Source: Aphanizomenon flos-aquae FACHB-1287
GTDB taxonomy: Bacteria > Cyanobacteriota > Cyanobacteriia > Cyanobacteriales > Nostocaceae
DNA length: 64,000 nucleotides
Direction of reading: 5' to 3'
NCBI RefSeq assembly: GCF_014698755.1
Contig: NZ_JACJTO010000026.1
Location: 1 to 64,000, forward strand
In this document: positions 1 to 64,000 of the stretch, one piece after another
Layout: every line of letters starts with the position of its first letter
Position numbering within the stretch: the first letter of the stretch is position 1
Notes under the pieces: generated by a model
What the model was told of the DNA's origin: nothing
Seen by the model: the letters and a program-made list of their open reading frames with translations, nothing else
Database searches by the model: none
Translations under genes and position numbers: made by a program

Positions 1-10
1 ATAATCATTT

Positions 11-766
11 TTGGGTAGTCCTTCCAGGATATTTTTGACAATCTTGGGAAATGAGTTTATGATCATGGTTAATCAAAATATTTTAATCCTTCGCCCAAAA
101 TTTAACATATTTTTGGCTATTTTTATCAGGCTTTTCTTAACATTCAACACTTCTGCCCTACAAGATATGTCTGAAAGATATTTGGGGCAAAAGTTCCCAC
201 ACTGGAAACCTTTAGAGAAAGGGTTAATTCCCATGCGTCCAGAAAATGAAGAAATCCAGGAAGGAATTGCAGATTTTAGATTACTTTTTGATCATTTAGC
301 TAATCTTCCCAGTTATAAAATATTAGAACATGAAGAAACAACGGTTTTACGTCGCTTCCATTTTGAAAAAGACGGGGGTGAGGGGAATATGTTATTTCGT
401 CCAGTTTCTCAAGTTGCTTTAGCGCAAGCTTTAGGAATTTTGGTATTTAAAAAAGGTTTTGCTTTGACGGATATTTTTAAGAAGTTGGAGAAATTTGACC
501 GTCAAGGGGGTTTTAGTGGTATGGAATATCCTCAATCTTTATGGTATGGAGTTTTATATGACCCTAATAAAAAGCGGGTACAGGTAGTAGGAAAAGATTT
601 AGCTGTGAAGTTATTAATTTATATTTTGGGGGGAATAACTGAACAAATGGAAGTTACTGCTTTACGTAAGGCTTTAGCCAATGCTAGGACTATAGAAGAA
701 CAAACTATAGGTTTTGATGGAAAGTTAGTCAAACCGCAGAATGTAGGACTACCAGTTATTTTATAA
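11..766 (+). pseudogene. C-terminal remnant of a DGQHR-domain (DndB-like) protein
   Basis: From about residue 53 onward the translation reads like the C-terminal half of DGQHR/DndB-type proteins, with the motifs GNMLFRPVSQVALAQALGIL, SLWYGVLYDPNKKRVQV and AVKLLIYILGG. DndB binds and regulates the dnd phosphorothioation operon. The DGQHR motif itself, expected in the N-terminal half, is absent. The first 50 residues are a hydrophobic stretch that does not resemble the family, and an in-frame stop lies at bases 2-4. The gene therefore looks 5'-truncated or frameshifted, although the start may lie outside the window. It converges on the HNH gene of the same island with an 11-bp gap. A short functional variant starting near base 172 (the ATG of DMSERY) cannot be excluded. 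Confidence 0.5.
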
Positions 767-776
767 TAATAGCTAA

Positions 777-1715
777 TTATGGCTGAAATATATGATCATG
801 ATGCCATTGCAAAGCTTCAATATCTGGAAAATACTTCTCTACTTTAGGTAATATGAGTATTTCCCCATGAAATTCTGTTATTGTTCTAGCGTGGGGAGAT
901 ACTTCTTCTAATTCTTTACTAACGATAATTTTGTATTTATCATCAACAGCAAACCAACCTCTATCAAAAGCCCAATGATGATTTTTACAAAGTGCTATTC
1001 CGTTATGTATTCTACTGTCATAAAAAGTGGAGAATGGCTTTATATGTGCGCCGTCAACAATATTTTGATTACCAGTTTTAGTAACTTTCAAGCCACAAAA
1101 AGCACATTGACAATCATATACAGAAACAACAGCTTTTCTAAAAAAGGCATTTCTAATTAGTGTTTTTTTAAAACTCCATTTAGGATTGTTGGGTAAATTT
1201 TCAGTATCATCTAGTTTTTCTACTTCTGGATAATCTTGAAAAGTCTGATTAATTTGTAAAAATTCCTCAATTTCATCTTCATTATCCGAGAAAAAAGCAG
1301 TTACCAATGCATCAATTAATTCTTTTCGGGAAGATTCATTTTGTAAATAGTTAAATAATTCACTGTCTAAATATGCGTATTCAACAGCCAATTTTAATTG
1401 GTTAGTTGTTTTTGGTTGTAAATTATTAAAACCTGCTTTAATTTCTACGTGCCAAAATCCCTCATTTTGTAGATGAAAAAATGGATAGTGTAAACCCCCT
1501 TTATAAGACTGTGAACCAATAACATTCCAATATTTATTAAAAGCTTGAATTAATTTATCTGAGACAAAAATTTTATTATCGGTAATGTCTCCTCTCATAA
1601 TCAAATCTATTACGGTTAAAAGTAGTATTGGTTTATATTGAGCATTACCACGTTTTCGACTATTACTTACTTTCAGCTTGGAAAACTTTTCACAATAAAA
1701 ATGAATATTATTCAT
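777..1715 (-). CDS. Phosphorothioated-DNA-binding HNH restriction endonuclease (SBD-HNH type)
   Basis: The protein has 312 residues. The N-terminal half (about 1-150) resembles the sulfur-binding domain of ScoMcrA-like enzymes: a YKPILLLTVIDLI helix, then PFFHLQNEGFWHV. The C-terminal third is an HNH nuclease with CAFC and CKNHHWAFDRGWF around an AHIKPFS loop, so the ββα-metal residues look intact. Known relatives recognise DNA with phosphorothioate (PT) backbones and cut it. It is the last gene of the minus-strand dnd cluster, 39 bp after the Dnd-associated protein 4 gene. The domain assignment by eye is fairly confident; dependence on PT is inferred from the N-terminal domain and the context. 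A plain HNH enzyme is the alternative. Confidence 0.75.
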   Translation of the reverse strand: MNNIHFYCEKFSKLKVSNSRKRGNAQYKPILLLTVIDLIMRGDITDNKIFVSDKLIQAFNKYWNVIGSQSYKGGLHYPFFHLQNEGFWHVEIKAGFNNLQPKTTNQLKLAVEYAYLDSELFNYLQNESSRKELIDALVTAFFSDNEDEIEEFLQINQTFQDYPEVEKLDDTENLPNNPKWSFKKTLIRNAFFRKAVVSVYDCQCAFCGLKVTKTGNQNIVDGAHIKPFSTFYDSRIHNGIALCKNHHWAFDRGWFAVDDKYKIIVSKELEEVSPHARTITEFHGEILILPKVEKYFPDIEALQWHHDHIFQP

Positions 1716-1754
1716 GTCTCACTACTTTGTAAAAATGCGGAAAAATGGATTATT

Positions 1755-2222
1755 TTAAAATCTAGTTAAATTGAATTCTTCTTCTATATTATTTTCTTGA
1801 TAATCTATTGCTTTCTTTAAAATCAATAGAAATTGTATTTGATAATCAACAACTCCACGCAATTCACTTTGTAATATTTCTAATCCCCCATTAGCATACT
1901 CTTCAAATACTTGAGTCCGCTTATCCTCATATTCATCTTCCCTAGAAGCAAGTATTTGGATATCACTTGTCTCAACAATTCCTAATAATTTGATAATTTT
2001 GTCATACCCAAGTGAAGCAAAATTGTCTTGTGGAATTGGAGAAGGCTCTCTTTTTGTGGTGTCTCCTAAAGGAACACTTTTTTTATACCTTACTCCTAAT
2101 GATGCTGCAAATACCATCACCTCCACATAAGTTTGGAAAAGTCCAGGTGTTTCTTTAGACGCTAGTAACGATTTCACCAACTCAGCCTTATCCTGAGCAA
2201 TTTTGATTCTATTTGCAGCCAT
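1755..2222 (-). CDS. Dnd system-associated protein 4
   Basis: The sequence matches the pattern of DNA phosphorothioation-associated protein 4: it begins MAANRIKIAQDKAELVKSLL, followed by GLFQTYVEVMVFAASLGVRY and a long helical C-terminus ending IEEEFNLTRF. Its biochemical role is unknown; the family is defined by its linkage to dnd genes. The open frame extends 12 codons further upstream, to 2258, but those residues look non-coding and the ATG at 2222 gives the normal 155-residue length. It lies 39 bp upstream of the HNH gene and is separated from the Uma2 gene by a short repeat-containing spacer (2223-2318). Family recognition is good; function is not known. Confidence 0.75.
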   Translation of the reverse strand: MAANRIKIAQDKAELVKSLLASKETPGLFQTYVEVMVFAASLGVRYKKSVPLGDTTKREPSPIPQDNFASLGYDKIIKLLGIVETSDIQILASREDEYEDKRTQVFEEYANGGLEILQSELRGVVDYQIQFLLILKKAIDYQENNIEEEFNLTRF

Positions 2223-2282
2223 AATTATAAAATACACACCCTTAACATCACAAAGCAAACCTAACTTACTAATACCACATAA

Positions 2283-2308
2283 TCACCCTCCCCTCCGCAC
2301 CTCTGCGA
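2283..2308. repeat. Short dispersed repeat (ACAGAG-type), copy 1
   Basis: CTCCGCACCTCTGCGAGAG, read on the minus strand, is related to the CACGCAGAG...CACAGAGAGGAGG family seen again at 3553-3582 and inside the chelatase gene at 51374-51411. It sits between two genes of the dnd island. Only part of the unit is kept. Confidence 0.45.
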
Positions 2309-2318
2309 GAGAAAAAAA

Positions 2319-2879
2319 TCAAAAAACATCCTCATAAACCAGAGAAAGAGGAAACCTAAAATCAACACTAACCAAATATACCTCATTACCCTCAACAAAA
2401 GGATGTAGCTCCCATAAACCCCTATCATTTAACCGAAAACAATCCAAACCCACCTTGTCAGCACTAATTAAAACATATTCCTGCAAAGTTGGAATCTGTC
2501 TATATAACTGAAACTTACCCCCCCTATCATAAGCTTCCGTACTCGGAGAAAGCACCTCAACAACTAAACTAGGAAATTGAATAAAATTAATCGCTTTTTT
2601 ATCTTTAGGGTGACAACTAACAACAACATCAGGATAAGTAAACGGACCATTCTCCGATATACCTACTTTAGCATCAGCCATAAAAGGACGACAATTACCA
2701 CCCCGCAAATGATTTTTCAACCCAGAAGCTAGATTTAAAGCAATAGTAGTATGAGGAATAGTTCCCCCGGTCATAGCAAAAACTTCACCATTGATATATT
2801 CATATTTAATATCTTGTTGTTCCTCCCACTCCAAATACTCCAAAGGACTCATATAACTTGTATCCGAACTAGCAACCAT
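2319..2879 (-). CDS. Uma2 family protein (predicted PD-(D/E)xK endonuclease)
   Basis: The 186-residue protein has the full Uma2/DUF820 pattern: MSPLEYLEWEEQQDIKYEYINGEVFAMTGG at the N-terminus, an NCRPFMADAKV strand, the PDVVVSC acid and the SLVVEVLSPSTEAYDRGGK block, which supply the PD-(D/E)xK-type active-site residues. The family is greatly expanded in cyanobacteria and its biological role is mostly unproven. It lies 32 bp downstream of a second, divergent Uma2 gene. Its position between dndD and Dnd-associated protein 4 suggests co-transcription with the island, but Uma2 genes turn up in many places, so a link to the Dnd system is only an inference. Confidence 0.85.
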   Translation of the reverse strand: MVASSDTSYMSPLEYLEWEEQQDIKYEYINGEVFAMTGGTIPHTTIALNLASGLKNHLRGGNCRPFMADAKVGISENGPFTYPDVVVSCHPKDKKAINFIQFPSLVVEVLSPSTEAYDRGGKFQLYRQIPTLQEYVLISADKVGLDCFRLNDRGLWELHPFVEGNEVYLVSVDFRFPLSLVYEDVF

Positions 2880-2911
2880 AACATTTACCTCCTGAATTTC
2901 CGTAAAATAAA

Positions 2912-3550
2912 TTAACTAAAAATTTGCAACAACCAGCGATTAACCTCACCATCATCTTGAGTTAAACTGCGTTGAATAGCTTCCTGAACAATAGCTATTT
3001 GTAAACCTAGTAAAACCTTGGACTCCTCAATTCTCCTACTACCCCCGTCAATAATTTCAAAAGCAATAATATCATTATTATTAGCATTCATTACCCAATA
3101 TTCCCTTACCCCCAACCGTTCATAAAGTAATCGTTTAAAACCTAAATCATCATTAATAGAAGCAGCAGCAACTTCTACCACTAGAGTAGGCGCTGCTAAC
3201 TCATTAATATTGACAGGAGAATTATTTAAAGGTGGAAATTTGATTTTATCCCCAATATAAAAAGCTAAATCAGGTTGACATTCACTTTCACCTATTTTTC
3301 TAAAGCTGGTATTCGTAGCTTCAACAATTTTGATATTCTTGAGAGTAGCAAATAAACTCACCACCTTAGAAACAATCGAATGATAACGGCCATGACGAAA
3401 ACCAACTGGTAACATTTCTACCCTCATATAATTTTGATAAAAATAAAATCTTCCTTGCTGATAATCAGAATGTTCAGCAACCTCCATAAACTCATCCCAA
3501 CTTACCTTTACCCAACTATCAGTAACCAAACTTAAAGAACTAACAACCAT
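2912..3550 (-). CDS. Uma2 family protein (divergent copy)
   Basis: This is a 212-residue Uma2-type protein. It shows an N-terminal SWDEFMEVAEHSDYQQGRFYF helix-strand segment, ECQPDLAFYIGDK with the first catalytic-type Asp, and APTLVVEVAAASINDDLGFK with the Glu and Lys expected of a PD-(D/E)xK fold. It then follows the usual YERLGVREYWVMN pattern. It is longer and quite different from the neighbouring Uma2 protein, so the pair is not a recent tandem duplication. It starts 42 bp downstream of dndD, with a short dispersed repeat filling that spacer. Nuclease activity is a family prediction. Confidence 0.85.
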   Translation of the reverse strand: MVVSSLSLVTDSWVKVSWDEFMEVAEHSDYQQGRFYFYQNYMRVEMLPVGFRHGRYHSIVSKVVSLFATLKNIKIVEATNTSFRKIGESECQPDLAFYIGDKIKFPPLNNSPVNINELAAPTLVVEVAAASINDDLGFKRLLYERLGVREYWVMNANNNDIIAFEIIDGGSRRIEESKVLLGLQIAIVQEAIQRSLTQDDGEVNRWLLQIFS

Positions 3551-3552
3551 AA

Positions 3553-3582
3553 CTCCGTTCCTCCTCTCTGTGACTCTGCGTG
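3553..3582. repeat. Short dispersed repeat (ACAGAG-type), copy 2
   Basis: The plus-strand sequence CTCCTCTCTGTGACTCTGCG fills most of the dndD/Uma2 spacer. Its complement belongs to the same family as the element inside the chelatase coding region at 51374-51411. Confidence 0.6.
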
Positions 3583-3592
3583 AAAAAAATCC

Positions 3593-5659
3593 TCATTCAA
3601 CCTCAACAATTTCAGTATATTCAAAACCATTCAAACTCTGTCGAACCAAAGAATATTTTTCCCTACCTAACTCAATAAAATCCTGTTCACAATTAGGTTT
3701 AGAAGAATAATAAACCAAAACATATTCCTTCCCAATCTTATCAGCAATTTCCTCCTCAACTTCTACCCTCCATTGAGTCTTAGTTACCAACACAACCAAC
3801 TGATTTGCTAACTTAGGAATAGTTCGCGCAATGTGACGACGAGAATTAGCGTCTAAACTACCAAAAGGAGAATCCATGACAATAGGAAAAGTGCTACTAT
3901 CAGGAACCATCATCATTTTTCGTCTTTCACTCCAGTCGCGCACCTTATCAATAATACTAGCGATAAAAGATAAACTGAGAATTTGATTTTCTCCCGTAGA
4001 AGCTGCGACTGGTGCTTCAATTCCCGTCGTATTTTCCACTAAACTTAATTCATACTTTTCGCTAATTTTGGGAATATAGGGAGTAAAAGAAATATCGGAA
4101 AATATTTCCTGTACCCGCTGTTCTAATTGGAGACGAAATTGATTTTCTTGACGGTTTTTAACTTCCGATAACCGTTCAATTGCATCCTGAGTAGCATTAA
4201 TGCGACGCTGTGCTAAAGATTGTTTTTCCTCATTTTGTTTTTGCTTAGATATTTGTTTTATTAAAGCATCAATAGCTGCTTTTAGATGAGAAAGTTCCTG
4301 TCGATTTGCACCCTGTTCTCGATTTAATTCATCAATTTTAGCTTCAATTTCATCAAGACGTTTTTGTAAACCACTAATTTCCTCATTGGGATCTTTTCGT
4401 AGTTGTTCCTGAATATTAGCTAATTCCAGTTCAACTTGATCGAGATTTTCCTTTAACTGTTGAATTCGTCCTTGTTCTCTATCTGCTTCTTCCCAAAATC
4501 CAAGTGCTTGTTTATCAATTTCATCAACTTGTGCACTCATTCTAATTGCGGTTTCTTCCACAGTTGAAGAACCTGCTTTTTTCATTAAATTCTTAACATG
4601 AAAATGAGTATGAGTTCCTTCTCTTAAATCCGCACCACAAATACAACGTCCAGAAGTAAGTAAATCATTGACAAATTCCTGTGAAATTCCCGCAGTTAAT
4701 TCACCTCGTTGTTTTAAATCTGTGAATATTTCCCGAAATTTAGCTGTAGTTTCCGATAATAAAACAGTATAACCCCGTGCGGAAATAACCTTTTTTAAAT
4801 TCTCCTTTGTTTTTTTCAACTCTTGCAATAAACTATTTTTTTGAGATTCTAAACTTTGCTTTCTTTCCTGTAATTCCTTGACAGCACTCAATTCTCGTAA
4901 TTTATTACTAATCTCCTTTTTAAAAGTCTGTTGATATTCTAATTCTTGATTTATTTCCGTTTGACGTTTATTAATGTTTTCAATTTCTAATTCTTGCTTT
5001 TCTTGCTTAGTTAATAACTGTTTTGTTTCCGGATCACCAATATGTTTTAAATCAGTTTCCAAAGACTTCTTAGCGTCTTTTAAGTGTTTAATAGAAAGTT
5101 CGATTACTTCCACACCTAAAAAAGTTCTAATGGCTTCAGAAATTTCCGCTTTATTATTAGAACGGACAATTTCTTCAATGCGTTCACCGTCAAAGAAAAA
5201 ATATTGATGTAAACTTAATGGTAAAATCTGAGTAATAATTTCCTCAGCTTGTTGAATAGGAAAATACCATTTTCCGTCATCTCCAGCAACTTGAATTTTT
5301 AACTGAGTTTTCCCAGCTTCAATCACATCACTTTCATTTTTATAAACCCGACAACCACGAGTAGCACGATAACGATTACCTTCATGTTCCCAACCAACTT
5401 CTACCCAACATTCCACAGGTTGTCCAGGTTCAGATTCCGCAATTGCACGTTTATTTACTAACTGTTCAGTTGACGCAAAAGCCGCACTAAATTTCTCATA
5501 CAAAACCCAAGTGAACGCATTCAAAATACTGGTTTTACCTGCGCCATTACTACCATAAATCATCGTCGTATTGCGAATATTTCCACCAGCTAAAGTTACC
5601 TCTGGTGTTTTTCCGTAAAATGAACGAAAATTACATAATTTAATCGAAGTTAGCTTCAT
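3593..5659 (-). CDS. dndD: DNA phosphorothioation protein DndD (SMC/Rad50-like ATPase)
   Basis: The protein has 688 residues, the usual size for DndD. The N-terminus (about 1-200) is a Rad50-like ATPase head with Walker A GSNGAGKTSILNAF and FFFDGERIEEIVRSN. A long coiled coil spans about 200-520, with a central CICGADL turn resembling a zinc-hook or hairpin. The C-terminal head carries the signature STGENQILSLSFIASI and Walker B FPIVMDSPFGSLD. DndD supplies ATPase or DNA-nicking functions in the DndBCDE machinery, which replaces a non-bridging phosphate oxygen with sulfur. The start codon overlaps the stop of the upstream 57-residue gene (ATGA), so the two are translationally coupled. No dndC is seen upstream, which is unusual. 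Confidence 0.85.
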   Translation of the reverse strand: MKLTSIKLCNFRSFYGKTPEVTLAGGNIRNTTMIYGSNGAGKTSILNAFTWVLYEKFSAAFASTEQLVNKRAIAESEPGQPVECWVEVGWEHEGNRYRATRGCRVYKNESDVIEAGKTQLKIQVAGDDGKWYFPIQQAEEIITQILPLSLHQYFFFDGERIEEIVRSNNKAEISEAIRTFLGVEVIELSIKHLKDAKKSLETDLKHIGDPETKQLLTKQEKQELEIENINKRQTEINQELEYQQTFKKEISNKLRELSAVKELQERKQSLESQKNSLLQELKKTKENLKKVISARGYTVLLSETTAKFREIFTDLKQRGELTAGISQEFVNDLLTSGRCICGADLREGTHTHFHVKNLMKKAGSSTVEETAIRMSAQVDEIDKQALGFWEEADREQGRIQQLKENLDQVELELANIQEQLRKDPNEEISGLQKRLDEIEAKIDELNREQGANRQELSHLKAAIDALIKQISKQKQNEEKQSLAQRRINATQDAIERLSEVKNRQENQFRLQLEQRVQEIFSDISFTPYIPKISEKYELSLVENTTGIEAPVAASTGENQILSLSFIASIIDKVRDWSERRKMMMVPDSSTFPIVMDSPFGSLDANSRRHIARTIPKLANQLVVLVTKTQWRVEVEEEIADKIGKEYVLVYYSSKPNCEQDFIELGREKYSLVRQSLNGFEYTEIVEVE

Positions 5660-5829
5660 TGTACCGCTTCCTTCACAATAGTGAGAATATCATCATTAAT
5701 ATGACCTTTGCTCTTTCTATCTAACCGACTTTTCTCCAATCTCCAGACCTTCTCGATAATTTGCTTAACTTCCGGTGGTGCGCTGGTAATTGGTTCTTGA
5801 ACATCTTCAATATTTGATTCTGGTATCAT
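5656..5829 (-). CDS. Small 57-residue protein coupled to dndD
   Basis: This short reading frame begins MIPESNIEDVQEPITS and ends ILTIVKEAVQ. It is rich in charged residues and likely helical (KQIIEKVWRLEKSRLDRK). Its TGA overlaps the dndD ATG by four bases, the classic sign of translational coupling, which supports it as a real gene. It occupies the place where dndC would normally precede dndD. Function is unknown; a helper or assembly partner of DndD is an inference from the coupling alone. No good Shine-Dalgarno is visible before the ATG. The spacer upstream is AT-rich. Confidence 0.65.
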   Translation of the reverse strand: MIPESNIEDVQEPITSAPPEVKQIIEKVWRLEKSRLDRKSKGHINDDILTIVKEAVQ

Positions 5830-6000
5830 TTTAATAGTGCAATAGATTTATTTTCTATTTTAACCAGTTATGACACTATTTTTATATAATACGCCTTATG
5901 TGAGTTGGAGTAGCAAAAAAGAAGGGGAAACCTCAAAATAAAGGTAACAATACCAAAGTTTGACGTATTCCCATGCAAGTGCTGTACAAACAGTTAGAAC

Positions 6001-6033
6001 TAAACGCAGATAACCGCAGATGATCACAGATGA
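6001..6033. repeat. Dispersed repeat of CGCAGATAA type
   Basis: TAAACGCAGATAACCGCAGA and its continuation to GATCACAGATGA are related to the complementary-strand block at 53997-54040 (CGCGTTTATCTGCG...CATCTGCGGTTAAT). Such repeats are common between genes of Nostocales. Confidence 0.6.
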
Positions 6034-6120
6034 CTTTGTACCTTATTAGACTAGAAAAGGCTATAACTTATATCATCACCGCTTTGTTTGTTATAAAACA
6101 ATCAATTTTATTTTGGGGTG

Positions 6121-6151
6121 AAAAAAAAGGTTTGGTTATAGTACCAAACCT
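6121..6151 (-). terminator. Rho-independent terminator (minus strand)
   Basis: Perfect 9-bp stem with a 6-base loop, followed on the minus strand by eight U. The nearest upstream protein gene on this strand ends at 6604, too far away to be the obvious owner. Confidence 0.7.
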
Positions 6152-6220
6152 CCATAATTGCTGTGCTTAACAACGTACTCAACTAATTTAGTGCTACTCT
6201 AGCCACATATCATCTACCTA
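6121..6220 (-). ncRNA. Candidate small RNA, unit 1 of a tandem pair
   Basis: The unit ends in a strong Rho-independent terminator read on the minus strand: a perfect 9-bp stem AGGTTTGGT/ACCAAACCT (6128-6136 with 6143-6151) followed by eight U. Its upstream edge (6210-6253) resembles that of the unit 212 bp further on: CATATTT, then TGTATACA, then TAGGTAGATGA. There is no open frame (the first ATG reaches a stop after four codons). The RNA start near 6220 is a guess. It could also be a decayed duplicate of a gene tail. Confidence 0.4.
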
Positions 6221-6332
6221 TGGAATGTATACAGATTACTCTAAATATGATAAGTCATGACCAAAATACATATTGATGTTGCGAATAATAATCTATATAA
6301 AATTTTACTCCTGATTCCTGCTACCTTTTAAA

Positions 6333-6430
6333 CAAAAAAAGGCCTGGGTGTTAGCCAAGCCTTCATATATACCAGGTGTTTACCATATATCAATACTTTA
6401 AACCTTATATGATTTCTATTCATCTTCCTA
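6333..6430 (-). ncRNA. Candidate small RNA, unit 2 of a tandem pair
   Basis: This unit has the same architecture as unit 1. The upstream edge (6424-6463) reads on the minus strand CATATTTTG, TGTACACA, TAGGAAGATGA. The 3' end is a terminator with stem AAGGCTTGG/CCAGGCCTT (one G-U pair) and seven U. A 32-codon frame starting at the ATG runs straight through the terminator and is not conserved in unit 1, so it is not thought to be coding. The spacing and shared edges suggest an ancient duplication. Confidence 0.4.
6334..6363 (-). terminator. Rho-independent terminator (minus strand)
   Basis: Stem 6339-6347 with 6355-6363, loop of seven bases, then a run of seven U on the minus strand. Confidence 0.65.
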
Positions 6431-6542
6431 CAAGGTGTGTACAAATTTCACAAAATATGATATGGCTTATATACTGATTTTTTAATCAAGTGGAAAAAGC
6501 CAAGATAAAAATTAATTAGTTATTTTAAATTATTAAAGTTAT

Positions 6543-6571
6543 TGTTGGGTTGTGCTTTCGCTTAACCCAAT
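6543..6571. repeat. GTTGGGTT...AACCCAA palindromic repeat, copy 1
   Basis: GTTGGGTT and AACCCAA arms around a short loop, in inverted orientation relative to the copies at 52729 and 53923. It lies directly downstream of the lipoprotein gene and might act as its terminator. Confidence 0.6.
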
Positions 6572-6603
6572 TTACGATTTTAATTGAGGAAAGTAATATT
6601 TTT

Positions 6604-7485
6604 TTATTCTACATTTACCCAAAAATCTGCGGTTTTAACTTGTCCATTGCGGTTAAATTGTACCCACATTTTATATGTTCCTTGTTTGGGGAGTTTGGTA
6701 TAAAATTCGATTTTTCCATCTATGGAATTTTCGAGCGCGTGAGCATGGATATAATCAGATGCTGTTAGGGGAGATGAACTTTTAATGATTACTAAATGTC
6801 CTTTTTTACCTAAATATGGTTGTAGATCTTTAATTGGTTGATTTTTTTGGTCTTTTAGATCAAAAGTTAGTTTAATTTCTTGACCAGCTTTGATTTTTGG
6901 TGTGGATATATTGAGATTGACTTTAGTATCTGAGATAATTTTAGTTTTGGTGAATTTTTCTAAATTTTTTGGCAAAGGAATTGTACCGGGAATTGTAATA
7001 TTCATTAATGATACAATTTCCTTATTTCCAGTAGGTTTATAATCGCTAAAAAGTGTATAATTTCCTGATTCTGGAAAATTTGCAGTTACTTCAAAACGTC
7101 CTTTTTCTTTGTATTCTGGGTGAATATGATCAAAAAATCGTAAATCATCACTAACAACAATTAAGTGCATGAGTTTTTCCTGGAAAATTTCAAATTTATT
7201 GACAGGGTTTCCAGTGGAGTCTTGAATATCAATAACTAAGTTAATCGGTTGATTGGGAGCTAATTTTTGCGGAGCAGTTAATTTAACTTTGGTAGTTATT
7301 TGTGAATTATTTGTATGATGCATATTTTCCATTGAATGTCCTTCATGTTCATTCATGGAATTTCCATCATGATTCATCATCATACTAGGTGAAACTTCGC
7401 TTTTAGGAGATTTAGTATTTGATAAACAACCAGGAGCTATTAATAAAGCTGTCATCACAAAAATACTTGGGAAAAATTGTTTCAT
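6604..7485 (-). CDS. His/Met-rich lipoprotein with two YtkA/FixH-like domains
   Basis: The 293-residue protein starts with a lipoprotein signal (MKQFFPSIFVMTALLIAPGC, lipobox APGC), so it is likely membrane-anchored outside the cytoplasm. A linker at about 30-60 is rich in His and Met (NHDGNSMNEHEGHSMENMHH), typical of copper or silver ligands. Two similar β-rich domains follow, each with a K-x-HLxxxS strand and a HIH or HAH motif (LMHLIVVSDDLRFFDHIHPE at about 120; GHLVIIKSSS with YIHAHA at about 240). It follows the histidine kinase gene by 56 bp on the same strand. A metal-binding or metal-sensing role is an inference; no transporter lies nearby. Confidence 0.65.
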   Translation of the reverse strand: MKQFFPSIFVMTALLIAPGCLSNTKSPKSEVSPSMMMNHDGNSMNEHEGHSMENMHHTNNSQITTKVKLTAPQKLAPNQPINLVIDIQDSTGNPVNKFEIFQEKLMHLIVVSDDLRFFDHIHPEYKEKGRFEVTANFPESGNYTLFSDYKPTGNKEIVSLMNITIPGTIPLPKNLEKFTKTKIISDTKVNLNISTPKIKAGQEIKLTFDLKDQKNQPIKDLQPYLGKKGHLVIIKSSSPLTASDYIHAHALENSIDGKIEFYTKLPKQGTYKMWVQFNRNGQVKTADFWVNVE

Positions 7486-7541
7486 TTTAGGAAGGTTGTA
7501 ATTTTAATTTACTGTTAGGGGAGGATATCAAAGAGAAGTGA

Positions 7542-9452
7542 TTAACTTCTAACTCCATTACTGATAATATCTTTTTTTTCCGCATTAGGCAATAAAGCCA
7601 AATCAGTCAATGGTAATTGAATAATTACTGTAGTTCCTTGATTTAAACCTAAACTCTCTAGGGTAATTTTACCACCCATGAGTTCAATTAAATTCCGAGA
7701 AATTGCTAAACCTAATCCAGTTCCTTCAAACTTGCGGGTAGTTGTACCATCAACCATAACAAAGGGACGAAATAGTTTACCTTGTTCTGCAGGGTCAATA
7801 CCAATACCTGTATCCTTAATTGATACTATAACATGAGGATAATGATTATTGTAATTAATATTTGTGGTAATTTGAATACTACCTTCATTGGTGAATTTAT
7901 TGGCGTTACTAATAATATTAATTAGCACTTGTTTGAGTTTAATAGCATCGGATTTTACAGGAATAGGCTTATCACCTATATCACAAATTAATTGTAGTCC
8001 TTTGTGTTGGATATTAACTGATTGTAAGTTAATTACCTCTAATAATAATTGTCGTAAATCTAAAGGTACTATAGTTACAGACAGTTTACCAGCTTCTATT
8101 TTAGAAATATCCAGCAAATCATTGATTATTCCTAATAAATGAATTGCTGTATCATCGGCTTTTGTCAGAAATTCTAATTCTTCTTCTCGACTATCACATA
8201 AATCATCACGTACTAAGCGTACACAGTTGATAATAATATTCAATGGGTTTCTTAATTCATGGGAAGTTGTGGCCAAAAATTGACTTTTTATTTGGTTAGC
8301 TGACTTAGCTTCTTTCCAAGCAATTTCTAATTCTTCAGCCCAATCTTTTAGTCTTTCCACCATTTGATCTAATGCTTGAGCTAATTGATTAAATTCCCGA
8401 ATTTTGAAATTGCGCGGTATGGGTTGTGCCGCATGGTGGCTATGGAGATTAACAGCATAGTCGCGCAGTTCTTCTATGGGACCGGCTAAATAAGGAACTA
8501 AATAAAATGAGGCTAATAAACTAGCACCAATTAAACCAACGGTTAAAACAATGAGAATTAGTTTAATTTCTTCTAAACCAAATAGAGCATCTTTTACAGT
8601 TGTAACTGCCAATATAATCCATCTTTGTGGTGGTTTTGTAGTTACAGGTTTAGTAGTAGCTGTAAAACCTGCAACTAATTCCTGTGCTTCTATAAAGGAT
8701 AAATTACTAGAATTATTGCTTCCAGATAAAGCATTTTTAACTATGGCTTGTATTCTTTCTACGTCAGCATAATCTTTAATATTAGTACCGATTCTTTCTG
8801 GAAATGGATGAGCTAAAATTTTACCATCTTCAGCAATAACTACCAAAAAACCTGTTAACGAGCCTGGATGATTGGGGTTTTGCTGATATAATGTGGTTTT
8901 AATGCTTAATCGGTAAGCTAAATTACCACGTTGATTAGCAACAGGAACTGATAAAAATAACTGTAATTGATTTTGTTTGTCTTTTTTACCAGTTTTTCCA
9001 GATGGACGTGGTAATATGAATTGAATATCAACATTATCAATGTCAGGAGATAAATCTGATGGAGTAATTTCTTGATTACCGCAACTACTGGCAATTATTT
9101 CACCCTTTTTAATTCGGGTAACTTGTAAACAATCAATTTGAGTTGGTAGCTGTTTTTTTAGTTGTTTAAGAAATTGTTGAATTTCTACATATGAGCCAGA
9201 TTGAATTACTTTTGTTTGACTAGCAGTAATTAAATTAGAGCGTAAACCTGCAATATCATCAATAATTTTTTCTCCCTTGTTAACTGCACTTTCTGTTAAG
9301 TTTTGTTGAGCCGTATTTAACAGACTAGAACGAGCTTTATTCAGGGCAACCATTTCCCCTAGTAATAAAACTGGGACAAATACTAGTAGGATTCTTGTTA
9401 CTAAAATTCGTCGAAATGACGATTGACTAGATTTAGCCATTGTTTGTCTCAC
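7542..9452 (-). CDS. Membrane sensor histidine kinase (Cache-like sensor, HAMP, HisKA, HATPase)
   Basis: The 636-residue kinase has an N-terminal membrane segment (about 12-32), a periplasmic Cache-like sensing region (about 40-290, with VVIAEDGKILAHPFPERIG) and a second membrane segment (about 295-320). A HAMP linker follows, then a HisKA domain with the phospho-acceptor His in FLATTSHELRNPLN (about 397) and a HATPase domain with N box VLINIISNANKFTNEG, DTGIGID and GTGLGLAISRN. All catalytic motifs look intact. No response regulator is next to it, so it is an orphan kinase. The downstream lipoprotein may be co-transcribed. The signal it detects is unknown. Confidence 0.9.
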   Translation of the reverse strand: MRQTMAKSSQSSFRRILVTRILLVFVPVLLLGEMVALNKARSSLLNTAQQNLTESAVNKGEKIIDDIAGLRSNLITASQTKVIQSGSYVEIQQFLKQLKKQLPTQIDCLQVTRIKKGEIIASSCGNQEITPSDLSPDIDNVDIQFILPRPSGKTGKKDKQNQLQLFLSVPVANQRGNLAYRLSIKTTLYQQNPNHPGSLTGFLVVIAEDGKILAHPFPERIGTNIKDYADVERIQAIVKNALSGSNNSSNLSFIEAQELVAGFTATTKPVTTKPPQRWIILAVTTVKDALFGLEEIKLILIVLTVGLIGASLLASFYLVPYLAGPIEELRDYAVNLHSHHAAQPIPRNFKIREFNQLAQALDQMVERLKDWAEELEIAWKEAKSANQIKSQFLATTSHELRNPLNIIINCVRLVRDDLCDSREEELEFLTKADDTAIHLLGIINDLLDISKIEAGKLSVTIVPLDLRQLLLEVINLQSVNIQHKGLQLICDIGDKPIPVKSDAIKLKQVLINIISNANKFTNEGSIQITTNINYNNHYPHVIVSIKDTGIGIDPAEQGKLFRPFVMVDGTTTRKFEGTGLGLAISRNLIELMGGKITLESLGLNQGTTVIIQLPLTDLALLPNAEKKDIISNGVRS

Positions 9453-9655
9453 TTCTCATCTGCAAACTACAATAACAAAAAGACAAAATTACATTAGCGA
9501 AAGGAGACATTTTATTAGTTGATGATAAATTGCATATTCATATAAACTTCTAATTAAAAAAATAGAAAGCAGGTAAAAATTTAAAATTTAAAATTAATAA
9601 ACCGTATGTTGCACATTAAGATTAATACTATAAACTCCCTCAAAAAATTAACCCC

Positions 9656-10339
9656 ATGATCGAATATCGTCCCCATACCACAGTAGTTTTAGCCATGAGT
9701 GCTGATGGCAAAATAGCGGATTTTAGGCAAGCACCCGCTCGATTTGGCTCAGTAGTCGATCAAGCCCACCTGGAGAAACAAATTGCTATTTCTGATGCCG
9801 TTTTATTTGGTGCTGGTACTCTTCGTGCCTACAATACAACAATGACCATCTCAAAGACAATACTCTTGCAACAAAGAAAAGAAGTAAATAAGCATCCCCA
9901 ACCAGTCCATATAGTGATTTCTCGTTCGGCTAACCTGAATCCGGACATTAAATTTTTCCAACAACCAGTAAGACGTTGGTTACTTACAACCTCTCTGGGG
10001 GCTTATTTTTGGCAAGAAAGATCAGAATTTGAGCAAGTTTTAGTATTTGAAAATCCTACAGGAGAAATTGATCTTTTGGCTGCTTTAACATATTTATCCA
10101 GTTTACAAATTACCCGTTTAGCTATTTTAGGAGGAGGAAAATTAGTGGCATCTTTCCTAGAATCTAATTTAATTGATGAAATCTGGCTGACTATTTGTCC
10201 ACTAATTTTAGGTGGTAGTATGGCTCTTTCACCTGTGGAAGGGATAGGATTTTTATCTGATGTTGCTCCTAAGTTACAATTACTAGAAGTATTCACTGTT
10301 GAGCAAGAAGTATTTTTGCACTATAGGATAATTCGCTAG
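9656..10339 (+). CDS. RibD C-terminal-domain reductase
   Basis: The 227-residue protein is a stand-alone RibD-C/dihydrofolate-reductase-like domain. It shows the N-terminal strand RPHTTVVLAMSADGKIAD, the ISDAVLFGAGTLRAYNTTM segment, and LAILGGGKLVASFLESNLIDEIWLTICPLILGGSMAL, the NADPH-site pattern of pyrimidine reductases. In riboflavin synthesis this domain reduces the ribosylamino-pyrimidinone. No deaminase domain is present, and whether this copy works in riboflavin synthesis or on another substrate is open. It lies 71 bp upstream of the acyltransferase-like gene on the same strand. Confidence 0.8.
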   Translation: MIEYRPHTTVVLAMSADGKIADFRQAPARFGSVVDQAHLEKQIAISDAVLFGAGTLRAYNTTMTISKTILLQQRKEVNKHPQPVHIVISRSANLNPDIKFFQQPVRRWLLTTSLGAYFWQERSEFEQVLVFENPTGEIDLLAALTYLSSLQITRLAILGGGKLVASFLESNLIDEIWLTICPLILGGSMALSPVEGIGFLSDVAPKLQLLEVFTVEQEVFLHYRIIR

Positions 10340-10410
10340 AGGTGCAGGGTCTACACTCGGCAAGGAGTCAGCAGTAAATCTAAAACCTAAAATTACAGGA
10401 CAAATATACA

Positions 10411-11580
10411 ATGTTTAAAGAACACAAACCTCAATATTCTCTTGTTTGGACACACACAATCGCCGATATTCCCCAAACTGCTTGGGATGCCTTAGCAATG
10501 CCGCTAAAAACGCCTTTTTTAGAATGGGATTGGTTGAACAATTTAGAAATATCCCAAAGTGCTACAGCTAATGCTGGTTGGTTGCCAAATCACTTGATTT
10601 TATGGCGAGATAGAACTTTAATTGGGGCTGCTCCATTATATTTAAAAGGACATAGCCAGGGGGAATTTGTTTTTGATCATCAATGGGCAGAATTAGCTTC
10701 TCGTTTGGGCATAGAATATTATCCTAAACTCCTGGGAATGACACCATTCACGCCCGCTGAAGGTTATCGCTTTTTAATTGCTCCAGGAGAAGATGAGGAA
10801 GAAATTACAGCTTTAATGCTTCATGAAATTGATAGTTTTTGTGTGAAATATCGCATTTCTGGCTGTCATTTTCTCTATGTTGATCCACAATGGCGACTAA
10901 TTTTAGAACGTCAGGGTTTTACAACTTGGCTACATCATAGTTATATTTGGGAAAATGCTGATTTTCAAACTTTTGATGATTATCTCACTGGATTTAATGC
11001 GAATCAAAGACGCAATATTAAACGGGAACGCAAATCTGTGGAAAAGGCAGGTTTAAAACTGCAAGCATTAACAGGTCAAGAAATTCCTAATTCTCTGTTT
11101 TCGTTAATGTATGATTTCTATGCTGATACTTGTGATAAGTTTGGCTGGTGGGGGAGTAAGTATTTAACTAAGCAATTTTTTGAACAATTAGATTATAATT
11201 ATCGACATCGGGTTGTATTTTTTGCGGCTTATGATCAAGAAAATTCTCATCAACCTGTAGGAATGTCTTTTTGTTTATTTAAAGAAGACAAGCTATATGG
11301 ACGTTATTGGGGGAGTTTTCAAGACATAGATTGTTTACATTTTGATGCTTGTTATTATGCACCAATTGAATGGGCGATCGCTCATGGTATCCAAAATTTT
11401 GACCCCGGCGCTGGTGGTAAACATAAAAAACGCCGAGGTTTTCCTGCTACTTCTAATTACAGTCTTCACCGCTTTTACAACAACCGTTTAGGACAAATTA
11501 TTTTGCCTTGGGTTCGGGAAGTAAATCAGATGGAACAAAAAGAAATTGATACCATTAATGCAGAGTTACCCTTTAAGTAG
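10411..11580 (+). CDS. FemAB/GNAT-like acyltransferase family protein (DUF482 type)
   Basis: The 389-residue protein has the pattern of the peptidogalycan biosynthesis/GNAT family: FLEWDWLNNLEISQSATANAGWLPNHL at the start, ANQRRNIKRERKSV in the middle, GMSFCLFKEDKLYGRYWGS, and the diagnostic FDPGAGGKHKKRRGF near the C-terminus. Family members have two GNAT-type folds and are thought to transfer aminoacyl or acyl groups, but the substrate is not established. It has no signal peptide. It probably forms a unit with the upstream reductase gene (71-bp spacer). The family call is confident; the substrate is unknown. Confidence 0.8.
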   Translation: MFKEHKPQYSLVWTHTIADIPQTAWDALAMPLKTPFLEWDWLNNLEISQSATANAGWLPNHLILWRDRTLIGAAPLYLKGHSQGEFVFDHQWAELASRLGIEYYPKLLGMTPFTPAEGYRFLIAPGEDEEEITALMLHEIDSFCVKYRISGCHFLYVDPQWRLILERQGFTTWLHHSYIWENADFQTFDDYLTGFNANQRRNIKRERKSVEKAGLKLQALTGQEIPNSLFSLMYDFYADTCDKFGWWGSKYLTKQFFEQLDYNYRHRVVFFAAYDQENSHQPVGMSFCLFKEDKLYGRYWGSFQDIDCLHFDACYYAPIEWAIAHGIQNFDPGAGGKHKKRRGFPATSNYSLHRFYNNRLGQIILPWVREVNQMEQKEIDTINAELPFK

Positions 11581-11710
11581 CAGGAAATAGAAGCCCGATT
11601 TTTTTTAAAAGTTAGGCATCTGCATATTACATATTTCCGAAAAACATCACACAAGAATTACACTAAAGATGTAATCTAAAAATACTTGTTCTAGAAATTT
11701 AGTTTTTACA

Positions 11711-12100
11711 ATGGTTATGGATTTACTACTTGAAGATTTGACCGCAATTGATAATCAACTTTCTCACCGTCATATTGATCTTGACCCCAACGGTTATTTT
11801 ATTATCTACATAGACCAACATGAAAGATTAATTTATGCCAAGCACTTCACTAATATCATTAATGAACGTGGTTTGGCCGTAAATCCAGAAACAGGTGAAG
11901 TAATTCCTGTTCGCGGTAAGGTGGAAAGAACCCACAGAACTTTATTTAGCGGACGGACAGCTAAAGAAATCTGTATTAAGATTTTTGAAGAAACGCTAAA
12001 TTGTCCTGTAACTTTACTAGATCATGCAGCTTATCTAGGTAGAGAACTTGTTCGCGCTGAAATTGCTTTAGTTTCAGGAAAGGAGTATATTCAAGATTAG
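11711..12100 (+). CDS. DUF4346 family protein
   Basis: The protein has 129 residues with the pattern HRHIDLDPNGYFIIYID, LIYAKHFTNIINERGLAVNPETGEVIPV and HRTLFSGRTAKEICIKIFEE. This is a small family found in cyanobacteria, often free-standing and also seen as a tail of other proteins; its function is unknown. There is no signal peptide or membrane segment. It stands alone, 130 bp after the acyltransferase-like gene, with its own AT-rich leader, and is followed by a dispersed hairpin repeat. Confidence 0.75.
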   Translation: MVMDLLLEDLTAIDNQLSHRHIDLDPNGYFIIYIDQHERLIYAKHFTNIINERGLAVNPETGEVIPVRGKVERTHRTLFSGRTAKEICIKIFEETLNCPVTLLDHAAYLGRELVRAEIALVSGKEYIQD

Positions 12101-12193
12101 CAAAAGTAAATGCAAATGTACCAGAATCGCATATACAGCGTTTTCCACTGAAGATTAGGTACAAAGTTGAATCATAGTTGAATCATAAAACTC

Positions 12194-12217
12194 TTGTGGT
12201 GCGGGCATCTTGCCCGC
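12194..12217. repeat. GCGGGC-ATCTT-GCCCGC hairpin repeat, copy 1
   Basis: The core TTGTGGTGCGGGCATCTTGC plus CCGC forms a perfect 6-bp GC stem. Related copies are at 13893, 14521, 54797 and 55956, and a full form lies inside the chelatase gene at 49677. Confidence 0.8.
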
Positions 12218-12347
12218 TAGATATGTGCCTAATAACACTGTCACCTGATTAACTACCTTTCCTGTGTTAAATAGCACAAGTAAGTCCTGGGGGGATAATT
12301 CTCACAAATCCTGGTAAGATAGCAGGTTAAATTAGCAGATTTATATT

Positions 12348-13739
12348 ATGAATAATAACGATTTAGCTTTTACTCCAGCCTTAGAGTTAGCAAAATTAAT
12401 CCGTCTGCGGGAGGTGTCGCCTTTAGAGTTGGTAGAAATATATTTAGAAAGAATTGAACGCTTAAATCCTCAATTAGGTAGTTATTTTACAATTACAGCA
12501 GACTTAGCGATCGCTGATGCTAAACACAAAACGGAATTATTGACAACAACATCCGAATTACCGCCGTTTTTTGGTGTACCAATTTCCATTAAAGACTTAA
12601 GTGCCGTTGCAGGTGTTACTTGTACCTACGGAAATTCACTACTATTAAATAATATTGCCAATCATGATGATGGGGTAGTTACGAAAATTAAACAAGCAGG
12701 ATTTATTATTCTTGGTAAAACCGCAACATCCGAATTAGGTTCTTATCCTTACAGCGAACCTGTAGGGTTTCCTCCAGCGAGAAACCCTTGGAATTTAGAA
12801 TATACTCCAGGTGGTTCTAGTGGTGGTGCAGCAGCTTCCGTAGCAGCGGGATTAAGTGCGATCGCTCAAGGTTCAGATGGTGGTGGCTCAGTCCGTGGAC
12901 CAGCGGCTTGTTGTGGTGTCATTGGTATTAAACCGACAAGGGGAAGAGTCACTAAAGCCCCTGTAGGCGATCGCTTGGGAGGTATTGGAGTTGACGGTCC
13001 ACTAGCCCGCACGGTAGCTGATGCAGCAGCCATGTTAGATGTTATCTCTGGCTATGTTACAGGTGATCCTTATTGGCTACCAGATCCGCAACCATCATTT
13101 CTCGCTGCGACTCAAGTTAAATTAGATACTTTGAAAATTGCCTTTAGTACCAGTATTATGCCCTTTGGAGAAGCGGACGCTAACTGTAAACAAGGGGTAT
13201 TAACAACCATCCAATTATTAACAGAATTTGGACACCAAGTTACGGAAAAATGTCCAGATTTTAGTGCTTTAATCGAACCATTTAAAGCAGTTTGGCAAGC
13301 GGGAATAGCAGCGGCCAGAATCCCTGCAGAAGCATTGCAACCCCTAAACCGCTGGTTATTAGCAAAAAATGGTTCTGTAGCGGAATATCTGCAAGCACTC
13401 TCCCAAATGCAAATTGCCTCCCGGAAAATTATCGCATTTTTTAATACAATAGATGTACTTGTATTACCAGTTTATTTACATTCTCCGATTCGGGTCAGTG
13501 CATGGGCGGATTTGAGTCCAGAGGAGACATTTGCTAAAATTGCCAACTGGGTCGCACCTTGCCCTGTCGCCAATGCTACTGGATTACCTGCTATAGCCGT
13601 TCCTATGGGTTTCGATAGCAATGGTTTACCCTTGAGTGTGCAGTTAATTGGTAAACCGGCAGCCGAGTCCACTTTAATTAGTCTAGCAGCCCAATTAGAA
13701 GCCGCTAACCCTTGGATTCAACATCGTCCAGCACTTTAA
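12348..13739 (+). CDS. Amidase (amidase-signature family)
   Basis: The 463-residue enzyme belongs to the amidase-signature family. The Ser-cisSer-Lys triad is visible: Lys82 in PISIKDLSAVAG, the cis-Ser within GGSSGGAAASVAAG (155-168) and the nucleophile Ser181 in QGSDGGGSVRGPAACCG. The family hydrolyses carboxylic amides; this member could be a general amidase, and its substrate cannot be read from sequence. It is not obviously GatA, since no gat genes are near and it lacks the typical GatA length. It stands alone between two hairpin-repeat copies (12194 and 13893). Confidence 0.85.
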   Translation: MNNNDLAFTPALELAKLIRLREVSPLELVEIYLERIERLNPQLGSYFTITADLAIADAKHKTELLTTTSELPPFFGVPISIKDLSAVAGVTCTYGNSLLLNNIANHDDGVVTKIKQAGFIILGKTATSELGSYPYSEPVGFPPARNPWNLEYTPGGSSGGAAASVAAGLSAIAQGSDGGGSVRGPAACCGVIGIKPTRGRVTKAPVGDRLGGIGVDGPLARTVADAAAMLDVISGYVTGDPYWLPDPQPSFLAATQVKLDTLKIAFSTSIMPFGEADANCKQGVLTTIQLLTEFGHQVTEKCPDFSALIEPFKAVWQAGIAAARIPAEALQPLNRWLLAKNGSVAEYLQALSQMQIASRKIIAFFNTIDVLVLPVYLHSPIRVSAWADLSPEETFAKIANWVAPCPVANATGLPAIAVPMGFDSNGLPLSVQLIGKPAAESTLISLAAQLEAANPWIQHRPAL

Positions 13740-13813
13740 GTCTAAATCAGGATTTATAGCAGTTTCCGTTATTATGAACAATACCTTGTCCAAATTGAAA
13801 AAAGCCTTGATTT

Positions 13814-13843
13814 GTAGGTTGGGTTGAAGCATGAAACCCAACA
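13814..13843. repeat. GTTGGGTT palindromic repeat, copy 2
   Basis: GTAGGTTGGGTTGAAGCATG followed by AAACCCAAC: inverted arms, the same family as the copies at 6543, 52729 and 53923. It follows the amidase gene. Confidence 0.7.
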
Positions 13844-13892
13844 AAGCAGGAAATGGACCATGTATTGATTGCAGATATTAATCATAAAACTC

Positions 13893-13916
13893 CTGTGGTG
13901 CGGGCATCTTGCCCGC
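13893..13916. repeat. GCGGGC hairpin repeat, copy 2
   Basis: The core TGTGGTGCGGGCATCTTGCC with its surrounding TAATCATAAAACTC matches the copy at 12194 over about 40 bases. Confidence 0.8.
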
Positions 13917-13951
13917 ATAATTTGTACCTAACTCAATATCAACGTTACATT

Positions 13952-14437
13952 TTAATTACTCAGTTTTTCCTGTTCACGAGCATCGACAACTAAAACTAAA
14001 CAAAGTGCGGCAACTGCTTTTTCCCATGCTTGACGGACTTTTTCATCTTCGACACCATCAAATAAGCCCACCAAGCGAGGAACGGCTTGTTCTAAAGCTT
14101 TGTGCGGTACGGGACGATGTAATTCAACCAGATGATTGATACTTTCTTGATTATTGAGAAAACCAACTACCCATTTTGTTGTATGATCTGGACTATCGGG
14201 AACATTTTGTACACCTAATTCATTTTTTAACCAATCATAAAAAAGTGGTAAATGTTCAGCTAAAACTGCACCGGCTGTAGGTAAGGTTTTTTTGAGTAAG
14301 CTAATATCTAAACTGTCTAATTCTTGTTTCAAAGCCGGTGAATTTAGCACCTCATTTAAGGGTGTGGAAAGTATTGCTGTTATTTCCGATTCGGAAAAAT
14401 CTAAATTTTGGGTGAAAGTTGAAATTAGAGATTTCAT
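13952..14437 (-). CDS. Hypothetical protein, helical, 161 residues
   Basis: I do not recognise a family. The translation begins MKSLISTFTQNLDFSESEIT and is almost entirely predicted helix, with no signal peptide, membrane segment or Cys. Length and codon use look like a genuine gene, and the ATG is preceded by AT-rich sequence. It is isolated on the minus strand between two repeat-bearing spacers, so the neighbours say nothing about function. Confidence 0.6.
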   Translation of the reverse strand: MKSLISTFTQNLDFSESEITAILSTPLNEVLNSPALKQELDSLDISLLKKTLPTAGAVLAEHLPLFYDWLKNELGVQNVPDSPDHTTKWVVGFLNNQESINHLVELHRPVPHKALEQAVPRLVGLFDGVEDEKVRQAWEKAVAALCLVLVVDAREQEKLSN

Positions 14438-14520
14438 GTTCTACATTCCAGGGATTATCCCTTATGCTGTAGAATCATGATAGCGTTACACACCAAAATC
14501 TTTAATAATGTTGCATTACT

Positions 14521-14618
14521 AAGCTGTTACGCAGCTAAATTTGATAACCAGAATTTACTTGAACTTTGTGGTGCGGGCATCTTACTCACTAGAATTATAC
14601 AAACTAAATACAGTACAG
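14521..14618. repeat. About 97-bp dispersed repeat with hairpin core, copy A
   Basis: It begins AAGCTGTTACGCAGCTAAAT, contains the GTGCGGGCATCTT core and ends ATACAAACTAAATACAGTAC. It matches 55956-56050 along nearly its whole length with scattered changes. It is the extended form of the GCGGGC repeat family. Confidence 0.75.
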
Positions 14619-14634
14619 TTTAACTTCATCCCAT

Positions 14635-17600
14635 TTATCCGTCAAATCGTTTGTTAGCGAGAAGTAATCGCACCTCTGATTTATGACTATGGAAAGGTTT
14701 ATGAATAATTTGATTGAGTGAAGATACCGATTGTTTAGCTGAGAAATAAGATGAAAAAACGCGTCTATTTTCGCAGGTTTCGACAATACTTACTAAAAAC
14801 CAGTCTTGCAGATTATTGTTAAATATCTGATCATCATATTGCTGACTCACAGGCAAAAAAGGCTCATTAACCCTAATTAATCTACCAGAATTGATATTAG
14901 TAATTAATTTTTCAAGTATTTCTACACTAATTTGTCTTTTCCCTAACTCTGCCGCTACTCTAGCTAAACTACAATATCTAGTGAACGAAGCTTGAGTTTT
15001 AACAGCTTCCTGAATACATTTAAAAGAATGTTCTAAAGACGCAAATTTTTCTCCTGGAGAAAGATTCACTGTTTTGGTTAGAAAAAAATAATTCAGCCCT
15101 TCTAAATAAATTTGACTATCAGCATTGGCAACCATTACGTATTCTTGCCACTGATTAAGGAAAGGAGTTGCATAATTTAAAGCTGCTATTGCTTCTAACC
15201 AATAGGATGGTTTTGGGAGTAGGGATTTTTCTGGAATTTGTGTTACTAACAAACTACGTTCTGCTAGTTGTTGAGATCGATCTAACTTACAGGCAAACAA
15301 GTTTAATTGATAGCCATCTACTGGCTGATTTACATCAAAAGGAACTAAACAACCTAGACTAGAAATTAAGTAGTAAATTTCATAACCTAGATTTTTAAAT
15401 AGCTGAATTAACCGCATATTAATATGTTTGCCATGCTTGAGTTCAAACATAATTAATGGCGATTGCTCAAGGAAGAATCTTTTCCCACCAGTGAGAATCT
15501 TAGCTTCTTCTCCTTCTGCATCTAACTTAATAAAGTCAATCTTCTGCCAGTTACGCATTGCTAATTCTTGATCCAAGTTTAGCAGTTTAATAATTTCTTG
15601 TTGTTGAGATAAATTATCAGGCTGTAAAGAATTTAGTTCACTATTTGTTGATAAAAATAAAGTTGCCTCACCTTCACAATCTGATAAGCCAGCATTGACT
15701 ATCTCTATATTTGTAAAACCATTAGCTTCTACACCTTTTCGCAATAACGAAACAACGGAACTGGCAGGTTCATAAGCTGTAATTTTACCTTGTTTTTGAA
15801 GTAAATTAGCTATAGTTAAAGTGTAAACTCCATGATTAGCACCAATATCTAAAATCTCCATTCCTGGTGTAATCAGTTTGCGAATAAACTCCATTTCTGG
15901 CTCAAACCAATCACCCTGTTCTAGTAAAACATAAGTTGTCAGACTGTTTAGATCATTCTTAACACATACTTTAATTCCCCCCTCAATTTCCACCAAGCAT
16001 TCATGAGGATCAATCTCAGTAAATTTAAAATATTTAAGCTGTTCAGAATTATTACCATTTTTGTGAGAAATTGGAATAATTTTATTAGTAGTTTGAGGAT
16101 AATACTGTTGCAAAAAACATTTTAAATTTTGTCGAATTTCACTATTACCAGGTTCTAATAACAGTGCACAGCGATAATATTTTTCAGCCTCTGCAATTAA
16201 TTCCTGTTCTTCTAAAAGCTGACCTAGAGCCTGATATGTCGCAGTAGAACCGCGATTAATAACCAGAGATTGCAAATAAGATGAAATAGCATTTTCCACC
16301 TCATCCAAGACTTGATAAGCTTGACCTAAATGATAATATCCCTGAGCATCATCAGGATGATTTTCGATATATTGTTGATAATAATTAACAGCATCTACAG
16401 GTTCTAATTCCACCGAGAGAGAAGCATGATTAGGGAAATTTTCACTGTTAGATATTGGGGTTTCTTGTTGAATATAAATTTGCCACATTTGGCGATAAGC
16501 TGCTTCTAAACTGTTGGCGATGTTCTTCACATCCAACAAAGGAGAATGCTGCATTCTTTCCCGCATATTTGAGCGCAAAGATTGGAGATAATCTGGATCT
16601 TGCGCTAATGCGATCGCTTTTTGAACATACTCGACAGCACTATTAGCAATACAATCGTCTAAACCAACACTGTGGAGAATACTAGCACTCATGCGCTCCA
16701 TTTTCCGAGTCCCTGCTAGGGTTAATGTCGGTACTCCCATCCACAAGGCCTCACAAGTCGTAGTACATCCCGTATAGGGTATACTATCCAAATGCAGATC
16801 AACTTGATTATAAAGATCTAGATGCTCCTCATCATTAACAAATGCACCATATAAGAAAATGCGTTTGGGATCAATACCCTGTTCCACAAAGGGAGTTTGA
16901 ATTTTTTCAGCAATTAAGGGATTGAATACGTTAGAACCGGCACATTTTAAGATCAAGCGAGAATTAGGTACTGCTTTGAGTATTTCAATCCACAGAGTAA
17001 AAGTTTCTGGTGTCAGTTTGCGTAAATTATTGAAAGATGAAAAAGTAAAAACTCCCGTTTTTTGACAAGGAAGATCAGTAACTTCAGGGGCATTTTTTAG
17101 AGGTTCATAACCTACATAACAACGAGGTAAACGCCATATAGTTTCGCTGGTTTTTTCCTCTGTATCATTAGGATGCAGAACTTGATCAGTAATCCAGTAG
17201 TCAATTGTCGGTAAACCTGTAGTAGCAAAATAACCTAAATATGTAACTTGAATCGGCGCTGGTTTCATCCCCAAGACCATCATCCGGTTATTTGCTGTAT
17301 GCCCTGCTAAATCAACGAGAATATCTATGCGGTCTGTTCGAATTAATTCAGCTACTTGTAAATCTGCAAGACCAACAGTAGAACGCCAAGCATCGCAGAT
17401 ATCTATAATTTCCTCTGTAATTGTATCCGGTTCTTGGACTTCCCCATAGCAGAAAACCTCAACCTGGGTGCGGTCATGGTGTTGAAAAACAGGTTTAATA
17501 AATGAACTTACGGAATGTCTGCGGAAATCAGGGGAAATATAACCAATGCGTAAACGACGGTGTGGAATTTTATCCTGAGAGTGAGTAGTTAAGATTGGTA

Positions 17601-19329
17601 ACCATTGACTAACTACTTGCTGTTGATACCACAATTTAGCAGAATCTAATATCTCTTGAGGTGTAAAACTGACAAGAGAAGATAAATTAAACAAAAAACA
17701 AGAATGTAATTTATGATTATTAGGATTAATTTTTAGAGCTTCATTTAATAAACTAATGCACTCTGAAAATTTCCCTTGTTCACCAGCAATAAATCCCAAA
17801 AGTTCATAAGTTTCGCCATGATTAGGATTTAATGCCAATATTTTTTGAAAACATTCTTGACTTAAATTTGCTTGTCCACTTTTATAGTAAACATACCCTA
17901 AATTTTTTAAAGAATCAATGTAATTTTCATTAATTTTTAAAGACTTAAGATAGGAAGTAATTGCTTCTGGATAGCGGTTTTGATGTTGAAAAATACAACC
18001 TAAATTATAGTGAGCCAAAACACAATCTGGATCTAGCTCAATCAGAGATTTAAAATAGATTTTTGCTTCTTCAAATTTCCGTTCCCGCACCAATATTGCC
18101 CCGGTATCGTTTATTTCTTCTGTCAAATGAGGCAACAATTCCAGGTCTTTTTCTCCTAGCAAATTTTGAATTAAATCTGTACCTTTTCCCTGTTGCCAAA
18201 GTAAAGCTAAATTGAATTTAGCCCCCTGATGATCTGCATCTAATTGCAAGACTTGGGAAAATTGATCTATAGCTTCATTAAACTGCTTTTGACGTTTAAA
18301 AATCAATCCTAAGCGATAGTAAGCCTTAGTATAATTCCCGGTAATTTTAATAGCATGATTATAATGATCAATAGCTTTTTCCCAATCATCCTCCTGTTCA
18401 TAGACAAAACCCAGATTATAGTAAGATTTGGCTAAATTAGGTTGGATATTCAGAGCGCGTAAATACCATTTTTCTGCCAATTGGAAGTCATTTTTTAAAG
18501 TTAGGGCTGTTCCCAGTAAATGGCAAATTTCCCCAGCTTCATATAACCGCCCCATAGCATTTAAAATCGTGATTAGATATTGATCAATTGATTCATAAAA
18601 TTGCTCCCTTAATTCCGTTTTTAGTTTGCTAAATTCACCAATGATTTTATCAATTTGGATGAGCAGTGGTTCTAATTGCATTGCTGCTAAATCTTGTTCT
18701 AATCTTTGAGCTATAGTAAATTCATCTTCATCATTAAATTGCATTAGTAATGGTTTTAGCAACGTTTCAATAATTAAACATTGCTCAGAACTGAGAATTT
18801 CTGTCCAGTCCAGTACCTTTTCTGGTTTTGGTAAGACGTACTTATTTAATAAGAACTCAATTTCAGATTCTGTAGGTTCAATTTTTAAATATTTTGCTAA
18901 TTTAAAAATTTCTAAATATGGTTCGGAAATTAATTCTTTTCTACAAATTAATAAAGTTTGATCACTATCAGGAAACCACTGTTCTTGATATTGTTGCCAA
19001 AGATTGACAAAACTAGATTCAAATGTTACTTTATTTTCTAAAGAAGCAATGACAGCGGCTAAAATTTCCCGGGGGTTTTGATGTAGATAAATACTCTTAG
19101 CTTCATCTTGCTGGATTTTCTCTAAAACTAGTTTTGAGGGAATTTGATATTGAATTAGTGCTACTGATGAGGATTTTTCTAAAAACTGACAATAAGCATC
19201 TATTTCAGATGCAGTATTACATATAATTTCTTGAATATTGTTTTTATCTATTTGAGTTAGTAAAGTTTGGCAAAGTTCGTAAACTAGACTTCTCAAATCA
19301 TTAGTCATTCCACCACAGAAAATAATCAT
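14635..19329 (-). CDS. Giant TPR / SPINDLY-type O-GlcNAc transferase / FkbM methyltransferase protein
   Basis: The 1564-residue protein is multi-domain. Residues about 1-190 resemble the C-terminal part of sulfotransferases (YLHQNPREILAAVIASL, then LLICRKELISEPYLEIFKLA) without a visible PAPS P-loop. TPR repeats run from about 260 to 560 (YYNLGFVYEQEDDWEKAIDH). A family-41 glycosyltransferase follows (about 590-930: RRLRIGYISPDFRRHSVSSF, DILVDLAGHTANNRMM, YTGCTTTCEALWMGVPTLTL). More TPRs lie at about 990-1080, and an FkbM methyltransferase at about 1100-1330 (EILDIGANHGVYTL, DFIKLDAEGEEAKIL). The C-terminus is unassigned. It probably builds or modifies a glycan or glycosylates proteins; acceptors are unknown. 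Small secreted-protein genes follow upstream on the same strand. Confidence 0.85.
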   Translation of the reverse strand: MIIFCGGMTNDLRSLVYELCQTLLTQIDKNNIQEIICNTASEIDAYCQFLEKSSSVALIQYQIPSKLVLEKIQQDEAKSIYLHQNPREILAAVIASLENKVTFESSFVNLWQQYQEQWFPDSDQTLLICRKELISEPYLEIFKLAKYLKIEPTESEIEFLLNKYVLPKPEKVLDWTEILSSEQCLIIETLLKPLLMQFNDEDEFTIAQRLEQDLAAMQLEPLLIQIDKIIGEFSKLKTELREQFYESIDQYLITILNAMGRLYEAGEICHLLGTALTLKNDFQLAEKWYLRALNIQPNLAKSYYNLGFVYEQEDDWEKAIDHYNHAIKITGNYTKAYYRLGLIFKRQKQFNEAIDQFSQVLQLDADHQGAKFNLALLWQQGKGTDLIQNLLGEKDLELLPHLTEEINDTGAILVRERKFEEAKIYFKSLIELDPDCVLAHYNLGCIFQHQNRYPEAITSYLKSLKINENYIDSLKNLGYVYYKSGQANLSQECFQKILALNPNHGETYELLGFIAGEQGKFSECISLLNEALKINPNNHKLHSCFLFNLSSLVSFTPQEILDSAKLWYQQQVVSQWLPILTTHSQDKIPHRRLRIGYISPDFRRHSVSSFIKPVFQHHDRTQVEVFCYGEVQEPDTITEEIIDICDAWRSTVGLADLQVAELIRTDRIDILVDLAGHTANNRMMVLGMKPAPIQVTYLGYFATTGLPTIDYWITDQVLHPNDTEEKTSETIWRLPRCYVGYEPLKNAPEVTDLPCQKTGVFTFSSFNNLRKLTPETFTLWIEILKAVPNSRLILKCAGSNVFNPLIAEKIQTPFVEQGIDPKRIFLYGAFVNDEEHLDLYNQVDLHLDSIPYTGCTTTCEALWMGVPTLTLAGTRKMERMSASILHSVGLDDCIANSAVEYVQKAIALAQDPDYLQSLRSNMRERMQHSPLLDVKNIANSLEAAYRQMWQIYIQQETPISNSENFPNHASLSVELEPVDAVNYYQQYIENHPDDAQGYYHLGQAYQVLDEVENAISSYLQSLVINRGSTATYQALGQLLEEQELIAEAEKYYRCALLLEPGNSEIRQNLKCFLQQYYPQTTNKIIPISHKNGNNSEQLKYFKFTEIDPHECLVEIEGGIKVCVKNDLNSLTTYVLLEQGDWFEPEMEFIRKLITPGMEILDIGANHGVYTLTIANLLQKQGKITAYEPASSVVSLLRKGVEANGFTNIEIVNAGLSDCEGEATLFLSTNSELNSLQPDNLSQQQEIIKLLNLDQELAMRNWQKIDFIKLDAEGEEAKILTGGKRFFLEQSPLIMFELKHGKHINMRLIQLFKNLGYEIYYLISSLGCLVPFDVNQPVDGYQLNLFACKLDRSQQLAERSLLVTQIPEKSLLPKPSYWLEAIAALNYATPFLNQWQEYVMVANADSQIYLEGLNYFFLTKTVNLSPGEKFASLEHSFKCIQEAVKTQASFTRYCSLARVAAELGKRQISVEILEKLITNINSGRLIRVNEPFLPVSQQYDDQIFNNNLQDWFLVSIVETCENRRVFSSYFSAKQSVSSLNQIIHKPFHSHKSEVRLLLANKRFDG

Positions 19330-19499
19330 AAAAACCCCTAAGCATTGATAATTTATCTAAAAACTTGCAACAACAATCATCAGAGAAATCTGAATAAAAT
19401 AGCCCTTTGATTTTTAACTTTTGTCAGGTAAAAATTGTATTTATTATTAGTATTAGTTAAGCTTTTGCTCACCATATCCTATAACTTCTCAAAATACAA

Positions 19500-19952
19500 T
19501 TAATCTAGAGCAGAAGAACCACCACTTTGCAATGATTTAACAATATCCCCAATATCATCTAAGCTATGATCATTAATAGCAGTATCAATGTTATTAACAA
19601 TAGCAGCTTGAATGGTTTTATCTGTATAATTTACCGTTTCATCATTCGTATGTTCCTTCATGATTGCTACCTGATTAAAATTATTATCTACAGAACCATA
19701 GATAATTTTTATTGTCAGATTACCATTAGTGCTAATAGAATCTTGGGGAAATATAATTTCGGATGTAAAATTATTGATTGTACCATCCGATAAAATATGA
19801 GTAATGGCCACATAAGCTCTAGGTTGGGAATTATTACTGATAAACTGAGCGTGAGCAGGTTTCCCAGTAATAAATAAACTGGTAACTGCTACCTCTGTCA
19901 ACAAAAGTATAATGACAGATGCTTTTGATGTCTGGATACAGTTGGTGTTCAT
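19500..19952 (-). CDS. Small secreted protein, paralogue of the gene at 20190
   Basis: The 150-residue protein has a Sec signal peptide with a hydrophobic core (ASVIILLLTEVAVTSLFITG) and probable cleavage after AHA. The mature part is similar in layout to the neighbour at 20190-20645: an AxxxTxxLSDGTxNxFxSEIxFPQ strand, a ...IxYGSxD segment and a C-terminus IVKSLQSGGSSALD against IVKSWRDSNGLD. I know no named family. The pair is a diverged tandem duplication. Both are likely exported to the periplasm or surface. Function is unknown. Confidence 0.65.
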   Translation of the reverse strand: MNTNCIQTSKASVIILLLTEVAVTSLFITGKPAHAQFISNNSQPRAYVAITHILSDGTINNFTSEIIFPQDSISTNGNLTIKIIYGSVDNNFNQVAIMKEHTNDETVNYTDKTIQAAIVNNIDTAINDHSLDDIGDIVKSLQSGGSSALD

Positions 19953-20045
19953 TGTTGGGAGACCTCAGGGTTAAACTATTCAAATATTTCCCAACTCAAG
20001 TCTTCAAGTCTGGAGCAAAGATAGTAGACATTAGTTCCAATTCAG

Positions 20046-20090
20046 AATAAAATTAACTCATCCCCCAGTTGAAGCCGGGGGAATACATAT
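20046..20090. repeat. GC-rich hairpin resembling an IS200/IS605-type end
   Basis: ACTCATCCCCCAGTTGAAGC followed by CGGGGGAATAC: CCCCC and GGGGG arms around a TTGAAG loop, the layout typical of the right ends of tnpB-type elements (CCCCGxxTTCAGxCGGGG). No transposase gene is present. It could equally be a terminator of the upstream gene. Confidence 0.35.
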
Positions 20091-20189
20091 AGAGAATAGG
20101 GCATTAATTTCCTTGACCTATGCTCCATAAAGCTAGTTGACGATTCCTTCTAGTCTTTTTAATGAGTAGGAATCGCCGACTTTATTTAA

Positions 20190-20645
20190 CTAGTCCAAGC
20201 CATTAGAATCACGCCAAGACTTGACGATACCATTAACGTCATCAAAGCGACTAGCAGTCCTTGCACCGTCAATTGCACGAGCAGTAGCCGCTTCGACCGT
20301 GCTTGCACTATATGTGGTTACAGGACCACTCATCGTTGCACCCGTAATTACAACTTTGCTGGCATCTCCGCCGGCAGTACCATAACTAATACTCATGGAC
20401 ACTGTACCGCTAGGGGCATAATCATTCTGTGGGTATAGGATTTCTGCAGCAAAACTGTTAGCTATACCATTGGAGAAAGTATTAGTCACCGCCCCAGATA
20501 CTCTAGATTGAGAATCCTGAGCTTGAACGGTGGTTGTTTGAGCTTGAGCGGATTCGGTGCTGATAAATGAACCTGCAATCGCACCACCTGCTAAGAGAGA
20601 AGCAATAGCAGCGGCTTTTAATACTTTGTTAGACGTTGTTTTCAT
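20190..20645 (-). CDS. Small secreted protein, 151 residues
   Basis: The signal peptide is clear: KVLKAAAIASLLAGGAIAGSFISTESAQAQ, with cleavage after QAQ or AQA. The mature protein is rich in Ser, Thr, Ala and Gly, with alternating β-type segments (SFAAEILYPQNDYAPSGTVS, MSISYGTAGGDASKVVI), and ends SWRDSNGLD. It is a paralogue of the gene 237 bp downstream. The higher GC of this copy compared with its sister shows long divergence. No family is recognised. A structural surface or periplasmic role is a guess. Confidence 0.7.
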   Translation of the reverse strand: MKTTSNKVLKAAAIASLLAGGAIAGSFISTESAQAQTTTVQAQDSQSRVSGAVTNTFSNGIANSFAAEILYPQNDYAPSGTVSMSISYGTAGGDASKVVITGATMSGPVTTYSASTVEAATARAIDGARTASRFDDVNGIVKSWRDSNGLD

Positions 20646-21298
20646 GATTACATTTTTTGATTTGGTTAATCAGAACTTACACATTGTTATCATCTGTAAT
20701 CTCTAAAAAAGGCTTTCAACCTTTGATAACGGAACTATGACCAAGTTTTCAGGAATGGAAGAAAAATCCTCTTAGTCAAACATTCCCGTAGAAATCACTG
20801 ACCCATAAATTCCAATGATACAGACTGATATTTTAGGTTTTCACTAGAAGGCAATAACCTATGTCTGATAGTATACACAAGACTTTTGATATTTGTCAAG
20901 TAAAAAAAGAAGAAAATAATACACAATTTATTATTGATATAATCTAGAAAATATTTGTATTTTAGCTATTTTAAGCTATTAAAAGGGTTTTTGAGCCACC
21001 TACAAGCCATATTTATTGATTTGGGCGTTAATCCTTAAAACCCTGAAATGACGGATTTTCGTTGATTTACATTGTCAGTGCGTAAGTTATATTTTTTTTG
21101 GCTTGTATTTTTTTATTTCATGGTTTACACTATTATATAAAATATCACTCAATATTTTGAGTGGCTAATTATACTTTTTTAGCTTTGTCTCTAACCATAG
21201 AAATAAGGTGTAAGTTTGTTGGACTCTTTAAAATCTATAGCTATACAAAAGAACTCGTTTAAGCTATAGATGCTACTGTTTATTAATGTGTAAGTGCC
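20646..21298. other. 653-bp divergent AT-rich spacer
   Basis: It separates the minus-strand small secreted gene from the plus-strand 1101-residue gene and must carry both promoters. I see no protein gene or RNA. A possible stem of CTATAGCTATA with AAGCTATAG lies just before the big gene (about 21234-21271); its role is unknown. Confidence 0.5.
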
Positions 21299-24200
21299 AT
21301 GAATATGAAGAAGCAAGATATTTTCTGGAGTGTTGAACTATTGGTAACTTTCGGGGTGTCGTTACTGCTTCCCACGAAAGTCCTAGCAACGGAACAGGAA
21401 AAAGCACATGATTTTTTTGGGGTCAATACCAATGACCAGGATATTCAAGCGGAAAAAGACCTAGAACCTACAGAGGTAAATACTCAGTCAGAAAATTCAA
21501 CACTTTCTAGTCCAGAAATAGTTGGTAGTATTTCTTTTTCACCCCAGCAAGAGTTAAATAACAACGAAATCAATTTTAATCAAGATTCTAAATATCAGTT
21601 ACCAAAAAATATTCCAGATACAGCTTTTAATTGTCAGGAAAATAAGCTGGAAAATTCTGCGTCTATACCTATGACTACAGAAGTTAATTCCAATATTAAG
21701 CAGGAATTAAAAGGACATATTTCCAACTGTAAAGACAATTTTAGTTATATCTCTGATGATATTTTAGATAGTCAAACACTGTTGCAAAGGGATTTAAATA
21801 TAACAGATTCCAACAGTTTTAATTTATACAAATCTAATCACAAGATTGTTTTTAAGAATGAAACCTTAATTGCACAGAGTATAAATGATCAGAAACAAGC
21901 ACAATTACCTCCAATTCAGCCAAACTCCACTTTAATTCCCAAAGAAATACCTCCTTTACCTATTCCAGGGGATAAAAAACTAGAAGATAAACCAGAAGAT
22001 AAACCAGAAGATAAACCAAAATTAACACCAGAAGAAAATAAAAAAATTCTGAGAATTTTAATGCGGAACTTGTTAGATAATAGTGCGTCAAGATATCCAT
22101 TTTTTGTCAATACAAGTGATAAATTAATTATTAATCCTCGTAATTTTCAACCCTCAAAATTTAATTTATATTCAAATTTTGGTGTTGATTTAGATAAATT
22201 TGAGCCAGGAAATGTATTGCAAAAAGAACAATTTAGTGACCCACTAATAAAAACAACTAATGTTTCTTTTTATCCTGACGAAGAACAATTGTATTGGGTA
22301 TTAGATGGCAATCGTGTTGTAATTGAAACCAAAGGAAACCATCTAAATTTTAGCTATCAGGGAAATAGTTATCAACAAAAAATCAGACAAGTTGCTAAAG
22401 TTTCTACAGTTTTTTGGGGTGTACAAACAGCATTTGGTATTCCTACTGCTTTTGCAGATTTAGTAGGAGATAAAAATTCAAATAACCTCAATATTACTAG
22501 TGGTGCTGCGGAAATAGTTGTACCTCCAGGAGCTAGTTTACCTGATAATAGCAGTTTTAATGTGAATATTACTCGATCTGATGGTAGTGTATTCCAAAAA
22601 ATTATTCCCCTAAATGAAACACGCAAAGCAACCACAGACGAAATACTAGGAGGAGGTTCATTATTTGGCAATTTAGATGCTACAAATGCACCCAAATTTT
22701 TACAAGGATTTCCAACTGTCAATTTACAACCTTTATTAAATAATGGTGTCAAATTAGAAGCTGGTAGTATTATCCCTCGTGAAAATCTCACTGCTACGGG
22801 ACTAACATTAGGTGATTTTTTCACCACACAAGGATATTCTTTTAAGTCTTCAATGACTTCTCTTCCAGGGATTAAAACTTTACAAATTAATCAAATTGAT
22901 AATAATGATATTCTTCAAGTTCTTAGCAATCCTTTCTTAACAAAAGAACAAAGAGATTTTCATTATCTCAATTCCTTAATGTGGTACAATCTTGGGCAAC
23001 AAAGTCCTGAATTTACAGCTTCTTCAGTATTTGGTCCTAAGATTCAAGATTGGTATAGATATACTTTAACTTGGTCAAAAAACCGCACTTTGCTACAATA
23101 TGATCCAGAGAAAATTAGTTTAAATTATTTAAATGTTTTCTCTAATCCTGGGTTATCTATAACTACAGCACAATGGCAAGATACAGATTTTAATCAAACC
23201 ACAAATGCTAGTCTAGGATTAATTCTAGGTAGTGCTTTTAGTGTTATTAGTCCTGGTGATTTAGATGCAGCTATTGGTGAAGCAAAAAGAGAGTATCAGA
23301 ACTTAAAACCTTTATCAGTTTTGAAAACAAAAGCCACATCTCAACAACGTAAACAAATGAATGAAAGATTAAATAATACCCTAAATTATGGTACTACTAA
23401 TAGTAGTCTTGCCCAAGTTTCAGGAAGTTATACTTTTTCAGGAAATATCGCTCCAGACAGTTCCTTATTATTGCAATTTAGAACAGGTCTTTATCAAAGA
23501 AATGTCCAACTTTTTCAGCAAATCATACAACCTTGGAGTGATGAAACTCCGGTTGTTATAGATTTTGTTCGTCCTAGTAATTTTGGTCCAATATCTTTTA
23601 TAGGTATTAATTTTCCTACTAGTTTAACTCAAATTAATACTCCTGAAACAACTAATTTTACCTTTTTACGAGCAGAAACTTCAGATGGAAAAGTTCTATT
23701 TGATAAATCTTATGCATTTGATAATAAGCTCAATAATTCGTTTACAGCAGTTCCTGTAATTGGGGGAGGAAAAACTTTTGATATCGATTTTGGAAGAATT
23801 CAACTCAGTAAGTCTCGACAAAGAGAAATTGCAATATCTTCTTATACTGGAAATCTTTATTTACCAGCAGTAGAATTAGTTATGTCTGGAAGTATTGATG
23901 ATTTGAGTTATTCCCTATCTACAGGTATGTGGTTTAATCTTTTTCCTGATTCTGCACCGGTCATTAATCAGAATTTAGGTAATTTAAATCCTAATTCTAC
24001 AGCAGAAAATTCTCTAGGAGGAATGTTAAAATTTGCCCTTAAAGGAGATTTTCAAAACACTTTTTATGACCAAGATCAGCAATGGGAAAGTATCATAGTT
24101 AATTCACCTTTTTTATCCCTAACTTATAATACTAATCCCAATCGTTTGAATCTATCAAGTCTTTCTGTTGGTAATGTATTTCAATTTGTAGAACCAGATT

Positions 24201-24604
24201 TTAATATAACTTTTTATCCAGTATTAAGTTATTTCCCTAAAATTCTCAATCCTGATGTTCAATCTTCTAGCTTAGATGATATTAGCACCTTTTTACTGTT
24301 GAATTTTTCCCATAAAGATGGTTTTAATTTTAATAGTTCTGTCTCTTTTAATGATCAAACTTCATATAAAGTTGAAGCTACCTATGATGTTTTCAAAGAC
24401 CAAAAAGTAGGGACTATGGCAACTGGTCCATACTATTCCTCTTATTCTACAGCTTCTAAAGTATTTGACAGTCAGTTAAAAGATCCTAATTATGGGATGA
24501 TATTTCGTTATACCAGTGCTAATTCTGGTTTAATTATAAGTTCTCGTTTAGGTAAAAGTGAGGATGGTTTTAGAGGGGATATGAATCTAGAATTTAAATT
24601 TTAG
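21299..24604 (+). CDS. Large secreted protein, 1101 residues, probable outer-membrane or surface protein
   Basis: A signal peptide (ILLVTFGVSLLLPTKVLA-like core, cut near LATEQ) is followed by a low-complexity Asn/Gln/Ser-rich region (about 35-215), a short EDKP repeat (about 228-241), and a long β-rich region ending in SNSGLIISSRLGKSEDGFRG and MNLEFKF. A terminal Phe on a β-strand is the usual signal for outer-membrane barrel insertion, and the last ~300 residues have alternating patterns compatible with a barrel. I do not recognise the family by name. It is convergent with the 36-bp-repeat protein gene, with a shared terminator between. Function unknown. Confidence 0.7.
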   Translation: MNMKKQDIFWSVELLVTFGVSLLLPTKVLATEQEKAHDFFGVNTNDQDIQAEKDLEPTEVNTQSENSTLSSPEIVGSISFSPQQELNNNEINFNQDSKYQLPKNIPDTAFNCQENKLENSASIPMTTEVNSNIKQELKGHISNCKDNFSYISDDILDSQTLLQRDLNITDSNSFNLYKSNHKIVFKNETLIAQSINDQKQAQLPPIQPNSTLIPKEIPPLPIPGDKKLEDKPEDKPEDKPKLTPEENKKILRILMRNLLDNSASRYPFFVNTSDKLIINPRNFQPSKFNLYSNFGVDLDKFEPGNVLQKEQFSDPLIKTTNVSFYPDEEQLYWVLDGNRVVIETKGNHLNFSYQGNSYQQKIRQVAKVSTVFWGVQTAFGIPTAFADLVGDKNSNNLNITSGAAEIVVPPGASLPDNSSFNVNITRSDGSVFQKIIPLNETRKATTDEILGGGSLFGNLDATNAPKFLQGFPTVNLQPLLNNGVKLEAGSIIPRENLTATGLTLGDFFTTQGYSFKSSMTSLPGIKTLQINQIDNNDILQVLSNPFLTKEQRDFHYLNSLMWYNLGQQSPEFTASSVFGPKIQDWYRYTLTWSKNRTLLQYDPEKISLNYLNVFSNPGLSITTAQWQDTDFNQTTNASLGLILGSAFSVISPGDLDAAIGEAKREYQNLKPLSVLKTKATSQQRKQMNERLNNTLNYGTTNSSLAQVSGSYTFSGNIAPDSSLLLQFRTGLYQRNVQLFQQIIQPWSDETPVVIDFVRPSNFGPISFIGINFPTSLTQINTPETTNFTFLRAETSDGKVLFDKSYAFDNKLNNSFTAVPVIGGGKTFDIDFGRIQLSKSRQREIAISSYTGNLYLPAVELVMSGSIDDLSYSLSTGMWFNLFPDSAPVINQNLGNLNPNSTAENSLGGMLKFALKGDFQNTFYDQDQQWESIIVNSPFLSLTYNTNPNRLNLSSLSVGNVFQFVEPDFNITFYPVLSYFPKILNPDVQSSSLDDISTFLLLNFSHKDGFNFNSSVSFNDQTSYKVEATYDVFKDQKVGTMATGPYYSSYSTASKVFDSQLKDPNYGMIFRYTSANSGLIISSRLGKSEDGFRGDMNLEFKF
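21983..22018 (+). repeat. 12-bp tandem repeat (three units) encoding EDKP
   Basis: GAAGATAAACCA is present three times in tandem inside the large secreted-protein gene, giving an acidic, Pro-spaced linker. Confidence 0.85.
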
Positions 24605-24630
24605 AAGATTTAAAACCCTGAAAAATGAAA

Positions 24631-24662
24631 AACTCTCTCCTACAAGGAGAGAGACTTTATTT
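24631..24662. terminator. Bidirectional terminator between convergent genes
   Basis: Perfect 8-bp stem CTCTCTCC/GGAGAGAG with TACAA loop. On the minus strand it is followed by five U; on the plus strand by ACTTTATTT. It serves the convergent genes ending at 24604 and 24677. Confidence 0.8.
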
Positions 24663-24676
24663 ATCCAATTCCCAAA

Positions 24677-25249
24677 TTAATCTAAAGCTGGTACTAAAAA
24701 ATTAACACTATTTATTCTAGAATCAACGATGTCAACCGTAAATTCGACACTTTTATCATCAATCTGCTTTTCAAAAGGTATCACTACATTAATAGTAGAC
24801 AAAGTTCCTGGTGTATTTGGAGGCAGAGGCGTAATAGGAATAGTTTTATCTCCTGTACCCGTCTCAGTTATACTTAGATCGTTATTTTTTTTGCTCGCAG
24901 AAACATAGCTAGGGATTATACCATCTGCACTCTTAACGATAAACTGAGTTGGTAGCTGAAATGCTGATGGAGTTTGAATACTTGGTTCTGTGATAGTTAC
25001 TGATGGAGTTTGAATACTTGGTCTTGTGATACTTACTGATGGAGTTTGAATACTTGGTCTTGTGATACTTACTGATGGAGTTTGAATACTTGGTCTTGTG
25101 ATACTTACTGATGGAGTTTGAATACTTGGTCTTGTGATACTAAATACGGATTGTGCTTGAACACTTTCATGTATTAAAGTTGATAGTAAAATAGCTAACA
25201 TCAACTCTTTAACTTCCAAACTATTGATAGACTTGATTTGTAGTGTCAT
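24677..25249 (-). CDS. Secreted protein with 12-residue tandem repeats
   Basis: The 190-residue protein starts with a probable signal peptide (ELMLAILLSTLIHESVQAQ). The next 60 residues are five near-identical copies of SITRPSIQTPSV, the last reading TITEPSIQTPSA. The C-terminal domain (about 95-190) is β-rich and ends VNFLVPALD, recalling the -LD ending of the two small secreted proteins at 19500 and 20190. Repeat number can vary by slippage. No family is recognised. It likely works at the cell surface. An alternative start at the ATG of MLAIL would still leave a signal peptide. Confidence 0.65.
   Translation of the reverse strand: MTLQIKSINSLEVKELMLAILLSTLIHESVQAQSVFSITRPSIQTPSVSITRPSIQTPSVSITRPSIQTPSVSITRPSIQTPSVTITEPSIQTPSAFQLPTQFIVKSADGIIPSYVSASKKNNDLSITETGTGDKTIPITPLPPNTPGTLSTINVVIPFEKQIDDKSVEFTVDIVDSRINSVNFLVPALD
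24966..25145. repeat. 36-bp tandem repeat, five units, inside a coding region
   Basis: Units begin GATGGAGTTTGAATACTTGG. Units 2, 3 and 4 are identical; units 1 and 5 differ at a few bases. Units are contiguous with no spacers, so this is not a CRISPR array. Confidence 0.95.
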
Positions 25250-25684
25250 TGTATTTAGTCCTTTATTTCAACACATTAGTGTAACTTTTATATAAGTATT
25301 GGTAATACATTAGCTGTAAGCTTTTGTAATTAAAACTTCTACCTCCCTAGGGAACAGAAGAGATAAAACACCTTAAAACCAATACCCTTTAACCCTTTCA
25401 ATCTTGTTACACAGAAAAGTACATAGATTAATTCTCACACTTATTAATTCCATTGTCAATAATCTTGCTAGAAAAATCCGATTTTGTATTAGTCTTAATT
25501 CCAAAATTGGTTTAATATCTTTAATATAATTCTCTTTTAAACGCTTGTAGTATCAGTCTTATCTCTATAATTATCTTCCTTAAAACCTCTCATCACAGCA
25601 ATGTTCTGTATTGTGCTAAATATTTTCTGCGTGAAAAATAGTTTGGTAAAAGGTAAATAATTACCAATTACCAACTAACCAAAA
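25250..25684. other. 435-bp AT-rich spacer
   Basis: It lies between ilvC and the repeat protein gene, both on the minus strand. No gene, RNA or clear hairpin is seen. It presumably carries the promoter of the repeat-protein gene. Confidence 0.5.
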
Positions 25685-26984
<1,300 letters not shown>

Positions 26985-27373
26985 GGGGCTTTAACGGTTT
27001 CGACAGGTTGGCGAAAGCTACTCTGTGATTCAGGTCGAGAGCGAGTCATCTCTCGCAAATCAAAGACTCGAAAAAAAAGTAAATGCGAACAATATCGTAA
27101 AATTTGCTCGTCGGGAAGCTCTAGTAGCAGCCTAAGAAACCTCTTTCAGGTTCGAGCGTCTTTAATTTGACTCCGTTAAGGATTAAAGACCTAACCCCCA
27201 ACGGATGCTCCAACAAGCGTTCTCTGGTTGGCTTGGAGGCTAAGATTAAATCAGAGCATCCTACGTTCGGGATAATGAACGATTCCCGCCTTGAGGGTCA
27301 GAAAGGCTAAACCTGTGAACGAGTGGAGGGTTAATACCCAGTTTGGACATGGGTTCGACTCCCATAAGCTCCA
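26985..27373 (+). ncRNA. ssrA: tmRNA (ssrA)
   Basis: The 5' end GGGGCTTTAACGGTTTCGAC and the 3' end TTCGACTCCCATAAGCTCCA pair as the tRNA-like acceptor stem (GGGGCUU with AAGCUCC) and T arm. The tag frame reads NNIVKFARREALVAA before TAA, close to the tag known from Nostocales. tmRNA rescues stalled ribosomes and tags the nascent chain for proteolysis. It is one-piece, with no intron or permutation. The CCA end is not encoded. A promoter lies just upstream and a terminator 17 bp downstream. Confidence 0.97.
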
Positions 27374-27389
27374 TTTTCAATAGTTATTT

Positions 27390-27427
27390 AACCCGCTAAA
27401 CACTTGAATGTGTCCGCGGGTTTTTTG
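27390..27427 (+). terminator. Rho-independent terminator of tmRNA
   Basis: AACCCGC (27390-27396) pairs with GCGGGTT (27416-27422), followed by a T run. It is directly downstream of the tmRNA 3' end. Confidence 0.85.
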
Positions 27428-27442
27428 TTATTGTAGAGGCCT

Positions 27443-27584
27443 TTGACATACTCACCGACCTGAAGGTGTGGTGATTCTTGACACTTCAATGAAACACGCC
27501 ACAAGTGGTCTTATCGTCCCTCCATGTCCGTTTAAAGTCTCCCAATGCCATAAGGCGACTATGACCAAATTTTAACATAAAGCT
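27443..27584. repeat. About 142-bp IS200/IS605-end-like repeat, copy A
   Basis: It begins TTTGACATACTCACCGACCT, then GAAGGTGTGGTGATTCTTGA, and continues to GACTATGACCAAATTTTAAC. The complement ends in a subterminal hairpin plus TATGTCAA, which is the layout of right ends of tnpB-carrying IS200/IS605 elements. It is nearly identical to copy B at 30507-30651. No transposase or TnpB frame accompanies it, so it is a remnant or a small non-autonomous element. Confidence 0.7.
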
Positions 27585-27591
27585 GTCCTAG

Positions 27592-27620
27592 AAGGACGGG
27601 GCTTGTGTCCCGTCTTTTCG
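27592..27620 (+). terminator. Hairpin with T run next to repeat copy A
   Basis: GACGGG and CCCGTC arms around GCTTGTGT, then TTTT. It may belong to the repeat element or terminate transcription between tmRNA and psb29. Confidence 0.45.
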
Positions 27621-27688
27621 GTCATGGAATGTCTCTATAATGAACATCCCGTTCCCAAATAATTTATTGGTGCGGGATGTATTTATAG

Positions 27689-28360
27689 TTAGGCTTGCTT
27701 TAAAGCATCCCGTTTTTTGCGATCTGCTGTCAAAATATCCGCCATGACTATCAGCGCTTGCGCCATTTTTTCTAGATTAGAACTGTATAGTTCTAGATCT
27801 TTGATCAGTTTCTCTTCAGAGATATGTAACCCCTTAGCGATCGCTTTAAGTGCTTCACCCTTTTGCTGATCATCTTTAATCAGTTCAGGATCTGACAACA
27901 CCAACAATGCAAACAAACCAACCCCAAATAAGCGACTATATTTAAAGTGGGAATTGGCCACAACCGCCTGTAGTTGCTGTTGCAAATCCCCATCCTGATC
28001 TAAGGAAGTTACTTGGCTCAGGCTGAGAATCAAATCCTTCACCGGTAAACTAACAGCCAAAGTTTGCAATCTGGAGGCATCTTGTCGGTAGCGGTGGGGG
28101 TCTTGTTCCACAGCTTGACAGATAGCTCGGAAAATTGACTCTTTGTCCTGTTCTGGTTGGTAGCCTTCCATGAAGCGGTCAAAAGTTGTGACAACGCCCA
28201 GGGCATAAATCGCATCATAGCTAAAATCAACATTGACTGATAGCAGATGCATTTCTACCATCAACTCTTCCACTACCCGGCGGTAAATAGTATTAATTGG
28301 CCTGGTATGAAGGGTGTAAAAGGTTCTTTTTGTATCAGATACTGTACGGACGTTATTCAC
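27689..28360 (-). CDS. psb29: Photosystem II biogenesis protein Psb29 (Thf1)
   Basis: The 223-residue protein starts MNNVRTVSDTKRTFYTLHTR, followed by PINTIYRRVVEELMVEMHLL and NVDFSYDAIYALGVVTTFDRFMEGY, the conserved Psb29/THF1 core. It then continues into a helical C-terminal tail. In Synechocystis and plants it binds FtsH proteases and supports PSII repair and thylakoid formation under strong light. The start codon is GTG. A 44-codon frame overlapping it by four bases upstream is probably chance. It stands alone, downstream of a long leader (28361-28890). Confidence 0.95.
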   Translation of the reverse strand: MNNVRTVSDTKRTFYTLHTRPINTIYRRVVEELMVEMHLLSVNVDFSYDAIYALGVVTTFDRFMEGYQPEQDKESIFRAICQAVEQDPHRYRQDASRLQTLAVSLPVKDLILSLSQVTSLDQDGDLQQQLQAVVANSHFKYSRLFGVGLFALLVLSDPELIKDDQQKGEALKAIAKGLHISEEKLIKDLELYSSNLEKMAQALIVMADILTADRKKRDALKQA

Positions 28361-28890
28361 AAAGAAAATTTTAGTAAAGACCTATTCCTATTCTCTAGTT
28401 TGACACTCTCAGCGACTAAATCCGCTGAGATTTTGCGGATAGAATTAAACTTAGGGTAATATCTGATCACCGAAAGTGGATGTTTCGCCATTCTTTTTCT
28501 CGCTACGACTGTCAAATGCCGTCTACCAGGTCACTCTAAGTCAAGCTTAGATTTCTAGTTACTTTTTTGTTTTTAATGCTTTCAGAGTCCATCACCAAGC
28601 CAAGTCATGGTACGCTCAACATCCTGCTATTATTAGCTCTTTTTGTGTTACCTTTCAATGGGTGTACTAAGTTGCAGGGATTTCTCCCATATTAGGATGC
28701 TTCAACACGCCGATAGTTTTTCTTAATCACAACCTGATTTTAACACAAAAAATCCATGCCGTTCGTTTACCACTTACCAGGTATTTTTATCAACTAATCA
28801 CATCCCAGAGGGTTAGTACAATAAAACCGAACTTTGTAAAGAAACGTAAAGTTGCCTCTTGCCTTTTGTCTAGTGCTATAAGGACAATTT
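28361..28890. other. 530-bp spacer with no recognised gene
   Basis: It lies between psb29 and the STAS gene, both on the minus strand, and is more GC-rich than nearby spacers (for example TCGCTACGACTGTCAAATGC and TAGGATGCTTCAACACGCCG). No tRNA, known RNA or coding frame longer than 44 codons is seen. It may be a long 5' leader of psb29 or a decayed mobile element. Confidence 0.5.
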
Positions 28891-29265
28891 TTAACGCTCA
28901 GAAGCTATACTTCGCGGTACATCATTTACAGCTTCGTCTTCGGTCTCAAAGACTTCAAATACATTATCCATCATTGTTTTTTCAAACATGAGCTTGGCTT
29001 CTGGATGAATATTACAAATGCGAAAACTGCCCCTAACCTTGCTAGTATCACGCATACCAGCTACTAAGCAAGTCAGACCAAAACTATCAATAAAATTGAC
29101 TTGCCCTAAATTGACAATAATATGAGGAATGTATTCAGAAATACACTCCTTTAATTTGAGACAAAGTTGCCAAGTAGTGGTAATGTCCAAACGACTGGTG
29201 GGTGTCAATACCATGATGGTATTACCGTCTTCAGTTGTATAGGTTTTTTGATCTATATTAACCAT
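28891..29265 (-). CDS. STAS-domain anti-sigma-factor antagonist-like protein
   Basis: The 124-residue single-domain protein has the STAS pattern: VLTPTSRLDITTTWQLCLKL, HIIVNLGQVNFIDSFGLTCL with the phosphorylatable Ser in IDSFG, and GSFRICNIHPEAKLMFEKT. Such proteins bind anti-sigma kinases in partner-switching pathways. The usual partners (RsbW-like kinase, PP2C phosphatase) are not adjacent, so its circuit lies elsewhere. A C-terminal tail of about 15 residues (EDEAVNDVPRSIASER) extends past the domain. It is monocistronic, upstream of the long psb29 leader. Confidence 0.85.
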   Translation of the reverse strand: MVNIDQKTYTTEDGNTIMVLTPTSRLDITTTWQLCLKLKECISEYIPHIIVNLGQVNFIDSFGLTCLVAGMRDTSKVRGSFRICNIHPEAKLMFEKTMMDNVFEVFETEDEAVNDVPRSIASER

Positions 29266-29404
29266 TACACTGATACTTTTTTGCTAATATTTGCTAATCA
29301 ACACTCTCACCAAGACTTGTTTTCGGTCGGTTTGACCAATCCTTATTTCTAGGTAAAATTTGCTTTAACCAGGTTATAAAAGTTTGTTATCCTAGTAATA
29401 GGAT

Positions 29405-30457
29405 TTAGGATGATGCCTGAGTTAGTTTCCAGTTTATCCAATCTTGAGGTTTTAGGAAAGTCTCATACAACTCAGCTTCAGGAGAATTAGGTTCTGGTTG
29501 GTAACCATATTCCCAACGAACTAACGGTGGTAGAGACATGAGAATTGATTCTGTGCGTCCATTGGTTTGCAGTCCAAAGATTGTACCTCGGTCATAAACC
29601 AAGTTAAATTCTACATATCTACCACGACGGTATAATTGGAAATTGCGTTGGCGATCGCCGTACTCAAGCCCATGTCTACGCTCTACAATTGGCACATAAG
29701 CAGACAAAAACGCCCCAGCACAGTCTTGAATCAAAGCAAATATATCTTCCCAAGTTCGTGATGGTAACTGGCCCACCTGATTGCTATAACTAGCTGCTTC
29801 TCCATGGGGTTCTGGACCGCGATAGATAGAACCTTGACCATCTTGGTAATCTAAAAATAAACCACCGATTCCTCGGGTTTCACCCCGATGTTTCAGATAA
29901 AAATATTCATCACACCACCGTTTAAACACAGGATAATATTCGGGATGGTGTTGATCACAAGCTTGTTTAAAAGTGTGATGAAAATGTACTGCATCTTCAG
30001 CAAAGGGATAATAAGGTGTTAAATCCGCACCACCTCCAAACCACCAAACCGGACCTGCCTCAAAATAGCGATAATTTAAATGAACTGTAGGTACATAGGG
30101 ATTGCGTGGGTGTAATACCAAAGAAGTACCAGTTGCATAAAATCCATGTCCTGTAGCTTCTGGACGCTGGGCTAAAATAGAAGGGGGTAAATGAGAACCC
30201 CAGACTTCAGAAAAATTCACACCGGCCTGTTCAAAAATTGCGCCATTGCACAGTATACGCGATCGCCCGCCCCCACCTTCTGGACGCTGCCAACTATCTT
30301 CTCGGAACTTTCCCGCCCCATCTAACTTCTCTAAACCTTGGGTAATTTCGTCTTGCAAGTTCTGCATAAACTGACTAACTCTAGCTTGAGCATTAACACC
30401 AGGGAGAAAATCAGATGAATCTTTGATGATAGTGGGGGTTTGCGCGTTGGTTAACAT
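29405..30457 (-). CDS. hemF: Oxygen-dependent coproporphyrinogen III oxidase
   Basis: The 350-residue HemF converts coproporphyrinogen III to protoporphyrinogen IX with O2, in the shared heme/chlorophyll pathway. Diagnostic blocks are all present: [69 protein letters not shown] and [36 protein letters not shown]. Length is normal. A copy of the IS200/IS605-like repeat sits directly upstream, within about 50 bp of the start, and might affect expression. It is 139 bp from the STAS gene. Confidence 0.97.
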
Positions 30458-30878
30458 AGATTCCCGAACCTAAAATTACAATTCCTAAACAATTACAAAT
30501 TTTTCTTTTGACATACTCACCGACCTGAAGGTGAGGTGATTCTTGACACTTCACATAGAACACGCCACAAGTGGTCTTATCGTCCCTCCATGTCCGTTTA
30601 AAGTCTCCCAATGCCATAAGGCGACTATGACCAAGTTTCAACATAAAGCCGCTGGCACGGAACTAACTCCAATCTACACTATTATATCTGAAGACCAGTT
30701 TTCACACTCATAGAAATAATTCTACCATTCTATAGAATTGCATATAAATAATCTTATTATTCTGATTACAGATTTTTTACATAGTTTTTCCCAGGAGGAA
30801 GAGTTTGAGTACAATTCTTTTCAAGATCACAAATACCTAGACAAAATATAAAGCAATGTTAAGCATTGTCAAAATTCC
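30458..30878. other. Divergent spacer holding repeat copy B
   Basis: The 421-bp spacer between hemF (minus) and the SRPBCC-like gene (plus) is mostly repeat copy B (30507-30651) plus an AT-rich stretch. No gene is seen. Confidence 0.6.
30507..30651. repeat. About 145-bp IS200/IS605-end-like repeat, copy B
   Basis: It matches copy A (27443-27584) almost base for base, from TTTGACATACTCACCGACCT to CCATAAGGCGACTATGACCA and on to ACATAAAGC, with a few substitutions and a small length difference near CACATAGAACACGCC. Both copies have the same orientation. Confidence 0.75.
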
Positions 30879-31409
30879 ATGGAACAGATCAAAACAGTCC
30901 CAAGTTGGTTATCTAAATTAATTCATCGCCAACGTCGGCGGTTTTGTGCGTCCTTAGTACGTACTTATCGAGAGATCAGTTCTGCTTCCGTAGATGAACT
31001 GTGGCAGAAAGTAGTTGATTTAACAGATATTTCTTGGCATCCCCTCCTCAAGAGTACCAATGTTCCATTAGGATTAGTCCCCAAACCCGGGTTGATTTTC
31101 CAAGCAATGCCAAGGTTTTGGCCAATTCCCATCCAAATTTTTGTTGAACGGGTCAATCCTAAACAGGTGTTAAGTATCCGTGTCTTAGCTATTCCTGGCA
31201 TTGAAGAAAGAGTCACATATCAAGTAGAATCAACGGTCTGTGGGTCTTATTTGTCTTATTCGGTGACCTTACGTGGTTGGTTATCACCGGTAATTTGGTT
31301 GTTATCTCGTCCTTATGTAGATCGGGTAGCCCGTGCGCTGATAGAATCGGTAGAAAATCGACGATTACCGCCAAAAAAATCTCTCAATGGTAGTTGCTTT
31401 GATTTTTAG
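30879..31409 (+). CDS. SRPBCC-like cyanobacterial conserved protein
   Basis: The 176-residue protein has a basic N-terminus (LIHRQRRRFCASLVRTY), then the alternating pattern of a START/SRPBCC ligand-binding fold: SASVDELWQKVVDLTDISWH, NPKQVLSIRVLAIPGIEERV, VESTVCGSYLSYSVTLRGWL and a C-terminal helix RVARALIESVENRRLP. The fold usually binds lipids or hydrophobic ligands. No catalytic function can be assigned. It lies 128 bp upstream of mrp on the same strand, with TTGTCAG-type heptamer repeats between them. Confidence 0.55.
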   Translation: MEQIKTVPSWLSKLIHRQRRRFCASLVRTYREISSASVDELWQKVVDLTDISWHPLLKSTNVPLGLVPKPGLIFQAMPRFWPIPIQIFVERVNPKQVLSIRVLAIPGIEERVTYQVESTVCGSYLSYSVTLRGWLSPVIWLLSRPYVDRVARALIESVENRRLPPKKSLNGSCFDF

Positions 31410-31435
31410 AGGATTCAGATATGAGGTGGAAATTC

Positions 31436-31459
31436 TTGACAACTGACAACTGACAACTG
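31436..31459. repeat. Heptamer tandem repeat (TTGTCAG family, complement)
   Basis: TTGACAACTGACAACTGACA followed by ACTG: about three units of a 7-bp period. It is the STRR-type repeat described from Nostocales, seen again in the atp operon spacers. Confidence 0.8.
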
Positions 31460-31537
31460 CCCCATTAAAGTTAAGATTTTAGTATCTGTCAATGAAAATT
31501 TTTTAAGCTTTATAGAAGCGGTAACGGTAAACACACT

Positions 31538-32608
31538 ATGTATGATGTTCTAGATTCCCACTCAGTCCTAAAAGTGTTGCGACCAGTAGAAGATCCAGAA
31601 CTTCGCAAAAGTCTGGTAGAACTAAATATGATTCGCAACGTCAAAATTGACGGTGGCAAAGTTAGTTTCACTTTGGTGTTAACCACTCCTGCTTGTCCAT
31701 TACGGGAATTTATAGTTGAAGATTGTCAAAAAGCTGTTAAAAAGCTTCCCGGTGTCACAGATGTAATTATAGAAGTAACAGCAGAAACACCCCAGCAAAA
31801 AAGCTTACCAGATCGGCAGGGCGTACCTGGAGTGAAAAATATTATTGCTGTTTCTAGCGGTAAAGGTGGTGTTGGTAAAAGCACAGTAGCTGTTAATATT
31901 GCTGTAGCTTTAGCACAAACTGGGGCGAAGGTCGGTTTATTAGATGCAGATATTTACGGACCCAATGATCCGACAATGTTGGGTTTAAGTAATGCTGAAA
32001 TTAATGTCCGGTCTACAGCCGCAGGGGATATTCTCGAACCAGCATTTAATCATGGTGTAAAACTGGTTTCCATGGGTTTTTTAATTGACCAAGATCAGCC
32101 AGTAATTTGGCGTGGTCCCATGCTCAATGGTGTAATTCGTCAGTTTCTCTATCAAGTGGAATGGGGAGAACTGGATTATTTAATTGTGGATATGCCTCCG
32201 GGAACTGGAGATGCTCAGTTAACTTTAGCCCAATCCGTACCAATGGCAGGGGTAGTAATTGTCACCACACCACAAACAGTAGCTTTGTTGGATTCCCGGA
32301 AGGGGTTGCGGATGTTCCAACAGTTAAATGTCCCAGTTTTGGGAATTGTGGAAAATATGAGCTATTTTATCCCTCCGGATCAACCGGATCAGCAATATGA
32401 CATTTTTGGTTCTGGTGGTGGTTCAAAAACAGCTGCAGAATTAGGAGTTCCTTTGTTAGGATGTGTACCATTAGAAATTTCTACCCGAATTGGCGGTGAT
32501 AACGGTGTGCCAATAGTAATTGGTGAACCCAACTCAGCCGCAGCCCAAGCACTGAGAGCGATCGCTCTCACTGTAGCAGGTAAAGTATCAGTTGCAGCTT
32601 TGACATAA
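31538..32608 (+). CDS. mrp: Mrp/NBP35-family Fe-S cluster carrier ATPase
   Basis: The 356-residue protein has an N-terminal MIP18/DUF59 domain (about 5-90: VLKVLRPVEDPELRKSLVEL, with LTTPACPL) and a P-loop ATPase domain with deviant Walker A IIAVSSGKGGVGKSTVAVNI (about 100-120). Further motifs are GLLDADIYGPNDPTMLG, DYLIVDMPPGTGDAQLTLAQ and VENMSYF. Family members carry and deliver Fe-S clusters. The CxxC metal motif seen in many homologues is not visible after VENMSYF (it reads FIPPDQPDQQYDIFGSGGG); this is normal in some cyanobacterial versions but worth noting. Confidence 0.92.
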   Translation: MYDVLDSHSVLKVLRPVEDPELRKSLVELNMIRNVKIDGGKVSFTLVLTTPACPLREFIVEDCQKAVKKLPGVTDVIIEVTAETPQQKSLPDRQGVPGVKNIIAVSSGKGGVGKSTVAVNIAVALAQTGAKVGLLDADIYGPNDPTMLGLSNAEINVRSTAAGDILEPAFNHGVKLVSMGFLIDQDQPVIWRGPMLNGVIRQFLYQVEWGELDYLIVDMPPGTGDAQLTLAQSVPMAGVVIVTTPQTVALLDSRKGLRMFQQLNVPVLGIVENMSYFIPPDQPDQQYDIFGSGGGSKTAAELGVPLLGCVPLEISTRIGGDNGVPIVIGEPNSAAAQALRAIALTVAGKVSVAALT

Positions 32609-32704
32609 GTAAAGGCAAGAGGTAAGCGGCAAGAAAAAGATCAATATTCTTCCTGTCCCTGTGCCCCTGCCCCCTATTCCTCTGACCAACTCCCTCCTCA
32701 CACA

Positions 32705-34018
32705 ATGTTATCAAAATCTTCGTTCCCTAAAATTCGTTGGCAATCTTGGCTTAAACCTTGGCAACAAATGGACGGGCTACTATTTTTTCTACCTGTTGCT
32801 GTTAGTATATTCGGGGGGCTGATGATTCTGAGTACAGAACTCAAGCAACCTGTCACTGACTGGTGGTGGCACTGGTTAATAACCGCTATAGGTTCAACTA
32901 TCGCTTTATTTTTAGCCCGTTGCCGCTATGAAAGTCTTATGCACTGGCATTGGTTTATTTACGGGCTAACGAACTTTAGTTTAATAGCTGTAATGTTCGC
33001 CGGTACTAGTGCTAAAGGTGCACAGCGTTGGATTAGTATTGCCGGTTTTCATGTTCAACCCTCAGAGTTTGCCAAAGTAGGGTTAATTATTACCTTAGCT
33101 GCGTTGTTGCATAGACAAACTGCTTCTACTCTTGAAAGTGTTTTCCGTGTCTTGGCAATTACGGCTGTCCCTTGGGCATTGGTATTTTTACAGCCGGACT
33201 TGGCCACATCACTTGTATTTGGGTCAATATTCTTAGGAATGTTGTATTGGGCAAATGCTAACCCCTGTTGGTTAATACTCATGATTTCTCCAGTTATAGC
33301 AGCCATCTTATTTAGTATATCTTGGCCATTATCAACACCCATAGTTTTATACAAAGAAATATCTTTAAGTATATTAGGTTTAATATGGGCAGTAGCGATG
33401 GGGATAGTCGGCTGGTTTAGTCTTCCCTGGAAGCGGTTTGGCATTAGCACTATTATGTCATTATGTCTAAATATGCTCGGTGGTGAACTAGGCATTTTTG
33501 CCTGGAATCATATTTTAAGGGAATATCAAAAAAACCGACTGAGTGTATTTATCAACCCTGAACATGATCCTCTAGGTGCTGGTTATCACCTAATTCAATC
33601 TCGCATTGCTATTGGTGCCGGTGAAGTTTGGGGTTGGGGTTTATTTAAAGGTCCCATGACTCAACTAAATTTCGTTCCTGAACAACATACAGATTTTATT
33701 TTCTCGGCTGTTGCTGAAGAGTTTGGTCTTGTGGGTTGTTTAATTCTCCTATCTGTCTTCTGTTTGATTTGCTTGCGCTTGCTTCATGTAGCTCAAACAG
33801 CCAAAGATAATTTTGGTTCACTTTTAGCTGTTGGTGTTTTGTCTATGATTGTGTTTCAACTGATTGTTAATGTTGGTATGACAGTTGGTTTAGCACCAGT
33901 GGCGGGAATCCCTCTACCGTGGATGAGTTATGGACGTTCGGCCATGCTGACTAACTTTATTGCCATCGGTATAGTAGAATCTGTAGCTAATTATCGTCAA
34001 CGTCAAAAGTATTATTGA
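32705..34018 (+). CDS. rodA: Rod-shape protein RodA (SEDS peptidoglycan glycosyltransferase)
   Basis: This is a 437-residue polytopic membrane protein of the SEDS family, with about ten membrane segments. It shows GAQRWISIAGFHVQPSEFAK, LQPDLATSLVF, HDPLGAGYHLIQSRIAIGAG, FVPEQHTDFIFSAVAEEFG (the usual loop) and VGLAPVAGIPLPWMSYGRSA. SEDS proteins polymerise glycan strands with a class B PBP partner. RodA rather than FtsW is preferred from the length and the PSEFAKVGLI and PLPWMSYG forms. It follows mrp by 96 bp and could be co-transcribed. Confidence 0.92.
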   Translation: MLSKSSFPKIRWQSWLKPWQQMDGLLFFLPVAVSIFGGLMILSTELKQPVTDWWWHWLITAIGSTIALFLARCRYESLMHWHWFIYGLTNFSLIAVMFAGTSAKGAQRWISIAGFHVQPSEFAKVGLIITLAALLHRQTASTLESVFRVLAITAVPWALVFLQPDLATSLVFGSIFLGMLYWANANPCWLILMISPVIAAILFSISWPLSTPIVLYKEISLSILGLIWAVAMGIVGWFSLPWKRFGISTIMSLCLNMLGGELGIFAWNHILREYQKNRLSVFINPEHDPLGAGYHLIQSRIAIGAGEVWGWGLFKGPMTQLNFVPEQHTDFIFSAVAEEFGLVGCLILLSVFCLICLRLLHVAQTAKDNFGSLLAVGVLSMIVFQLIVNVGMTVGLAPVAGIPLPWMSYGRSAMLTNFIAIGIVESVANYRQRQKYY

Positions 34019-34128
34019 GTAGGAGTTCAGGAGGCAGAAGGTAGAAGGAAAAATAAAATTCCCTACCCCCTGTTTCCTGTTCCCTGTTGCCTAATAAGCA
34101 TTAAGCTATTAGTAAGAAACTATTCGAG

Positions 34129-34332
34129 GTGAATATGATGATCCTACCTGGAGCAACTGTTCGGGTCAAAAATCCCGCAGATACATATTATCGGTCTGAA
34201 GGACTTGTACAACGGGTTAGTGATGGTAAGGTAGCTGTATTATTTGAAGGCGGTAATTGGGATAAAATAATTACTTTCCGCTTAACAGAATTAGAACCGG
34301 TTGAAACTACAATCCCAAAAAAAGGGAAATAG
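34129..34332 (+). CDS. ndhS: NAD(P)H dehydrogenase (NDH-1) subunit S
   Basis: The small protein carries the SH3-like fold that forms the ferredoxin-docking site of the photosynthetic NDH-1 complex: [20 protein letters not shown] and [20 protein letters not shown]. The open frame starts at a GTG at 34129, but homologues start at MILPG, so the ATG at 34135 or 34138 is more likely; the GAGGTG just before it is a good ribosome-binding site. It works at the thylakoid membrane in cyclic electron flow. It is monocistronic, with repeat-rich spacers on both sides. Confidence 0.92.
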
Positions 34333-34427
34333 TAATTTAGTTATTAGTCAGTGGTCATTAGTTATTTTCTAAGACTATTGACTAATACCCAAAAAATTCT
34401 GCATTCTGAACTTCTTTTTAATTGCTT

Positions 34428-35084
34428 ATGCGTCTGCCTTTACCACAGTTTGCTATCATTAATAGCAATTCTCATCACTTTGCAGAGATAATTGAAACCA
34501 CAAGTACGGAATTTTTGGCTCAGTGTTTAGAACCAGAAGACTTGAGTTTTCCACCAATGCCACCTTTTGGTAGTTGGGTTTGCGCCGTAGATGAAGAATC
34601 AGGAAATCAAATTTATGCTGTAGTTTATCATGCCACAACTATGCCGATTGATTCTGTACATCGGGCAGTAGCACTGGGATTATCTTTACAAGCTTTGCGA
34701 GAGGAACAACCCCAAATATTTTCCATGCTCAAAACTGAATTTCGAGCAGCGATTGTAGGATTTAAGGAAAAATCTATAAATATTGGTAATAATAGTAGAG
34801 TATATCAATACTTGCCGCCCCGTCCGCCACAAATTCATCAAGCTGTTCTTCACTGCGAACCAGAGGCAATTATTCAATTTACGGAAGCATTAGATTTTTT
34901 ACGAACATTACTTTTTATCACTGGTGCACCTGTAGATTCTTTAGCGGCTGCTGCTATTAGAGGAGTATATCAGTTGCGTAAAAACGATCGAGAATGGTTA
35001 ATTAAAGCTGGAAGACATCTAAGTATGTTACTCAAAGATGATTATGATCGTCTACGTTTTATTTTAAGTCAAATCCACCCCTAA
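34428..35084 (+). CDS. Conserved cyanobacterial protein (HAS-barrel-like N-terminus)
   Basis: The protein has about 218 residues from the ATG at 34428; a TTG six bases earlier is possible. The N-terminal part reads RLPLPQFAIINSNSHHFAEI, then FGSWVCAVDEESGNQIYAVV, a small β-barrel pattern like the HAS-barrel of HerA-type ATPases, but there is no ATPase domain. The C-terminal part is helical (EALDFLRTLLFITGAPVDSL). It is found next to housekeeping genes in many cyanobacteria. Function is unknown. It lies 77 bp before purB on the same strand. Confidence 0.55.
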   Translation: MRLPLPQFAIINSNSHHFAEIIETTSTEFLAQCLEPEDLSFPPMPPFGSWVCAVDEESGNQIYAVVYHATTMPIDSVHRAVALGLSLQALREEQPQIFSMLKTEFRAAIVGFKEKSINIGNNSRVYQYLPPRPPQIHQAVLHCEPEAIIQFTEALDFLRTLLFITGAPVDSLAAAAIRGVYQLRKNDREWLIKAGRHLSMLLKDDYDRLRFILSQIHP

Positions 35085-35160
35085 TCTTTTACAATTATGG
35101 AAACATGACTGTTACTTGGGAGAGATATCCATTAAAAGTGGGCAATTTCCAATGTAAAAT

Positions 35161-36483
35161 ATGACAGTTGTATTAGATGCTGTGAATGTGATTGAGCGTT
35201 ATACCCTACCCGAAATGGGCGATTTGTGGAGTGAGGCTTATAAGCTGAAGACCTGGCTAGATGTAGAAATCGCAGTTTGCGAAGCACAGGCAGAACTGGG
35301 TTATATTCCAGCAGCAGCAGTAGAGGAAATTAAGGCTAAGGCCAATTTTGACCCCCAACGGGTGTTAGAAATTGAGGCGGAAGTTCGTCATGATGTGATT
35401 GCTTTTTTGACAAATGTTAATGAATATGTAGGTGATGCAGGACGCTATATTCACTTAGGTTTAACTAGTTCTGATGTTTTGGATACTGCTTTATCGCTAC
35501 AATTAGTTGCTAGTCTGGATCTGTTGTTAAAACGCCTAGAAGATGTCATTGAGGCAATTCGTAAAAAAGCCACTACCCATCGAAATACGGTGATGATTGG
35601 GCGATCTCATGGTATTCACGCTGAACCTATTACCTTTGGCTTTAAGTTAGCTGGTTGGTTAGCGGAAGTGTTGCGACACCAGGAACGTCTGCAAGTTCTC
35701 AAGAAAACCATCGCTGTTGGTAAGATATCTGGTGCGGTGGGAACTTATGCTAATGTTGAACCGCGCATAGAAGCGATCGCTTGTGCGAAACTCGGACTTA
35801 AACCCGATACTGCTTCCACTCAGGTAATTTCCCGTGATCTTCATGCTGACTTTGTGCAACAATTAGCACTACTGGCTGCATCCATAGAACGTTTTGCTGT
35901 GGAAATTCGCAACTTGCAAAAAACAGATGTTTTAGAAGTTGAAGAATTTTTTGCTAAAGGACAAAAAGGCTCTAGCGCTATGCCTCATAAGCGTAATCCC
36001 ATCCGTTCTGAACGGTTAACGGGTATGGCACGGTTGGTGAGAAGTCATGCAGGAGCAGCATTAGAAAACGTCGCTTTGTGGCACGAACGGGATATTTCTC
36101 ACAGTTCCGTAGAACGGGTAATTTTACCAGATGCTTGCATTTTAACTCATTTTATGCTACATGAAATCACCAACTTGGTAAATAATCTGTTGGTTTATCC
36201 CGAAAATATGGCACGGAATCTCAATTGTTATGGTGGGGTAGTCTTTAGTCAAAGGGTATTACTCACCTTAATTGATAAGGGACTGAATCGAGAAGAAGCA
36301 TACTCCATAGTCCAAGAAAGTGCCCACGCTGCTTGGAACAAACCAGAAGGCAACTTTCGTGATTTAATCAGTACAAATCCTCGCGTCACTCAAAACTTGT
36401 TACCTACAGAGATAGAAGCCTGTTTTGATCCACAACATCATTTCCAGCATTTAGAACAAGTTTATCAACGACTAGGTATTTAG
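35161..36483 (+). CDS. purB: Adenylosuccinate lyase
   Basis: The 440-residue enzyme of the fumarase/aspartase superfamily cleaves SAICAR and adenylosuccinate in purine synthesis. The three conserved regions are seen: VRHDVIAFLTNVNEYVGDAG with HLGLTSSDVLDTAL, IGRSHGIHAEPITFG, and the signature GSSAMPHKRNPIRSERLTG. The catalytic Ser and His loops look intact and length is normal. It is likely transcribed on its own or with the upstream HAS-barrel-like gene. Confidence 0.96.
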   Translation: MTVVLDAVNVIERYTLPEMGDLWSEAYKLKTWLDVEIAVCEAQAELGYIPAAAVEEIKAKANFDPQRVLEIEAEVRHDVIAFLTNVNEYVGDAGRYIHLGLTSSDVLDTALSLQLVASLDLLLKRLEDVIEAIRKKATTHRNTVMIGRSHGIHAEPITFGFKLAGWLAEVLRHQERLQVLKKTIAVGKISGAVGTYANVEPRIEAIACAKLGLKPDTASTQVISRDLHADFVQQLALLAASIERFAVEIRNLQKTDVLEVEEFFAKGQKGSSAMPHKRNPIRSERLTGMARLVRSHAGAALENVALWHERDISHSSVERVILPDACILTHFMLHEITNLVNNLLVYPENMARNLNCYGGVVFSQRVLLTLIDKGLNREEAYSIVQESAHAAWNKPEGNFRDLISTNPRVTQNLLPTEIEACFDPQHHFQHLEQVYQRLGI

Positions 36484-36628
36484 AACCGGATTGGGAATAG
36501 GTAATTAGTAATAATTTTTCCTCTGTTCCCTATTCCCTGTTCTCTTAATTTTCATTAGAAGCTATAATCAGTAGTTGTCAGTATAAATAAAGCACCCTTG
36601 CTAATTTAATCAAATCGGGGACATACCT

Positions 36629-37183
36629 ATGATTGAAGTTCTAGCTATATTATCTGCTGGCGCTGCTGCTGGTATGAGAATAGGTATACCTCTACTAATT
36701 ATTGGCATTCTCCAGGGTGATCAACTCTGGTCACAGATGCCAATATTATCAGGTATTTCTCCCCATATTTTAATCGGACTATTCACTAGTTTGTCTTTAT
36801 TTGAATTGTTCGCGTCTAAAAGACTTATCGGCCAAAGAATCATCCAGCAAGTTCATTTATTTTTGTCTCCTTTAGTAGGAGCTTTAATGGGATTGTCTGT
36901 CGCTTCATCGGTGCAAACACCAATCTGGTTAGTTGTCTTAATTGGTGGTTTATTGGCTTTGGTATTTCAGCTAGTTTCCGTAGGTTGGTTTTATCGTTTA
37001 CGTGGTTTGCCAATATGGGCAGCATTTATGCAAGATATCCTCTGTGTTACACTTGTACTCTCTGCTGTTGATGATCCTATTAAAGGAGGATTAATCGCTT
37101 TAATCCTGCTATGGTTGGCTATTATTAGCGGAAAATACTGGTATGACTGGTATAAATATGGCAGAGAAGGGCAGAGGAAATAA
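36629..37183 (+). CDS. DUF4126 family membrane protein
   Basis: The 184-residue protein has about four or five membrane segments (IEVLAILSAGAAAGMRIGIP, ISPHILIGLFTSLSLFELFA, LVGALMGLSVASSV, WLVVLIGGLLALVFQLVSVG). The Gly-rich AAGMRIGIPLLI start and the conserved FELFASKR fit DUF4126. Such proteins are probable inner-membrane proteins of unknown function. It converges on hemH with a 26-bp gap. The C-terminus WYDWYKYGREGQRK is cytoplasmic by charge. Confidence 0.75.
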   Translation: MIEVLAILSAGAAAGMRIGIPLLIIGILQGDQLWSQMPILSGISPHILIGLFTSLSLFELFASKRLIGQRIIQQVHLFLSPLVGALMGLSVASSVQTPIWLVVLIGGLLALVFQLVSVGWFYRLRGLPIWAAFMQDILCVTLVLSAVDDPIKGGLIALILLWLAIISGKYWYDWYKYGREGQRK

Positions 37184-37209
37184 TTCTTACCCATTACCCA
37201 TTATCAAAA

Positions 37210-38376
37210 CTAATGTAAAAGTCCAATTGCGTGCAATAAGCCTTTACCAGTAAGCAATTCAATCATCAACCCGATGAAACCTAGCATGGCTATCCGGCCA
37301 TTCCACACTTCCGCACTGGTGGTAATTCCCCATTCCCAACGTTCTTGAGGATACATTTTCACTCTTTTTTTCATTTGGGTGACTTGAGACAGTTTCAAAT
37401 CAGGTTGTTGAAGAACATCAATGATCAAGTCTGATAGGGCTTTAATAAATACAGGATTAGTATTAGGCGCGGGGACGCGTCCAAAGTTGTGTATTCCCGC
37501 TTGTTCAGCTATTTCTCGATATTCAATGTCAATTTCTTGTAGTGTTTCGATATGTTCAGAAACAAAACTAATGGGGACAACTACCAGATATTTCACACCT
37601 TTTGCCCCCAGTTCATTCAGTGCATCTTCTGTATAGGGTTGTAGCCATTCTACAGGACCGACACGACTTTGATAGGCTAGAGTGTGGGGATTAGGACGGT
37701 TAAGGGTTTGCATAATTAAGTTTGTGCATTCCTCAATTTCTTGTTGGTAGGGATCTCCTGCTTCCTCGACATAACTCTTAGGCACACCATGGGCACTAAA
37801 AAAGATATGTACATGATCAGGATGAGGAAATTTCTCAATTTCTCCAATTATAAGTTCTGCCATTGCTTGCAGATAACCTGATTCTTTGTACCAAGAAGCG
37901 ATAACGGTATATTCAAGATCTTGAAGTTTGGGGTTTTCCTTCCACAGTTGTTCTAATAACCGAAAACTAGAACCGCTGGTACTAATGGAAAACTGGGGGT
38001 AAAGTGGCAGAATTACTAACTTATCAATGTTATCCTGGGTAAGTTGGGCGATCGCTTCTTCTGTATAAGGATGCCAATAACGCATTCCCACATAGATATT
38101 AGCTTCCTGTCCTAATTCACTCAACTGGGATTTAATCGCTTCTCCCTGCTCTTCTGTAATCCGTCGCAGGGGAGAACCGCCGCCAATTTGCTTATAATTT
38201 TCTTGAGAGGTTTTTTCTCTGCGTGTAGCAATAAACCAAGCTAGGGGTTTTTGCATCCAACGAAATGGTAAACGAATAATTTCCGGATCTGAAAACAGAT
38301 TATATAAAAACGGTCCGACATCTTCGAGTTTATCGGGACCTCCGAGATTAAGTAATAATACCCCTATACGACCCAT
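37210..38376 (-). CDS. hemH: Ferrochelatase with C-terminal chlorophyll-binding-type (HLIP/CAB) tail
   Basis: The 388-residue protein inserts Fe2+ into protoporphyrin IX. The catalytic domain (about 1-325) contains [20 protein letters not shown], the [20 protein letters not shown] block with the catalytic His, and [19 protein letters not shown] with its Glu. The tail (about 345-388) reads [20 protein letters not shown], the CAB/HLIP motif typical of cyanobacterial and plastid type II ferrochelatases, which links the enzyme to chlorophyll proteins and dimerisation. It is divergent from the methyltransferase gene (93-bp spacer). Confidence 0.96.
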
Positions 38377-38469
38377 AGCAGTTACTTTCCCCCAATCTTT
38401 ACAGATTTTTTACTAATGTTAACAATATATCTTTATTAAATATAAAGCTTTATCGGCAGGAAAAATGTC

Positions 38470-39126
38470 ATGGCAACAATTTTTAGAGACTTGAGTTACA
38501 GATACCAATGGTTATATAATGGCATATCCCGATTAGCGGCTGTAATTGTGGGTGGTGAGGCCAAGTTTCGACAATTGGCTTTACAAAATTTAAAATTACA
38601 ATCAGATACTCAGATTTTAGATTTATGTTGTGGTAGTGGTCAAGTAACTAGATTTTTGGTAGATTTTTCGGAAAATGTTATCGGTTTGGACGCTTCCCCA
38701 TTATCTATACAGCGATGCCAGAAAAATGTGCCAAATGCTACGTATATAAAAGCTTTTGCTGAGGATATGCCTTTTACCGATAATTTATTTGATGTGGTAC
38801 ATACTAGCGCGGCTTTACATGAAATGCAGCCGGAACAACTGCGAAAAATTATTGCTGAAGTTTATCGAGTATTAAAACCAGGTGGGGTTTTTACTGTGGT
38901 GGATTTTCATTCCCCAACAAATCCGATATTTTGGCCGGGGTTGACGCTGTTTTTCTGGTTGTTTGAAACTGAGACGGCCTGGGAATTATTGAAAACGGAT
39001 TTACCTCGGTTGTTAGGAGATTATGGTTTTGATGTGGGTAAACCTAGTTTATACGCTGGTGGGAGTTTGCAGGTAATTCAGGGTAGGAAGATGATTGAGA
39101 ATGTCCCAAATTTTCCAGAGAAATAA
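38470..39126 (+). CDS. Class I SAM-dependent methyltransferase
   Basis: The 218-residue protein has motif I ILDLCCGSGQVTRFL (about 50-64), motif II VIGLDASPLSIQRC, the AEDMPFTDNLFDVVHTSAAL region and VLKPGGVFTVVDFHSP. It resembles the UbiE/MenG-like branch, but that group is broad. The ring- or small-molecule substrate is unknown. The starting MATIFRDLSYRYQWLYNGIS is common to a cyanobacterial subgroup. Convergent with the NDH-2 gene. Confidence 0.8.
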   Translation: MATIFRDLSYRYQWLYNGISRLAAVIVGGEAKFRQLALQNLKLQSDTQILDLCCGSGQVTRFLVDFSENVIGLDASPLSIQRCQKNVPNATYIKAFAEDMPFTDNLFDVVHTSAALHEMQPEQLRKIIAEVYRVLKPGGVFTVVDFHSPTNPIFWPGLTLFFWLFETETAWELLKTDLPRLLGDYGFDVGKPSLYAGGSLQVIQGRKMIENVPNFPEK

Positions 39127-39255
39127 ATCATCTAGGGAAAAGTTAAAGCTGGTTTAAACAGATTATTGGAAATAATCTAATATCATAGTGCTTATTTTTT
39201 GGATACAACATGATTTAGGATAATTTAGGGCGGTTTTACCCGCCTCTACTTTCAG

Positions 39256-40617
39256 TTAAACATTTAAGGGTTTTTTAGTGGGAATAGGTGGATGTTGACC
39301 ATGATTATTCTCAATGGGGATAGAGACAATGGCTTCTTTGCCTGTAATTAATCTTGCGCCACGATTGCGGGTAAAATAACTCCATAACCATTGAATCATC
39401 ACAACTAACTTATTATCAAATTCAATCAAGAAGTAGATATGAATAAATAACCAAACAAACCACGCAAAGAAACCTCTCAGTTTGATAAATCCTAAATCAA
39501 CAACTGCGGCGTGTTGTCCAATCATTGCTAAACTACCTCTATCCACATACTTAAAATGGCGTAGAGTTTCACCTTTGAGGCGTTTCTGAATCAGTTTAGC
39601 AACATATTCACCTTCTTGCATGGCGACTGGTGCAACTCCCGGTAAGGGTTTATCATTTTGATGGGAAAAATTAGCCAAGTCACCAACTACGAAAATGTTG
39701 GGATATCCTTTAACAGTTAGGTCTGGTTCTACCATAACACGACCAGCGCGATCGCTCTCAACTCCGGTCTTATCTGTCAAAACTTTCCCCATGGGTGAGG
39801 CTTTTACACCCGCAGCCCATAATACGGTTTTTGCAGCAATTTCTTTAACTTCGTCACCCTGCTTAATCGTCACAATATCATTTTCAATATGTGTTACTAA
39901 GGTTTTAGTTTGCACATCTACACCCAAAGCAGTTAAAGATGCTGCTGCTGTGTGGGATAATTCCGGTGCAAAGGGGGGAAGAATCCGATCTAAACCTTCT
40001 AATAATAAAACCTTTGTTTCTGATGTGTCAATGTTGCGGAAATCTTCTTTTAGGGTTTTGGTTGCTAATTCAGCGATCGCTCCCGCCAATTCTACCCCAG
40101 TAGGACCTCCACCGACAATGACAAAAGTTAACAAAGCTTGACGTTTTATCGGATCATTTTCCTTTTCAGCGGCTTCAAATGCTGAAAATATCCGTCGACG
40201 CATTTCAATTGCATCTTCCACGGTCTTTAAACCCGGTGCAAATTCCTCCCAGCTATCCTTACCAAAATAGGAATGCTTCGCGCCTGTGGCGACTATTAAG
40301 GTATCATAGGGGACTGTTTCTTCACCAACTATCACCCTTTGGGCGTTAGTATCAATATCATTGACTTCACCTAACAGCACTTTGGTATTCTTACTCTTGC
40401 TGAGGACGGAACGCAAGGGAGAGGAAATATCCGCTGGGGATAATGCACCTGTAGCGACTTGGTACAGAAGTGGTTGGAAAAGATGAAAATTACGTTTATC
40501 AATCAAGGTGATTTGTATATTGGCTTTGTCCAGGGACTTAGCAGCGTATAGACCACCAAAACCACCGCCAACAATGACGACTTGATGAACTGGTTTCTTT
40601 TCAGATACACTAACCAT
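39256..40617 (-). CDS. Type II NAD(P)H dehydrogenase (NDH-2)
   Basis: The 453-residue flavoprotein has the FAD-binding GxGxxG at the start (VVIVGGGFGGLYAAKSL), a second nucleotide motif (FVIVGGGPTGVELAGAIAEL, about 165-185) and the FAD-closing motif NIFVVGDLANFSHQNDKPLP. A hydrophobic C-terminal segment (FAWFVWLFIHIYFLIEF) probably anchors it to the membrane. It oxidises NAD(P)H and reduces quinone without pumping protons; cyanobacterial copies are thought to act partly as redox sensors. Length is typical. It is monocistronic. Confidence 0.93.
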   Translation of the reverse strand: MVSVSEKKPVHQVVIVGGGFGGLYAAKSLDKANIQITLIDKRNFHLFQPLLYQVATGALSPADISSPLRSVLSKSKNTKVLLGEVNDIDTNAQRVIVGEETVPYDTLIVATGAKHSYFGKDSWEEFAPGLKTVEDAIEMRRRIFSAFEAAEKENDPIKRQALLTFVIVGGGPTGVELAGAIAELATKTLKEDFRNIDTSETKVLLLEGLDRILPPFAPELSHTAAASLTALGVDVQTKTLVTHIENDIVTIKQGDEVKEIAAKTVLWAAGVKASPMGKVLTDKTGVESDRAGRVMVEPDLTVKGYPNIFVVGDLANFSHQNDKPLPGVAPVAMQEGEYVAKLIQKRLKGETLRHFKYVDRGSLAMIGQHAAVVDLGFIKLRGFFAWFVWLFIHIYFLIEFDNKLVVMIQWLWSYFTRNRGARLITGKEAIVSIPIENNHGQHPPIPTKKPLNV

Positions 40618-41329
40618 AACAGGTATTTCCTTCCATAACAGATGTTGTCACCATTCTTAACAAATTTGTATCAAAATTGTCACAATTATTTCTGTTTATT
40701 TTGAACTTCTTAAAGAAAAATAAAAGTAGTGAATTGGTCAGGAGCAAGAAAGAAGAAGATAATTTTCCCCTTTTCTTGCATATACGCTTGGCTTTGGTCG
40801 ATAGTCGCTCTGACGACCTGTTTCTCTCTTATTTCCCCATCCTCCAAGCCTTAGATAGTCCCATCTCCCCCGAATAAAAATCACTCCCGTGTTAGGAAAC
40901 AGGGGAAACGCATCTTATCAATAAGGGCTATTCAATCTCAATAATGACCAAAATATTCGCGTTAATGACCACTTATTGACAATATTTTATTCCATTACTA
41001 TGACCCTGAAAAATCAATCGAACGATAAATTAAGATTTCTTGGTTCATACATTAAAACGGTATTTTGTCAATAAAATTTAGATGAATTTTGATTAGTTGG
41101 TAATTGGTAATTATTTACCTTTTATAAAGTTTTGATAATCGAACTAACCCTTTAAAAGGGCAAGATAACCCTTATGCAAGGGAAAAAATCCTGATATTAT
41201 TGTTGATGAATAATCATTAATAGCTGATGATTGGCTATGGTTAATTCTACCAATCGCGCTTCGGGTTCGTCAGTCGCTCATGGGGGAAACCCCCAAGACA
41301 GCGCTGACTCACCAACCACCAATCACAAA
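40618..41329. other. 712-bp spacer between NDH-2 and the ATP synthase operon
   Basis: AT-rich, with an AGTTGGTAATTGGTAATTAT motif and a GC-rich palindrome (41269-41308) near the operon end. No credible gene or structured RNA is seen. It must hold the NDH-2 promoter and the atp operon terminator. Confidence 0.5.
41269..41308. repeat. Long GC-rich imperfect palindrome
   Basis: GTCAG...CTGAC outer arms, CGCT/AGCG inner arms and a GGGGG-AAA-CCCCC core. It lies 21 bp beyond the stop of atpG (gamma) and may serve as its terminator, but it looks like a dispersed repeat (TCGCTCATGGGGGAAACCCC). Confidence 0.65.
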
Positions 41330-42277
41330 TTAAGTCAACGCTTCTGCACCCCCGACAACTTCCAGAAGTTCCTGGGTAATTGCGGCTTGACGAGCTTTGT
41401 TGTAAGACAAAGATAGACTTTTAATCAACTCACCGGCGTTTTCGCTGGCGTTACTCATTGCTGTCATGCGTGCAGCTAATTCACTAGCTGCTGATTCTTG
41501 TAAAGCCCGTAATAACTGATTGCTCAGATATAATGGCAACAAAGAATCCAGTATTTGTACTGGATCTTGTTCAAAAATCATGTCACTAGGTAAAGCTGTC
41601 ACTGTACTAGCTACCTTTTCCCGTTCTACTTGGAATTGACCACCACGGGTAGTTAAACGGAAAACTTCATCATCTGCTGCTTCTAAACCTTGGGTATCTA
41701 AAGGTAGAAGGGTTTGGATAACGGGACGAGAACTAACCAAGGAGACGAATTTTGTATAAACTAGCTCAATCCGGTCTACCTTTTCTGCAAGGAAGAGAGA
41801 TAGCAGTTCATCAGCAATATTTGTTGCTTCTGCGGCCGTAGGAATTTGTTCCAATCCGCTGTAGGTAGCATCAATAGGCTGATTCCGGCGTTGAAAGTAT
41901 TGTGTAGCTTTGCGGCCAACCAATACATAAGTATAGTTTACACCTTCAGATTGAAGTTCCTTGGCACGATTTTCGGCACGACGGATAACATTACTGTTGT
42001 AACCACCACACAAGCCCCGGTCGCCGGAAATTACCAACAAACCTACTGTTTTAACTTCGCGTTTCTTCAGTAGGGGTAAGTTGACATCTTCAAACCGCAG
42101 TCTAGTTTGCAAGCTAAATAATACTTGCGCCAAGCGGTCAGCAAAGGGACGGGTAGCAATTACTTGTTCTTGAGCGCGACGGACTCTCGCTGCTGCTACA
42201 AGCCGCATGGCTTCTGTGATTTTCTTCGTGTTTTTGACCGACTGAATGCGATCGCGTATTGATTTGAGATTAGCCAT
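41330..42277 (-). CDS. atpG: ATP synthase subunit gamma
   Basis: The 315-residue central-stalk subunit (called atpC in cyanobacterial usage) starts [39 protein letters not shown] and ends in the usual coiled-coil helix [26 protein letters not shown]. Between them lie [20 protein letters not shown] and the cyanobacterial insert of about 30-40 residues ([20 protein letters not shown]) that limits wasteful ATP hydrolysis. It lacks the regulatory Cys pair of plant chloroplast gamma. It is the last gene of the operon, 89 bp after atpA. Confidence 0.97.
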
Positions 42278-42292
42278 AATTTTTGTTAGTTG

Positions 42293-42363
42293 TCAGTTGT
42301 TAGTTGTCAGTTGTCAGTTGTCAGTTGTCCATTGCTACTGACCACTGACCGCTGACCACTGGC
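42293..42363. repeat. TTGTCAG heptamer tandem repeats between atpA and atpG
   Basis: About five units of GTTGTCA-type repeats (42293-42330), then TGACCACTGACCGCTGACCA variants to 42363. They fill most of the 89-bp spacer. Confidence 0.85.
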
Positions 42364-42366
42364 TAA

Positions 42367-43887
42367 TTACGCTGCTGCTTGAAAGGTCTTTTTGAACTCA
42401 GTGAGAGCGGCTTTCAAAGCAACTTCCTCTGCATCACCGAGAACTTTTGTCCCTTGTACGCCTTGGTAATAGGCAGTGTTAACATTTTTCAGATAATCAC
42501 GTAAACCCTTAGCAAAGGTAGTTACTTTATTAACTGCAATGTCATCTAAATAACCGTTAATACCAGCGTAAAGAACTGCTACTTGTTCAGCTACGGAGAG
42601 GGGGTCATTTTGGGGCTGTTTTAAGAGTTCCCGTAAACGCACACCCCGGGCCAACTGGTCTTGAGTGGCTTTGTCTAAATCAGAAGCGAATTGAGCGAAA
42701 GCTTGTAAGTCGTCAAACTGCGCCAATTCTAGTTTAATCTTACCGGCAACTTTCTTCATGGCCTTGGTTTGTGCTGCAGAACCTACACGGGATACAGAGA
42801 TACCGGGGTTTACAGCGGGACGGATACCAGAGTTAAACAAGTCAGAAGACAAGAAAATCTGACCGTCGGTAATAGAAATTACGTTGGTAGGAATGTATGC
42901 AGATACGTCACCAGCTTGGGTTTCAATGATAGGTAGAGCAGTCATACTACCTTTACCTAATTCATCGCTGAGTTTAGCAGCACGTTCCAACAAGCGGGAG
43001 TGAATGTAGAATACATCTCCAGGATAGGCTTCCCGACCGGGTGGACGACGGAGCAGCAAGGACATTTGACGATAGGCCTGTGCTTGCTTAGAAAGGTCAT
43101 CGTAAATGATTAAGGTCGCTTTGCCTTTGTACATGAAATACTCAGCAATACTAGCACCTGTGTAGGGAGCGAGGAATTGCAATGTAGCAGGGTCACTGGC
43201 ATTAGCAGCGACAACTACTGTGTAGTCCATCGCGCCTTTTTCTTGTAGGGTTTGAACTACGTTAGCAACGGTGGAAGCCTTTTGACCGATAGCCACGTAA
43301 ACGCAAACGACATCTTCACCTTTTTGGTTAATGATAGTGTCAATAGCGATCGCTGTTTTACCAGTTTGACGATCTCCAATGATTAATTCCCGTTGACCAC
43401 GGCCGACGGGAATCATGGAGTCAATAGCGGTAATCCCTGTTTGCATCGGTTCGTGTACAGACCGACGAGCAATAATCCCGGGTGCGGGGGATTCAATTAA
43501 CCGAGTTTCAGTAGTCTTAGGATCGCCTTTACCATCAATAGGACGACCCAAAGCATCTACAACCCGACCGATGAGAGCGTCACCAACGGCTACTTGAGCA
43601 ATTTTACCAGTAGCAGTTACAGAGCTACCTTCTTGAATACTCCGACCTTCGCCCATCAGTACCGCACCGACATTATCTTCTTCTAAGTTTTGGGCGATAC
43701 CAATTGTGCCATCTTCAAATTCTAGAAGTTCCCCAGCCATAGCCTTTTCCAAGCCATAAATCCGGGCAATACCGTCACCAACTTGTAGCACTGTACCAAC
43801 GTTAGCAACTTTAACCTCTTGGTCATATTGCTCGATTTGTTGTTGGATGATGCTGCTGATTTCGTCAGGTCTAATGGAAATACTCAT
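42367..43887 (-). CDS. atpA: ATP synthase subunit alpha
   Basis: The 506-residue non-catalytic F1 subunit has the P-loop [20 protein letters not shown], the [24 protein letters not shown] segment, [20 protein letters not shown] and [22 protein letters not shown], the alpha/beta signature. The N-terminus [20 protein letters not shown] is cyanobacterial in form. Length is normal. It lies 93 bp after atpH, with heptamer repeats in the spacer. Confidence 0.99.
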
Positions 43888-43889
43888 TT

Positions 43890-43940
43890 TTCAGTTGTCA
43901 ATTGTTAGTTGTCAGTTGTCAGTTGTCAGTGGTCAGTGGT
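43890..43940. repeat. TTGTCAG heptamer tandem repeats between atpH and atpA
   Basis: About four to five units of GTTGTCA-type repeat, starting TCAGTTGTCAATTGTTAGTT and passing through GTGGTCAGTGG. Confidence 0.85.
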
Positions 43941-43980
43941 TTTTTATTGACTATTGACTACTGACATTTATCAGAACTTT

Positions 43981-44535
43981 TTAGTTACTGCTTAAACGCA
44001 AAGAAAGACGACGTAGTTGACCACGCAAACTAGCGTCAATTACTTGAGAACCAACTTTGATAATCACACCACCAATTAAATCGCTGTCTATTTTGGTGGC
44101 TAATTCCACTTGACGAGCTTTGGTCAGAGTAATTACCTTTTCTGTAATTGCTTGCTGTTGGGTTTCTGTGAGGGGAACCGCAGAAGTAATTTCCGCCAAT
44201 ACAGTTTGATTTAACTGGCGTAATAGCACCAAGTATTGCTCTAAAATCGCTTCTAAGAAAGCAATCCTTCTTCTGTCAACTAACAGCAACAAAAAGTTAC
44301 GTAAGCAGGGACTTACACCTTCCCCAAGTAATTGTCGGAGAACATTTTTCTTGTTCTCTGGCTTTACGAAGGGATTGCTTAAAAAGCCAGTGAGTTCTTT
44401 ACTCCCTGTTAATAAGCTGATAAATGTCCGTGCGTCTCCCCCAACTGCTTCTGTTAAGTTTTGAGATTGAGCAATAGATAACAATGCTTGGGCATAAGGC
44501 TGGGATATTTCAGCGGTAGCTGCATCACTTTTCAT
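43981..44535 (-). CDS. atpH: ATP synthase subunit delta
   Basis: The 184-residue F1 peripheral-stalk subunit (atpD in cyanobacterial usage) has the helical N-terminal domain [20 protein letters not shown] and the C-terminal [20 protein letters not shown]. It joins the top of F1 to the b/b' stalk. Its ATG overlaps the stop of atpF by four bases, which implies coupled translation. Length is normal. Confidence 0.96.
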
Positions 44536-45098
44536 ATCTCGCCTCCTAGTTGTGCGATGCTACGATTAATTAAAATTTGTTGAGCATCTGCGCTAATACC
44601 ATCCTTGAGTTGTCCTTCGACTTTTTGCAGCGCTTTTAAAACTACCTTTTGTCGAAGTTGGGAGATGGCTTTATCTAGTTCTGCATTCAAATCCGATGCT
44701 GCGGTTTCTTTCAACCGTTCTACATCCAGATTCGCTTTAGCTAAAATAGCCTCTTTAGCAGCTTGAGCATTTTGTTCAGCTACTTGAGTAATTCTTTGTG
44801 CTTCTTGTTGCGCTTGGGTCAACTGTCCCTGAGCTTTAGCCAAGGAAGTTTGAGCCTCCTGCAAGCGTGACTCCGCATCTTGAATAACGCTTTCAATACT
44901 GGAGCGTCTTTCATTCAAGATATTGGTTAAAACTTTGCGTCCAAAGTAGAATAGTATGCCAATCAGAATTAACAGGTTAATTAGATTGGTTTCCAAGATG
45001 TCTAGGTTTAGACCGAAACCGCCTTCTGCCGCGCCTTCTGCTATTTCAGAGTTAACAGCTTCTGCGGCAAGTAAAAAAATATTGCCCATGTTAGCCAT
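44532..45098 (-). CDS. atpF: ATP synthase subunit b
   Basis: The 188-residue peripheral-stalk subunit has one membrane helix ([20 protein letters not shown], about 34-55) and a long Ala/Gln/Glu-rich coiled coil. The first codon could instead be the ATG of [12 protein letters not shown] three codons later. It overlaps atpH by four bases, and is separated by 153 bp from the b' gene. It pairs with b' as a heterodimer, as in photosynthetic organisms. Confidence 0.96.
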
Positions 45099-45251
45099 CT
45101 ACAAGTGCGCTGCTCGCTTGGTAATTCGTTGAATTTTCCCGATAGGAAAAAAAGTAAAAGTGCCTTGGACACTTAATTTTCGCCGCATTTTTGGGCAAAT
45201 CCCCTCATCTGTTGATGCTTTCGTAGCACCAACTTGGTGATATAGTCTGCA

Positions 45252-45683
45252 CTATTTCGCCAAAGCAGATCCTAATAGTTTTTCTAGAATCTGGTTGCTG
45301 AGGGCATCAACTTGGGCATCTAGGGTAGCCATAGCTGCTTGCTTTTGCTGCTCTATTTCCTTAGCAGCTTGTTCGCGTTGAACTTGTGCTTCCTGTTGAG
45401 CTTGGGCTATTTTTTGTGCCGTAATTTTCTTAGCTTCATTCTGGGCAGTTTCTATAGTCACTTGGGACTGCCTACGGGCAGATGCTAGTTGTTGCTCGTA
45501 TTCTTTGGTTAGGCTTTCAGCTTTAGCCAAGCGGTCACGAGCATCAAGGTTATTGGTACGGACATAATTAGCCCGATCATCCAATACCTTAGTCATAGGC
45601 TTATAGAAAATTGCGTTCAACAAGACTGCCAGCAACAGGAATTGCAATGCCATTAATGGCAAGGTAGCATCGAAATCAAACAT
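45252..45683 (-). CDS. atpF2: ATP synthase subunit b'
   Basis: The 143-residue second peripheral-stalk subunit (atpF' or atpG in cyanobacterial usage) starts [20 protein letters not shown] with one membrane helix, then a long Gln/Ala-rich coiled coil. The presence of both b and b' is typical of photosynthetic bacteria and chloroplasts. It sits between the c and b genes, in the standard cyanobacterial order. Confidence 0.96.
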
Positions 45684-45868
45684 TTTTCTCCTCTTTGGCT
45701 GGAATACTAATTTTTTTGGCTAGTAAGATGATCCAGCCTTTGATAATTTTACGAATCCTATTCTCACCAATGATCCATAAGTTGCTAGTCTTAGAGGCGT
45801 GTAGATGCCCAGATGTTCGCTGTCTGTGACATCTTTCACGTCTCTACACTAACAAAACTTTTGCGGTC

Positions 45869-46162
<294 letters not shown>

Positions 46163-46279
46163 CTAGATGCGTATTTTTACACTACACTAGGTTCTAAAAT
46201 CGCCGGAGCGATATTTTGAGTAAGTTTACTCATCTGAACTGTGCAACGTGGCGCAAGCCATAGCAACCAACTGAGGGCA

Positions 46280-47035
46280 TTAATGCTCCTCATGTCCTTC
46301 TTCGCCGTGTCCCTCTAGGGCTTCATGAATATACGCTCCGGCTAGAGTAGCAAACACTAGGGCTTGAATGGCACTAGTAAATAAACCCAAAGCCATAACT
46401 GGTAAAGGCACAAAGAGAGGCACAAGCAGTACCAATACCGCCACTACTAATTCATCCGCCAATATATTTCCAAATAACCGGAAGCTTAGGGAGAGGGGCT
46501 TGGTAAAATCTTCGAGAATGGCAATTGGCAATAGAACTGGTGTTGGCTCTATATATTTCTTAAAGTAGCCTAAACCGCGTTTGCTAAATCCAGCGTAAAA
46601 ATACGCCAAGGAGGTTAGCAATGCCAATGCGACGGTTGTATTGATATCGTTGGTAGGGGCGGCTAGTTCACCAGAAGGCAATTTAATCAGCTTCCAGGGA
46701 ATTAATGCTCCTGACCAATTTGATACGAAGATAAACAAGAATAGCGTACCAATAAATGGTACCCAGGGGCGATACTCTTTCTCTCCGAGTTGGTTTTTCG
46801 CTAGATCCCGAATAAATTCTAGGGCATATTCCATCAAATTTTGGATGCCACGAGGAATTTTCTGGACGTTTCTGGTGGCAGCTAGTGATGCTATTACTAG
46901 GATAGCAATCACAAACCAGGAGGTGAGAAATACTTGCCCATGTATTTTGAGACTACCCAGTTGCCATAAGAAGTGATGACCTACTTCTAATTCGGCGAGG
47001 GGAAAAGCGTTAAAAGCGTTTAATACACTAAGCAT
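46280..47035 (-). CDS. atpB: ATP synthase subunit a
   Basis: The 251-residue membrane subunit forms the proton half-channels (also called atpI in cyanobacterial usage). It shows about five membrane helices, with the essential Arg in [20 protein letters not shown] and the C-terminal [24 protein letters not shown] region. The C-terminus is rich in His and Glu ([11 protein letters not shown]), as in other cyanobacteria. Length is normal. It follows the small atp1/atpI-like gene by 66 bp. Confidence 0.97.
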
Positions 47036-47101
47036 GGGCGTTCTTCAAGGTTTTTCCCCAAAAATCGAGGATTGGCGAATTGTCTGGAGTGAGCCTGAAT
47101 T

Positions 47102-47587
47102 TTAATGTTCAGGAATGAATGCAGTTTGCACCATATAGATGAGGAGGGTAGCTTTGTAGGTGAGAAATCCCAGAAATATGGGCAAAATATGTAGCTGATG
47201 CCATTGACTTGCCAATATGATCGGTATCATGATCAGAGCAAAACGATTTTTACTCAGACTTTGTTTTTCGCCACCCAGCCTCTCGACATCGTTAGCCAGC
47301 ATTTTTAAGTAAACCACACCTGTACAAGCCCCAATAAAATAATTTAGGGCGATGTTTAAGGAATAAAAAATCCACACAGAGATAAAAATAATCCCCGTCA
47401 ACACAAGTGTGATCACTAACAACTTCTGGTAGAGTTGATAGAACTCTTCCATGGAAGAGCTTACTGGTTCTGTTTCCGCAAAACCAGATTTCCTATCTTG
47501 TTGTGTTGTCTGAGTCGGTGCAATTGATTCTTCTGACAAGCTCACGAGACTTGAAACCAGTACAGTTAACATAAGATGACTGCACAT
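47102..47587 (-). CDS. atpI: ATP synthase protein I (Atp1/AtpI)
   Basis: The protein has up to 161 residues, with four membrane helices in the second half ([40 protein letters not shown] and two more). The motif [20 protein letters not shown] is diagnostic. It helps assemble the c ring. The frame opens at ATG 47587, but the N-terminal residues [14 protein letters not shown] look like leader; a GTG at 47545 (giving [12 protein letters not shown]) matches the way homologues start. It is the first gene of the operon, with the promoter expected in 47588-47926. Confidence 0.85.
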
Positions 47588-47926
47588 TCAGTCAATTGAA
47601 TCATATCACGATCCGGTAACACTACTTGAGAAAAAAACAATTAACTTATTTTTGTCTGCTGTTGGTGGTCTGTTGTCAGTGGTAAGATAATTATTTAGTT
47701 ACTAATTTTTTGCGTGTAGCGGGGTTGGTAAGAGTTTTTGTGGCTTGAGGGGTTTTCTTACTTTGTCTCAGTTTAGCTCAATTGAGGCAAAATTTCAGCC
47801 GTTGTGGCAAAACTATGACATTTTTGAAGGACTTGCTACTGGCAAAGGTTCAAAAATTACATAGGAATCCTATATTATAGGGAGTAAAACCCCCTATTTA
47901 CCAGTAGTATCCTTAAAAAATTGATG
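47588..47926. other. Spacer upstream of the atp operon
   Basis: A 339-bp stretch between atpI and the amidase gene, both on the minus strand. It includes a heptamer-type fragment (GGTCTGTTGTCAGTGG, about 47667) and the region that must carry the operon promoter; no confident -35/-10 pair could be chosen. No gene is seen. Confidence 0.5.
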
Positions 47927-48895
47927 CTAACCTACCAATTTCTGCCAGGTTGCTGCCCCAACAATACCATCAGCAGTTAAACCATTTTGCTGTTGGAATT
48001 TCTTGATTCCTGCCAGTGTTTTTGGACCATAGATACCATCAGGATCGCTACCTGTACGGAATTGTAAATATCTGATAATTATACCACTAGCATGAGTTCC
48101 TTGGATAACTCGTTTAGCTAATATTTGATTGATGGCATCCCACGTAGTATTACTGGCAATTCCTGTGGGTAAAATTCCCACTATTCGCTGGAATTTTTCT
48201 GTTGCTGAAGATGTGGCCGCTCCCATGCTATTATCTTCTGCTAGGGGGCGATTATTTTTATCAGTAATTTTCAGGCGATTTAAAGCCTGTTGTAGCCTGA
48301 GAATGCTCTTATCTTTATTCTGTTCTTCATCTATAACAGGATTTGCAGGATTTACAGGATTTACAGGATTTACAGGGGTATTTGCGACTTTACCTGTTAA
48401 GCCGGCAACTATGGCATTAGCCATTGCTTCGCCATCATATATTTGCATATCTTTGGCAGAATCAATGAAGCAACCTTCTATCAAAATTCCTGGCATATTT
48501 GTTCTTCTAAGAACATACAGGTGTGAACCATTTTTAACACCACGATTGAAAAAGCCTAATTTGACAATTTCATCTAATACTTTTTGGGCAACTTTTCTCC
48601 CACTGTCGCTAATAGCAAATACTTCTGTCCCATTAGCTCGTCCGTTAAAAGCATTAAAGTGAATAGATACAAAAAAATCTACTCGGTTATTATTGGCTTT
48701 ATCGCAGCGGCTACCTAAAGACTGATTTACTGTACTAGCACTATTCGGTTTACATGAGATTACTGTATGTCCTAAATTTTGTAATTTAGATATGACCTTA
48801 TTACCCACTTCTGTTGTTAACCTATCTTCCGATTTAATACCGCTTGCACCACTATCGGGAGGGCAGTTATGACCAATATCAATGCCGAATTTCAT
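47927..48895 (-). CDS. N-acetylmuramoyl-L-alanine amidase with two peptidoglycan-binding domains
   Basis: The 322-residue protein begins with an Amidase_3 zinc hydrolase (about 1-170: KFGIDIGHNCPPDSGASGI, DFFVSIHFNAFNGRANGTEV, GILIEGCFIDSAKDM), which cuts the bond between muramic acid and the stem peptide. A short (VNP)-repeat linker is followed by two PG_binding_1-type domains (about 195-260 and 262-322, the second with SDPDGIYGPKTLAGIKKFQQ). It has no signal peptide, which is unusual for a cell-wall enzyme. The linker is coded by a 9-bp tandem repeat. It may be exported some other way, or act as a lysin. Confidence 0.88.
   Translation of the reverse strand: MKFGIDIGHNCPPDSGASGIKSEDRLTTEVGNKVISKLQNLGHTVISCKPNSASTVNQSLGSRCDKANNNRVDFFVSIHFNAFNGRANGTEVFAISDSGRKVAQKVLDEIVKLGFFNRGVKNGSHLYVLRRTNMPGILIEGCFIDSAKDMQIYDGEAMANAIVAGLTGKVANTPVNPVNPVNPANPVIDEEQNKDKSILRLQQALNRLKITDKNNRPLAEDNSMGAATSSATEKFQRIVGILPTGIASNTTWDAINQILAKRVIQGTHASGIIIRYLQFRTGSDPDGIYGPKTLAGIKKFQQQNGLTADGIVGAATWQKLVG
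48337..48377 (-). repeat. 9-bp tandem repeat coding the VNP linker
   Basis: Four-plus units of AGGATTTAC on the plus strand, coding (VNP) repeats on the minus strand inside the amidase gene. The motif is also a common intergenic repeat in cyanobacteria. Confidence 0.85.
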
Positions 48896-49006
48896 TTGTA
48901 TCTCCTTAATAGACTTTTCTCGTATTTTAATCTCTAGGTAGAGATTCCCCCATTAATCCCCAAAAATGTTTAAGATTAAGGTTAAGAAATATTTCGTAGC
49001 CAAAGC

Positions 49007-52000
49007 ATGATTAAACGCATTGTCTTAATTGCTGGGTTTGAATCCTTTAACGCCGAATTGTACCGAAAAGCGGCTGATTTGGCTAGTTCCCGGTGTCCAG
49101 AGTTGGATATTCGAGTTTTTAGCGATCGCAATATTACCACAAACAGTGCCGAAGTAGAAACGGCACTTAAAAACGCGGATGTTTTCTTTGGTAGTTTAAT
49201 TTTTGATTATGACCAGGTTGTGTGGTTGCGAGAGCGTATTATTGATATCCCTATTCGTCTGATTTTCGAGTCAGCGCTGGAATTAATGAGTTTAACGAAA
49301 ATTGGCGCGTTTTCCATTGGTGACAAACCGAAAGGAATGCCTAAACCGATTAAATTCATTCTTGACAAATTCAGCAATGGTAAAGAAGAAGACAAACTTG
49401 CAGGTTATATCAGTTTTCTAAAAATCGGACCAAAGTTATTAAAATTCATCCCAGTTCAAAAAGTCCAAGACCTTCGTAACTGGTTAATTATCTATGGTTA
49501 TTGGAACGCCGGCGGTTCAGAAAACGTCGCTTCTCTATTTTGGACTATTGCGGAAAAATACTTATATTTAAAGATTGGAGATATACCACCACCTCTGGAA
49601 ACTCCCAACATGGGATTATTACATCCTGACTATCCAGGTTTTTTTACTTCTCCGCAACAGTATTTACAATGGTATCTTGTGGGGCGGGTGTCTGACCTGT
49701 CTAAGGGCGGGCAAGATGCCCACCCCACAAAGCCAGTTATTGGTATTTTACTTTACCGAAAGCACGTTATCACCAAACTGCCCTATATTTCCCAACTGAT
49801 AGGCTATTTTGAAAAAGCGGGGTTAATCCCCTTACCTATCTTTATCAATGGGGTAGAAGGTCACGTAGCCGTCAGAGATTGGATGACAAGCGACCATGAA
49901 ACCCAGCAACGTCACCTCAATCATATTGAAACCCCTTCCCTTTCCGCAGAAGCAGTAAAAATTGATGCCATAGTTTCTACTATCGGGTTTCCCCTCGTTG
50001 GTGGTCCGGCTGGTTCTATGGAAGCGGGAAGACAGGTAGAAGTGGCTAAACGCATTCTTGCAGCTAAAAATGTTCCTTATATAGTTGCAGCACCTTTATT
50101 AATACAAGATATTCACTCTTGGACACGCCAAGGTGTAGGGGGGTTGCAAAGTGTTGTATTATATGCTTTACCCGAACTAGATGGCGCAATTGATACAATT
50201 CCTCTCGGTGGTTTAGTCGGTGAACAAATTTATTTAGTTCCTGAACGAGTCCAACGTTTAACTAATAGGGTCAAAAGTTGGGTTTCTCTGCGACAAAAAC
50301 CTATTTCTGAACGAAAAATTGCCATTATTTTATATGGTTTTCCTCCTGGTTATGGTGCGGTAGGAACTGCTGCTTTATTAAACGTTCCTCGCAGTTTAAT
50401 TAAATTACTAAATGCACTGAAAGAACAGGGTTATACAGTTGGTGATATTCCTGAAGATGGAGAAGAATTAATTCGGCAAATTAAAGCAGCAGATGAAATT
50501 AATCCCGTCAATGTGGAGACGTTTCATGAAACCTCTCTACAAAATAAAAATACAGTCAATGCTAGAACATTGGAAAAATGGTTAGGCTATCTTTTCACAT
50601 CTCGCATAGAAAAACAATGGAAATACCTGACTGGTAGCGGTATTAAGACTTATGGTGATGAATTCAATATCGGTGGTGTACAATTAGGAAATATTTGGAT
50701 AGGTGTTCAGCCACCTTTGGGAATTCAAGGAGATCCCATGCGGTTAATGTTTGAAAGAGATTTAACCCCACATCCTCAATATGCAGCTTATTATAAATGG
50801 TTACAAAATGATTTTCAAGCTGATGCAGTTGTTCATTTTGGAATGCACGGAACTGTAGAATGGTTGCCAGGTTCACCATTAGGAAATACTGGTTACTCTT
50901 GGTCTGATATTCTCTTGGGAAATCTGCCAAATCTCTATATCTATGCAGCAAATAATCCTTCAGAATCAATACTAGCAAAACGTCGCGGTTATGGGGTTTT
51001 AATTTCTCATAATGTCCCCCCCTATGGCCGCGCTGGTTTATATAAGGAGTTGGTAAATTTACGTGATATAATTGCGGAATATCGAGAAGATCCAGAAAAG
51101 AATTATGTCTTAAAAGAAGGAATTTGTAAAAAGATTGTTGATACTGGTTTGGAGATAGATTGTCCTTTTGATGATGCTAAAAACTTGGGGATTCCTTTTA
51201 CACCGGAAAATGTGAGAATGTTCAGTAATCACGCTTTTGATCATTATTTGGTGAAGTTATATGAGTATTTGCAAGTTCTGGAAAATCGTCTTTTCTCTTC
51301 TGGTTTACATACTTTAGGTGAAGCACCAAATCAGGAGGAGTTAATTGGTTATTTGGATGCTTATTTTGGAAACGAACCACGGAGGCACGGAGAACACAGA
51401 GAGGAGGAGGAAATTACAAGGTTATTGAATCAATCTACTGATGAGTTGACTAATCTTTTAAGGGGTTTAAATGGTGAGTTTATTCTTCCCGCACCCGGTG
51501 GGGATTTGTTACGAGATGGTGCTGGTGTTTTACCAACTGGAAGGAATATTCACGCTTTAGATCCTTATAGAATGCCTTCTCCTGCTGCTTTTGAAAGGGG
51601 TAAGGAAATTGCTAAAAAAATTATTTCTCAATCTCTGGATGAAAATCAGAAATATCCTGAAACTGTGGCGGTTTTATTATGGGGTTTGGATGCTATTAAA
51701 ACTAAGGGTGAATCTTTGGGGATTCTCTTGGAATTGGTGGGCGCTGAACCTGTGAAGGAGGGAACTGGACGCATTGTTAGATATGATTTAAAACCTCTTG
51801 CTGAGGTGGGACATCCTCGTATTGATGTGTTAGCAAATCTATCGGGAATTTTCCGAGATAGTTTTGTGAATATTATTGAATTATTAGATGATTTATTTCA
51901 ACGGGCTGCGGAAATTGATGAACCGGAGGAAATGAATTTTATTAGAAAACACGCTTTGATTTTAAAAGCCCAAGGTGTGGAAAATTCTTCGGCCAGATTA

Positions 52001-52711
52001 TTCTCTAATCCCTCTGGTGATTTTGGTTCTTTGGTTAATGATAGAGTAGTTGATGGTAATTGGGAATCTGGGGAAGATTTGGGGAATACTTGGGAAAGTC
52101 GCAATGTCTTTAGTTATGGTAGAAATGATAAAGGACAAGCTAGACCAGAGGTATTACAAACATTATTAAAAACTAGCGATCGCATTATTCAAGAAATAGA
52201 TTCGGTAGAATATGGTTTAACTGATATTCAGGAATATTATGCTAATACTGGAGGTTTGAAAAAGGCCGCCGAAAAGCAAAGCGGAAAAAAAGTACAAGCC
52301 AGTTTTGTAGAAAGTTTTTCTAAAGACACTACACCCCGCAATTTAGATGATTTATTGCGAATGGAATACAGAACTAAGTTATTAAATCCTAAATGGGCTG
52401 ACGCAATGGCTAATCAAGGTTCTGGTGGCGCTTTTGAAATTTCTCAACGCATGACAGCTTTAATCGGTTGGGGTGGTACTGCTGATTTTCAAGATGATTG
52501 GGTTTATGATCAAGCCGTAGATACCTATGCTTTAGATCCAGAAATGGCGGAAAAATTACGTAAAGCAAATCCCGAAGCTTTTAAAAATATTTTGGGGAGA
52601 ATGTTGGAAGCATCAGGACGCGGTTTATGGCAAGCTGATGGAGATAAATTAGAAAAATTGCGTCAGTTGTATGAATTAAGCGATGAACAATTGGAAGGAG
52701 TAACCGCGTAA
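49007..52711 (+). CDS. CobN/ChlH-family chelatase large subunit (cobaltochelatase or Mg-chelatase H homologue)
   Basis: The 1234-residue protein has the DUF3479-type N-terminal domain (IKRIVLIAGFESFNAELYRK) followed by the large CobN/Mg-chelatase domain: KPVIGILLYRKHVITKLPYI, VHFGMHGTVEWLPGSPLGNT, NNPSESILAKRRGYGVLISH, YRTKLLNPKWADAMANQGSG and VYDQAVDTYALDPEMAEKLR. The family inserts Mg into protoporphyrin (ChlH) or Co into hydrogenobyrinate (CobN). ChlH of cyanobacteria is usually about 1330 residues with a different start, so this is probably the second, CobN/BchH-like paralogue. Two in-frame repeats (49677-49730 and 51374-51411) add about 30 residues. It is divergent from the amidase gene. 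Confidence 0.85.
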   Translation: MIKRIVLIAGFESFNAELYRKAADLASSRCPELDIRVFSDRNITTNSAEVETALKNADVFFGSLIFDYDQVVWLRERIIDIPIRLIFESALELMSLTKIGAFSIGDKPKGMPKPIKFILDKFSNGKEEDKLAGYISFLKIGPKLLKFIPVQKVQDLRNWLIIYGYWNAGGSENVASLFWTIAEKYLYLKIGDIPPPLETPNMGLLHPDYPGFFTSPQQYLQWYLVGRVSDLSKGGQDAHPTKPVIGILLYRKHVITKLPYISQLIGYFEKAGLIPLPIFINGVEGHVAVRDWMTSDHETQQRHLNHIETPSLSAEAVKIDAIVSTIGFPLVGGPAGSMEAGRQVEVAKRILAAKNVPYIVAAPLLIQDIHSWTRQGVGGLQSVVLYALPELDGAIDTIPLGGLVGEQIYLVPERVQRLTNRVKSWVSLRQKPISERKIAIILYGFPPGYGAVGTAALLNVPRSLIKLLNALKEQGYTVGDIPEDGEELIRQIKAADEINPVNVETFHETSLQNKNTVNARTLEKWLGYLFTSRIEKQWKYLTGSGIKTYGDEFNIGGVQLGNIWIGVQPPLGIQGDPMRLMFERDLTPHPQYAAYYKWLQNDFQADAVVHFGMHGTVEWLPGSPLGNTGYSWSDILLGNLPNLYIYAANNPSESILAKRRGYGVLISHNVPPYGRAGLYKELVNLRDIIAEYREDPEKNYVLKEGICKKIVDTGLEIDCPFDDAKNLGIPFTPENVRMFSNHAFDHYLVKLYEYLQVLENRLFSSGLHTLGEAPNQEELIGYLDAYFGNEPRRHGEHREEEEITRLLNQSTDELTNLLRGLNGEFILPAPGGDLLRDGAGVLPTGRNIHALDPYRMPSPAAFERGKEIAKKIISQSLDENQKYPETVAVLLWGLDAIKTKGESLGILLELVGAEPVKEGTGRIVRYDLKPLAEVGHPRIDVLANLSGIFRDSFVNIIELLDDLFQRAAEIDEPEEMNFIRKHALILKAQGVENSSARLFSNPSGDFGSLVNDRVVDGNWESGEDLGNTWESRNVFSYGRNDKGQARPEVLQTLLKTSDRIIQEIDSVEYGLTDIQEYYANTGGLKKAAEKQSGKKVQASFVESFSKDTTPRNLDDLLRMEYRTKLLNPKWADAMANQGSGGAFEISQRMTALIGWGGTADFQDDWVYDQAVDTYALDPEMAEKLRKANPEAFKNILGRMLEASGRGLWQADGDKLEKLRQLYELSDEQLEGVTA
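49677..49730. repeat. In-frame 54-bp palindromic element inside the chelatase gene
   Basis: TTGTGGGGCGGG and CCCACCCCACAA form near-perfect terminal inverted repeats. The inner GGGCGGGCAAGATGCCCACC is the complement of the hairpin repeat found between genes at 12194, 13893 and 54797. It is exactly 18 codons, giving LVGRVSDLSKGGQDAHPTK between QWY and the conserved KPVIGILLYRKH. Confidence 0.85.
51374..51411. repeat. In-frame ACAGAG-type repeat inside the chelatase gene
   Basis: CCACGGAGGCACGGAGAACA followed by CAGAGAGGAGGAGG codes NEPRRHGEHREEEE. It belongs to the short repeat family found between genes at 3553-3582 and 2283-2308, and is not typical of the chelatase family at this site. Confidence 0.75.
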
Positions 52712-52728
52712 AAAATTCAAAATTAATT

Positions 52729-52764
52729 GTAGGTTGGGTTAAACGAAGTGCAACCCAACACATT
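52729..52764. repeat. 36-bp direct repeat left of the Doc module (GTTGGGTT family, copy 3)
   Basis: GTAGGTTGGGTTAAACGAAG plus TGCAACCCAACACATT is identical over 36 bp to 53923-53958. It is itself a palindrome (GTTGGGTT/AACCCAAC). Confidence 0.95.
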
Positions 52765-52802
52765 TCACCTGATACTTTAAAACAATTCTATAATACAATA
52801 TC

Positions 52803-53198
52803 TCAATATCTCAATATCTCAATTAACTCTTCTTTACTCACTTTATTATCAGCAACCTGCATTGTTAATTTCTCTGCTTCTTCTGGTGTCATGTTCAGTT
52901 CATAATCATTCAAGTTCAAGAATGTCACCATAACACCATATCCAGTTCGCTTGTTACCATCTACAAAAGCATGATTTTTAGTAATATGAAACAAATATGC
53001 TGCTGCTTGTTCAACAATAGTAGGATGTAAAAACTCTCCCCCAAAACTTGCTTGAGGCTGGTTAATCGCAGATTCTAGCAAGCCTTCATCACGGATACCT
53101 GGTTCTCCACCATATTGAATGAGAAGCTCACTGTGTATTCTTAAAACCTCTTTTTTATCCTCAATAAATTTAGGATTATGCAAGTTTTCTATACACAT
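52803..53198 (-). CDS. Death-on-curing (Doc) family toxin
   Basis: The 131-residue protein is a Doc-type Fic-fold protein. It starts MCIENLHNPKFIEDKKEVLR, shows GGEPGIRDEGLLESAINQPQ, HPTIVEQAAAYLFHITKNHA and the Fic/Doc core HAFVDGNKRTGYGVMVTFLN with catalytic-type His, Asp and the NKR triplet. P1 Doc phosphorylates EF-Tu and stops translation. Its start overlaps the end of the upstream gene by 23 bp, so the two genes form one unit. The partner is not a Phd-type antitoxin. The motif is intact, so activity is plausible. Confidence 0.9.
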   Translation of the reverse strand: MCIENLHNPKFIEDKKEVLRIHSELLIQYGGEPGIRDEGLLESAINQPQASFGGEFLHPTIVEQAAAYLFHITKNHAFVDGNKRTGYGVMVTFLNLNDYELNMTPEEAEKLTMQVADNKVSKEELIEILRY

Positions 53199-53784
53199 AA
53201 TCCCATTTTTTTATAGATGCCAAAAACGTTAGTGTGGTTTCCGATTCTTTAGGTGTGATATCTTCTATGTTAAAATTAACCTGTTCTTCTGTCAATACAT
53301 TAATTTTCAAACTTATTTCAATTACTGAAAGCAATATATTTTTTAGTGTTTCTAAAATAATGTATATTTCATTTTTGTTAAACTGTCTTATCCTTGGAAA
53401 TTCTTTGTAAGTTTTTTCCCAAAGCATGAATATCGCTTTGAATAATTTTCTACCTTTTTTTGTTTGAAAGAAATTCCAGTAATTGTCTATAATTTCTTTG
53501 AATAAAAAATTGTATCTAACAAAGAGTAGAATTGATAAATCGCCCTGTTTTTCTTGTTCTTTTAATTTCTTATCTAACTTCAAAAATTTTTGAAGTAGAT
53601 ATAACATCTGTCTTGCTTCTTCTTTAAACTCACTAAAAGATATTTGCCGAATATTAGCCAACTCAAGCATCTCCGCCATTGCTTCATCTTGCGGGTTAGC
53701 ATCATTTAAGCATCTTTCCAGGACTTCTATCCTTTCCTGAATGCTGTCAATTATTTCTTGTGGGAATGTAAAGCTGTATACCAT
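53176..53784 (-). CDS. Unknown 202-residue helical protein overlapping the Doc gene (candidate partner or antitoxin)
   Basis: The protein begins MVYSFTFPQEIIDSIQERIEVLERCL and is almost wholly helical, rich in Lys, Glu and Phe, with no signal peptide or clear DNA-binding motif. The segment ANIRQISFSEFKEEARQML recalls a short partner-binding helix but this is not diagnostic. It overlaps the Doc gene by 23 bp and precedes it, the place normally taken by the antitoxin. Canonical Doc antitoxins are about 70-90 residues. It is not recognised as any named family; an antitoxin role is inferred from the overlap only. Confidence 0.6.
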   Translation of the reverse strand: MVYSFTFPQEIIDSIQERIEVLERCLNDANPQDEAMAEMLELANIRQISFSEFKEEARQMLYLLQKFLKLDKKLKEQEKQGDLSILLFVRYNFLFKEIIDNYWNFFQTKKGRKLFKAIFMLWEKTYKEFPRIRQFNKNEIYIILETLKNILLSVIEISLKINVLTEEQVNFNIEDITPKESETTLTFLASIKKWDYVYRKLA

Positions 53785-53922
53785 ATTTTATGTACCTCTC
53801 TGGTAATATTATGCGCTTCACTAGGACTATTTTAACTGAAAAACCCATAATAATCCAGTCTGTCAGTTACTAATATAGCCTTAGCCAAAAATCGTTAAAT
53901 CGCACTTTATTATCAATTAATC

Positions 53923-53958
53923 GTAGGTTGGGTTAAACGAAGTGCAACCCAACACATT
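53923..53958. repeat. 36-bp direct repeat right of the Doc module (GTTGGGTT family, copy 4)
   Basis: It is identical over 36 bp to 52729-52764 in the same orientation, with a few further matching bases on the left (AATTAAT). Confidence 0.95.
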
Positions 53959-53996
53959 GACAATATAACTTTTCCTAGTCTAATAAAGTACAAATT

Positions 53997-54040
53997 TATC
54001 CGCGTTTATCTGCGTCCATCTTCTTCCATCTGCGGTTAAT
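53997..54040. repeat. Dispersed CGCAGAT-type repeat, copy 2
   Basis: TATCCGCGTTTATCTGCGTC and CATCTTCTTCCATCTGCGGT are related to 6001-6033 on the other strand. Confidence 0.6.
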
Positions 54041-54107
54041 TATTTCCTATTGTACCTCCCTTGAATAGAAATTACAATAACACAAAATAAAAAAGCTATT
54101 TACAATC

Positions 54108-54136
54108 TTGAAATTATTCTCCAAATAATAGATAAT
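54108..54136 (+). promoter_or_regulatory. Sigma-70-type promoter upstream of the CIRCE element
   Basis: -35 TTGAAA (54108-54113), a 17-bp spacer, -10 GATAAT (54131-54136). Transcription would begin near 54143, placing CIRCE in the early 5' leader as in groESL operons. Confidence 0.7.
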
Positions 54137-54159
54137 ACAATGTAACAACCAAATAAACC

Positions 54160-54186
54160 CTAGCACTCACAGGGGTTGAGTGCTAA
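54160..54186 (+). promoter_or_regulatory. CIRCE operator (HrcA binding site)
   Basis: CTAGCACTC, nine bases, GAGTGCTAA. The consensus is TTAGCACTC-N9-GAGTGCTAA, so only one base of the left arm differs. CIRCE binds the heat-shock repressor HrcA. It lies between a promoter and a 117-residue gene, with no chaperone gene next to it. Confidence 0.9.
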
Positions 54187-54325
54187 TTTCTAGCTTAATC
54201 TTGAAACTAATGTAGTAGGCAAAAATTCTCCTTTTTCTAGATAGATTTAGCGGACTTTTCCGCAAGAGTCTTTTGCCTAAAATTCAAGTTTCTTGGCAAT
54301 TTATGAATTCATTAGGAGGACTAGA

Positions 54326-54679
54326 ATGATTAAATACAGCTTCAATCTGGTAGGTGTATCTCCTGTTTTGTATTTTTTTAATCATCAACAACAGAGTTTA
54401 GTAAAACCACAACATCAAGGAATAGAATATCTAGGAACTCACACTTGTACTTTAGATGCCTTTCTAGCATCTATAGAACCAATTCCTGTAAAATGGGGTT
54501 GGAATTTAGATCAAGTAGTAGATACAGTCATTGAATTTTGGATGAATAATGCTGAAAGTATTAACTATTGGAAATCCCGGTTAAACGATGCCGGACATGA
54601 TAGTTTACTCGTAGCTAGAGTAGCAGATCTGAACTATTTGCCTAGTGAATTGGAATCACTACTAGGGAAAAATTTGTAA
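54326..54679 (+). CDS. Small protein of unknown function under a CIRCE element, 117 residues
   Basis: The product starts MIKYSFNLVGVSPVLYFFNH. An AGGAGG Shine-Dalgarno at 54314-54319 ends 6 bp before this ATG, which decides the start; the frame opens further upstream at a TTG (54293) without support. The protein has no signal peptide and mixes strands and helices (TVIEFWMNNAESINYWKSRL, DLNYLPSELESLLG). I do not recognise a family. The CIRCE and promoter 140-220 bp upstream suggest heat-shock control by HrcA and a 5' leader of about 180 bases. Convergent with the ATP-grasp gene. Confidence 0.7.
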   Translation: MIKYSFNLVGVSPVLYFFNHQQQSLVKPQHQGIEYLGTHTCTLDAFLASIEPIPVKWGWNLDQVVDTVIEFWMNNAESINYWKSRLNDAGHDSLLVARVADLNYLPSELESLLGKNL

Positions 54680-54796
54680 CTCTTAACTACCATTAATAGG
54701 ATAGCAGGGAACAGGAAACAAAGTATTTTATTGTTTACCTGGTAACTGCTACAGCAGTTCCCGCTATTATGAAGTACAGATATTAATGATTAAACT

Positions 54797-54821
54797 CTTG
54801 TGGTGCGGGCATCTTGCCCGC
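54797..54821. repeat. GCGGGC hairpin repeat, copy 4
   Basis: CTTGTGGTGCGGGCATCTTG followed by CCCGC, in the spacer between convergent genes; the same flank (ATTAATGATTAAACTC) as other copies. Confidence 0.8.
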
Positions 54822-54842
54822 CAATGGTGTACATCACTCAAG

Positions 54843-55838
54843 CTAAACGTGCTGTATACCATTTTCTAGCATTTTAAGAATTTTTAAATACAATTCTTCT
54901 ACTCTTACCGCAGCTACTTTACCACTAGCAGCATAGTGATCTAATCCGGGAGAACCATTTACTTCAATTAGGGTATAATCTTTTATTGGCATAGTGATAT
55001 CATCGGTGAGTATATCTATTCCTGCTAATCTTAATCCTATATCTTTGGTAATATTAATTGCTAATTTTTGAAAGTCAGGATGAATAGTTTCGGAAAAATC
55101 TACAGCTTCACCTCCACTAGATAAATTAGCATTATCTAAAAGATAAACAATCTGATTATTAGGAATCACGCTATCCCAATTAAAATTTTGTGTTTTTAAT
55201 TTTTTATCAATGCGGAAATCATGAAACTTAATAACTTTTTTCCTGCCTGAACTAACAAGTTCTTCCTGCTTTTGTTGTAACAACTCTGAAACATTAGATC
55301 TACCATTACCAACAACAAATAAAGGAATTCTTTGATAAGCAGCAAAAATTTCATTATCTAAAACAACAATTCTGTAGTCATTACCACTATAAAATTTTTC
55401 TACAATCAATCCTGATTTAATTGTAAATATTTTATTAGCAACATCATAATATTCTGCCTGATTATATACCTTAGTCACCAATCTGCCTTGACTAAGATTA
55501 AGAGGTTTAACAATTACAGGAAATCCGATTAATTGTGCATAATTAAATCCATCATCAATATTTCTGAGATTTGCTAATTTAGCGCGTAGTTTATCATTAA
55601 AAAAAGTTTTTCCCTCTGTAACTTTATATCCAAACTGCTTCAGAAAAAAATTACTATATGCTTTATCTTTAACTAACTCCGCTGCCCCAAAACCGTTAAT
55701 ATCTAACTTACTATGACTAAAAACCGATTTTTTGCCATTTTTAAAGGTAATATGTCCAACTCGTTCATATTCTGGTTCAACTAAAACTACAGCCCCTATT
55801 TCCAATGCAACTTTTTTGACAATTGATGTAATCGACAT
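54843..55838 (-). CDS. ATP-grasp ligase (cyanophycin-synthetase-like ATP-grasp domain)
   Basis: The 331-residue protein is an ATP-grasp enzyme: AAELVKDKAYSNFFLKQFGY, GFPVIVKPLNLSQGRLVTKV (ATP-binding Lys), IVEKFYSGNDYRIVVLDNEI, and the metal/phosphate-site GIDILTDDITM with DYTLIEVNGSPGLDHYA (acid and Asn). The late motif LSSGGEAVDFSETIHPDFQ resembles the ATP-grasp domain of cyanophycin synthetase and GshF-type ligases. It has no cofactor or Mur-ligase domain, so it is not CphA. Likely reaction: forming a peptide or amide bond on an unknown substrate. It stands alone, flanked by two dispersed-repeat copies. Confidence 0.75.
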   Translation of the reverse strand: MSITSIVKKVALEIGAVVLVEPEYERVGHITFKNGKKSVFSHSKLDINGFGAAELVKDKAYSNFFLKQFGYKVTEGKTFFNDKLRAKLANLRNIDDGFNYAQLIGFPVIVKPLNLSQGRLVTKVYNQAEYYDVANKIFTIKSGLIVEKFYSGNDYRIVVLDNEIFAAYQRIPLFVVGNGRSNVSELLQQKQEELVSSGRKKVIKFHDFRIDKKLKTQNFNWDSVIPNNQIVYLLDNANLSSGGEAVDFSETIHPDFQKLAINITKDIGLRLAGIDILTDDITMPIKDYTLIEVNGSPGLDHYAASGKVAAVRVEELYLKILKMLENGIQHV

Positions 55839-56257
55839 TTTTATTTTTCCAGACTAGCTCAAATTATACGGAAAAAGTATAGCAACATTCGTAAATATTT
55901 GACAATCTCAGATCTCAGGTAATTGAAAAATTAGTATAATTTAACTTATATACATAAGCTATTACGCAGCTAAAGTTGATAACCACAATTTACTTAAACT
56001 TTATAGTGCGGGCATATTGCTCGCTATAATTATACAAACTAAATGTACAGGTGAACTTAAATACTGAATGAATCAGTATTTACTCTTTAGTAGTAAATAA
56101 AAGTAACCTTTGTCAAAAGATAAGTTGTTGCACCACGTATTGACAATTTTGAAAATATGTAATACCAAGGTGGCATCATCAATAAAAAGCGATGATACAT
56201 CCTTAGTTAAGAGACAAAGCAAGGCCCCTCACTCAAGTTCATACGCAGAAAATTATC
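55839..56257. other. Spacer with long dispersed repeat, copy B
   Basis: The 419-bp spacer between divergent genes contains the 95-bp repeat at 55956-56050. No gene with support is seen; a 72-codon frame at 56110 overlaps the next gene out of frame and is rejected. Confidence 0.55.
55956..56050. repeat. About 95-bp dispersed repeat with hairpin core, copy B
   Basis: Matches 14521-14618: AAGCTATTACGCAGCTAAAG, then AATTTACTTAAACTTTATAG, GTGCGGGCATATTGCTCGCT and ATTATACAAACTAAATGTAC. The hairpin is less perfect than in the short copies. Confidence 0.75.
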
Positions 56258-56515
56258 ATGCCACAAAATACGGATTACAAAAATACCACTTCAGAAAATC
56301 AAGGAATGCCTACTATAAGAGAAGATAATGCCTACAAAAAAAGGCTGAATGGTTGGGTTGTAGCCCGCGTCGTTACTGAACAAGAAAAAGTAATTGTTTC
56401 CCGTTTCCGTAGTCGTTCTGATGCTGAAGGCTATATTCAGCACATTCGTCAAATGATTCCTAACTCTGTTTTTGAGCTTTTCTTTGATTCTCAACGCAAA
56501 GAAGTTGTCATGTAA
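56258..56515 (+). CDS. Small conserved protein, 85 residues, unknown function
   Basis: The translation starts MPQNTDYKNTTSENQGMPTI and has a compact C-terminal part: NGWVVARVVTEQEKVIVSRF, RSRSDAEGYIQHIRQMIPNS and FELFFDSQRKEVVM, a plausible small αβ fold. The coding pattern is clear in this frame, while the overlapping frame at 56110 is not credible. I do not recognise a named family. No signal peptide. It stands alone, converging on the M3 peptidase gene with a 72-bp gap. Confidence 0.65.
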   Translation: MPQNTDYKNTTSENQGMPTIREDNAYKKRLNGWVVARVVTEQEKVIVSRFRSRSDAEGYIQHIRQMIPNSVFELFFDSQRKEVVM

Positions 56516-56587
56516 ATCTAAAAAAGGCAAGGGGTAAGAGATAAGATAATTCCCCTCATTCCCTCATTCCTTGTCCCTATTGCCAAT

Positions 56588-58693
56588 TTACACAGCAGTC
56601 AGCAGTCCATTGTGTTTGAGTAAAGCCTTGGTACTGGGTTCTCGTCCCCGGAAGGTTTTAAAAACATCCATAGGATGCTGACTGCCACCTAGTGCTAAAA
56701 TTGTATCTCGATAGCGTCTGCCAATGGCGTGAATTGCAACTTCATTTTCTAAGCCCGCCTCCTCAAAGGCCGCAAAAGCATCAGCACTAAGAACCTCAGC
56801 CCACTTATAGCTATAATATCCGGCTGCATAACCCCCTTCAAAAATATGACCGAAAGCACACAGAAAAGCATCCTCAGGTAATGGTGGTAACACAGTCGTT
56901 AACTTAGCAATCCGGTGTCGCACATTTGTTATGGTTTCTTGACCATTGGGGCAATATCGGTTATGTAATTCCAAATCCACACTACTAAAATCTAGTTGTC
57001 GTAGCATAGCTGAACCACTCATATAATTACGTGCCGCCCATAACTTTTGGTAATAATGCTCCGGTAAGGCTTCACCCGTTTGATAATGTTTAGCCATACC
57101 AAATAATGTCTGACGGTCATAACACCAATTTTCCATAAATTGGCTTGGTAATTCGATAGCGTCCCATTCAACATTATTAATACCTGCTGCCCCCAGATAA
57201 TTTACCTTAGTCAGCATATGATGTAAACCATGTCCAAATTCATGGAACAATGTCTCAACCTCATCAAAAGTCATCAAGCTTGGATTACCACCGACAGGAG
57301 GAGTTTGGTTACAAATCAAATAAGCTACAGGTAAGCGGATAGTAGTTAACCCCTTTTCTGTGACTTTTTTACGGTGAATACAAGCATCCATCCAAGCACC
57401 ACCACGTTTTTCTGCGGGACGGCTATAAGCATCTAAGTAAAAATAAGCAATGGGTTCACCATATTTATCAGCTATTTGGAAATAACGGACATCTTTATGC
57501 CATATTGGTGCTTGACCATCAGCAGGAGTCACTGTCACCCCAAAAAGCCGTTTTACTAGCCCAAATAAGCCATCTAGCACTTGAGGAAGGGGAAAATAGG
57601 GGCGTAACTGCTCAGATGTAAAGGCAAATTGTTCTTCCCGTTGACGTTCAGCCCAAAAGTTAATATCCCAATGTTGCAAATTTTCTGCTTCTACTGCGGC
57701 TTTATTTTGGGCAAAAGCCTTGAGTTTCTCTAAATCTTTGACCGCAGCATTATAACTAGCTTGACGCAGTTCTTCTAATAGCTTTTCTACAGAGGGAACA
57801 TCCTTGGCCATCTTACTAGCTAAACTGAGTTCAGCAAAGGTCGCAAAGCCAATTAATTGAGCTAGTTCTTGACGTAACTCTAAAATGCGAATAATTAAAG
57901 GATTATTATCTAATTCTCCAGAAAATGCCCTGGTAATATAAGCCTTATACAGTTTTTCCCGCAAGTCTCGTCGGGTACTGTGCTGCATGAACGGGAAATA
58001 GCAAGGAAAATCTAAAGTAATATGCCAGGGACCATCTTCAGGGGTGGCCTCCTCTGCCCCATTAGCCCGCGCAACTTGGGCTGCAAGGCTTAACAAACTA
58101 CTTGGCAAGCCATCAATGTCATTTTGGGTGGTGAGGATTAAAATAAAGCCTTTGGTGGCATCTAGGACATGATTAGCAAACCTAGTGGCTAGTTCTGCTA
58201 ATTCCATCTGAATAGCATTAAAACGCTCTCTGTCTTTTCCTTCTAGACCAACACCAGCAAATTCTGCATCTCGAATGGCAGCTTCGACAATTCTCTGTTG
58301 TGCTGAATCTAAAGTTCTCCAGGTAGAACTATTCCGAATTGCTTTAAAAGCATTATAAATGGGTTTACTTTGACCCAGGATATTCATAAACTGAACCACT
58401 CGCGGCTGTACCTTTTCATAGGTGATACGTAGTTCTGGACTATTTTTCACACCCATTAAATGATTCAGTATTCCCCAACTCCAATTTAGCCTTTCTGTCA
58501 ATTTTTCCAGAGGTTCTACTAAACCGCTCCAAGTAGGCTCTATATTTGCCTCTAAGTCGGTTAATTGCTTTTCCAGTTCTGCTAATAGATAGCTAAAAGC
58601 TGGTTCGACTTGCTCTGATTTAATAGCCGCAAATGCGGGTAAGCCGGAGCTTTGCAGCAGGGGATTCTGATAAGTAGTAGCAGTTGCACCCAT
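56588..58693 (-). CDS. M3 family zinc metallopeptidase (oligopeptidase A-like)
   Basis: The 701-residue enzyme has the zinc site LFHEFGHGLHHMLTKV (about residue 480; HEFGH), preceded by MTFDEVE and followed by EWDAIELPSQFMENWCYD with the third ligand region. Further family blocks are GKDRERFNAIQMELAELATR and FGHIFEGGYAAGYYSYKWAE. It cleaves short peptides, possibly signal-peptide remnants, in the cytoplasm; there is no signal peptide. Length fits oligopeptidase A/PrlC. Monocistronic. Confidence 0.95.
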   Translation of the reverse strand: MGATATTYQNPLLQSSGLPAFAAIKSEQVEPAFSYLLAELEKQLTDLEANIEPTWSGLVEPLEKLTERLNWSWGILNHLMGVKNSPELRITYEKVQPRVVQFMNILGQSKPIYNAFKAIRNSSTWRTLDSAQQRIVEAAIRDAEFAGVGLEGKDRERFNAIQMELAELATRFANHVLDATKGFILILTTQNDIDGLPSSLLSLAAQVARANGAEEATPEDGPWHITLDFPCYFPFMQHSTRRDLREKLYKAYITRAFSGELDNNPLIIRILELRQELAQLIGFATFAELSLASKMAKDVPSVEKLLEELRQASYNAAVKDLEKLKAFAQNKAAVEAENLQHWDINFWAERQREEQFAFTSEQLRPYFPLPQVLDGLFGLVKRLFGVTVTPADGQAPIWHKDVRYFQIADKYGEPIAYFYLDAYSRPAEKRGGAWMDACIHRKKVTEKGLTTIRLPVAYLICNQTPPVGGNPSLMTFDEVETLFHEFGHGLHHMLTKVNYLGAAGINNVEWDAIELPSQFMENWCYDRQTLFGMAKHYQTGEALPEHYYQKLWAARNYMSGSAMLRQLDFSSVDLELHNRYCPNGQETITNVRHRIAKLTTVLPPLPEDAFLCAFGHIFEGGYAAGYYSYKWAEVLSADAFAAFEEAGLENEVAIHAIGRRYRDTILALGGSQHPMDVFKTFRGREPSTKALLKHNGLLTAV

Positions 58694-59082
58694 GGTAGTG
58701 AATTAATAGCCGATGAATTAGTGGGGAACAATGATTTTTCTTTACTAACTGATAATGGACTGTAAGAATAAAATTTCCCATTGCTAAAATGGTAATTTTG
58801 TAAAAAATAATACAGAAGTTCAGAAGCCAGAATCCTCAAATCAATTAAGTATGATTTTATACATTAATTAATATTTACTTCTATCCTTATACCAGTTATA
58901 CAAGAAGTCCATTCATAGCGTAGCGTAATGTGGCTGTATGCTTCTATAATTCCTCACTACTTAATTACTGGAAATTCTTTATTGATAACCTTATAGAGCC
59001 CAAGGTAAAGGAAAAATTCTAGCAATAAGGAACTTTCTCTCCTGCTCACCGTCATTTTCGTGTTAACTGTTTTCTGAAAATT
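58694..59082. other. Divergent spacer
   Basis: A 389-bp gap between the peptidase (minus) and the DUF1823 gene (plus). AT-rich, no recognised gene, repeat or RNA; it must hold both promoters. Confidence 0.5.
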
Positions 59083-59460
59083 ATGTCTAATCTTCCACCA
59101 CTAAATACAGAAACAATTTGGGCAATTATTAACGATACAATTGATGATACCACTGTTAAACAATTAGTATGGTATCATTTAGGTTATCGTTATAATGATA
59201 TCACAGAATTATGGGATTATAGTCAAGTAGCATCAGGATGGCAAGATGAATATCCGCAACCACCAGATTTTATTGATTCTCGTCCTGCAATTATGAAATT
59301 AACTCGTTCTATTCCTCCAGAAAACAAACAAGTTCTCAAGGAAAAACTCGGTTTTAAAGGTTATAAAATTGGTGAATTTGGTCCTCGACAAACCCGCAGA
59401 GCTACATTAGCAAATTGGTTATTAAGTTATATGTTGATAACTACGGGTAAAATTGAGTAA
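59083..59460 (+). CDS. DUF1823 family protein
   Basis: The 125-residue protein matches the DUF1823 pattern: LNTETIWAIINDTIDDTTVK, QLVWYHLGYRYN, VASGWQDEYPQPPDFIDSRP and FKGYKIGEFGPRQTRRATLA, then NWLLSYMLIT. The family occurs in cyanobacteria and plastid-bearing eukaryotes; function is unknown. No signal peptide or membrane helix. It lies 246 bp before aroK on the same strand. Confidence 0.8.
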   Translation: MSNLPPLNTETIWAIINDTIDDTTVKQLVWYHLGYRYNDITELWDYSQVASGWQDEYPQPPDFIDSRPAIMKLTRSIPPENKQVLKEKLGFKGYKIGEFGPRQTRRATLANWLLSYMLITTGKIE

Positions 59461-59706
59461 AGTTGTTATAGAACAGTTCCCATGCTTGTGAGGTACAAAG
59501 TTTTTGAGTTTTAGGGAACAGGGAATAAATTTGTGTGTACTTCATGAGAATGGGAAACGATATATTTAGAAATATTACCAAAATATCCCTAACCTGAGAA
59601 AAGGAAAGGGAATTTTGGTCAGGTTCCCGGATTAAATTTCAGTTTTTTGGCATTCACCCATTTAAGCTTAAATAATAATTAATAATTTCACAGGAGAAAA
59701 ATACTG

Positions 59707-60243
59707 GTGATTGATCTATTAAAAGGGGTTAACCTCTACTTAATTGGGATGATGGGAGTTGGGAAAACAACGGTAGGAAAATTACTCGCACAGGAAGTCG
59801 GTTATAGATTTGTTGATACAGATGAAATTATAGTTAAAGCAGTAGGTAAATCTATTAACGAAATATTTACCGAAAATGGTGAAACTGATTTTCGTCAATT
59901 GGAAAGTGATGTGTTAGGTCAAGTTTGTGCATATACTAAGTTAATTGTAGCTACTGGTGGCGGTATTGTCATGCAGCAGCAAAATTGGGGTTATCTTCGT
60001 CATGGTTTGATAGTTTGGTTAGATGTACCAATACAAATCATATTAGAGCGCTTGGCAGAAGATCATACCAGACCACTGTTACAAAATTCCGATCCTCAAG
60101 GTAAATTAAGCTCGCTTTTAGAACAACGTCAACATAAGTATTCCCAAGCTGATTTACATATTACCATTACTGCCACGGAAACACCAGAGGAAATTGCCAC
60201 GCGGATCTTAACTACAATTCCCAGTATTTTGAAAAAGTCATAA
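59707..60243 (+). CDS. aroK: Shikimate kinase
   Basis: The 178-residue enzyme phosphorylates shikimate in aromatic amino-acid synthesis. Walker A GMMGVGKTTVGKLLA is at about 15-29, the shikimate-binding DTDE and IFTENGETDFRQLE blocks follow, then ATGGGIVMQQQNW and the lid RLAEDHTRPLLQ. The start is GTG at 59707, supported by CAGGAGA a few bases upstream. Length is normal. Monocistronic. Confidence 0.95.
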   Translation: MIDLLKGVNLYLIGMMGVGKTTVGKLLAQEVGYRFVDTDEIIVKAVGKSINEIFTENGETDFRQLESDVLGQVCAYTKLIVATGGGIVMQQQNWGYLRHGLIVWLDVPIQIILERLAEDHTRPLLQNSDPQGKLSSLLEQRQHKYSQADLHITITATETPEEIATRILTTIPSILKKS

Positions 60244-60416
60244 TTTCTGCTGAAAATAATCACAATTTGGGGTAATTTACAGACTCGCTTTCTATTTTAT
60301 CTATAAAAAGATAGAGAAAGCGGGTAATTTTTTATCAAAAGAAAGATGCAGAATTATCATATCAAGAGTTGAATTAAATCTAGATTCTCTAGTTATTTTA
60401 AACGGGAATAAAATCT

Positions 60417-61583
60417 ATGACTATATTTTCTCTTGATGAACTCAAAAATTTAGTCCAAAATCCTCAATATCCATGTGTTTCTCTGTATCTACCTATGGAA
60501 AGATTGGGAGGGGAAACACGACAAAATCCCGTTCGGTTTAAAAATTTAATTCGAGAAGCGGAAAAACGCTTAGATGAAATGGGTTTACGTTCCACTGAGT
60601 CGGTAAACTTGCTTAAACCAGCGATGGAATTAGATAATATTGGTTTTTGGGAAAATCAAAATCAGGGATTAGTAATTTTTAGTTCTCCCAATCTATTTCG
60701 TTACTATTGTTTACCAATTTCCTTTCCTCAATTGACAATTGTTGGCAAGAATTTTCACATCAAACCCTTACTAGAACTGATTAATAATGATGGAAAGTTC
60801 TATATTTTGGCATTGAGTCAAAATCATGTCAAATTTTACGCTGGAACGCGCTACAAGCTAGATGAAATAGCAGTAGAAAATATGCCCAAAAATCTGGCGG
60901 AAACACTTCTAGAAGATGAATTTCAAAAGGGTGTACAGCACAGAATTGGTACACCGCGAAGTGTAAGTTATGCCTCTCAACAACCGGGTTCTGTCCATGG
61001 ACAGGGTAGTTCAGATCGGGAAAAACATGAGCGAGAGATTTTAAATTTTTGTTATGCTGTTGATACTGCATTACATGAAATCTTAAGAGATGAAAAAGCA
61101 CCTTTAATATTAGCAGGAGTAGATTATTTATTACCAATTTACCAAAAGGCTAATACCTATACACATTTTTTAGAAACAGGTATTACTGGTAATGTGGAAT
61201 TGATGAAAATGGCAGAATTAAATCGTGCAGCTTGGGAAATTGTTTCTCCTTTATTTCAACAGGAATATGAAGAGATAATGGCTGTTTATCTGCAATTAGC
61301 GGGGGAAGAAAGTATCAAGATTGCTAATGACATAAAAACAATTATTCCGGCTGCATATTATCAAAGAGTTGATACTTTGTTTGTGCCTTTAAAACAACAT
61401 ATATGGGGTAAATTTGATTTACCAAATGCCACAGTTGAATTACACCCAGAACCAGCACCAGATGATGAAGATATGTTAGATTTTGCCGTGATTCATACCA
61501 TATTAAATGGTGGTAGAGTTTATACTCTTGAACCAGAAGCAATGCCTAGTGGACTCAAAGTAGCGGCTATTTGCCGATATTAA
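60417..61583 (+). CDS. baeRF-like protein (bacterial archaeo-eukaryotic release factor family, family 3 type)
   Basis: The 388-residue protein looks like the baeRF family: FSLDELKNLVQNPQYPCVSLYLPMERLGGETRQNPVRFKNLIREAEKRL at the start, NQGLVIFSSPNLFRYYCLPI, HIKPLLELINNDGKFYILALSQNHVKFYAG and DKAPLILAGVDYLLPIYQKANTY-like strands near residue 225, then the C-terminal YTLEPEAMPSGLKVAAICRY. The related eRF1/Pelota proteins act on ribosomes, but the bacterial versions are uncharacterised. The GGQ motif of true release factors is not present; a PGSVHGQGSSD loop lies near the middle. Function is inferred only. Confidence 0.65.
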   Translation: MTIFSLDELKNLVQNPQYPCVSLYLPMERLGGETRQNPVRFKNLIREAEKRLDEMGLRSTESVNLLKPAMELDNIGFWENQNQGLVIFSSPNLFRYYCLPISFPQLTIVGKNFHIKPLLELINNDGKFYILALSQNHVKFYAGTRYKLDEIAVENMPKNLAETLLEDEFQKGVQHRIGTPRSVSYASQQPGSVHGQGSSDREKHEREILNFCYAVDTALHEILRDEKAPLILAGVDYLLPIYQKANTYTHFLETGITGNVELMKMAELNRAAWEIVSPLFQQEYEEIMAVYLQLAGEESIKIANDIKTIIPAAYYQRVDTLFVPLKQHIWGKFDLPNATVELHPEPAPDDEDMLDFAVIHTILNGGRVYTLEPEAMPSGLKVAAICRY

Positions 61584-61866
61584 TTTAATATTACTTTTTA
61601 GTGGTGTGTTTTCTTTCGTAGACAACGCACCTTTTTAAATTCTATATTTTGCATTTAATAAGTATTTGTCAGGATATATTACTAGTGGAAATTATAAAAT
61701 ATCTTCAAAATAGTGATTAACTACGCAAAAACACTTAATATAGTTTTTAGAATTTTTGAGAATTTCTAGCAAGCTAATAACATGATGGTACTTTAAACTA
61801 GCTTAAAATAAAGTAATGGCAATTTATTCCTAAAAAATCTCTAATTATCTTTATTATGGAAGATTT

Positions 61867-61892
61867 TGTTCCTAGTCTTTGATTAGGAATGC
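61867..61892. repeat. CCTAGTC palindromic repeat, copy 1
   Basis: GTTCCTAGTCTTTGATTAGG followed by AATG: inverted arms around TTT. Confidence 0.7.
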
Positions 61893-61913
61893 TATTTTTT
61901 TTGGCTTTTTCCT

Positions 61914-61938
61914 CGTTCCTAGTCTCTGACTGGGAACG
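61914..61938. repeat. CCTAGTC palindromic repeat, copy 2
   Basis: CGTTCCTAGTCTCTGACTGG followed by GAACG: a more complete palindrome, 47 bp from copy 1. The same sequence class is a common repeat in cyanobacterial spacers. Confidence 0.75.
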
Positions 61939-61949
61939 TACTTGATGCT

Positions 61950-64000
61950 TTATAAATCAATAAATTGTTTCCTCGCTGCTGCTAAAATTAATCGTTGTTC
62001 AGCACGAGCGATCGCTTTATAGGTCATTTCTACAGCTTCCGGTTCTACAGAAATAGAAGTAATTCCCCATTCTATTAACTTATCAATTATTTCTGGATAA
62101 AGCACGGGAGCTTGACCACAGATAGAACAGGGAATACCTCCAGCTTGAGACATTTTAATTAATTGAGATATTGCTTTCATCACTGCTGGATGACTTTCAT
62201 CAAATATTCTCCCTAATTTTCCCTGTTCCCTCTCTATTCCTAATAACAATTGAGTTAAATCATTTGTGCCAATAGAAATACCCATCACACCAGCTTTAAT
62301 ATATTCAGGTAATAGAAATAGTATACTAGGAACTTCTGCCATGATCCATAATTGAAACTGAGATATTTGCATTAATTCAGCTTGCTCAACCTTATGACGA
62401 CAAAATATAAATTCTTCCACAGTACGGACAAAAGGTAATAGCAAATTAATATTTCTATAACCAGATGCTTGAACTATTGCTAAAGCTTCTAATTCCAATT
62501 CAAAAACTGTCGGATACTGCATATAACTGAAAACACCTCTGTCACCAAGAATTGATGACTGTAATAATGGTAAATTTTCACTTAATGATGTGAAATTATG
62601 GGCTGGTAAATCTAAAGAACGATAAAAAATAGGTCTGGGTAAAAAAGCGCGAGCAAACTGCATAATTTGCTGAGATAATAACTCTAATAATTCCGCCCGT
62701 CTTCCCTCTATTAACCATTGTTTAGGGTGTTTTCCTTCCAGAATATTTAACAGCATTAATTCAGAACGTAATAATCCCACCCCATCAACTGGTAAAGACT
62801 GTACCTGTTCAATTAATTGAGATTGACTTAAATTTACCATTAACTTAGTTGCAATTATTGGTAAATTACTAGGTTGATAATTAATAATTTTTTTCTCAGT
62901 GATTAATCCTTCTATCTCCTCACTAGGAAACTTTTCCTTATCTTCTGTGAGACGAAACACTTTCCCCTTATCTCCGTCTATTAATAATTTTTCACCGGCT
63001 TGTAAAAGAGTGGTTGCACCTATGGCACTAACAACCGCAGGAATACCTAACTCCCTAGCTAAAATTGCCCCGTGACTAGTTAATCCTCCTTGTTCTGTAA
63101 TAATGCCAGCAACTCCTTGTAGTAAAGGCAAGCAATCAGGAGTAATCATTGGTGCGATGAGAATTACGCCTTTGGGAACTTGTATTAGTTTCTGTGATAA
63201 ATTTAAAATATAGGCATTAGCAATAATTTTGCCTTTAGCTGCTCCAATACCTTGAATAAATTGGACACTTTCATTTACAGCTTCAGGAACAGAGACTTCT
63301 GTAATATAGAGTTTAGTTGCTAAAGATTCTTGAGCAACTGTCCATTTCATCGTTAAATTTGTCCCTAATTCACCGACTATTTGATTTCCCACAGAAATTA
63401 ATTCTTGTAAATATTCTTCTGGTAAAGCATATTCTTGTTGTTGAGATTCTGCCAAAATATAAGCCATTAGAAAATTACTATTTAATGTTGGTGGCAATTG
63501 TTCAGCAGAGAAAGAATTACCATGATCAAGACGATATGCTAACATTTTACTACCCAATTGTCGTTCTATTACCATCCCAGTTTTTGGTTCTATATAGTAA
63601 ACATCTGGTAATACCTCACCATTGGTAATTGCTAATCCTAAACCCCAGGTAGATTCAATATCCCATGGGGATGATTTAGTATTGATTGTGCCAGAGGCAA
63701 TGGCATTGTCAACAGGTTGCACCAATACCCCTAAATTAATTTTGGGCAAACTAATACCCACACTTTGCCAATATAGTAAACTTCTCGCACGAAATAACTG
63801 ACTCCAAAGTAGTTTTAAAGCTGCAGCAATTTCTTCTTCTTCACAGGGGCAAAATACCGACTCAAATAACCCAGATATATTATTCATTTCTTGGTTAGTT
63901 GATATGGCCAAACTTGGATGTAAAATTAAACTGCTTCTTTGCCATTGTCTGGCTGCTTGAAAAATTGTCCTCACCCAATTAAGTGGTACAGTAGCCGACA
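61950..64000 (-). CDS. Phosphoenolpyruvate synthase / PEP-utilising enzyme, 5' end outside the window
   Basis: At least 680 residues of a PEP-synthase-type enzyme. The part seen has the end of the N-terminal nucleotide-binding domain (LFRARSLLYWQSVGISLPKI, GLGLAITNGEVLPDVYYIEP), the phosphohistidine domain with the catalytic His in GGLTSHGAILARELGIPAVV, and the TIM-barrel PEP domain with GVGLLRSELMLLN, ILGDRGVFSYMQ, VMGISIGTNDLTQLLLGIER and the Cys in GGIPCSICGQAPVLYPEIID. The frame stays open to the right edge (residues before the internal GTG at 63974 read SATVPLNW), so the gene is cut by the window. It differs from classic PpsA in detail, so the exact substrate is open. Confidence 0.8.
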   Translation of the reverse strand, partial: SATVPLNWVRTIFQAARQWQRSSLILHPSLAISTNQEMNNISGLFESVFCPCEEEEIAAALKLLWSQLFRARSLLYWQSVGISLPKINLGVLVQPVDNAIASGTINTKSSPWDIESTWGLGLAITNGEVLPDVYYIEPKTGMVIERQLGSKMLAYRLDHGNSFSAEQLPPTLNSNFLMAYILAESQQQEYALPEEYLQELISVGNQIVGELGTNLTMKWTVAQESLATKLYITEVSVPEAVNESVQFIQGIGAAKGKIIANAYILNLSQKLIQVPKGVILIAPMITPDCLPLLQGVAGIITEQGGLTSHGAILARELGIPAVVSAIGATTLLQAGEKLLIDGDKGKVFRLTEDKEKFPSEEIEGLITEKKIINYQPSNLPIIATKLMVNLSQSQLIEQVQSLPVDGVGLLRSELMLLNILEGKHPKQWLIEGRRAELLELLSQQIMQFARAFLPRPIFYRSLDLPAHNFTSLSENLPLLQSSILGDRGVFSYMQYPTVFELELEALAIVQASGYRNINLLLPFVRTVEEFIFCRHKVEQAELMQISQFQLWIMAEVPSILFLLPEYIKAGVMGISIGTNDLTQLLLGIEREQGKLGRIFDESHPAVMKAISQLIKMSQAGGIPCSICGQAPVLYPEIIDKLIEWGITSISVEPEAVEMTYKAIARAEQRLILAAARKQFIDL

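Follow-up and report, generated by a model that had tools for sequence, protein, structure and literature searches.

Among the described phosphorothioation (PT) systems, the closest to the locus studied here are the tandem DndDE and CxC-ATPase-DndE systems (PbeABCD) presented by Rakesh, Aravind and Krishnan in 2024 (PMC10853773). Our locus shares with them a CxC ATPase and, as candidate counterparts, a small protein and a DndE-like gene beside dndBCDE, and the same paper reports SBD-containing HNH genes in Dnd loci of 698 taxa. With ScoMcrA, SprMcrA and EcoWI it shares the SBD fold, the pocket K28, Y77 and P78 and a C-terminal HNH domain (PMC6224610, PMC7470945, PMC7461809); according to the same sources, a PT writer is found alongside less than 3.6% of type IV SBD-HNH enzymes. 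According to PMC7461809, one would not expect to find SBD-HNH nucleases next to a PT writer that has the same specificity. In DndBCDE-DndI and SspABCD-SspE a PT reader and an HNH nuclease are coupled to their own PT writer (PMC11662687), and such a coupling may exist here. The likeness to DndBCDE-DndFGH lies in the modification genes. Cyanobacteria are described in PMC8569181 as devoid of the PT restriction part DndFGH.

The locus also differs from these systems. Unlike PbeABCD, it has no visible PbeA (an HKD nuclease with an SF2 helicase) beside it, its HNH protein is without an SRA domain according to Pfam, its modules lie scattered in several genomes but are inherited together, and its small protein, instead of evolving rapidly, is strongly conserved across the genus. 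In this genome PLDc_2 was confined to ORFs of 508-739 aa, all of them on contigs other than C19 and C65, the two contigs discussed below. In contrast to ScoMcrA, SprMcrA and EcoWI, the SBD-HNH protein is encoded with a PT writer and co-varies with it, and in contrast to DndI and SspE the reader is an SBD and not a DUF262 NTPase. The DptH family model gave no match in 120 relatives; the controls were equally silent, so the absence of this family is not demonstrated.

Results

The window, that is the whole stretch of 64,000 nucleotides that was analysed, corresponds to C19:1-64000, and the gene run therefore touches the contig end at base 1 of C19. The first-pass annotation had described this run as an incomplete island in which dndC and dndE were absent. 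We found both genes on another contig of the same genome, C65 (11,050 bp), which carries dndE, dndD, dndC and a dndB part encoding residues 1-332 (dndC, TIGR03183, 577.7 bits; dndD, TIGR03185, 710.3 bits; dndE, PF08870, 154 bits; each above cut-off). The end of C65 is the other half of the window's dndB and adjoins dndC, dndD and dndE. The 3' part of dndB, which encodes the final 200 residues, is located at 164..766 on the plus strand, so the truncated DndB-like end facing the minus-strand run was correctly noticed; no Pfam or PADLOC family matched it, and its name is taken from relatives. In tblastn comparisons with three relatives the two parts of dndB abut to the base. The gene order was common to 15/15 same-genus genomes (within the stretches examined) and to the named relatives. 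The apparent absence of dndC and dndE is thus an effect of the contig edge, and the suggestion that they sit elsewhere was literally right: they are on C65, and adjacent in relatives. We rejected the incomplete island on account of the contig edge, the dndBCDE genes on C65 and the abutting dndB parts. Judging from sequence, the run very probably makes up one half of a cyanobacterial Dnd locus with two modules, in which the 57-aa protein, the CxC ATPase, the Uma2 proteins, protein 4 and SBD-HNH stand beside dndB and dndC-dndD-dndE.

Positions 1..155 of the window (no strand assigned) are the end of a multicopy IS-like element interrupting dndB at the assembly break, and the other end closes contig C65 (C65:10892-11050). 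The terminal repeats are alike at 15/17 positions, and a 9-bp target-site duplication was found at 156..164 (no strand assigned) and C65:10883-10891. The IS-like end has at least 40 matches in its own genome, where 40 of 102 candidates were scored; 27 matches are at least 112 nt long, and among these 12 start at base 1 of a contig and one stops at the last base of C45. A Pfam search with the transposase-like part was without result. As read from the sequence, dndB is cut by an IS-like insertion that coincides with the contig break.

The dndC gene on C65 lacks 41 nt directly after the PP-loop and has lost its frame, as compared with five relatives, and a search for a second dndC in the same genome found none. 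The genome search recovered dndC and dndE, with dndC frameshifted and dndB split. Since the 41-nt deletion shifts the frame of dndC, PT modification is probably lost or very low in FACHB-1287. The earlier statement that modification has been lost is thus probably right, but the route is different: a frameshift in dndC and an IS-like element in dndB, and not gene absence. The 41-nt gap could also be an assembly error.

The composition of the minus-strand run (57-aa protein, DndD-like ATPase, two Uma2 proteins, protein 4, SBD-HNH) was confirmed. The ATPase (3593..5659, minus strand) reached 1139 bits with PADLOC PbeC and only 159.5 bits with the TIGR03185 DndD equivalog, below the cut-off of 245.85. 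As PADLOC PbeC models match true DndD too, the class of the ATPase is decided by the CxC motif (RCICG at residue 339), which was present in 46/46 ATPase relatives and not in the true DndD of C65. The score below cut-off, the motif and the true DndD on C65 led us to reject this ATPase as DndD. A repurposed DndD was likewise rejected: the protein is a second, CxC-type (PbeC-like) ATPase, a normal companion of dndC. PDB sequence relatives of the ATPase were sought without result.

The gene of the 57-aa protein (5656..5829, minus strand) shares an ATGA overlap with the ATPase gene. The coupling claimed for it is real, but the partner is the CxC-type ATPase and not DndD. This 4-nt overlap was kept in 45/45 loci, and dN/dS of the small protein was 0.02-0.03 against three relatives; it had no Pfam or PADLOC match and is PbeB/SP-like by position and size only. 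The two Uma2-family proteins (2319..2879, PF05685 134.3 bits; 2912..3550, PF05685 68 bits; both on the minus strand) are probable passengers, with Uma2 standing between the ATPase and protein 4 in 33/46 loci.

We compared the occurrence of the ATPase and dndC in two sets, compiled by hand from several searches, with p values uncorrected for phylogeny (120 genomes: 106 both, 3 + 3 discordant, 8 neither, p = 3e-8; 244 genomes: 62 both, 4 + 4 discordant, 174 neither, p = 7e-48). ATPase places below 42% identity were not scored as orthologs; a gene was scored as present even where its copy was partial or broken (e.g. ATPase in G057, G166, G231 and G236; dndC in G029, G035 and G100). By these sequence counts the CxC ATPase is co-inherited with dndC.

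Protein 4 (1755..2222, minus strand) was named correctly as Dnd-associated protein 4 (TIGR04062, 174.8 bits, cut-off 74.25). The best PDB fold match of its AF2 model (pLDDT 84.8) was DndE, and this match was weak (E = 0.2, probability 0.96; none at 0.001). We observed no significant link to DndE by hhalign, no PADLOC support as PbeD and no sequence relatives in the PDB. The model makes protein 4 a candidate second DndE (PbeD-like), predicted to fold like DndE. The alignments comprised the window protein and 42/57 loci for protein 4, and the C65 copy and 21/48 loci for DndE.

The predicted SBD-HNH nuclease (777..1715, minus strand; 312 aa) has its SBD at about 7-141 and its HNH at about 184-310. 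It matched 8h0l (SBDHga) with 78 bits and PF13391 with 48 bits, and scored 122.8 bits with NF045808, under the cut-off of 180; a literature search for SBDHga was without result. Its model (pLDDT 79.2; low at 18-25, 165-178 and 218-231) matched by Foldseek 8h0l (E = 1.4e-9), then SprMcrA (1.2e-3) and ScoMcrA (6.4e-3), and the pocket residues are Y27, K28, Y77 and P78. Both sequence and predicted structure thus have the SBD fold with its sulfur pocket, and the 8h0l match, fold, pocket and C-terminal HNH identify a true SBD-HNH protein, as had been proposed. Pfam detected only HNH_2, with no N-terminal DUF262 and no SRA domain. Elsewhere in the genome, DUF262 was found in four ORFs (363-530 aa) on C23 and C34, and none at the locus.

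Among the best 80 of 181 relatives, dndC was present in 77/80 SBD-HNH loci; the SBD-HNH gene preceded dndC by no more than 84 nt in 33 of these 77, and in 39 dndB lay between the two. In the 120 genomes, dndC was nearby in 28/29 HNH places with at least 47% identity over at least 200 residues, and the DndC ORF was in the full-length range in 89/95 loci. HNH matches were obtained in 57/120 relatives, many distant or fragmentary, and 63/120 had no match whatever. Fragments of HNH occurred beside dndC in G017 and G042, and short HNH ORFs in 5/80 loci. The window HNH was 93% identical to one relative (dN/dS 0.11-0.16). In the HNH alignment (window and 54/75 loci; the alignments cover loci with an ORF within the length range) the HNH motif was conserved and the pocket mostly so. 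K28 was replaced by Q in 13/76 HNH proteins; the equivalent change weakened PT binding in ScoMcrA (PMC6224610).

The DndC core, protein 4 and a slot gene tended to change together around dndB among 15 sister species, some of which had different sets on a 97-99% identical backbone. The slot gene is either SBD-HNH or a second DGQHR protein, the latter in 9/15 same-genus genomes; the DGQHR motif was readable in 9/9 slot proteins, and 2/4 scanned passed the TIGR03187 cut-off. The DGQHR sets matched loosely: two different slot genes accompanied loop RQK, and RGK and RQK were not separated by protein 4. Five pairs were checked for dndB; in three it stayed with the backbone, and in the other two, G008/G012 and G007/G013, it did not clearly do so.

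Partial Mantel correlations (33-56 loci, with controls) on the ATPase backbone were significant for HNH-protein 4 (0.60), HNH-DndC core (0.43) and protein 4-DndC core (0.54; p = 0.001 for all), and not significant for HNH-DndB, HNH-DndD, HNH-DndE and DndC ends-core. When DndB served as the backbone, significance extended to HNH-DndD (0.33, p = 0.001) and, weakly, to HNH-ATPase (0.19, p = 0.006). Four genus loci, judged by their lengths to lie on the contigs of L034, L035, L036 and L060, were dropped from the partial Mantel and pocket tables. Pocket Y77 was present in 26/27 loci with K as the third DndC-loop residue and in 5/22 with R, in a split picked after the table was seen and in counts without one HNH protein that is gapped at residue 77. 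Comparison of RxK/R loops with all others gave no association with Y77 (p = 0.28). One published pattern (Arg-Xxx-Lys/Arg, GpsGCC) fitted 65/89 DndC loops; the sets may therefore share a DNA site, and the co-variation may reflect protein contacts.

Discussion

In these alignments, what appears to be new is the joint change of DndC core, protein 4 and slot gene, and the co-variation of the HNH sulfur pocket with the DndC specificity loop. We propose, with some hesitation, a PT-licensed mechanism in intact relatives. DndCDE would write PT marks with a desulfurase assumed to be the housekeeping IscS, and the DndC specificity loop would account for part of the site choice. A second DNA-scanning complex would be formed by the CxC ATPase, the small protein and protein 4 with its predicted DndE-like fold. 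SBD-HNH would read the PT mark of its own DndC, and the mark would license cutting of incoming DNA, as for SspE; binding to the own mark could also inhibit rather than license. The DndC core, protein 4 and the effector would be swapped as a matched set, as R-M systems change specificity.

The co-variation of pocket and loop, together with the set exchange, argues for a reader matched to its own PT mark and not for a type IV enzyme. That specificity changes by exchange of a matched writer-reader set (DndC core, protein 4, SBD-HNH or second DGQHR) flanking a backbone-bound dndB, with SBD-HNH reading its own PT mark, is a still more tentative suggestion than the mechanism; our confidence in it is lower, since only three of the five pairs show dndB following the backbone and the match within the DGQHR sets is loose. 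Islands on both sides of dndB could enter together by patchy transformation. Anatomy, mechanism and matched-set exchange taken as one explanation seem fairly probable to us.

It is doubtful that HNH is dispensable and simply carried along in a variable slot, co-varying by linkage in patchy transformation, while the core locus is redox/epigenetic. The patchy and often fragmentary HNH hits, the fragments and short ORFs, the DGQHR protein in the slot and the antioxidant origin argued in PMC8569181 fit this reading, but purifying selection, the conserved HNH motif, the mostly conserved pocket and the partial Mantel results speak against it. An unlikely reading is type IV anti-PT defence, in which SBD-HNH, now that modification has disappeared, cuts PT DNA that enters the cell. 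Published SBD-HNH enzymes do so (PMC6224610, PMC7461809), ScoMcrA and SprMcrA resemble ours in SBD and HNH, and dndC is frameshifted in FACHB-1287; however, dndC stands near HNH in nearly all relatives' loci, mostly as an ORF in the full-length range, and HNH co-varies with DndC. With a CxC-type ATPase in addition, the proposed type IV defence with a repurposed DndD found no support, although SBD-HNH may act as type IV in FACHB-1287 alone. Rather less likely is that SBD-HNH attacks unmodified DNA while the own PT mark protects the host, as DndI acts (PMC11662687). The gene pairing and matched exchange are typical of R-M pairs, but DndI has a DUF262 NTPase domain that Pfam does not find here, and dndC is frameshifted while HNH is open, which would be toxic under this reading if HNH were expressed and active; this concerns one genome only. 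We consider it similarly improbable that the lesions arose in assembly and that the living strain has an intact system: the IS-like repeats stand at contig ends and the lesions were read from the assembly, but the duplication and terminal repeats match a real insertion, and a 41-nt gap away from repeats is, in our judgement, unusual for assembly.

In summary, a reader nuclease inside the writer's locus that changes with the specificity loop would, if true, bear on the quoted statements of PMC7461809 and PMC8569181. The sister species with different sets, together with one strain whose writer is broken and whose reader gene is open, are ready-made test pairs. If our reading is true, specificity in Dnd would be set by the DndC core and protein 4, and not by DndD or the canonical DndE.

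Layout of the locus and the contig break

The minus strand of the window (positions 1-64000 of contig C19, in an assembly of 85 contigs) encodes a 57-residue protein, a DndD-like ATPase, two Uma2 proteins, a TIGR04062 protein (protein 4) and an HNH protein, facing the end of a DndB on the plus strand. This arrangement agrees with the first-pass annotation, which had also reported that dndC and dndE were absent. Both genes were located in the same genome, on contig C65, together with dndD, a gene for a 23S-rRNA-IVP-like protein and the part of dndB encoding residues 1-332. The search recovered dndC and dndE, and dndB was split between C65 and C19 and not intact. An IS-like element with terminal repeats alike at 15 of 17 positions and a 9-bp duplication forms both the end of C65 and the start of C19. 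DndB residues 1-332 and the 200 residues encoded on C19 abut to the base in three relatives. The order protein 4, slot gene (the gene between protein 4 and dndB), facing dndB, dndC, dndD, dndE was found in 15/15 same-genus genomes as far as their contigs allow (in G001 the contig stops after dndC). The 57-residue protein was not found in one of them, G013. The apparent gap at dndC and dndE is a contig edge.

The IS-like sequence at the C19 end has at least 40 matches in its own genome, and at least 27 of these reach or exceed 112 nt; among the listed matches of that length at least 12 begin at contig base 1. Twelve or more contigs of the assembly open with this multicopy element (C19:1-155), and genes at other contig ends may likewise appear truncated.

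The CxC-type ATPase, the small protein and protein 4

The window ATPase, previously named DndD, scored 159.5 bits with the DndD model (cut-off 245.85), while the true DndD on C65 scored 710.3; the two proteins are 26% identical. A CxC hook, absent from true DndD, was present in 46/46 relatives of the window ATPase. Judged by sequence, this protein is a second, CxC-type ATPase, matching the PbeC type outlined by Rakesh et al. 2024 (PMC10853773). The gene of the 57-residue protein (5656-5829, minus strand) shares 4 nt with the ATPase gene at 45/45 related loci. It was under the strongest constraint of four genes tested (dN/dS 0.02-0.03), whereas small proteins of described CxC systems evolve rapidly.

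Among 120 relatives, the ATPase was present in 109, protein 4 in 108 and dndC over the cut-off in 109. ATPase and dndC were both found in 106 and both missing from 8, with 3 + 3 discordant; for 244 genomes drawn over the phylum the values were 62, 174 and 4 + 4 (in both counts kinship was ignored and broken copies were scored as present). Since ATPase, protein 4 and dndC are widely separated on one contig in several genomes (e.g. G080, G083, G110), their co-inheritance is more than mere linkage.

The AF2 model of protein 4 had a pLDDT of 84.8. DndE structures made up five of its ten top-ranked PDB matches in Foldseek, the first-ranked one among them (7x4e, E 0.2, probability 0.96; 5wtu; 4lrv three times); none reached E 0.001. 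Comparing the profiles of protein 4 and DndE yielded no useful match, so the suggested link to DndE is one of predicted fold only.

The SBD-HNH nuclease and its association with dndC

Both SBD and HNH were recovered by sequence and by fold, in agreement with the earlier assignment. Named relatives of the HNH protein, at 91-93%, come from Anabaena sp. UHCC 0204 and two Dolichospermum, and our genome was accordingly taken to belong with them. Alignment with 5zmo placed Y27, K28, Y77 and P78 at the ScoMcrA pocket residues H116, R117, Y164 and P165, respectively (PMC6224610). Among 76 sequences, 63 have K and 13 have Q at residue 28, and 74 have P at residue 78; residues of the HNH motif were conserved at 95% or more.

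dndC was present in 77 of 80 HNH loci (the best 80 of 181 relatives): dndB lay between in 39, HNH stood no more than 84 nt before dndC in 33, and the distance was 332-3831 nt in 5. Across 120 genomes, 28 of 29 HNH places with at least 47% identity over at least 200 residues were within 3.6 kb of dndC (our genome taken across the contig junction), against 2 of 10 places of 41-46% identity. SBD-HNH relatives of 41-47% identity lie away from dndC in dndC-bearing genomes (G013:C12, G018:C2, G034:C279, G040:C4, G044:C21, G061:C526, G062:C10 with dndC split, G066:C23, G096:C4).

This cyanobacterial pairing contrasts with statements that under 3.6% of SBD-HNH enzymes are encoded with a phosphorothioation (PT) writer (PMC7461809) and that the PT restriction part, dndFGH, is absent from cyanobacteria (PMC8569181). 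There is precedent for the pairing itself, because SBD-SRA-HNH genes are listed in Dnd loci of 698 taxa (PMC10853773).

Proposed exchange of the DndC middle, protein 4 and the slot gene

Fu et al. 2025 (PMC12193691) assign the specificity of DndC to a loop, GYPAP-xxx-FRW, which reads RNK in our genome and RNK, RNR, RGK, RQK or RNQ in the genus. The slot gene of the 15 same-genus genomes encodes SBD-HNH in 6, a roughly 400-aa DGQHR protein in 8 and one of 661 aa in 1; a second DGQHR (DndB-like) protein replaces SBD-HNH at loci L136-L142, L148 and L149 (9/15). DndC ends were 82-98% identical between these genomes, and the DndC middle (residues 70-390) was 95-100% identical within types and 66-82% between types. 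Protein 4 was 89-97% identical among five genomes sharing one SBD-HNH type (loop RNK) and 51-60% identical to the rest. It did not separate RGK from RQK genomes, and loop RQK occurred with two different slot genes.

In 15/15 genomes the nearest ATPase neighbour (96.5-99.1%) carried a different DndC loop, and in 11/15 the slot also differed (HNH against DGQHR). In three such pairs sliding identity fell at protein 4 and the slot, rose over dndB and fell again in the dndC middle, the last drop being smallest in G002/G011. dndB tracked the backbone in G015/G003 (two parts, 97.0 and 97.1%, vs 94.0 and 93.2% for G015/G009), G009/G005 and G002/G011, and gave no decision in G008/G012 and G007/G013.

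With the ATPase as backbone, partial Mantel correlations were 0.60 for HNH-protein 4, 0.43 for HNH-DndC middle and 0.54 for protein 4-DndC middle (p = 0.001 for all three, the lowest value that 999 shuffles allow); HNH-DndB (0.12), HNH-DndD (0.08), HNH-DndE (-0.18) and DndC ends-middle (0.09) were not significant. With DndB as backbone the first three were 0.64, 0.51 and 0.57, but correlation then extended to HNH-DndD (0.33, p = 0.001) and, weakly, to HNH-ATPase (0.19, p = 0.006). We found no report of this set exchange in the literature searched, mainly titles and abstract openings.

Pocket residue Y77 accompanied K as third loop residue in 26/27 loci, R in 5/22 and others in 16/21. After HNH proteins were collapsed at 75% identity (37 clusters) the values were 6/7, 5/19 and 10/11 (K vs R, p = 0.021, a split picked after the data had been seen); RxK/R loops against all others gave p = 0.28. 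By protein 4 class, Y77 occurred in 24/24 HNH of class I and 13/31 of class II.

State of the writer and proposed function of the reader

dndB is interrupted by the IS-like element. Compared with five relatives, dndC is short by 41 nt directly after the PP-loop, which breaks the frame and leaves the remainder open. The frames of HNH, ATPase, protein 4, the small protein, dndD and dndE are open. No second dndC was found in the genome with PF01507 or TIGR03183. Because dndB is split, dndC is frame-broken and no other dndC was found, PT is probably absent from this strain. The proposed loss of modification would therefore hold, but by the dndC frameshift and the insertion in dndB, not by missing genes. 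dndC or ATPase genes are broken, split or partial also in G029, G035, G057, G062 and G100.

If reader and writer change together, the reader should encounter the PT mark of its own cell. It would therefore be either licensed by PT, as SspE, or held off by PT, as DndI, the latter mode being described as toxic without PT (PMC11662687). As the HNH gene is open beside a broken dndC, this single genome would, provided that the gene is expressed, favour the PT-licensed, SspE-like mode for the HNH nuclease.
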